A stretch of 33,158 nucleotides of DNA from Thermoleophilia bacterium (lineage in GTDB: Bacteria > Actinomycetota > Thermoleophilia > Gaiellales > Gaiellaceae): contig JAICZB010000002.1 in the NCBI GenBank assembly GCA_025933895.1, positions 1-33,158 of the forward strand, given 5' to 3'. Under the pieces are notes generated by a model that was not told the DNA's origin, did not search any database, and saw nothing but the letters and a program-made list of their open reading frames with translations. Positions 1 to 33,158 of the stretch are shown here, piece by piece (the first letter of the stretch is position 1; every line of letters begins with the position of its first letter). Position numbers and translations under genes: made by a program.

Positions 1-210
1 CGCGTTCGCCAGGGCCCGGTAGGCGGGGAAGAGCTCCTCGAACCGGGGCGGCGGCGTCGCACCGCTCGCGGCCCGCCAGATGAGCGACGAGACCCTCCAC
101 GTGAACCTGGATCCCGCTCCATGTGGAGCGTCGATCCCGGTGGCGAGACGTCTTCCATGCGCACGATGCCCTTGCCGCCGGCTGTGCCGAGGGTGCTCCT
201 CATGCGGTCG

Positions 211-2034
211 TCACGCGGACACCGTGACCCGCTCGGCGATCGGGAGCTCGAAGGTGAACGCCGCTCCCTTGCCCGGGTCGGACTCGACCCAGATCCTGCC
301 GTTCATCGAGCGCACGAGCTCGCGGCAGATGTACAGCCCGAGACCGCTGCCGCCGATGCCGCGCCGGTGGTCCGGATCGAGGCGGTAGAACTTCTCGAAG
401 ATCCGCTTCTGCTCGCCGAGCGGAATGCCGAGGCCCTCGTCGCGCACGGTGAAGCGCGTGTAGCCGCCGTCGGCCCCCACGGCGAGCTCGATGCGGCCGC
501 CCTCCGGCGAGTACTTGATCGCGTTGTCGACCAGGTTCGTGAGCACCTGGCGCGTGCGCCCCGGATCGCCCGCGACCTTCGGCAGCACGGCGGGGATCGA
601 CACGTCGATCGTCGTGTCGTCGTCGGCCCGGAGGCGTGCGGCCGCGGCCGCGCTCCAGACGAGCTCCTCGGCGTCGAACGGCTCGGTGACGACACGCAGC
701 GAGCCGCTGTCGAGCTGGCCGGTGAGGAGGATCTCCTCCACGAGATCGGCAAGCCGCTTCGACTGGACGGAGATCATGTCGAGGAGGTCGCGCCGCGTCT
801 GCCCGCTCAGGTCGCTCTCGCGGTCGAGGAGGGTGAGGGCGGCGCCGTGCAGCGAGGCGAGCGGCGTGCGCAGCTCGTGCGAGATCGTCGCGACGAACTG
901 CGAGCGGAGCTCCTCGAGCCGCCGTTCGCGCGTCACGTCGCGGAAGGCGTAGACGATGCCGTCGCCGAGGGTGACGCCGACGATCGAGAGCCAGACCTCC
1001 CGCCCGCCGATGTCCAGCGGAACGGTCTCGGCGCTCGAGGCGTCGTCGGCGTCGCCGGGCCGGCTGGCCACGGGAACCCTGGCCGCGATCTCGGTCCAGC
1101 CGGGGATCGTCTCCGCGGCCGCCTGGTTGCACAGGGCGTCCGAGCGAAGGCCGGTGATCGCCTCGGCCGCCGGGTTCCAGAGGCGGATCACGCCGTCGCG
1201 ATCGACGAGGAACACGCCGTCGCCCACGTGGGCGAGCACGCGCTCGGACCGTTCGCGCTCCTCCCTCGACACCCGGGTGCGCGCGATCGACGGCGACATC
1301 GTGTAGGCCATCGCGAGCAGCGCCAGGATGAGCGCGAAGCTGAGACCCATGACACGCCAGCGCGCGGTATTCGCCGTGGAGTCGATCGAGGAGCCGGTCT
1401 CCAGCACGATGAGCTTGATCCGCGAGGTTGATCCGAGATCCCTCGCGACCGCCCGGTAGTCCTGACCGTCCACCCGGATGTCGCTTGGATTTCCGTTCGG
1501 AAGGAGCAGCCCGGACTCGATCCGCTGCGTCTCCTCCGTCCCGACGATCCTGCGGCCGACCGCGAGACCGAGCAGCTGGTCGCCTCCGTGCGGCCCTTTG
1601 GTCAACAGGCGGGCCACAGTGCGGTTGGGTGATACGAAAACGACGACCCGCCCGACCGTACGTCCCTTGGACGTGACGCTGACCTTCCGCACCGCCGCGG
1701 CGGCAGGAAGCGGGGAGAACCAGTGGCTCAAGACGGCGCCGCCGTCCGGCTGCAGCTGCATCTTCCAGATGAACTCGTTGGACTTGTGGTGCAGGAAGCG
1801 GAGCTGCACACGCCGGCTCTGCGCGAGCTGAGTAGCCTCCGACTCTGCCTTCGAGGCGATGCTGCGGTAGGCACTCCCGCCGACGGCGTTGAGGGTCGCG
1901 GCGAGCCCGGAGTCGGCCTTGTTGCGTTCTCGCTGGGCTGCGTAGCCTCCGAGGCCCCAGGCGGCAACGGTGAGTGGGGCCGCGAGCAGCAGGAGCGCGG
2001 CGATGAGCCGGACCCGGCCCGGCCGGGTGGTTAT
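211..2034 (-). CDS. Membrane sensor histidine kinase (TM - extracytoplasmic sensor - TM - PAS - HisKA - HATPase_c)
   Basis: ORF contains SHELRTPLASLHG (H box), NLVDNAIKYSPEGG (N box), GLGIP and GSGLGLYICREL (G boxes). In-frame translation upstream of the first GTG (1809) gives TTRPGRVRLIAALLLLAAPLTVAAWGLGGYAAQRERNKADSGLAATLNAV..., a TM helix plus sensor. The start at 2034 (ATA) is inferred, because no ATG/GTG/TTG exists in frame upstream of 1809. Confidence 0.85.
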   Translation of the reverse strand: MTTRPGRVRLIAALLLLAAPLTVAAWGLGGYAAQRERNKADSGLAATLNAVGGSAYRSIASKAESEATQLAQSRRVQLRFLHHKSNEFIWKMQLQPDGGAVLSHWFSPLPAAAAVRKVSVTSKGRTVGRVVVFVSPNRTVARLLTKGPHGGDQLLGLAVGRRIVGTEETQRIESGLLLPNGNPSDIRVDGQDYRAVARDLGSTSRIKLIVLETGSSIDSTANTARWRVMGLSFALILALLAMAYTMSPSIARTRVSREERERSERVLAHVGDGVFLVDRDGVIRLWNPAAEAITGLRSDALCNQAAAETIPGWTEIAARVPVASRPGDADDASSAETVPLDIGGREVWLSIVGVTLGDGIVYAFRDVTRERRLEELRSQFVATISHELRTPLASLHGAALTLLDRESDLSGQTRRDLLDMISVQSKRLADLVEEILLTGQLDSGSLRVVTEPFDAEELVWSAAAAARLRADDDTTIDVSIPAVLPKVAGDPGRTRQVLTNLVDNAIKYSPEGGRIELAVGADGGYTRFTVRDEGLGIPLGEQKRIFEKFYRLDPDHRRGIGGSGLGLYICRELVRSMNGRIWVESDPGKGAAFTFELPIAERVTVSA

Positions 2035-2678
2035 CGCGCGCCTCCTCGGCCGTGGGCCGCGGCATGGCCGTCCACAGCCGGAACCGCCTTCTTCGCCTGT
2101 CCCGGAAGAACGGCCGGAGGGCCATGCGGAACGTCAGCCGAATGGCCGAGAGCCTTGCCGTGCGCGTTGCTATCTCGGACACTCGGGCCGGCCTGGATCG
2201 CGGGGTGCGTCGCCTTCGGCGCGGCCTTCTTCGAGTGCCCCAGCGCCTTGGCCTGTTGTCCCGAGCCACGGCTCGTGGGTATGCGCGCTGCAGGCGACGC
2301 GGGATGCGTCGTCACGGTGGTGCGCGTGACGCTGTTCGTTCGCAGCACGTGCCGGCGAGCCGCGTGACGCCGATGCGCCGGGAAGGTGCGCTTCGCGGCC
2401 GACCGCGCGTGCGACGTCGTCCTCACCGGCGTCGTCGCGGCCCGCGCGGAAGGAGAGACGACGGACTTCCGCTGATGATGCGTCGCCCTCGTGACCGTGT
2501 GCACGGGTGCCTCGACGGCGGCCACGACGTTGCCCGCGACCGACTTGAGCGCGGGCGCCAGGCCGGACGAATGCGCCGGAACCGCTGCGCCCGGCAACAG
2601 AAGGAGCGCCAGCGAGGTCGACGCGGCCGCCAGCGCGGCGGGCAGGAAAGCGGTGGTGACGGTTGCTTGGAGCTTCAT
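2031..2678 (-). CDS. Secreted low-complexity Ala/His/Lys/Arg-rich protein
   Basis: N-terminal signal peptide MKLQATVTTAFLPAALAAASTSLALLLLPGAAVPAHS, then low-complexity basic sequence with repeated AKALGHS/GKALGHS; ends in an ATAA overlap with the histidine kinase frame. Confidence 0.6.
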   Translation of the reverse strand: MKLQATVTTAFLPAALAAASTSLALLLLPGAAVPAHSSGLAPALKSVAGNVVAAVEAPVHTVTRATHHQRKSVVSPSARAATTPVRTTSHARSAAKRTFPAHRRHAARRHVLRTNSVTRTTVTTHPASPAARIPTSRGSGQQAKALGHSKKAAPKATHPAIQAGPSVRDSNAHGKALGHSADVPHGPPAVLPGQAKKAVPAVDGHAAAHGRGGAR

Positions 2679-2948
2679 TCTGGGCGTGCCCCGTCGGCCG
2701 CAACGAAGAGGCGATCGATCCCGCGAACCGTAGCGCCAAGGTCGGCGCTTTTCCAGCCGCGAAGCGAGCGATGGGGCCGTCCGTTTGCTGGTGGCCCTGG
2801 ACAGAGGCCTGGAACGGTCTTAGGGTCAGCGCGTAACCGACCGGGACGAGGGCGCGCCTGGCGGACCGGGGACGGGGTCGGTCAGACCGAAAGCCGGCTC
2901 GCTGCTCGGCAGCGACGGATCCTCATAGGCGAGAGGGGGAGCGTTTCG

Positions 2949-4580
2949 TTGCAGAGGAAGACTCTCAGGACTATTCCGGCAGCGGCATTTGTCGCGACCG
3001 CGTTCTTGTTCGGCAGTGGCCAGGCAGCGTCGGCGTCGTCCTGTGCCGGCGGAAGCGTGGATGGTCCCGCGCCCAGGACGCCGATGTGCTTCGGCAGGAT
3101 GTTTCCGCAGCTTTCGCCCTTCCACTACTCCGACCAGGCGGCGGCCGATCTCGCGGCCACGATGGAGAACCAGGCTCCGGATGCGCCCGGAGTGAACCGT
3201 GGCACTGCCGACGACAGCGCCACGCTGCCCGCCGAGTACACGTATCTGGGTCAGTTCATCGACCACAACCTCGACTTCGACCAGACGAGCCAGCCGACCG
3301 CGAACCTGAACCCGAGCTCGCTGACCAACTTCGAGAGCTTCCGGTTCGATCTCAACAACGTGTTCGGCGGCGGGCCGGCCGTCGATCCGCAGCTGTATGC
3401 CCGCGACCACATGCATCTGCTCGTGTCAGGGACGCTCGGGATCCCGCAGCCGGACGGCTTTCCCTCGGTCACCGGTAACGACGGTGTCTACGACCTCGCT
3501 CGCGATCCGCTGACCGGCGGCGCGATCCTGGTCGAGCCGCGCGACGACGAGACCCAGATCCTCTCCCAGATCTCGGCTGCGTTCGTTGCCTTCTACAACG
3601 ACTTCGTCAATCGCGGCGACAGCTACGCCCGGGCTCGCAAGCTGACGGAGGCCTACTACCAGGAGATCGTGCTCACGGACGTGCTGCCCGCGTACGTGGG
3701 GCAGAGCACGATCGCCGAATACCTCAGCGTCAGCCACGGCCGCGTGAGGCTGAATACGCCCAACTTCCCCAACGCGAATTTCACTCCGATCGAGTTCTCG
3801 GTCGGCGCATACCGCTTCGGGCATTCGCTGGTGCGCGACGACTACCACATCAACGACATCTTCCCGTCGACGGACGACATCGACGACAACGTGCCGATCT
3901 TCGACATCGACCACTTCCAGTGGGGCGACCTTTCCGGCGGCTCGCCGTTGCCGGGGACGAACGCTTCCACCACGACCACGTGCACGTCCACGTCGCTCTG
4001 CAACGGGCCGAATCCGGCCGGCCACCAGATCCAGTGGAGATACTTCGTGCCGGCCCTCGATGCCGATCCGAACGACCCCGGGATCAACTTCGCCCGCCAG
4101 ACGCAGACGACGATCAGCCCCGCCCTGTTCAATCTCCCTGCGGAGACGATCGCAGGCTGTCCCGACACGGCGGATCCCGCCTGCAACGGTTCCGGATCGC
4201 TGATCGCACGGGACTTCGCCCGCGGCAACTACGACGGCCTGGCATCGGGTCAGGACATCGCGCGTGCGCTCGGCTGCCACGTGATCTCCGCGCCCTCGAT
4301 CAACCCGACCAGGGACGCGGTGTTCAACTCAGGGACGCCGCTCCTCTACTACGTGCTCGCCGAGGCGCAGAAGACCGGCGGCCCCGACCGGGTGCTCGGG
4401 TGCGTCGGCAGCGCCATCGTCGCGCAGACGTTCCTGCGCGCGCTGTGGGCGACGCCGAACTCGATCCTGCGCACGGGCTTCCGTCCGGATCCGGCACTGG
4501 TGAAGCTCGCCCCAGAGACACCGAAGTTCAGCTTCGGCGATCTGCTCGTGGACACCGGACTGGCTCCTCGCACCAGCTGA
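2949..4580 (+). CDS. Secreted animal-type (An_peroxidase/peroxinectin-like) haem peroxidase
   Basis: Signal peptide LRTIPAAAFVATAFLFGSGQAASA; distal motif LGQFIDHNLDFD; proximal His motif YRFGHSLVRDDY; ETQILSQISAAFVAFYNDFV. TTG start at 2949 preceded by purine-rich GAGAGGGGGAG. Confidence 0.88.
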   Translation: MQRKTLRTIPAAAFVATAFLFGSGQAASASSCAGGSVDGPAPRTPMCFGRMFPQLSPFHYSDQAAADLAATMENQAPDAPGVNRGTADDSATLPAEYTYLGQFIDHNLDFDQTSQPTANLNPSSLTNFESFRFDLNNVFGGGPAVDPQLYARDHMHLLVSGTLGIPQPDGFPSVTGNDGVYDLARDPLTGGAILVEPRDDETQILSQISAAFVAFYNDFVNRGDSYARARKLTEAYYQEIVLTDVLPAYVGQSTIAEYLSVSHGRVRLNTPNFPNANFTPIEFSVGAYRFGHSLVRDDYHINDIFPSTDDIDDNVPIFDIDHFQWGDLSGGSPLPGTNASTTTTCTSTSLCNGPNPAGHQIQWRYFVPALDADPNDPGINFARQTQTTISPALFNLPAETIAGCPDTADPACNGSGSLIARDFARGNYDGLASGQDIARALGCHVISAPSINPTRDAVFNSGTPLLYYVLAEAQKTGGPDRVLGCVGSAIVAQTFLRALWATPNSILRTGFRPDPALVKLAPETPKFSFGDLLVDTGLAPRTS

Positions 4581-4597
4581 GGAGGGCGCGCCCGCGT

Positions 4598-4632
4598 TGT
4601 GACGGTCGCGGCTCTAGACCGCGACCGTCACA
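4598..4632. terminator. Bidirectional terminator-like perfect hairpin between convergent genes
   Basis: TGTGACGGTCGCGG (4598-4611), loop CTCTAGA, CCGCGACCGTCACA (4619-4632): 14-bp perfect inverted repeat between the 3' ends of the peroxidase and methyltransferase genes. Confidence 0.7.
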
Positions 4633-5456
4633 CGCAGGTAGGCAGCTTCGATGGCAGTCCCCGCGCCGTCTGCGATGTTGTGCTCGTCGACCAGAGCGGA
4701 GAGCTCGGCGTGCAGCTCGGCCTCGCGGCCGTCCGCGGCCGCCGCGGCGTAGGCGTTCATCGTAGGCCCGTAGTAGTCGCGGAAGTCCGCGAGGTACTCC
4801 GCCGGCGTCCCCTCGTACTCGAACAGGAACATCACCCGCTCGCACGTGACGTTCTCGGCCGGGATCCCGGCCGCGCCGAACCGCTCGAGCACGTTCTCCT
4901 CGATCCCCCACGTCATCGGGCTCACGAAGCCCTCGGGCGGCGGCGGCGAGTACGCCGTGCTGACGCGAAGGAGCTGGGCGACGAAGGTCGGATCGTTCGG
5001 GATCCAGTTGCCCATCACGATTCGGCCGCCGGGCCGGGCCACACGGACGACTTCCTCGGCGACGTCGAACGGCCGCGGAGCGAACATCGCACCGAAGATC
5101 GAGACGACGAGGTCGAAGCTGTCGTCTGCGAGGTCCTTCAGGTCGGTCGCATCGCCCTGCTGGAAGCGGAGGTTGTCGAGGCCGAAGCGCTGCGCCCGGG
5201 CGTTCCCCGCGGCGACGAGGTTCTCGGCGATGTCGACGCCGAGCACGTTCGCCCCCAGCTGCGCCTCGGGCACGGCGGTCGTGCCGTCGCCGCAGCCGAG
5301 ATCGAGGACGTCGAGGCCCGGCGTGATCCCGAGCGTGGCGACGAGGGCCTCGCCGCTCTTGCGCATCGACGACTCCGCGATCCGCGTGAAGTCGCCCTTC
5401 TCCCACAACGCCTTGTTCGGGTTGACGGGAGGGTCGGTCTGGGTCTGGGTGTCCAT
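4614..5456 (-). CDS. Class I SAM-dependent methyltransferase
   Basis: VLDLGCGDGTTAVPEAQLGANVLGVDIAENLV, FDLVVSIFGAMFAPRPFDVAEEVVRVARPGG. ATG at 5456 preceded by AAAGGAG. Confidence 0.85.
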   Translation of the reverse strand: MDTQTQTDPPVNPNKALWEKGDFTRIAESSMRKSGEALVATLGITPGLDVLDLGCGDGTTAVPEAQLGANVLGVDIAENLVAAGNARAQRFGLDNLRFQQGDATDLKDLADDSFDLVVSIFGAMFAPRPFDVAEEVVRVARPGGRIVMGNWIPNDPTFVAQLLRVSTAYSPPPPEGFVSPMTWGIEENVLERFGAAGIPAENVTCERVMFLFEYEGTPAEYLADFRDYYGPTMNAYAAAAADGREAELHAELSALVDEHNIADGAGTAIEAAYLRVTVAV

Positions 5457-5537
5457 GGCCGGTCGGCTCCTTTCGCATCGTTCCCGCTCGATCATCTCCT
5501 ACTGCGGGAGCAGTCGCAACGAGCCGCGGCGCGCGAT

Positions 5538-6239
5538 TCAGGGAGCCGAATGGAGCCGCCGCACCGTCCTGGGCCCGCGGGACCCGGCTGCAAGGAATGC
5601 CGTGCCGAAGAACAGCTCGTTCCAGGAGAGGTCGGCCAGCTCTTCCTGCATCGCCGCGCGAATCGACTCCCACGGACGGCGCATCGTCCACTCGTCGATG
5701 GAGGCGAACGGCCGTACGATCGCGGTTCCGAGCTGCGTCAGCCAGCGAGGAGTGCTGTCGGGAACCTTGAGATCGAGCACGACCCAGCGTCCACCGCCGG
5801 AGAGGGCCGCAGCGCCGTGGGCGATGACCTCGCCGCATTCGGGAACCTGCGTCAGGGCGTACGTGGACAGGATCGCGTCGACCTCGGCCGGGAACTCGAA
5901 CGCGGCCGCGTCGGCTTGCACGAGGCCGACGTTGCTCCAGCCGTTCGCCTCGACCCGGTCCTGGGCCTGGGCAAGCATCGCGTCGGTCAGGTCGACGCCC
6001 ACGATCCGGCCGTCGGGGCCGACCTGCTCCTGGAGCAGCCCGAAGTTCAGGCCGGTGCCGCAGGCGACGTCGACCACGGTGTCGCCCGGACGAAGGCCGA
6101 GGGCGTTCACGGCGCGGAGACGTTGTGCCCGCTGCGGATAGCCGGGAGCCGGGTAGAGCCGGGAGGTGACGTCGTAATGCCTCGCCTTCTTGCGGTACGT
6201 CTCGATCAGGTGCTCTCGTGCCGCGTCGACCTGGCTCAC
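5538..6239 (-). CDS. Class I SAM-dependent methyltransferase
   Basis: TVVDVACGTGLNFGLLQEQVGPDGRIVGVDLTDAMLAQA. GTG start at 6239 overlaps the upstream gene stop by 4 bp. Confidence 0.82.
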   Translation of the reverse strand: MSQVDAAREHLIETYRKKARHYDVTSRLYPAPGYPQRAQRLRAVNALGLRPGDTVVDVACGTGLNFGLLQEQVGPDGRIVGVDLTDAMLAQAQDRVEANGWSNVGLVQADAAAFEFPAEVDAILSTYALTQVPECGEVIAHGAAALSGGGRWVVLDLKVPDSTPRWLTQLGTAIVRPFASIDEWTMRRPWESIRAAMQEELADLSWNELFFGTAFLAAGSRGPRTVRRLHSAP

Positions 6240-6706
6240 GCCGGCCTCCTCGCATCTGCCTCGACCGCTGCCTTGATCAACACCATCTCGCGATCGCTCA
6301 CGCGCTGGATCCTGCTTTCGAGCAGCCTGCTGGGAATCGCGCGCATCGGGCCGGCGAGATGGACCTCGATCCACATCATGGCCTCGGTCTGCCACTCGTG
6401 TTTCGGCTCGAGCTCCATGCCCCAACGCGCCGCGGACGTGCCCAGAGGACCGGCGAAGGCAAGGCGGCGGGGCTTCTCGACCGCGGTCACCTCCTGGACC
6501 CGCGCGCGAGACGTCCCGAATGGTCCCTTGGCCCGCTGTTGCACCTGCGCGCCCGGCTGTAGCGGCGCATCTCCGTGAACCCGGGCTTCGAGAACCGTCG
6601 GTGCCCATTCCAGCCAGCGTCCGACGTCGCACAGATACGCCCACACCTCGTGGGCGCCGCTCGCAATCGATATGCGGCTCTCGGTTCTGAACGTCATCAC
6701 GCGCAC
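6236..6706 (-). CDS. SRPBCC/polyketide cyclase-like protein
   Basis: FRTESRISIASGAHEVWAYLCDVGRWLEWAPTVLEARVHG...; START-like N-terminus and length. Confidence 0.7.
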   Translation of the reverse strand: MRVMTFRTESRISIASGAHEVWAYLCDVGRWLEWAPTVLEARVHGDAPLQPGAQVQQRAKGPFGTSRARVQEVTAVEKPRRLAFAGPLGTSAARWGMELEPKHEWQTEAMMWIEVHLAGPMRAIPSRLLESRIQRVSDREMVLIKAAVEADARRPA

Positions 6707-6733
6707 TCTACGGTCGCCGGCCAGGACCGGATT

Positions 6734-7762
6734 TCAGGAGCACGTGAGGCGGAAGCGATCACGCACTCTGCCGTCGACGGTCTCGTAGCGGAACCGCGCC
6801 GTGCGGCCGGTGACGTCCACGCGCAAGGCACCGAACTGTCCCTGGACGATGCGCGCCGACGGGATAGTGAGCTTTCGGGCGTCGAAGTCCAGCGAGGCTC
6901 CGCCCGTACCGACCGCCACGTACACGACTCCGCGGTGCGGGCGGCTGCGGGCGTAGGCGTGCAGGTGTCCGAGGAAGACGATGTGGACGCCGTCCTTCTG
7001 TACGAGCGGCACGATGTTGCGGCGGAGACCCGGGCTGAGAGGTCTCCCGCGCGGCTCCCACGGCGGGTGGTGCCACGCGGCGAAGCGGAAGCACGAACGG
7101 CGCCGCAGCGCGCGTCGGGCGAAGCGCAGCTGCGGTGAGCCGGGCGCGACGGAGGTGTCGGAGTCCAGCACCACGACCGCAGCGTTGCCCCAGGTGAAGC
7201 GGTACCAGCGCTCCTTGCCGAGGGAGTGGAACGCCTCGAGCTCGGGCCTCCCGTCGTCCGCTTTCACGTCGTGGTTGCCGAGCGCCGGGAACCAGGCCGA
7301 CTCGCGCATGACCGCCGCGTACGGCCGGAAGACGTCGCGATCGAGTAGCTCCTTCGAGCCCTGCGGATAGGCGTTGTCGCCGACCGTGAGCACGAAGTCC
7401 GGGCGCCATGACCCGATCAGCGACGCGACCGCCGTCTCGTTGCTCGTTCCGCTGCCGAAGTCGCCCACCACGGCGAACGTGAAGCTGGATGGCCCGGCCG
7501 GCGCGGCGCGGAACGTGCCGGTGGCGAGAGCGCCGGACTCTCCCTCGATCGTGTACGCGTAGTGCTTCCCCGGCTCGAGGCGGGTCAGCTTCGCGGCGTG
7601 ACCAAGTCCCCTGCCCGCGTCGATCCGGGCTCCGTTCCGCAGGAGCACGAAGTCGTGGTCCGGCGCGGAGGTGCGGAACGAGATGACGGCGCTGCGGCGT
7701 GTGACGCTCTCGGCCACCGGGCCGCGGCTCAGCGTGACGGCGGCGACGGCTTCGGCGATCAC
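6734..7762 (-). CDS. Calcineurin-like metallophosphoesterase with N-terminal Fn3/PAP-like domain
   Basis: FAVVGDFGSGTSNE, VGDNAYPQG, ALGNHDVK, AAWHHPPWE, VFLGHLHAYARS: complete metallophosphoesterase motif series. GTG start overlaps the upstream stop (GTGA). Confidence 0.88.
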   Translation of the reverse strand: MIAEAVAAVTLSRGPVAESVTRRSAVISFRTSAPDHDFVLLRNGARIDAGRGLGHAAKLTRLEPGKHYAYTIEGESGALATGTFRAAPAGPSSFTFAVVGDFGSGTSNETAVASLIGSWRPDFVLTVGDNAYPQGSKELLDRDVFRPYAAVMRESAWFPALGNHDVKADDGRPELEAFHSLGKERWYRFTWGNAAVVVLDSDTSVAPGSPQLRFARRALRRRSCFRFAAWHHPPWEPRGRPLSPGLRRNIVPLVQKDGVHIVFLGHLHAYARSRPHRGVVYVAVGTGGASLDFDARKLTIPSARIVQGQFGALRVDVTGRTARFRYETVDGRVRDRFRLTCS

Positions 7763-8523
7763 GGCAGCCGCTCCGCCACGAGCGCGAACTTGCGCGCGCG
7801 CCCCGTCGCCAGCCAGTCCCTCCACAGCTCGTGGGCGGCGAGGAGGTCGTCCAGCCGTCGTTGCCCGATCCGCGCCGCGATCTCAGTCGAGTCTGCGGCG
7901 TAGGCGTCCACCAGCGCGGCGGCGACCTCACCGTGCGATTCGCTCCAGTCCTCTTCCCAGCCGACCGAGAGCCCGGCCCTCTCGAGCAGCGCGTGGAGCT
8001 GGTCGAGCGGCGTGAGCCAGACGGTGTCGGCCGCAGGCATGCGCGCCCGCTCAGCCTCGGTCAGCGGCAGGCCTTCTTCCAGCGTGAACGCGAACCGCCC
8101 ACCCGCGTGGAGTGCGCGGGCGACCTCCTCCAGCAGCGCCGCCTTGTCGCGGAAGGCAAGCAACGTCTCGAGCAGGAGCACGACCTCGAATGTGCCGGAG
8201 GGGAGCGGCGGGACGTCCGCGACCTCGAAACGGCAGCGCAGGCCACGGGCGCGCTCTGCGGCAACGGCGACAGCGCTCTCGCTCGAGTCCACGCCGAGAT
8301 AGACGCAGCCGAGCTTCCGCGTGAGGAACCGGCCGGGGCCGGCGACTCCGCAGCACAGATCGAGAACGGATACGCCGGGGGCGATACCTGCCCGCGCCGC
8401 GAGCGCAAGGGCCTCGGACGCGCGGACGAAGCTCTCCTGCTCGACGTACTCGCCGCGGCCGAAGGCCAGCTGCTGGGCCGGCCGCAGGGCTGCGACGAGC
8501 GAGCGGCGATCGTCCCGGCTCAC
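7759..8523 (-). CDS. SAM-dependent methyltransferase
   Basis: VSVLDLCCGVAGPGRFLTRKLGCVYLGVDSSESAV, FEVVLLLETLLAF. Start chosen at the GTG giving VSRDDRRSLVAALRP; a longer N-terminus to 8589 is possible. Confidence 0.82.
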   Translation of the reverse strand: MSRDDRRSLVAALRPAQQLAFGRGEYVEQESFVRASEALALAARAGIAPGVSVLDLCCGVAGPGRFLTRKLGCVYLGVDSSESAVAVAAERARGLRCRFEVADVPPLPSGTFEVVLLLETLLAFRDKAALLEEVARALHAGGRFAFTLEEGLPLTEAERARMPAADTVWLTPLDQLHALLERAGLSVGWEEDWSESHGEVAAALVDAYAADSTEIAARIGQRRLDDLLAAHELWRDWLATGRARKFALVAERLP

Positions 8524-8540
8524 GCCCACTCGACAAACCG

Positions 8541-10922
8541 ATGCATTACAGGCACCGTAGTGCCCTTCGGATGGTCGAGCGGGGAGCAAACCTGCGGGTC
8601 GGCCGGAGCCCGCTGTCCGATCTCGGCAACCAGCTCGGCCCGTTGGCCGGGCTCGGCGGCACGCTCGTGCTCCTGGCCGTGCTGGCGCGGACGGTCGGGC
8701 TCGGCGACGGCGGCTGGTTCGTCGGCCTCGTCAGCGGGCTGACGCTGACCGTGACGCTGGCGCGTGCTCTCTGGCGCGATCCGTCGGCGAGGCTCGGCCC
8801 CGCGACCTGGGTGACTCTCCTCCGCGGGACGCTGGCGGTCGGCGTCGCCGCCCTGACGGCAGCCTCGTTCGAGCGGGACGTCGCGGTCGCGACGCTGGTG
8901 ACGCTCGCGTCGGTTGCGCTCGCACTCGACTTCGTCGACGGCTGGATCGCTCGGCGCACGGCGACGGAGTCGGCACTCGGCGCGAAGCTCGACGGCGAGG
9001 TCGACGCGTTCCTGATCCTCGCGCTCAGCGTGGATGTGGCCCCGTCGGCCGGCGCCTGGGTGCTTGCGATCGGCCTGGCGCGCTACGCGTTCCTCGCGGC
9101 GGGATGGGCACGCCCGTGGATGCGGGCGACACTGCCGCGGCGCGACTGGCGCAAGACGGTCACTGCCTCGCAGGGAGTCGCGCTCGTGATCGCGGCTTCC
9201 GGCGTCGTGCCGACGAGCGTGAATCGCATCCTCCTGGCCGTCGCCCTGGCCTTGCTGGCCGAGTCCTTCGGGCGTGACGTCTGGTGGCTGTGGCGGCACC
9301 GGCACGCGACTCCGACTCGCGTCGCCCCGGCACGCGCCCGGAATCGCGTCGTGACGGCCGTGATCACGGTGCTCGCAGCTGCGGTGGTGTGGGCCGCGCT
9401 CGTGGCCCCGATCCGGCCGTGGCAGTTCACCCCCGGCTCCTTCGTACGGCTTCCGCTCGAAGGTCTTGCGGTCGCCGTCCTCGCCGCCGCCCTGCCCGCC
9501 CGTGCAGGACGGGTCGTGGCGTGGGTGATCGGGCCGCTGGTCGGCCTGCTGGTGCTCGTGAAGCTCTTCGATCTCGGCTTCTTCATCTTCTTCGACAGAC
9601 AGTTCAACCCCGTCGAGGACTGGTCGTATCTGTCCATCGGGGTCGGGACGGTGCGCGACACCTTCGGCAACCGGGACGCCGACCTGGCCGTGGCCGGCGC
9701 CGTCGTGTTCGGCATCGCGGCGCTCCTCATCCCGGCGCTTGCGGTCGGCCGAGTGACGCGGACGGCGGCGCGGAACCGCGCACGCTCGCTCGGGGTCCTC
9801 ACGGTCCTCACCGCAGCCTGGGCGGTCTGCTGGGCGTTCGGCGCCCAGGTCTCGGGAGCCGGCATCGCGTCTACGAGCGCCGCACGCTTCGCCGTCGACG
9901 AAGTGAACGCCGTGCAGGCGGACTATCGGTCCGAAGCGCGATTCAAGGTCCTGATCGCCCGCAAGGATCCCTTTGGCAACACGCCCCGGAACCGGCTTCT
10001 CGAGGGCCTGCGTGGCAAGGACGTCCTGCTCGTGTTCGTCGAGAGCTACGGGCAGATGGCGGTGCAGGGAACGTCCTTCTCTCCCGGCGTCGATGCCGTC
10101 GTCGATGCTGGAGACGAACAACTCCAGGCCGACGGCTTCTCCTCCAGGAGCGGCTGGCTCACCTCGTCCACCTACGGCGGAGGCAGCTGGCTCGCGCATG
10201 CCACGCTGCAGTCGGGAGTCTGGGTCGACAGCCCAGGGCGCTTCTCCCAGCTGATCGACAGCAAGCGCCTCACGCTGGCCACCGCGTTCCGGCGCGCCGG
10301 GTGGAGGACGGTGGCCGACGTGCCGGCCACCCACGGCTCCTGGCCGGACGGGCACTCCTTCTACCGCTACGCGAAGATCTGGGATCGCGACAACCTGGGA
10401 TACCACGGCCCGAAATTCGGCTTCTCCCCGATGCCCGACCAGTACGCCCTCCAGGCGCTGCAGAAGCGCGAGCTGAAGCAGCAGCACCGCCGTCCCATCT
10501 TCTCGGAGATCGACCTCACGTCGAGCCACGAGCCGTGGACGCGCATCCCTCCGCTGATCTCCTGGAAGCGCGTCGGCAACGGATCGATCTTCAAGCGGCT
10601 CCCGATCGACGGCGCCGGCTTGACCGACACACAGGAGGGGTACGCGGAGTCGATCAAGTACGCGCTGCGCGCGCTGTACTCGTTCGTCGATCACTACGGC
10701 AACAAGAACACCGTGCTCATCGTGCTCGGCGACCACCAGCCGTCGAGGGTCCTCACGCAGGCGGACCACGTCGTGCCGACCACGATCATCGCCCACGACC
10801 CGAAGGTGATCCGCAGGCTCGCCGGCTGGGGATGGACACCGGGGATGCTGCCCGGCCCGACGGCGCCGACCTGGCTCATGAGCGCCTTCCGGGATCACTT
10901 CTTCAACGCGTTCGACCACTGA
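8541..10922 (+). CDS. Fusion of CDP-alcohol phosphatidyltransferase, further TM helices, and LTA-synthase-like sulfatase/phosphoglycerol transferase
   Basis: CDP-OH_P motif D-x2-D-G-x2-A-R-x8-G-x3-D-x3-D in DFVDGWIARRTATESALGAKLDGEVD. C-terminal sulfatase-fold motifs DVLLVFVESYGQMAVQG, STYGGGSWLAHATLQSG, EIDLTSSHEPW, VLIVLGDHQPS. Confidence 0.85.
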   Translation: MHYRHRSALRMVERGANLRVGRSPLSDLGNQLGPLAGLGGTLVLLAVLARTVGLGDGGWFVGLVSGLTLTVTLARALWRDPSARLGPATWVTLLRGTLAVGVAALTAASFERDVAVATLVTLASVALALDFVDGWIARRTATESALGAKLDGEVDAFLILALSVDVAPSAGAWVLAIGLARYAFLAAGWARPWMRATLPRRDWRKTVTASQGVALVIAASGVVPTSVNRILLAVALALLAESFGRDVWWLWRHRHATPTRVAPARARNRVVTAVITVLAAAVVWAALVAPIRPWQFTPGSFVRLPLEGLAVAVLAAALPARAGRVVAWVIGPLVGLLVLVKLFDLGFFIFFDRQFNPVEDWSYLSIGVGTVRDTFGNRDADLAVAGAVVFGIAALLIPALAVGRVTRTAARNRARSLGVLTVLTAAWAVCWAFGAQVSGAGIASTSAARFAVDEVNAVQADYRSEARFKVLIARKDPFGNTPRNRLLEGLRGKDVLLVFVESYGQMAVQGTSFSPGVDAVVDAGDEQLQADGFSSRSGWLTSSTYGGGSWLAHATLQSGVWVDSPGRFSQLIDSKRLTLATAFRRAGWRTVADVPATHGSWPDGHSFYRYAKIWDRDNLGYHGPKFGFSPMPDQYALQALQKRELKQQHRRPIFSEIDLTSSHEPWTRIPPLISWKRVGNGSIFKRLPIDGAGLTDTQEGYAESIKYALRALYSFVDHYGNKNTVLIVLGDHQPSRVLTQADHVVPTTIIAHDPKVIRRLAGWGWTPGMLPGPTAPTWLMSAFRDHFFNAFDH

Positions 10923-10941
10923 GGGCCGCCGCTCAGCCGTC

Positions 10942-11652
10942 CTACGGCAGCGCGGTCGCGCCGGGCTCCGCCGCAGGGGCGTCGCCCGGGCCGAGCACGT
11001 CGCGGAGGTCTAGCGTGTGCCGTCCCCGCCGGGCCTTCGTCTCCAGATAGCGGCGATTCGCGTCGGAGACGTGGACGCCGGTCGGCACCTGCTCGACCAC
11101 GGTCACGCCGCAGGCGCGGAGCTGCCGGGCCTTGTCCGGGTTGTTGCTGAGCAGGGCGACCCTGTACGCGCCGAGGGCATGCAACATCTGCGCGGCGGCC
11201 AGGTAGCTGCGCTCGTCCTCGCCGTGCCCCAGAGCCAGGTTCGCCTCGTACGTGTCGGCACCGTCGTCCTGGAGCGCGTAGGCCTCGAGCTTCGAGTAGA
11301 GCCCGATGCCGCGTCCCTCCTGCCGTAGGTAGAGGAGATAGCCGCCCGCCTCGGCGATGCGCTCGACGGCCTCCCGCAGCTGCGGCCCGCAGTCGCAGCG
11401 CTCGCTGCCGAACACGTCGCCCGTCAGGCACTCGCTGTGCGGCCGGATCAACGGCAGGCGGCGCCCGTCGGCGGGAAACGGTCCGGCGCGATCGCCGAGC
11501 GCGAAGGCGAGGTGCTCACGGCCGTCGACGAGGCCCTCGAAGGTGAACGCGCGCGCGTCGGCCACGAAGCCGTCGGGGAACCGCAGCGGCAGCTCGACCT
11601 GGGTGCGGATCGTCGCGACCGGGAGCCGGGCGGTCATCGCTGCCTCGCTCAT
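10942..11652 (-). CDS. ribA-like: GTP cyclohydrolase II family protein
   Basis: Zinc motif [67 protein letters not shown]. The Tyr equivalent to E. coli RibA Tyr105 is retained (AYALQD). Confidence 0.93.
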
Positions 11653-12338
11653 GCGTCACCGAACCGGGACGAGAGCGCATACCGCAGCAGGACGACGTCG
11701 CCGAGCTTCCGGACGTCGACGAGCTCCGCGCGGCGCCCGGGACTCCAGGGGAAGATGCCGTCACGCACGAACCTTGGAGCCTCGGAGTCGCCGACGAAGA
11801 CCGGCGCGACGGTCAGCTGGAGCTCGTCCACGATGTTCTCGGTCAGGAACTGCGTGTGGACCATCGCGCCGCCCTCGACCATGAGCCGCTCGACACCCCG
11901 ATCGGCGAGGTCGGTGCTGAGCGTGCGCATCTCGACGTCCTCGCCGCCGTCCACGACGGTCGCGACCGGCCCCAGCCGCTCCCGCGCGTCTTCCACACGC
12001 GGGCTCGCGCAGTAGACGAGCTTCTCGGCGTCGCCGGCCTTGAAGAAGTGGGCGCGTGCATCGAGCTCCGCGCGCCGGGTCACGGTGACCTTGATGGGCG
12101 ACGCCGGCAGTCCGCGCGCGGCGCGCTCGTCGCGACGGGTCTGCGACCGCACCAGCAGGCGCGGGTTGTCGACGCGCACCGTCTCCGCTCCCACGAGAAT
12201 CGCGTCGCAGGAGGCACGCACGGCATCGACCCGGTCGAAGTCCGCGTCGTTCGAGAGCAGCAGGCGCGAGGCGGCGCTGCCGATGTAGCCGTCGATCGAG
12301 ACGCAGCAGGAGAGCAGCGTGTACGGGCGATCACGCAT
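11649..12338 (-). CDS. RibD C-terminal domain-type (DHFR-like) reductase, no deaminase domain
   Basis: [67 protein letters not shown]. Confidence 0.92.
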
Positions 12339-13290
12339 CCGCCGCTCCTTCCGGCCGGAAGAACGACCCGTGTCGACTCGGCCTCGGCAGGCGCCGGCGG
12401 GGGAGCCGCTCCACGACGAGCACGACGGCGCCGGGCAGGCTCGCCGCGAGCACCAGGACTCCGAACGTGACAGCAGTGGCGGCGCCTGCGGCGGCGCCGA
12501 GCCCGGCCGCGGAGAACACCCACGCGGTCACTCCCTCCCGCGGTCCCCAGCCGCCGATGTTCGGCAGCGCCGTGGCGAGCACTGCGAGCAGGACCAGCGG
12601 CAAGAGGCGAGAGATCGGTGCGGTCACTCCCGCCGCCCTGGCGGCGATCAGGAACGTGACGGCGTGGCCGGCGGCGACCACGACCGAGGTGAGGACGATT
12701 GCGGGCAGCGCTCCCCGGCGCAGTATTCCGTCGCGGATGTCGCTCGCCGCGCCGTTCCGTACACGCGCCCACCGGGAATCCCCACCTCCGAGCCGGCTCG
12801 CGGCCACGACCGCAACGGCGACCACGACCAGTGCGACCGCGACGAACGGCATGGACGAGCGCACGGGGGACGGCAGCGCCAGGAGGACCGCGATCGTCAG
12901 CACCACCTGCACGACCTGGCCGGCGGCGCGCTCCCAGACGACCGCCCTCAGGGCTCTGCCGACGTCGTGTACCTCCCGGCCGTGACTGACCCCGCGGTGG
13001 ACGTCGCCGGCGACGCCGCTCGGGAGCGTCAGGTTGAGGAACACCGCCCGGTAGTAGGCGCCGACCGCAGCGCGGAAGGACAGACGGACACCCAGCCCGC
13101 GGGAGACGACCGCCCACCGCCACGCCGAGCAGACCGTCGTGACGAGCACGACCGCCGCGGCCGCCAGGACGGAGCGCGCGTCGACCGCCTTCAGGCCCGC
13201 GAGGAACGGACCGGTGCCGAGACGCCAGACCACGAGCGCGAGCGCCGCCACCGCGATCGCCGGGCTGACCCACCGACGGATCGCTCTCAT
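12331..13290 (-). CDS. Lysylphosphatidylglycerol synthase TM region / YbhN (UPF0104)-like integral membrane protein
   Basis: Polytopic; AYYRAVFLNLTLPSGVAGDVHRG, RAVVWERAAGQVVQV, LATALPNIGGWGPREG: typical of the family. Confidence 0.82.
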   Translation of the reverse strand: MRAIRRWVSPAIAVAALALVVWRLGTGPFLAGLKAVDARSVLAAAAVVLVTTVCSAWRWAVVSRGLGVRLSFRAAVGAYYRAVFLNLTLPSGVAGDVHRGVSHGREVHDVGRALRAVVWERAAGQVVQVVLTIAVLLALPSPVRSSMPFVAVALVVVAVAVVAASRLGGGDSRWARVRNGAASDIRDGILRRGALPAIVLTSVVVAAGHAVTFLIAARAAGVTAPISRLLPLVLLAVLATALPNIGGWGPREGVTAWVFSAAGLGAAAGAATAVTFGVLVLAASLPGAVVLVVERLPRRRLPRPSRHGSFFRPEGAADA

Positions 13291-14108
13291 GGCAGCACCA
13301 GCAGGTCGGCGTGGCCGACGGTGACGGCGAGTACACCGGCCGCCGCCTCTCGCAGACGGCGGCGTCGATAGAGGTCGGCGTCCGGCGCCAGCTCGGGCTC
13401 CTGCTCACAGGCGGCGTCCACCCAGCCGGTCAGCCACTCGACGAGCAGGCCGTTATCCGCTGCACCGAGACGCCACGGGCTCGGCCTGACGACGACCTCG
13501 GCGCCAAGCCGGCGGAAGCCTTCGACTGCGGCTTCGACCGAGCCGGGGCCGAGCAGCCGCCCGCGCGGGGTCAGGCGGCGCTGGTGCGCGTCGAACGCAG
13601 CCGCGATCCGGCCGTCGAGCGGATCGGCCGGGAGCAGCTGGACGCGGCCGACGACGGAGAGAGCGAAGAGCACCGGGCATCCCGCGTCGGCGCAGACGCG
13701 GATCAACCGCGACAGCTCGTCCCACGTCAGCAGGTCGAGCAGGGCCGAGGCGGTGACGAGAGACGCCCCGGCAAAATCGGCGGCATGGAGGCGCGTGACG
13801 TCGGACACGCGGGTCTCGACGGCGACCTCGCCCCCGTCGGCGGCCGGACCGGGCACATCGGCGGCGGCCAGCGCCAGCAGGTCCGTGTCCCGGTCGTGCA
13901 GGACCCAGCGCTGCGGCCCGCTCAACAGCGGCGCGAGCCAACGTCCCATGGCGCCGCTGCCGCAGGCGAGATCGTGGATCAGCCAGCCGCCCTCGGCCGG
14001 AATGCGGCGACGGAGCTGCCCGACGAGCTCGCGAGCACGCGCCGCGGCGTCTGCGGTCTCGCGTAGATCGAGCCAACCGGGGCTGACGCGGATCGCTTCG
14101 GCGGTCAT
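13287..14108 (-). CDS. SAM-dependent methyltransferase
   Basis: WLIHDLACGSGAMGRWLAPLL, RWVLHDRDTDLLALA, SLVTASALLDLLTWDEL. Confidence 0.8.
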   Translation of the reverse strand: MTAEAIRVSPGWLDLRETADAAARARELVGQLRRRIPAEGGWLIHDLACGSGAMGRWLAPLLSGPQRWVLHDRDTDLLALAAADVPGPAADGGEVAVETRVSDVTRLHAADFAGASLVTASALLDLLTWDELSRLIRVCADAGCPVLFALSVVGRVQLLPADPLDGRIAAAFDAHQRRLTPRGRLLGPGSVEAAVEGFRRLGAEVVVRPSPWRLGAADNGLLVEWLTGWVDAACEQEPELAPDADLYRRRRLREAAAGVLAVTVGHADLLVLP

Positions 14109-15139
14109 CCCACCGCCCCCTGAATCGCTTCGGCGACGGCCGAGGTGGTCGTCGACCAGTCCGCAAGCGAGGCGCGCCGCTCGCGCGCCGCCGCGCGCAA
14201 TCGTCGGCGCAGTCCGGCGTCCTCGAGCCAGGCGCGAAGCGCACCGCGGAGCGCCTCCGGGTCGCCGGGAGGGACGAGCAACCCCGGCCGGGTTCCGTCC
14301 GCGCCGTGTCCCAGAGTCTCCGGCACGCCGCCGACCTCGGCGGCGACGACCGGCAGCCCGCGGGCGAGCGCCTCGGCGATGACCATGCCGTACGTCTCCG
14401 CGCGCGACGGGAGGACGAGCACGTCCGCCGCCGCGTAGCTACGGGCGAGCTCGCTTTCCGCCTGCGGCCCCGGAAACCGCACGCGATCGTCGAGCCCGCC
14501 GTCGAGCACGCGGCGCCGCAGGCGTTCCACGAAAGCCGGATCGCGTTCGAGGCTGCCCACGCACTCGCACTGCCAGCGCAGACCGGTGAGGGGCACAAGC
14601 GCGTCGAGAAGGACGTCGTGTCCCTTGCCGGGGATCACCGCGGCGACCGAGAGCAGCGCGCCTGCGGTCTCGGTTCCGGGCGCGAGCTCGGCCGGCTCGA
14701 CGCCGGGCTCGGCGACGTGGACGCGGTCTCCCGGCAGCGAGTAGAGCTCCAGGAGAGTCCGCCGGGCCCAGGCGCTCGTGGTGACGACGGACGAGGCAGC
14801 CCGGAGAACGGCTCCTTCCCGTGCATGGCCGAGCGGCATGTGCACGAGCACGACGAGCCGCAGGCGTTCGGCCTCCGGAGTGAGCGCTTCCGGTGCCGGC
14901 GAAGCGACGAGCCCGTCGAGCAGGACGAGAGCGCCGTCGGGGATCCCGCGCAAAGCGGCCGCGAGGGCGCCGAGCGACTGCTGGTCGGGCGACGGCCACG
15001 AGCCGGGAACCTCGCGGATGTCCACCGTCCAGCCGGTCGCGGCGAGGCCGTCCGCGATCCGCCGGTCGTACGCGTTGCCTCCGCTCGGCCGCGCCGGGTC
15101 GTCGATGCCCGCGGGGACGATGAAGTGGACGGCGCTCAC
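14105..15139 (-). CDS. GT4-family glycosyltransferase
   Basis: [80 protein letters not shown] start at 15139 overlaps the upstream stop. Confidence 0.9.
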
Positions 15140-15534
15140 AACGTTCTCTCGTATGACGCAGAGGCGACGGGCGACTCGTGCAGCGTGACGGCGAGCCCGT
15201 CGAGTCCTCGGGCGGCATCGCCGAGCGCACCGGCACCGGCGCGATCTGCCAAGCGGTCGGCGACGAGGCGGGCGAGCGTCTCCGTCGTCGTGTTCATGCC
15301 GGCGAGTCCCGGCTCGTCGTCGAGGTTCCGGTAGTCGAGCTCCGCCAGGACTGCGCGCAGCTCCTCGGCGGCTCGGCCGATGTCGACGACGACCCCGTCG
15401 GAATCGAGCTCCGCACGCCGGAACGTCGCCTCGACGACGTACGTCGCGCCGTGGAGCCTCTGCGCAGGCCCGAACGTCTCGCCTCGCAAGCTGTGGGCGA
15501 TCATCATGTGATCGCGAACGGTCACGCTGAACAC
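15136..15534 (-). CDS. Degenerate 6-pyruvoyl-tetrahydropterin synthase/QueD-like protein
   Basis: [77 protein letters not shown] align to the PTPS fold, but several active-site residues are substituted. Confidence 0.82.
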
Positions 15535-15537
15535 GCC

Positions 15538-16527
15538 TCAGCGCTCGCCGTAGGTGATCGTGTGGCAGAGCGCCGGGAGGCTTCCGGCAGCGAGACGGGC
15601 CATCACGTCGGGCAGCTCCTCGAAGCGGGACTCCCCCGTGAGCAGTGCGTCGAAGGCGGGATCGCGCAGGAGCTCGAGGGCGAGGGCCAGGCGGTCGGCC
15701 GGCGTCCGGCGCGCCGCGCGGTCCGGGGACAGGGATCCGACCTGGCTCGAGCGGATCGTGAGACGGCGGTCGTGGAATGCGCCTCCCAGCGAGAGCCGAA
15801 CGTCGGTCTCGCCGTACCAGCTGAGATCGATGACGGTGCCCTCGGCCGCGAGCAGGTCGAGCGAGCGCTGGAGGCCCGCGGACGTCGCGCTCGTGTGCAC
15901 GACGAGGTCGAGATCGCGCGGCGCGTCGTCCGGCAGGCAGAAGTCGACGCCGAGGGCTGCGGCGACGTTCGCGCGGGTCGGATCGACGTCGACGAGGGTG
16001 ACGCGCACCGCGGGAAAGCGCCGCAGCAGCCGGGCGACGCAGCAGCCCACCATCCCGCCGCCCACGACGGCCACCCGGTCGCCGACCGCGGGCGCGGCGT
16101 CCCACAGCGCGTTGACGGCGGTCTCGACCGTGCCGGCGAGCACGGCCCGAGCGGGCGGCACGTCCTCCGGCACGACGGACACGGCCCCGGCGGGCACGAC
16201 GTAGGCGGTCTGGTGCGGGTAGAGGCAGAAGACGGTGCGACCTTGCAGCTCGGCGGGCCCCTCCTCGACGGCACCGACGTTCAGGTAGCCGTACTTGACC
16301 GGCCCCGGGAAGTCGCCTTCCTGGAACGGCGCCCGCATCCTCGCGCGCTGGTCCGGGGGAACGGCGCCGCGAAAGACGAGCGTCTCCGTCCCGCGGCTGA
16401 TCCCCGAGCGCACGGTGCGCACCAGGACGTCGCCGGGCCCCGGCTCGGGAAGCCCGACCCGACGGATCTGGCCGCAACCCGGCTCTCGAAGCCAGAACGC
16501 CCGGGCAACTCTGTCTTCGGGGGCCAC
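15538..16527 (-). CDS. Medium-chain dehydrogenase/reductase (zinc-type alcohol dehydrogenase-like)
   Basis: RSGISRGTETLVFRG, VAVVGGGMVGCCVARLLRRFPAVRVTLVDVDPTRA (Rossmann), GTVIDLSWYG. Ser-Gly-Ile-Ser-x-Gly-Thr-Glu replaces the usual zinc Cys region. GTG start at 16527 inferred. Confidence 0.82.
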   Translation of the reverse strand: MAPEDRVARAFWLREPGCGQIRRVGLPEPGPGDVLVRTVRSGISRGTETLVFRGAVPPDQRARMRAPFQEGDFPGPVKYGYLNVGAVEEGPAELQGRTVFCLYPHQTAYVVPAGAVSVVPEDVPPARAVLAGTVETAVNALWDAAPAVGDRVAVVGGGMVGCCVARLLRRFPAVRVTLVDVDPTRANVAAALGVDFCLPDDAPRDLDLVVHTSATSAGLQRSLDLLAAEGTVIDLSWYGETDVRLSLGGAFHDRRLTIRSSQVGSLSPDRAARRTPADRLALALELLRDPAFDALLTGESRFEELPDVMARLAAGSLPALCHTITYGER

Positions 16528-16787
16528 GCGGCCGTCATGTTGACATGCCTCTCTCATGACGGGTGTTGTGTCGGAGTACGCGGGACGTCCGGCGGCGGAT
16601 TCCCGAGCGCCCGGCTGTCAGCAGCGCAATCCCGCTCTGCGACCGGCTAGACCAGCCGGCCGGTAGAGGAGCCGGCCGACGATCACCGTCTGCACTTCGA
16701 GCGGGGTCCGAACCAAAGCTCGCCCTCGGGCGAATCCAACCCGAGGAGGTCGCCCGGCCTCCCTTCAACACAACCAGGGGGGACTTC

Positions 16788-17657
16788 ATGTCCAAGCAGA
16801 ACGGGGCGCCTCCGTTTGCGTCCGCCGAGGACGTGCAGACATTCGAGAACGCGCTGGCGGACACGCCCACGAGCCCGCGCTCACGCGCCTGGCTCCTGAA
16901 GCGTGCGGCGCTCGGCGCCGGCGTCGTCGCGGCCGCGACTCCGCTGGGGCGCGCGCTCGCGAAGAGCGCAGCCGACACGCCGCAGGACGTAGGTACGACC
17001 GCGGTCACGGCAGAGGCCCTCGCCGTCACCTACCTCACCGAGCTGATCGGCCGCCTCGGCTCGAAGCTCGGCAAGGCGGAGAAGCCGCTGAAGGCGGCGA
17101 ACCAGGCGGAACAGGATCACTACCTGTTCCTGAGCAAGGCGGGCTTCGCGCCGCAGACGACGAAGTTCTGGATCCCTGACGCGGCGTTCGACCCGGCCAA
17201 GGTCGCCCCGACGATCGAGGTCTTGGAAACCGTGTTCGTCAACGCCTACCTGATCGGCACGACCGTGTTCGCGAAGGCCAAGAACGACCAGCTCGCGCGC
17301 TACGCGGCCGAGATCTGCGGCGTCGAGGCCGAGCACCGCGCTCTGGCCCGCCAGCTCCAGGGCAAGTTGCCCGACAACCTCGCCTACGAGAGCTACAAGG
17401 TCGAGACGCTGGGCGAGATCGTCGCCGAGCTGAAGGCGGCCGGGATCGGCTTCGGCCAGCAGGGCTCCAAGCCCGGCGCTTTCTACACCTACAACGGCAC
17501 CACCGCCTCCACCGTCGTCTCGCTCGCCAACAACGCACCCGACGAGGCCGTGCCCTTCCCGGTGCCGCACCTCGTCGGCGTCAGGGGCGCACGGAAGACG
17601 AAGCGCGCCAAGCCGCCGAAGGGGATGCCCGAGGGCAACCCGGTCCTGACGGGCTGA
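16788..17657 (+). CDS. Ferritin-like domain protein, exported or membrane-associated
   Basis: Two ExxH motifs (EQDHY, EAEHR) in a helical protein; hydrophobic N-terminal segment SRAWLLKRAALGAGVVAAATPLG. Confidence 0.78.
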   Translation: MSKQNGAPPFASAEDVQTFENALADTPTSPRSRAWLLKRAALGAGVVAAATPLGRALAKSAADTPQDVGTTAVTAEALAVTYLTELIGRLGSKLGKAEKPLKAANQAEQDHYLFLSKAGFAPQTTKFWIPDAAFDPAKVAPTIEVLETVFVNAYLIGTTVFAKAKNDQLARYAAEICGVEAEHRALARQLQGKLPDNLAYESYKVETLGEIVAELKAAGIGFGQQGSKPGAFYTYNGTTASTVVSLANNAPDEAVPFPVPHLVGVRGARKTKRAKPPKGMPEGNPVLTG

Positions 17658-17686
17658 GCCGAGAAGAGACGAGAGGAGCAGAAACG

Positions 17687-18436
17687 ATGACCACCAAGCA
17701 AGCCCAACTGAATACCGACGACGTGCAGACGCTCGACAACGCCTTCCAGCGCCACGGCCTGCCGCCGCTGACGCGACGGGCACTGCTCGCAACTGCCGCC
17801 GGTGCCGCGGTCGCGGCCGGGGTCCCCGGCATCGCCTCCGCCGCGAACGCGGACAGCGCGATGGAGATCGGCACCGCCGCGGTGACTGCCGAGGCGCTGG
17901 CCGTCACCTACCTCAGCAACCTGATCGAGAAGGGCGGCCACGCCTTCCCCAAGCCGGTGCAGAACGTCCTCAAGGCCGCGAACCACGCGGAGCAGGACCA
18001 CTACCAGGCACTGCACGGGCTCGGCTTCAAGCCCTTGACGACGAAGTTCTGGATCCCGAACGCCGCGTTCAACCCGAAGAACGCCGCCCCGATCATCGAG
18101 TACCTCGAGTCGGTGTTCGTCAACGCGTACCTGATCGGAACGACCGCGTTCGCCGGCGCGGGCCAGGCCGACTTCGCCCGCTACACGGTCGAGATCGGCG
18201 CCGTCGAGGCCGAGCACCGCACGCTCGCCCGTGCGCTGCAGGGGAAGCTCGGCGACAACCTCGCCTTCACCAGCTACACGGTGAAGACGATCCCCGAGAT
18301 CGTCTCCGCGATCGAGAAGCTCGGGATCGGATTCGGCAAGCGCTCACACGTCCCTGGCCGTTTCTTCATGTACCACGGCCCGCTGCCCGGCACGACAGTC
18401 GCGCTCGACAACGACAAGCCGGACGAGGCGGCCTGA
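17687..18436 (+). CDS. Tat-exported ferritin-like domain protein, paralogue of the preceding gene
   Basis: Twin-arginine signal LTRRALLATAAGAAVAAGVPGIASAAN; shared blocks GTAAVTAEALAVTYL, ANHAEQDHY, TTKFWIPNAAFNP, EYLESVFVNAYLIGTTAFA, VEAEHRTLARALQGKL. Confidence 0.85.
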   Translation: MTTKQAQLNTDDVQTLDNAFQRHGLPPLTRRALLATAAGAAVAAGVPGIASAANADSAMEIGTAAVTAEALAVTYLSNLIEKGGHAFPKPVQNVLKAANHAEQDHYQALHGLGFKPLTTKFWIPNAAFNPKNAAPIIEYLESVFVNAYLIGTTAFAGAGQADFARYTVEIGAVEAEHRTLARALQGKLGDNLAFTSYTVKTIPEIVSAIEKLGIGFGKRSHVPGRFFMYHGPLPGTTVALDNDKPDEAA

Positions 18437-18447
18437 GCAGACCGAAC

Positions 18448-18473
18448 GAGCGGCCCCCTCGCCGGGGCCGCTC
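18448..18473 (+). terminator. GC-rich hairpin after the ferritin pair
   Basis: GAGCGGCCCC-CTCGCC-GGGGCCGCTC, 10-bp perfect stem; no clear U-tract. Confidence 0.5.
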
Positions 18474-18489
18474 CGACGGTCGACGGCAG

Positions 18490-19296
18490 ATGCGCCGCCA
18501 TGCCACCCACACCGTCCGGCTGCTCCTCACGATCGCCGGGGTCGCAGTAGCCGTCGCAGTCGGATTGGCCGTCGGCCTGCTCGGCGGCGCCGCCGCGTCG
18601 ACTGCCGTCGGCCACAACGACACGAGCCCGATACCGAGCCGGCAACGCCTCGCGGCTGCCGCGGCAGCGCTCACACACACGACACGATCCGCGTCGAGCG
18701 GCACGCTCGTCGCCCAGGCTCGCCGCCGCACGATCCCGCTCTACCACCGCCACGGCAAGCATCCCTACCGCACCCTCTCGCCGCTGCCGTACAGCTACGG
18801 GACACGCCCCGTTTTTCGCGTCCTCGGTCGCAAGCACGCGTGGCTCCACGTCTCGCTCCCGGTGCGGCCCAATCACTCGAGCGGCTGGATCCGCCGCCGC
18901 GACGTCGCCCTCGGCATCACCGACTACCGCGTCGAGGTCGAGCAGCACAGGCACCGGCTCGTCCTCTGGCGCGGCAGCCACCGCATCGTGCGCACCCCGA
19001 TTGCGGTCGGAAAGGCCCTGACGCCGACTCCGACCGGCACCTACTTCATCGCCTACGTGCTCCGCACCGGCGATCCGAGCGGCTTCTTCGGACCCTACGC
19101 CTTCGGGCTCTCCGCCTACTCGAACGTGCTCACGCGCTTCGCCGGCGGCGACGGAGAAGTCGGGATGCACGGCACCAGTGAGCCCTGGCTGCTCGGCAAG
19201 AGCGTCAGTCACGGCTGCATCCGAATCCGCAACGCCGTCATCAGCCGCCTGGCCCATCTACTGCCGCTCGGCACCCCTGTCCAGATCGAACGCTAA
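18490..19296 (+). CDS. L,D-transpeptidase (YkuD)
   Basis: N-terminal TM; VGKALTPTPTGTYFI, GMHGTSEPWLLGKSVSHGCIRIRN catalytic motif. Confidence 0.93.
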   Translation: MRRHATHTVRLLLTIAGVAVAVAVGLAVGLLGGAAASTAVGHNDTSPIPSRQRLAAAAAALTHTTRSASSGTLVAQARRRTIPLYHRHGKHPYRTLSPLPYSYGTRPVFRVLGRKHAWLHVSLPVRPNHSSGWIRRRDVALGITDYRVEVEQHRHRLVLWRGSHRIVRTPIAVGKALTPTPTGTYFIAYVLRTGDPSGFFGPYAFGLSAYSNVLTRFAGGDGEVGMHGTSEPWLLGKSVSHGCIRIRNAVISRLAHLLPLGTPVQIER

Positions 19297-19315
19297 ATCC
19301 CAAGGAGGAACCCGA

Positions 19316-19552
19316 ATGATCGGTTGGACAAGCCCCACGCACATCGTGCTCCTGCTCCTGATCGCGCTCCTGCTGTTCGGCGCCAAGCGGCTGCCCGAGA
19401 TCGGCAAGTCGCTCGGCCACGGCATGCGCGAGTTCAAGGACTCGGTCTCCGGACACGAGCCCCCGGCGCCCGAGGAGAAGCCGGCCCAGCTGCCCGCGGC
19501 GGTCGAGACGCACGCGAGCACCACGCCGACCCGCGAGAACGAGGCGGCGTAG
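19316..19552 (+). CDS. tatA: Sec-independent protein translocase TatA
   Basis: MIGWTSPTHIVLLLLIALLLFGAKRLPEIGKSLGHGMREFKDSVSG; strong SD AAGGAGG. Confidence 0.95.
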   Translation: MIGWTSPTHIVLLLLIALLLFGAKRLPEIGKSLGHGMREFKDSVSGHEPPAPEEKPAQLPAAVETHASTTPTRENEAA

Positions 19553-19556
19553 TCCG

Positions 19557-20330
19557 GTGGGACGGCTCCCGACACGCCTCGGCCACAGCGACGAGGCCAC
19601 GCTCGTCGAGCATCTCGATGAGCTGCGCTGGCGAGTCGTCGTCATGCTCGCCGCGCTAGCCCTCGGCACGGCGGTGGCCTTCGCCTTCCACGGCCACATC
19701 CTCGAGTGGCTGAACCAGCCCCTCCCGGAAGCGCGGCGACACGTCGTCACCTTCGGCGTCGCGGAGCCGTTCACCGTCTCGCTCACCGTCTCGGTCTACG
19801 CCGGGTTCCTGCTCGCGCTCCCGGTCATCCTCTGGCAGCTCTGGTCGTTCCTCGCGCCCGCCCTCGACCCCAAGAGCGAGCGGCGGGTGCTCGGCCTGGC
19901 CGTGTTCGCGGCCGCGCTCGGCGCGGCCGGGATCGCCTTCGGCTACCTCGTCCTGCTTCCCCGCGCGATCCACTGGCTCACGAGCTACGACCAGGCGCAG
20001 TTCCACATCCTCATCCGAGCCCAGGACTACTACAAGTTCGTCTCGACCGTCCTCCTCGGAATCGTGTGCGTGTTCGAGCTCCCGATGGTGGTGCTCGGCC
20101 TCGTCTACCTCGGAGCCCTTACCTCTCGGCAGCTCCGCAGGCATCGGCGGATCGGCTACTTCATCGTCGCCGCCATCGCCCTGGCCCTGCCCGGCCCCGA
20201 CCCCGTCACCACCGCCCTCGAGCTGCTGCCGATGTGGCTCCTCTTCGAAGGATCCATCTGGCTCGCGGCCCTCACCGAACGCCGCATCGCCAAGGCGTTG
20301 CGCCTCGCGACGGCGAGCGGCCCGACATGA
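19557..20330 (+). CDS. tatC: Sec-independent protein translocase TatC
   Basis: LVEHLDELRWRVVVML, EPFTVSLTVSVYAGFLLALPVILWQLWSFLAPAL, FELPMVVLGLVYLGALTSRQLRRHRR. Confidence 0.95.
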   Translation: MGRLPTRLGHSDEATLVEHLDELRWRVVVMLAALALGTAVAFAFHGHILEWLNQPLPEARRHVVTFGVAEPFTVSLTVSVYAGFLLALPVILWQLWSFLAPALDPKSERRVLGLAVFAAALGAAGIAFGYLVLLPRAIHWLTSYDQAQFHILIRAQDYYKFVSTVLLGIVCVFELPMVVLGLVYLGALTSRQLRRHRRIGYFIVAAIALALPGPDPVTTALELLPMWLLFEGSIWLAALTERRIAKALRLATASGPT

Positions 20331-20349
20331 TCGGTCTGCCGGCGCTGCC

Positions 20350-20967
20350 ATGAGGGTCCTCCGCCGCTCCGGCCACCCGGTCACCACTCCGCGGGACCTT
20401 GCGCACCTCTCCGACGAGGCAGTCGTTGCCCTCGTCGCGCGCGCGGAGGAGGGCGCGCTCGGCGAGCTCTACGATCGCTACGGAAGCACCGCGTTCGCGC
20501 TCTCGCTGCGCGTGCTGCGCGACCGGGGGCTCGCGGAGGATGCCGTCCAGGACGCGTTCTTGACCGTGTGGCGGCGCGCGAGCACGTTTCTGCCCGAGCG
20601 CGGCCGTGCATCGAGCTGGCTGCTGACACTCGTGCACAGGCGCGCGGTCGACCTCGTCCGTCGCGAAGAGCGCCACCCCGCCGACCCGCTCGAGAACGAT
20701 GAAGGTCTAGGCGAAGAGCGGTCCGCCGAGGACTCGGCCTGGCTGCGCTTCGAGCGAGAACGCGTGCAGGCGGCGCTCGCGCGGCTACCCGACCAGCAGC
20801 GAGAGGTGTTGGAGCTCGCCTACTACGGCGGCTTCACGCAGTCGCAACTCGCCGAGCGACTCGGCCGGCCGGTAGGGACGATCAAGAGTCAGATGTTCGC
20901 TGCTCTCTCGCGCCTCCGCGAAGGCCTCGAGCCGCAACCCTCGGAGGAGCCGTGGAGGACGAGGTGA
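20350..20967 (+). CDS. ECF RNA polymerase sigma factor
   Basis: Region 2 (FALSLRVLRDRGLAEDAVQDAFLTVWRRA) and region 4 (RLPDQQREVLELAYYGGFTQSQLAERLGRPVGTIKSQMFAALSRLRE). Confidence 0.93.
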   Translation: MRVLRRSGHPVTTPRDLAHLSDEAVVALVARAEEGALGELYDRYGSTAFALSLRVLRDRGLAEDAVQDAFLTVWRRASTFLPERGRASSWLLTLVHRRAVDLVRREERHPADPLENDEGLGEERSAEDSAWLRFERERVQAALARLPDQQREVLELAYYGGFTQSQLAERLGRPVGTIKSQMFAALSRLREGLEPQPSEEPWRTR

Positions 20968-21596
20968 TGCACGAGCTGACCGCCGGATACGCGCTCGACG
21001 CCCTCGAGCCCGATGAGGCCCGGGCGTACGAGAGCCATCTCGGCCGCTGCGCGCCCTGCCGCGAGGAGCTGGCCGAGCTCGGCGACCTCACCGAGGCACT
21101 CGCGCACGCGGTGCCCGCCGCGGCGCCCCCTGCGGAATTGCGGCGGCGCATCTTGGCTGCGGCGCGCGCGGAGAGTCGCCCGGCCGGACCCGGTCGACCG
21201 CGGTGGGCGCTTCCGGCTGTCGGCCTTGCGGTCACCGCGTCGTGCACCGCGCTGGTCCTGGGAGTGTTGGCGGCAACACGTCCGTCGCCCGCCCGGCTGA
21301 GGACACTGCCGCTCCGGGGCGCCACAGGAGCGCTCGTCCTCTCCGGCGACCGCTCCGCGGTGCTCATCGTCTCCGGCCTTCGTCCGGCGCCCGGAGGTCG
21401 GACCTACGAGATCTGGGTCATGAAAGGCGCGACCTCGGCGCGACGGGCCGGCATCTTCTCCGACACCGGCAAGACGGCACGAGTGCGGCTCAGCCGACGC
21501 GTGGAGACCGGAAGCTTCGTCGGGGTCACCCTCGAGCGTGCCGGCGGGGTAACGCACCCGACCGGTGCGCCACTCTTCCGCTCCGCACCCGCGTAG
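20967..21596 (+). CDS. Anti-sigma factor (zinc-finger N-terminus, RskA-like C-terminus)
   Basis: ATG overlaps sigma stop (TGATG); HLGRCAPC zinc anti-sigma motif; TM PAVGLAVTASCTALVLGVLAA; RTYEIWVMKG. Confidence 0.9.
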   Translation: MHELTAGYALDALEPDEARAYESHLGRCAPCREELAELGDLTEALAHAVPAAAPPAELRRRILAAARAESRPAGPGRPRWALPAVGLAVTASCTALVLGVLAATRPSPARLRTLPLRGATGALVLSGDRSAVLIVSGLRPAPGGRTYEIWVMKGATSARRAGIFSDTGKTARVRLSRRVETGSFVGVTLERAGGVTHPTGAPLFRSAPA

Positions 21597-21605
21597 TTCG
21601 AGAGT

Positions 21606-21636
21606 GAATCGAACCTGCGCACGCGGTCTAGGAAGC
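21606..21636 (-). repeat. Repeat copy A: degenerate tRNA-Arg(CCU) anticodon-loop-to-T-arm fragment
   Basis: GAATCGAACCTGCGCACGCGGTCTAGGAAGC, 29/31 identical to copy B at 24594-24624. Confidence 0.7.
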
Positions 21637-21706
21637 TCGCCGTCGGTAGACGGTTCGGGGTGAGAGCGATTGGTGTGAAGTTCGTCGTCGGCGGAATACG
21701 CGAACC

Positions 21707-22045
21707 GTGCCGGGAGAGGATGAGCGGGCGCGGGAGGCGGTCTCGGACCAGACACGGTTCCGGGCCGCGAACGATCGTTTGCGGCGGATCGTGCCCGGTT
21801 ACGGATTCAAGGGCGGAGATCGTGCGCCGTTCATCTGCGAATGTGGTGACCCCGGCTGTTTCGAGGCCGTGATGCTCAGTCTGGAGGAGTACGATCGCGT
21901 GCGCGCCAACCCAAGCTGGTTTGTGCTCGTGGCCGGCCACGAAGACCACGAGGCGACGTACGAGCGGGTGGTCGAAGCCGAGCGCGGCTACGCGACCGTC
22001 GAGAAGATCGGCTTCGCCGCGGCAGAAGCGGCGCGGCTCGGGTAG
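21707..22045 (+). CDS. Small CxCx4C...GHE family protein, paralogue 1
   Basis: FICECGDPGCFEAVMLSLEEYDRVRANPSWFVLVAGHEDHEATYERVVEAERGYATVEKIG. Confidence 0.8.
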   Translation: MPGEDERAREAVSDQTRFRAANDRLRRIVPGYGFKGGDRAPFICECGDPGCFEAVMLSLEEYDRVRANPSWFVLVAGHEDHEATYERVVEAERGYATVEKIGFAAAEAARLG

Positions 22046-22052
22046 CGAGACG

Positions 22053-22409
22053 TCAGCTACCTGGGGAGGACCAGCCGGTGTCCGGCGGCGGGTTTGCGTC
22101 GAGGCTGGTCTGCGCGTGGGTGAGCATCTGGAGCGTGTCGCCCTGGGTGCGCCCGGCCGCGTTGTTCCAACCGTCCAGCTCCGAGTCGGGAATGACGCCG
22201 GAAATGCCCCACAGGGCATCTCTCAGAGCGTCGACTCCGCCGTCGGGTCTGTCGGACACGACGGCGAGCGCGCCCCGGAGCGACCAAGCGGTCGCAGATG
22301 GATCAGATGCCTCCACAGCAGAGCCGGAACTGTTGCGGGCCTCGGCACCGCAACACCAGCCGCTCGCAATCAGAGCCGCTGTCTCGCGCAGGAACGCATG
22401 CCCGTCCAT
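22053..22409 (-). CDS. DUF6197-like small protein
   Basis: LIASGWCCGAEARNSSGSAV...ATAWSLRGAL...LDGWNNAAGRTQGDTLQMLTHA resembles the W-C-x-G-A...R-W-...G-A...WND-x-x-R-T pattern of that family (recognition from memory). Confidence 0.65.
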   Translation of the reverse strand: MDGHAFLRETAALIASGWCCGAEARNSSGSAVEASDPSATAWSLRGALAVVSDRPDGGVDALRDALWGISGVIPDSELDGWNNAAGRTQGDTLQMLTHAQTSLDANPPPDTGWSSPGS

Positions 22410-22445
22410 CCGACGGGCCTACCCGCTAAGGCTCGGGCTAACCGC

Positions 22446-22763
22446 TCAGTTCAGCCACGGGGCAAGGTCACGCTCCAGCTGACGGCAACCGCGCGGGGCG
22501 GCGATCCGCTTCTGGAGGCGTCGAGCCTCCACGACGCAGAGTGTCGGCACCGTTTCCACGCCGAAGCGCTCCGCCAGATCCGGATGGTCGTCGACCGAGA
22601 CCCGCACCAGTTCGAAGGTGTGGTGGTTGCTTCGATGCTGCAAGACCTGCGCGATCCAACCGTCCACCCGGCGGCAGCGACCGGACCGAGGCGAATGAAA
22701 GAAGACGAGCTTCGGCCTGGCAGTCGAGGCGTGCGCGTTCGCGTCTGGTGCTGCGGCCGTCAC
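22446..22763 (-). CDS. Thioredoxin-like fold protein with atypical active site
   Basis: PKLVFFHSPRSGRCRRVDGWI...VSVDDHPDLAERFGVETVPTLCVVE (cis-Pro VPT). GTG start overlaps the 22760 stop (GTGA). Confidence 0.7.
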   Translation of the reverse strand: MTAAAPDANAHASTARPKLVFFHSPRSGRCRRVDGWIAQVLQHRSNHHTFELVRVSVDDHPDLAERFGVETVPTLCVVEARRLQKRIAAPRGCRQLERDLAPWLN

Positions 22764-23113
22764 GGTGTGCTCCCGTTTCGGCGCGGGTTGGTCGACTCGG
22801 CGATCGCGCTGGCAACACCGATCTTTTCCACGACCACGTACTGCTCGGTGGTCTCGACGACGTCTTCGACCGCCGGATCTTCGTGTCCGGGGAGAACGAA
22901 GAAGCGGGCTCCCTGCTCGCGGAACCGCTCGTACTCGTCGTGGCTCAGCTCGAGCATCGCTGCACAATCGGGGCTCAGGCACTCGCAGATGTAGGAGTTC
23001 GGCCGCAGCTCGTCCGCGTAACGGTCGGAGAGCGCCGCGATCCGCTCGTTGACCTCACGAAAGAGGGTCTGGTTCAGGGCTGCGCGTCTACGCCGCGTAT
23101 CGAGGTCGTCCAC
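22760..23113 (-). CDS. Small CxCx4C...GHE family protein, paralogue 2
   Basis: LFREVNERIAAL, YICECLSPDCAAMLELSHDEYERFREQGARFFVLPGHEDPAVEDVVETTEQYVVVEKIG. Confidence 0.85.
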   Translation of the reverse strand: MDDLDTRRRRAALNQTLFREVNERIAALSDRYADELRPNSYICECLSPDCAAMLELSHDEYERFREQGARFFVLPGHEDPAVEDVVETTEQYVVVEKIGVASAIAESTNPRRNGSTP

Positions 23114-23282
23114 GACTTGCTCCTTCCGGCACCGGAACAGGCACGTTCACCGGGGAAGAAGCCTCAGATACTCGACACAAGCGGGTTTCTGGACTCGAGA
23201 GGGGCACGAAGGAAACGCCCTCGGCACGCCGAGAATAACAGGCCGCAGCTGGATTCGTGCAGACCGCAGAGCTAGAGTGATC

Positions 23283-23354
23283 ATGGCCAGGATCGAGCCC
23301 CCGTCCTCGGCCGTTACACGAGCAGTCCTCGTCGACTTTGGGGTGGTGGAGTGA
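23283..23354 (+). CDS. Possible short leader peptide upstream of the ANTAR gene
   Basis: ATG at 23283 encodes MARIEPPSSAVTRAVLVDFGVVE*; its TGA overlaps the ANTAR ATG (TGATG). TAGAGT lies 4 nt upstream of the ATG. Confidence 0.35.
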   Translation: MARIEPPSSAVTRAVLVDFGVVE

Positions 23355-23935
23355 TGGGTGCCCGTCAGAGCGCGGGTCGGTTGCGGGTGTTGATCGCCGA
23401 TGAGAGCCCCGAGCGGCTTGCGGTCCTGGCAGCGGCGGTGCGGGGTCTCGACCACGAGATCGTCGCCGCCGAGATGGAGGTCGGCGACGCCGGTCGCGCG
23501 ACCGCGCACGAGCACCCCGATGTCGCACTCGTCGCGCTCGGGCAGAGCGACGAGCATGCCCTCGAGATGATCTCCAAGATCGTCGCCGAGTCCGAGTGCC
23601 CGGTGATCGCCGTGCTCGCTGCCACGGACAGCTCCTTTGTCCAGGAGGCCGCCAAGCGCGGCATCTTCGCCTACGTCGTCGAATCGGACCAGGGCGCGCT
23701 GGAGAGCGCGCTCGAGATCGTCCTGCTCCGCTTCGCCGAATACCACGGGCTGGAAGACGCCTTCGGCAGACGGGCCGTGATCGAACGCGCCAAAGGAATC
23801 CTGATGGAACGCCACCAGTTCGACGAACGCGAAGCGTTCGAGTTGCTGCGACAGCACGCCCGGCGCAACAACCAGAAGATCGTCGAGGTCTCCAACTCGG
23901 TCATCGACGGCGCACTCCATCTGCCACCGCAATAG
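23354..23935 (+). CDS. ANTAR-domain response regulator
   Basis: Receiver-like N-terminus LRVLIADESPERLAVLAAAVRGL; ANTAR RRAVIERAKGILMERHQFDEREAFELLRQHARRNNQKIVEVSNSVID. Confidence 0.9.
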   Translation: MGARQSAGRLRVLIADESPERLAVLAAAVRGLDHEIVAAEMEVGDAGRATAHEHPDVALVALGQSDEHALEMISKIVAESECPVIAVLAATDSSFVQEAAKRGIFAYVVESDQGALESALEIVLLRFAEYHGLEDAFGRRAVIERAKGILMERHQFDEREAFELLRQHARRNNQKIVEVSNSVIDGALHLPPQ

Positions 23936-24126
23936 CCGCGCGTGTTTCCAGCAGCCGAGCATCGGCTACGCTGGAGTAGCCGAGGCGGCCACCTTGAGTG
24001 CCCCTCACTGATAGCCCGACACCCGCTCAGCGGCGTGCGCGAGGTCACTTCCCCGGCACACACCAACCGAGGGAGCGACATGCGCCCGACGACCAGGATT
24101 GTGTTCGCCGCAAGGCGAGCCACGTG

Positions 24127-24468
24127 ATGAGCGACCGGCAAGAAGAGATCGGCGAAGCACAGGTCACCTTCCGCAACGCCAACGAGACCATCCAAGCATC
24201 CGCCGACAGCGCCGCCATCCTCGGCAACGTTCCCTTCGTCTGCGAATGCCCCAACAGCGACTGCACGGAGATCGTCCGCCTCAGTTTCGACCAGTACGAA
24301 GCAATCAGGCAACACCCGACCCGCTTCTTCAACCACACGGGCCACGAGCAGTCCTCGGTCGAAGCAGGCGCCGAACGAATCGTCGCCGTCGCCGACCAAC
24401 TCACCGTGGTCGAGAAAGTCGGAGTCGCCGGCGAGGTCGCCGCAGAGGCTTACCCCCGCCGAAGCTGA
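24127..24468 (+). CDS. Small CxCx4C...GHE family protein, paralogue 3
   Basis: VTFRNANETIQAS, FVCECPNSDCTEIVRLSFDQYEAIRQHPTRFFNHTGHEQSSVEAGAERIVAVADQLTVVEKVG. Confidence 0.83.
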   Translation: MSDRQEEIGEAQVTFRNANETIQASADSAAILGNVPFVCECPNSDCTEIVRLSFDQYEAIRQHPTRFFNHTGHEQSSVEAGAERIVAVADQLTVVEKVGVAGEVAAEAYPRRS

Positions 24469-24580
24469 ACGACAGGCATGTCGAGGCACGCATCCCCGGG
24501 CGAGAGTTCGCTGCGGCGCTAGTTCCCGTAATCGAGCGACTTCTGTTGCCCCCTGAGTTGCCCAGTGCGGCTGAACGTAA

Positions 24581-24624
24581 GTGCCCCCGGCAAGAATCGA
24601 ACTTGCGCACGCGGTTTAGGAAGC
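24581..24624 (-). repeat. Repeat copy B: 3' half of tRNA-Arg(CCU)-like gene (att remnant)
   Basis: Reverse complement reads GCTTCCTAAACCGCGTGCGCAAGTTCGATTCTTGCCGGGGGCAC: anticodon loop TTCCTAA, perfect T-arm GCAAG-TTCGATT-CTTGC, acceptor 3' strand CGGGGGC-A. The 5' half is absent. Confidence 0.82.
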
Positions 24625-24745
24625 CGGCCGAGAATGTCCTCCGTGTACGTCTGTGTCCGCACAGTCCGTCGTGAACGGGCTTGCGTGTCCGCTGGGTGCG
24701 CTCAGTACTCCGCAATACCAGTGTGTCCGGCTTGTCCTCGTAGAC
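24625..24745. repeat. Extended element-end repeat, copy B
   Basis: Shares GGCCGAGA.TGTCC, CAGTCCGTC.TGAACGGGCT, CAGTGTGTCCGGCTTGTCCTCG with 29299-29424. Confidence 0.65.
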
Positions 24746-24887
24746 GGCCGGTAGACGAGAGCGCCTACAAATACCTGCCCCTAAGAGGACGGCGGCGCTG
24801 CGTCTGGTGAGAGAACCGTCGCCTGGCCCAGTAGCGGGGAATGACCTTGAGCGATTCCGGCTTGCCAATACCGCATTACTAAGCGTT

Positions 24888-24916
24888 CGGTAGCGCGCCG
24901 GTAGCTGGCCGGTAGC
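24888..24916 (+). promoter_or_regulatory. Three direct heptamers CGGTAGC at exact 11-bp period (putative operator)
   Basis: CGGTAGC at 24888-24894, 24899-24905, 24910-24916, upstream of the 24968 start. Confidence 0.5.
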
Positions 24917-24967
24917 GAGGGAGCCGAGGGTTCGGGCACGACAGTGCCAACCCGAAGGGAGCAGCAA

Positions 24968-25861
24968 ATGAGGAAGAAAGCGCTTGTCGTTCTCGCGTGC
25001 TGCGGCGCATTCCTGGCCGCGGGCTTGCAGGGAGCGGCGGCCGGCTCTGACCGCACCGTCGTCTGCGACCAGAACACGCAGACGTTCAGCGGCCAGACGA
25101 CCAACCTAATCGTGCCGATCGGCGGCTACTGCGCCATCGACCACGCGACTATCACGCAGAACCTGATCGTGCAGAACGGCGCGGGAACGGACGTGACGAA
25201 CTCTTCGATCGGGTACAACGAGACCCTAGGCAACGACTCGGGCGCCACGCTGGGCAACTCGACGATCGGCCACGACGTCAAGGTCGGCTTCCACGGCTTC
25301 TTCGGCGCAGGCCTCGCCAGGATCGGGCATGACCTGATTGCGACCCACGCGGGCAGCATCCAAATCGGCAGCACGGGGCCACCACCGGACGGTGCGAACG
25401 GGCGGGTGACCGTCGGCCACGACGTCATCGTCGACGGCTCGCCCGGTCCACCGGATCCCAGCGCCTTCGTGTTCGACAGCCTCTGCGACCTGGACGTAGG
25501 CAACGACCTGCTGATGACGAACCGCTGGGTCACGCTGGGCTTCACGATCGGCGATTCGACGCCACCGTTCTCCGCCTGCGTTGGCACCCAGCCGGACACC
25601 GTCGGCCACGACCTCGTCGTCACGAACAACAAGGCATTGTCGGGATTCTTCGGGCCTTCATCACTCGAAGTCGGCGACATCCAAGTGGGCAACGACGCCA
25701 CGTTCTCGGGCAACAGCGCTGTCCCCGGCGGCGTCCTGGAGTTCAACGACAACACCATCGCCCACGACGCGACTTGCTCGAGGAACACACCGTCGATCAC
25801 GGGCGGTCTCCCGGATGACGGACCGAACCAAGTCGGCGGCACGAACAACGGCTGCCCGTAG
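24968..25861 (+). CDS. Secreted beta-helix-like repeat protein (G-H/N-D repeats)
   Basis: Signal peptide MRKKALVVLACCGAFLAAGLQGAAAG; repeats IGHDVKVG, IGHDLIAT, VGHDVIVDG, VGNDLLMTN, VGHDLVVTNN, VGNDATFSGN, IAHDATCSRN. Confidence 0.8.
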   Translation: MRKKALVVLACCGAFLAAGLQGAAAGSDRTVVCDQNTQTFSGQTTNLIVPIGGYCAIDHATITQNLIVQNGAGTDVTNSSIGYNETLGNDSGATLGNSTIGHDVKVGFHGFFGAGLARIGHDLIATHAGSIQIGSTGPPPDGANGRVTVGHDVIVDGSPGPPDPSAFVFDSLCDLDVGNDLLMTNRWVTLGFTIGDSTPPFSACVGTQPDTVGHDLVVTNNKALSGFFGPSSLEVGDIQVGNDATFSGNSAVPGGVLEFNDNTIAHDATCSRNTPSITGGLPDDGPNQVGGTNNGCP

Positions 25862-25882
25862 CCGATCGGCCCAATCAAGCCT

Positions 25883-25916
25883 GCCGGAGAGGGCCGCTCA
25901 TGCCGCCCTCTCCGGC
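25883..25916 (+). terminator. Intrinsic-terminator-like hairpin
   Basis: GCCGGAGAGGGC-CGCTCATGCC-GCCCTCTCCGGC, 12-bp perfect stem, 22 bp after the stop codon of the secreted protein; no clear U-tract. Confidence 0.65.
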
Positions 25917-26128
25917 CACACAGTTCACCGGGTCGAGAGGGCGAGGCGGTCGCTGGGCCAGCACCCTCTCACCGGGCGGCGAGTCGCGCGTGATACACGC
26001 TTGACGCACGATCCGACGGTCCTCGAGCAGCAAGGGATTCGGCGGCGAGCGCGTCTACCGCGACGGCTTCCAACCGCGCCTCCCTCGAGACCAGCCGCTC
26101 CCCGTGCGACCGCACGGCATTCCGGGCC

Positions 26129-26163
26129 TTGATTCGGGAGCGTGTAACGGCTGAAATTCGGTT
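26129..26163 (+). promoter_or_regulatory. SigA-like promoter for a leaderless Ser/Thr kinase mRNA
   Basis: TTGATT (26129-26134), 17-bp spacer, TGAAAT (26152-26157), 6 nt, GTG start at 26164. Confidence 0.55.
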
Positions 26164-27621
26164 GTGTCGACGCTCGCGCAAGGCACGGTTGTCGGGGGGT
26201 TCCGGATCTGCGAGCCTTTGGGCGCGGGCGCAATGGGAACGGTGTACCTCGCCGCAACGGTCGCGTCGGGCGATCTCGCCGCCGTCAAGATCATCGCCGC
26301 GGGGCCGAGCCACGATATGCGCTTCCGCGAGAGGTTCGAGCGCGAGTGCGCGCTCGCCGCAAGTCTCCGCCATCCCAGTGTCGTCACGACGATCTCCTCA
26401 GGTGAAACCGAGGGCCATCTCTATCTCGCCATGGAGTATGTGGAGGGGTCCGATCTACGCGAGATCCTCCGCTGGGAAGCGCCTCTCGAGCCGGCCCGCG
26501 CCCTTTGGCTGATCGCACAGGTCGCAGATGCGCTCGACGCGGCGCACCAGCTCGGCCTCGTCCACCGCGACGTCAAGCCGGGCAACATCCTCGTGACCGT
26601 GCGCGACGGCGAGGAGCGCGCGCTCGTCTGCGACTTCGGGCTGGCTCGTCACGTCTCCTCGGTCTCGAGCCTCACGGGCGACCGCGGCTTCGTCGGCACC
26701 ATCGACTACGTTCCGCCGGAGCAGATCCACGGAACCCAGGTCGACCGGCGTTCCGACCTGTACTCGCTCGGCTGCGTCCTCTTCGAGTGCCTGGTCGGAG
26801 CGAGGCCGTTCGAGCGGGAGAGCGAGCTCTCCGTCGTGTTCGCGCATCTCAACGACCCCCCGCCTCGCCCGACGGAGTTTCGCCCCGAGCTCCCCGCGGC
26901 CTGGGACGACTTCTTCGCAAAGGCGCTCGCCAAGGAGCCGAGCGAACGGTTTGGCTCCGGCGGCGAGCTCCTCGACGCCGCGCGTACGGCAGCCAGGGGG
27001 AACCGCCGCAGAAGCAGGCGCGTTCGCAGACCGGTGGTCGCAATCGTCGTTGCGACGGCCGTCGCCGCGGCGGTCACCGCCGGATTCGTTCTCGAAGGAG
27101 GAGCAGGCAGGCACGAGCGATCGCAGATCACCCAGAGCGCGATCGCGGGCGCGCCCCTCGGCAGGTCGGCCGGGTACTACAGGAAGCACTTCGGCCCTCT
27201 CAGTTACTCGCTGGCGGGCGTTGTCGACTATCCCACCCTGTCTTTCCAGCAACCGGAAGTCGCCGTCTACTTTCCGAAGCAAAAGACGTCCATCCCCGCG
27301 CCGGGCCAGCGGGCGCACATCATCACGACCTGGAACAGGTCGTACCGCACCGCGGCGGGGATTGGCCCCTGCTCGACCCTTGCCGCGGCGAAACGGGCGT
27401 ACGGCGCTCGCTGGAAGCCGTCGCGCGATGGAATCGTTCTCAAGCACGCGGACGGCGTCCACTCGGCCTACGTGGTGGGAAACAACTTGATCTTCGAGAC
27501 CCAGGACGGCCAAACGGTCTCGGCAGTCGGGCTGTACGAGGGCAACCCTCATGACACGGGAAACGGCAGCCCGCAGGCGTACGCGAATTTCGTCACTTCC
27601 AATCAGACGGCCTGCGAGTAG
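26164..27621 (+). CDS. PknB-like Ser/Thr protein kinase with TM and extracytoplasmic domain
   Basis: GAGAMGTVYLAA, VHRDVKPGNILV, VCDFGLARHV, PPEQIHGTQVDRRSDLYSLGCVLFECLVG; TM VVAIVVATAVAAAVTAGFVL. Confidence 0.93.
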   Translation: MSTLAQGTVVGGFRICEPLGAGAMGTVYLAATVASGDLAAVKIIAAGPSHDMRFRERFERECALAASLRHPSVVTTISSGETEGHLYLAMEYVEGSDLREILRWEAPLEPARALWLIAQVADALDAAHQLGLVHRDVKPGNILVTVRDGEERALVCDFGLARHVSSVSSLTGDRGFVGTIDYVPPEQIHGTQVDRRSDLYSLGCVLFECLVGARPFERESELSVVFAHLNDPPPRPTEFRPELPAAWDDFFAKALAKEPSERFGSGGELLDAARTAARGNRRRSRRVRRPVVAIVVATAVAAAVTAGFVLEGGAGRHERSQITQSAIAGAPLGRSAGYYRKHFGPLSYSLAGVVDYPTLSFQQPEVAVYFPKQKTSIPAPGQRAHIITTWNRSYRTAAGIGPCSTLAAAKRAYGARWKPSRDGIVLKHADGVHSAYVVGNNLIFETQDGQTVSAVGLYEGNPHDTGNGSPQAYANFVTSNQTACE

Positions 27622-29179
27622 CGAGCGTCCAGGAAAAGCGGGTGCGACTCTCCATGGGCGCGAGGCCGCCCGGGCGAGGCCCTCGGTGGACAAGCACGAG
27701 CGGCACGCCTCCCGCCACCAGTGCGCGCCTGGCGTCGCCGATGCCGGCGGTCCGCCAGCCCTCGACGACGCCGATGATCACGACGTCGGCCGACTCCACG
27801 GCGTATCGCAGCCCTTCCGGCGAGGCGGGGGCGAGTATTGGGCGAGTGGAGACGCCGGCGAGCCGCTGCGCCGCCACGGCTGCGTCGGCGAGGAGCCGAC
27901 TCGCGTCCCGACGCCCGCTCTGCGGGTCGGAGCCTGTTCCCAGGAGTACGATCTCGGCGCCGGCGGCGGCCGCGACCCACGTCGCGAGCTCGAGTGCCGC
28001 CCATTCGTGCTCGCCGCCACCGAACGGAACGAAGATGCTGTCCGAGACTCGTGGAGCGCCGGAGACCACTCCGACATCGGCCGGGGAGTGGTCGAAGAGC
28101 GCAGCGAGCTCGTCGGGCAGGTGCTCGCCATCGATCCCTTCCACAGAATTCGTAAGTACGAGCTCGACGGCGTAGGAGTCGGCGAGCCGGACGGCGTCAT
28201 CTGCCGGATTGGTGCTCGTGAAGACCGCCGTCCGAGCATTCCTGCTGAGGCGCCGGCTGTGCGCGTTAGCGACCTCTGCCGCTCCGGCGAGGTCGTCCTC
28301 GTCGGCGACGAGCCGTGCCAGGATCAGCTCGCGTGAGGCCGCAAGCGGCTGCGCAATTGCCAGGAGTTCGTCGAATGCGGAATGGCGCGAGGCGAGCAGC
28401 AGGATCGACCGCGCCTCGTCAACGGCCGCTCGATCGAGCTCGAGCGCCGGATCCTGTTGCAGGATCGCGCGCTCCGCGGCTCGAAGCGCCAAGCCGGGCT
28501 CGATCCCGAACTGCTCGACAAGCTCGCCCCGCGCGTGTCGGAAGACCTCAAGCGCCTCCGCCTGACGCCCCGAGCGATAGAGGGCGAGCATTTGCAGTGC
28601 CCGCAGCGACTCGCGCAGGGGGTACAGGGCGACGAGACGCTCCAGCTCGGCGGCGACCTCTGCATGGCGCCCAAGCGCGAGCTCTGCTTCCGCCAGCCGC
28701 TCGTGCGCCGTGAGTCGGAGCTCCTCTAACCGCCGAGCGTGCGGCACGAAGAACTCCTCGCCACGCAGGTCCCCGAGACCTTCTCCTCGCCAGAGGGCCA
28801 GCGCGTCCTTCAGGAGCTCGACAGCGCCGGCGGCATCAGACCGTGACATGGCTTCGGCCGCGTCGGCCAGCAGCCTCTCGAAGCGCGGGAGGTCGAACTG
28901 GTTCCGCGCGATGTTGATCACGTAGCCGGAGCCCTGCGTACGTATCGTCTCGGGTCCAAGCACTCGCCGCAGTTCGGCGATCTGCTTGTGCACTTGGGTC
29001 ACGGCGGTCACCGGCGGCCTGCCGGCGTAGAGCGCGTCGGCCAGCTCGTCGATCGAGACGACGCGGTTCGCGTTCAGCAGGAGGAGGGCGAGCGTCGATC
29101 GCTGCCGTGGGCCACCGAGCGGAAGGGGGCCGTCGGCGGCGGCGACTTCGATCGGCCCGAGGATCCCGAACCGCAGCAC
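27593..29179 (-). CDS. BTAD/SARP-type transcriptional regulator with C-terminal USP-like region
   Basis: LRFGILGPIEVAAADGPLPLGGPRQRSTLALLLLNANRVVSIDELADALY (winged-helix), then BTAD ARNQFDLPRFERLLADA...LYPLRESLRALQMLALYRSGRQAEALEVFRHAR. C-terminal VGVVSGAPRVSDSIFVPFGGGEHEWAALELATWVAAAAGAEIVLLGTG resembles a universal stress protein fold. Start inferred at GTG 29179. Confidence 0.88.
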   Translation of the reverse strand: MLRFGILGPIEVAAADGPLPLGGPRQRSTLALLLLNANRVVSIDELADALYAGRPPVTAVTQVHKQIAELRRVLGPETIRTQGSGYVINIARNQFDLPRFERLLADAAEAMSRSDAAGAVELLKDALALWRGEGLGDLRGEEFFVPHARRLEELRLTAHERLAEAELALGRHAEVAAELERLVALYPLRESLRALQMLALYRSGRQAEALEVFRHARGELVEQFGIEPGLALRAAERAILQQDPALELDRAAVDEARSILLLASRHSAFDELLAIAQPLAASRELILARLVADEDDLAGAAEVANAHSRRLSRNARTAVFTSTNPADDAVRLADSYAVELVLTNSVEGIDGEHLPDELAALFDHSPADVGVVSGAPRVSDSIFVPFGGGEHEWAALELATWVAAAAGAEIVLLGTGSDPQSGRRDASRLLADAAVAAQRLAGVSTRPILAPASPEGLRYAVESADVVIIGVVEGWRTAGIGDARRALVAGGVPLVLVHRGPRPGGLAPMESRTRFSWTLATRRPSDWK

Positions 29180-29255
29180 CCCGAGAAGGTAGGTGTCGGC
29201 AAGAAGGTTGGCAACCACAGAGAGCTGACCTCCGCCAGCACCGCGCCTACTACTA

Positions 29256-29298
29256 GTGCCCCGGCAAGAATCGAACATGCGCACGCGGTTTAGGAAGC
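29256..29298 (-). repeat. Repeat copy C: 3' half of tRNA-Arg(CCU)-like gene (att remnant)
   Basis: Reverse complement GCTTCCTAAACCGCGTGCGCATGTTCGATTCTTGCCGGGGCAC; one mismatch in the T-stem and one base missing in the acceptor strand relative to copy B. Confidence 0.82.
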
Positions 29299-29424
29299 CG
29301 GCCGAGATTGTCCCGTCCGGTGCGCCTGGGACCGCTCAGTCCGTCCTGAACGGGCTCCTGTTTCCGCCGGGCCCGCTGCATGCGGCTCCGTACCGCAGTG
29401 TCCGGCCTGTCCTGGTGGACGAGT
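29299..29424. repeat. Extended element-end repeat, copy C
   Basis: Shares blocks with 24625-24745, including CAGTCCGTC.TGAACGGGCT and CAGTGTCCGGCCTGTCCT. Confidence 0.65.
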
Positions 29425-29567
29425 AGACAGGCGAAGCCTCAGGCGTAAAGACACTCGCCCATCCGAGACTCCTTCCCTCAGACCGTCGCTACCGTGAGGC
29501 GTTGTCGCTGTCTTCACGGGACAGACGCGGCAGGGGCTTCCTCCTCTACCTAAAAGCCGGAGCCGCT

Positions 29568-29579
29568 TAGACTCGTCTC
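29568..29579 (+). promoter_or_regulatory. -10-like element for a leaderless start
   Basis: TAGACT (29568-29573), 6 nt, GTG start at 29580; no convincing -35 seen. Confidence 0.4.
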
Positions 29580-32500
29580 GTGGTGGTCTGCCCTTCATGT
29601 GGCAGGGAGAACCCCGAGGGCTTCCAGTTCTGCGGTTTCTGCACGGCGGCTCTGATCGAGCAACCTCCTGCCTCAGTTCAGGAGGAGCGGAAGATCGTCT
29701 CCGTCCTTTTCTGCGATTTGGTCGGCTTCACCGCAGCTTCCGACATGGCTGACCCGGAGGATGTGAGGGCCCGGATTCGCCCATATCACCAGCGGCTGCG
29801 GGAGGTGATCGATCGGTTCGGGGGGACGGTGGAGAAGTTCGTGGGGGATGCCGTAATGGCGGTGTTCGGGGCGCCGGCGGCGCACGAGGATGACGCGGAG
29901 CGGGCGGTCAGGGCGGGGTTGCGGATTCTGGAGGCGATCGAGGCTTTGAACGCCGAAGACGCGAGTCTCTCGTTGCAGGTGCGGGTGGGGATCCACACTG
30001 GTGAGGCGGTGGTCGCGCTCGGTGCCCGCCCGGAGGAGGGTGAGGGGATCGTGACCGGCGACGTGGTGAACACGGCGTCCCGGTTGCAGGGTGCCGCCCC
30101 GGTAGGCGGGGTCGCCGTGTCGGAGCAGACGTATCGCGCGACGGAGCGGGTCTTCGACTGGGAGCGGTTGGAGCCGGTGTTTGTGAAGGGCAAGGCGGAG
30201 CCGCTCGCTATTTACCGGCCGGTGCAGGCGCGCGCGCGGTTCGGCAGTGATGTGACGCGGATGCAAGCGACGCCGCTGGTCGGTCGCGAATTGGAACGGC
30301 AGCTGTTGATATCGACGTTTGAGCGGTCGGTGCAGCAGCAGTCCTGCCAGCTGGTGACCGTCGTCGGGGAGCCGGGGGTGGGTAAGAGCCGGCTCTGCGC
30401 GGAGTTGTTCGCGCATATCGAGCAGCGGCCCGGCCTGACCCGCTGGCGGCAGGGGCGCTGTCTGCCCTATGGGGAGGGGATCGCCTTCTGGGCGTTGGGG
30501 GAGGTAGTGAAGGCCGAGTGCGGGATCCTGGAATCGGACTCGCCGCAGGAGGCGGAGGCGAAGCTGGCGCGGGCGGTTCCCGAGGCGGAGCCGGACCGCC
30601 CCTGGCTGCTGGCCCGGCTGGCGCCGCTGGTGGGGGCACCGTCGCAGCCGGCCTCGCAGGAGGAGTCGTTCACCGCCTGGCGGCGCTTCTTCGAGTCGCT
30701 GGCGGCCGGGCGGGAGACGGTGCTGCTGTTCGAGGATCTGCACTGGGCCGACGACGCCCTGCTCGAGTTTCTGGAGCAGCTCGCCGACTGGGCCGAAGGC
30801 GTGCCCTTGCTCCTGCTATGCACGGCCCGGCCGGAGTTGCAGGAGCAGCATCCGAACTGGGCCGCGGGGTTGCGCAACGCACACACGATCAACCTGGCGC
30901 GACTGAGCGACGAGGAGACGGCCCGGCTTGTCTCCTCCTTGTTGCAGCGGACGGTGCTGCCAGTGGACACGCAGCAGGCGCTGTTGGAGCGTGCGGGTGG
31001 GAATCCGTTGTATGCGGAGGAGTTCGTGCGCCTGCTCGCGGATCGGGGCGAGCTTGGCGCCGACACGATGGTGCCGGAGTCGGTGCAGGCCCTGATCGCC
31101 GCTCGCTTGGACACGCTTAGTCCGGAGCGCAAGAGCCTGTTGCAGGACGCCTCGGTCCTGGGCAAGGTGTTCTGGGCCGGCGCGCTCGCTGCGATGGGTG
31201 ACAGGGAGGCCGGGGAGGTGGAGCGGGCCTTGCACGAGCTAAGCCGCAAGGAGCTCGTCCGCCCCAGCCGTACCAGCTCGATGCAGGGTGAGGCTGAGTA
31301 CAACTTCTGGCATGTCCTGGTCAGGGATGTCTGTTACGGCCAGATCCCGCGGGCTAAGCGAGCGGAGAGGCACCAGAACGCCGCGGAGTGGATCGGCGAG
31401 AAGGCCGGCGAGCGGGCAGAAGACTTGGCCGACGTGCTCGCCCACCACTACGTGGCCGCCGTTGAGTTGAGCCGGGCTGTCGGCTTGGCCGATGACCCGC
31501 ACTTACGCGCGCACGCGGTGCGCTATCTCGGTCTGGCCGGGGAGCGCGCATTTGGCCTCGACGTGGAACGGGCCGAACGGAACCTCGCCCTTGCACTTGC
31601 TCTTGCCTCTGAGGACGATCCGCAGAGGCCGCTGCTGCTGGAACGCTGGGCCTGGACGGCGCTTCACCTGAACCGGCTGCAAGAAGCGCGAGACGCACTC
31701 GATCAAGCCCTCACCTTCCACCGGCAGCGAGGAGACACCTTGGGCGTGGGCAGAACGCTCAGCAAACTGCACGCTGTCCTGCGCGAACTCGGCGATCCCG
31801 AGCAGGAGGCGACGCTCGTGGAAGCGCTGCGGCTGCTCGAAGCCGAGCCGCCGGGCCCGGAGCTGGTCTCTGCCTACACGCAACAGGCGCGAGCACTTTG
31901 GCTATCCGGCGCCGGCAAAGAAGCTGTGGTGGCTGCCGACAAAGCGCTGAACCTCGCAGCACGTCTCGATTTGCCCCAACCTGTAGAAGCGCTCGGCCGC
32001 CGTGGCGCCGCTCGAGCAAGCCAGGGCGAGCGAGATGGGATCGAGGAGATGCGCAGGGCGCTCAGTCTCGCTATCGAGCAGAGCGAGAACACAATCGCCG
32101 CGATGCTTTACAACAACCTTTCCATCGAAGCCTGGATCTACGAAGGCCCGCAGGCTGGCTATGACCTAAAGCGCGAGGGGATTGACTTCGCCCGGCGACG
32201 CGGCATCACCACGAACGCCGATTTCATGGCCGTTGGACTGACGTTTTTGTTGGCCGACCTGGGCCTGACCGAGGATGCCGTCACCGAAGCTGCCCGCCTG
32301 GCCGACCGGCTCGAACAGACCTCCAGTGTCAGTTTCCTCGCAGTGCGCTCCCTGCGGCAACTTCTCCTAGCCGAGCGCGGCCAGCACAAGAACGCCCCTG
32401 ACACGAAGGCTACGCTAAAGGCCGCCCGCGACAGCGGCGAACCACAGTATTTGACAATGGCGGTTGCGGGCGCCGCCAGCATCCTCCATGGGAAGAAACA

Positions 32501-32960
32501 GCCCGAACAGGCCCGTCAGCTCCTCCGCGAACTCGACCGGACCCAAGCCGCCCGCAACGACCCGTTCTACGCGAACCTGCTGCCCTGCCTCGTCCGTCTC
32601 GCGCTCGACCTAAGCGACCTCGATCTCGCCCGCAGCTTGACCGAAGGCGTGCTACCCGTCACCGCTCTCTACGAACACGTCCTTGTCAGCTGTGAGGCGC
32701 AAATGGCGGAAGCCGCCGCGAAGCACACCCAAGCGGCCAGCCTTTACACAGACGCCGCCCAACGCTGGCAGCAGTTTGGCAACCTTCCCGAACAGGCATA
32801 CGCCCTCCTCGGCCAAGGCCGCACCCTCCACGCCCTCGCCGATCCGGAAGCCGAGCAGCCCCTCCGACAAGCACGCGAACTGTTCGTCTTCACGGGCTAC
32901 AAGCCAGCCCTCGAGCAGACAGACGCACTGCTCAACCAAGCCCGAGCAGCAGCGAACTGA
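29580..32960 (+). CDS. Zinc ribbon / class III nucleotidyl cyclase / AAA-type ATPase / TPR regulator
   Basis: Zinc ribbon CPSCGRENPEGFQFCGFC; cyclase VSVLFCDLVGFTAASD, VEKFVGDAVMAVFGAP, GDVVNTASRLQ; Walker A GEPGVGKSRL; Walker B VLLFEDLHWADD; long helical TPR-like C-terminus. Confidence 0.93.
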   Translation: MVVCPSCGRENPEGFQFCGFCTAALIEQPPASVQEERKIVSVLFCDLVGFTAASDMADPEDVRARIRPYHQRLREVIDRFGGTVEKFVGDAVMAVFGAPAAHEDDAERAVRAGLRILEAIEALNAEDASLSLQVRVGIHTGEAVVALGARPEEGEGIVTGDVVNTASRLQGAAPVGGVAVSEQTYRATERVFDWERLEPVFVKGKAEPLAIYRPVQARARFGSDVTRMQATPLVGRELERQLLISTFERSVQQQSCQLVTVVGEPGVGKSRLCAELFAHIEQRPGLTRWRQGRCLPYGEGIAFWALGEVVKAECGILESDSPQEAEAKLARAVPEAEPDRPWLLARLAPLVGAPSQPASQEESFTAWRRFFESLAAGRETVLLFEDLHWADDALLEFLEQLADWAEGVPLLLLCTARPELQEQHPNWAAGLRNAHTINLARLSDEETARLVSSLLQRTVLPVDTQQALLERAGGNPLYAEEFVRLLADRGELGADTMVPESVQALIAARLDTLSPERKSLLQDASVLGKVFWAGALAAMGDREAGEVERALHELSRKELVRPSRTSSMQGEAEYNFWHVLVRDVCYGQIPRAKRAERHQNAAEWIGEKAGERAEDLADVLAHHYVAAVELSRAVGLADDPHLRAHAVRYLGLAGERAFGLDVERAERNLALALALASEDDPQRPLLLERWAWTALHLNRLQEARDALDQALTFHRQRGDTLGVGRTLSKLHAVLRELGDPEQEATLVEALRLLEAEPPGPELVSAYTQQARALWLSGAGKEAVVAADKALNLAARLDLPQPVEALGRRGAARASQGERDGIEEMRRALSLAIEQSENTIAAMLYNNLSIEAWIYEGPQAGYDLKREGIDFARRRGITTNADFMAVGLTFLLADLGLTEDAVTEAARLADRLEQTSSVSFLAVRSLRQLLLAERGQHKNAPDTKATLKAARDSGEPQYLTMAVAGAASILHGKKQPEQARQLLRELDRTQAARNDPFYANLLPCLVRLALDLSDLDLARSLTEGVLPVTALYEHVLVSCEAQMAEAAAKHTQAASLYTDAAQRWQQFGNLPEQAYALLGQGRTLHALADPEAEQPLRQARELFVFTGYKPALEQTDALLNQARAAAN

Positions 32961-33079
32961 GACGACCCCGACGAACCGTCACTTCCGTGTCTCTGTCGTT
33001 CCGGCACAGCGTCAGGCGTCATTCCGGAACTCAATGTCATCCTCGCTGCTGTGGCGGCGTCCGGTGGCTGGCAGAGACT

Positions 33080-33158
33080 CGGTCGGCGGCGGCTGACTCG
33101 ATTCCGAATGTCGACTGTTTGGTCTGACCTTCCAGCGTTGTGTCGCCGCCGCCGACCG
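33080..33158. repeat. 14-bp inverted repeat reaching the window edge
   Basis: CGGTCGGCGGCGGC (33080-33093) and GCCGCCGCCGACCG (33145-33158), perfect complement with a 51-nt spacer. Confidence 0.5.

Follow-up and report, generated by a model that had tools for sequence, protein, structure and literature searches.

Why should one 33,158-nt stretch of an actinobacterial draft genome (the window) carry the 3′ half of the same tRNA gene three times, each time without its 5′ half? The repeat has a 31-bp core whose copies at 21606–21636 (A), 24594–24624 (B) and 29268–29298 (C) match without a mismatch, all on the plus strand, where 100 shuffles of the window predict none; the cores are spaced 2,988 bp (A to B) and 4,674 bp (B to C) apart. 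The minus-strand reading of each copy (TTCCTAAACCGCGTGCGC..GTTCGATTC) corresponds to tRNA-Arg(CCU) from its anticodon loop onward, the 3′ half of the molecule. Fragment B (24582–24622, minus strand) is a complete 3′ half, with an intact T-stem (GCAAG/CTTGC), T-arm and acceptor strand. Fragment C (29257–29296, minus strand) retains T-arm and acceptor, with one T-stem mismatch (GCATG/CTTGC) and an acceptor one G short. Fragment A (21606–21634, minus strand) is decayed: it carries a single change (TTCCTAGACC) and has lost the 3′ strand of the T-arm together with the acceptor. The homology between B and C reaches well beyond 31 bp, to about 190 bp, and extends about 150 bp rightward of the core. 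A scan with ARAGORN shows no complete tRNA anywhere in the window, and nothing in the window reaches an Rfam gathering score. An earlier note, made from the sequence alone, had described three cores in one orientation running from the anticodon loop through the T-arm, an acceptor 3′ strand kept in B and C, a 5′ half absent each time and intervals of about 3.0 and 4.7 kb; all of this stands, and the one addition to it is the longer homology between B and C.

The core is rare in the source genome, a 2.37-Mb draft of 317 contigs that is 79% complete. It occurs in just five places, three in the window, one in a fragment on contig C14 (position 6792) and one in an intact tRNA-Arg(CCT) gene on contig C237 (287–358), and is thus not dispersed over many non-tRNA loci. 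At their right ends C237 and C14 overlap as reverse complements, with exactly 141 identical bases; the two contigs are therefore adjacent, and the C14 fragment lies about 3.2 kb downstream of the intact tRNA. The resulting order is intact tRNA, a cyclase–AAA–TPR gene, the conserved arm region described below, the fragment, and a second cyclase–AAA–TPR gene. The regenerated target tRNA expected at one end of a tRNA-gene island is therefore present across the C237/C14 join. That an intact tRNA would lie to the right of the window had been anticipated, and the gene exists and is joined to a fragment, and the window contains another such stretch, but the link from C itself is unassembled: 3.9 kb of contig remain to the right of C, and the window ends share no exact overlap with C14, C237 or C219.

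A related genome, G004, appears to preserve the state of the locus before the later insertions. Starting 46 bp behind its intact tRNA, 848 bp are 87% identical to positions 23635–24476 of the window, where this DNA stops about 105 bp short of fragment B. The flanks on the tRNA side, 46 bp in G004 and about 105 bp in the window, are non-homologous, and the junction is not base-exact. The ANTAR gene of the A–B interval is 93% identical to the G004 copy, while other homologues in the genus reach at most 57%; its close homologue lies only beside the G004 tRNA, and the intervals are not all held in synteny across distant relatives. With module A–B adjoining the intact gene in G004, fragment B most plausibly represents the displaced tRNA end, and all DNA to its right later insertions.

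The relatives show the same geometry with the intact gene in place. We searched 103 genomes of the family for the tRNA 3′ half, which was matched in 68, about 26 of them with at least two copies. In 12 genomes (G002, G005, G007, G015, G069, G078, G079, G101, G105, G114, G115 and G116) a fragment and the intact tRNA share a contig, and every linked fragment (16/16) lies downstream of the tRNA and on its strand, as expected of displaced 3′ ends at an island. Nearly all linked fragments begin their identity with the tRNA at TTCCTAA in the anticodon loop, a known crossover sub-site, and this start of identity defines the putative crossover (overlap) segment in the window (24616–24622 in B and 29290–29296 in C, minus strand). 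Stacks can be deep, with five fragments within 38 kb in G015. Several of these sister islands carry integrases, located 50–260 bp before a fragment in G007, in G116 and twice in G015 (one G015 copy is broken), and elsewhere inside the island in G115 and G079. Their tyrosine integrases fall into at least three separate groups by sequence comparison; judged from these groups, the tRNA-Arg(CCU) site is a target common to several integrase lineages. The reading of the fragments as att sites, already proposed in the earlier note, is strengthened by these integrases and by a fragment order and strand that agree with it in 12 genomes.

Taken together, these observations lead us to read the fragments as att junctions from successive site-specific integrations into one tRNA-Arg(CCU) anticodon loop, a reading to which we assign a probability of roughly 85%; the modules that carry the arm region would be non-autonomous and moved in trans. 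Stacked insertion at tRNA-Arg(CCU) is well supported, on the basis of draft metagenome-assembled genomes, and accounts for all the main observations. Each incoming module would carry its own 3′ tRNA half and so restore the target gene, while the previous 3′ half would be pushed outward, and repeated rounds would produce a stack of tRNA, newest module, fragment, older module and fragment. The recombinase would be a tyrosine integrase, the 7-nt loop TTCCTAA presumably serving as its overlap. In the window, module A–B would have been inserted first, then B–C, then the module right of C. The arm-type modules would be mobilised by an enzyme encoded elsewhere.

What sets these modules apart is a conserved region beside the core. 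The B, C and C14 sites have about 150 bp of further sequence in common past the core, and sites of the B and C type are represented in eight genomes from five genera, with putative arm ends of the form GGTAGACGGC-NN-GTAGACG. In most copies this end motif lies 122–124 bp from the core, as at nine sites in five genomes and three genera; core and end motif are conserved across genera, whereas the middle of the arm varies. Information content is highest at two places, the core and the arm end, and drops beyond the latter, and a shuffled control gives about one arm-end match (three mismatches or fewer) per 154 kb. In the window, the arm of site B (24623–24760, plus strand) ends in the paired motif CGTAGACGGCCGGTAGACG (24739–24757), 122 bp from the core, and the arm of site C (29297–29433, plus strand) ends in the weaker motif GGTGGACGAGTAGAC. 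A single GGTAGACGG near core A (21645–21653, plus strand) may be a degenerate arm. A first arm profile matched strongly only in the source genome, G005 and G015 in its first search, and then in G069, G114 and G036 among the fetched loci. A second profile (R2) added G071 and G081, sites outside its training set, of which three immediately adjoin tRNA-Arg fragments; four arm sites stand without a tRNA half. The pairing of a short-overlap core with direct arm repeats at fixed spacing, which marks tyrosine-integrase att sites, appears to be present here as the 7-nt segment and the paired GTAGACG at 122–124 bp. Since the paired GGTAGACGG sites, 11 bp apart, hold a fixed phase from the 7-nt overlap, the ~150-bp region is probably an integrase arm-binding region.

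The modules themselves are compact. Module A–B (21637–24581, about 2.9 kb), whose right 0.85 kb is the DNA found 87% identical behind the G004 tRNA, encodes a small protein of no known family (21707–22045, plus), a thioredoxin-like protein (22446–22763, minus), a second small protein (22760–23113, minus), the ANTAR-domain response regulator (23351–23935, plus) and a third small protein (24127–24468, plus), whose DNA also lies directly behind the G004 intact tRNA; the three small proteins are paralogues. Module B–C (24623–29256, 4.6 kb), with an arm at its left end and no integrase, encodes a putative secreted protein of no known family (24968–25861, plus), a PknB-like Ser/Thr protein kinase (26164–27621, plus) and an AfsR/SARP-type regulator with Trans_reg_C and BTAD domains (27593–29284, minus), whose start is uncertain, the longest frame entering fragment C. 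The module right of C (29297–33158), cut by the contig end, encodes a signalling protein with zinc ribbon, adenylate/guanylate cyclase, AAA_16 and TPR segments (29580–32960, plus), the kind of gene also found in the C237 and C14 modules. Across the arm-type modules the cargo comprises signalling and regulatory genes (cyclase–AAA–TPR proteins, the Ser/Thr kinase and the AfsR-type regulator) as well as genes for secreted proteins, DUF11 and M23 proteins, FMN-dependent enzymes and pieces of phosphatidylserine decarboxylase. The cyclase gene occurs in three modules of the source genome against 18 cyclase-domain matches genome-wide, numbers too small to speak of a cargo preference.

None of the window intervals contains an integrase, nor does any of the seven complete arm-type modules, which come from four genomes (B–C in the window, C237–C14, C14, the 1.7-kb and 5.9-kb modules of G005, and those of G114 and G069). 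Thus, the integrase expected within each island is lacking from the window modules and from the other arm-type modules, while the description of an att-flanked element without integrase or conjugation genes fits them. The absence of an integrase had been noted from the window alone and holds, but the accompanying suggestion that the intervals are remnants is just one reading, and the docking site favours non-autonomous elements. In its fullest form the remnant reading holds that islands with integrases accumulated at this site in the distant past and that deletions then removed the integrase from every one of these modules, leaving the arms as fossils and not as working sites. The decay of fragment A and of some arm sites, and the broken integrase in the G015 stack, agree with such a history, and we regard it as possible, though on the improbable side. 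It is harder to reconcile with the seven complete modules of the arm type, spread over four genomes, which all lack an integrase while keeping a nearly fixed arm spacing and a mostly intact core. Next to the arms, neither an integrase remnant nor a matching integrase was found. Because conserved sites occur without an enzyme, movement in trans is taken as likeliest, and the arm-type modules would then be non-autonomous islands served by an enzyme acting from elsewhere.

Several modules consist of a single gene and a site (C237, C14, G069 and G005 C7), an organisation that recalls integrons. Integron gene cassettes are small integrase-less units, often one gene with its recombination site, and the modules here are likewise small, free of an internal recombinase and often one gene plus site. 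That they are integron-like cassettes, recombining through sites in folded single-stranded form, is nonetheless very improbable: the arm folds as DNA no better than shuffled sequence (z +0.35 to −1.65), and no RNA consensus structure is supported. The folded attC-like site and adjacent integron integrase of true integrons are thus both lacking, with z near 0 and −1.65 at best, and with no integrase either inside a module or next to one; insertion here is into a tRNA gene, whose anticodon loop forms the core. A looser analogy, less likely than not, is worth stating tentatively, namely that integrase-less, often single-gene cassettes with one shared attachment region, made up of the anticodon-loop core and the arm, move in trans and accumulate behind tRNA-Arg(CCU) as a tRNA-based counterpart to integrons. 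If true, such cassettes would spread genes for signalling proteins, secreted proteins and enzymes among genera of an actinobacterial family.

A draft metagenome assembly with contigs ending at repeats also invites the explanation that homologous recombination duplicated segments around the tRNA, or that the fragments are misassemblies. We hold this to be highly unlikely, as the identity breaks off precisely at the anticodon loop, the contents of the modules differ, and the same arrangement recurs in independent assemblies of other species. Least likely of all is a dispersed tRNA-derived element unconnected with integration, which the several copies in one genome might suggest but which sits poorly with just four fragments genome-wide and is contradicted by the linked copies in relatives, which always lie downstream on the tRNA strand.

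Successive integration into the anticodon loop, with arm-type modules moved in trans, can be placed against known systems. CIMEs (cis-mobilizable elements) are att-bounded modules that lack recombination genes and stack at a single site, and the modules here resemble them in all three respects; they differ in that no partner ICE or IME sharing their att site was found and in their small size, often one gene. CIMEs and their accretion with ICEs or IMEs have been reviewed (PMC5704250). The Islander survey of tRNA-gene islands lists 125 tandem arrays among 3919 islands, four of them with three or more members, and counts tandem members only when each has its own integrase (PMC4383910). Its islands have in common with those here a regenerated tRNA, a displaced 3′ fragment, an anticodon-centred crossover (subsite A) and one orientation; they differ in requiring an integrase per tandem member, where our modules have none. 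The closest known stack is that of the Dehalococcoides ssrA islands, in which a single RNA gene is followed by many direct repeats and many islands, although not all, have an integration module (PMC3146451). There, too, tandem islands are bounded by the 3′ repeat of an RNA gene and extra conserved bases lie beside the repeat (PMC3146451), but a serine recombinase acts there, on the tmRNA T-loop, as against the tRNA-Arg(CCU) anticodon loop here and tyrosine integrases in its sister islands. A prior description of this tRNA-Arg(CCU) site or its modules was not found in open-licence papers; tRNA-stacked islands are a known kind, and an integrase-less variant with a common docking site appears to be undescribed.

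The tRNA-Arg(CCU) gene thus emerges as a family-wide landing site, with at least two copies of its 3′ half in about 26 of 68 genomes and at least three integrase lineages, and predicts where accessory genes gather in actinobacteria of soil and permafrost that have not been cultured. With a docking site by which small modules without an integrase can be recognised, movement in trans can be put to the test, and tools that require an integrase per island would overlook such arrays. Neither phage nor plasmid records match the arm, and the att pattern is absent from viral contigs. The sole match in the phage and plasmid records is 45 nt of the tRNA half, on a Pseudarthrobacter plasmid. One viral contig repeats GGTAGAYGG, with no core or integrase nearby, and a single intact tRNA-Arg is present on the viral contigs.

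Fragment C, one of the three tRNA-Arg(CCU) 3′ halves on the minus strand of the window (29257-29296), combines a left T-stem strand identical to that of the present tRNA (GCATG) with a right T-stem strand identical to that of fragment B (CTTGC), a mixed T-stem that stems from a point change or else marks the fragment as a hybrid. The arm, the conserved ~150-bp region that adjoins the 31-bp core and is the putative integrase-binding region, also occurs outside the window at four sites that carry no tRNA half across the crossover (L006:3489-3631, L210:16842-16979, L212:3622-3764 and L214:8744-8882); these are either decayed or inserted at another target. In the related genome G081, the paired GTAGACG sites of the arm end lie at L213:8271-8289, 75 bp behind an intact tRNA, as if a module had been deleted down to its arm.

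The arm-end unit is also the repeat unit of a viral contig, IMGVR_UViG_3300037193_002017, where five GGTAGAYG repeats are spaced by ~11 bp (L218:1343-1387); neither the tRNA core nor an integrase was found in the 3 kb examined. A 46-nt match to a tRNA-Arg 3′ half, at 87%, lies on a plasmid of Pseudarthrobacter chlorophenolicus (NC_011879.1:33665-33710) and is possibly a plasmid-borne attP.

Module A-B, the interval between fragments A and B, encodes three paralogous small proteins (21707-22045, 22760-23113 and 24127-24468) that share a conserved cysteine motif, CEC..xxC, and matched no known family. Directly left of fragment A, positions 19557-21596 hold a tatC-like gene, a sigma-factor-like gene and an RskA-type anti-sigma gene, and since the genome contains three tatC-like matches, this block may itself be accessory. 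At 16971-18341 is an adjacent duplication (period ~881 bp, ~76% identity) that probably represents a pair of neighbouring paralogues. The last 147 bp of the contig on its right side (33012-33158) recur at the end of another contig of the same draft genome, C219 (97%), and over 67 bp of a further one, C255 (81%); they are a dispersed repeat that probably caused the assembly to break there.
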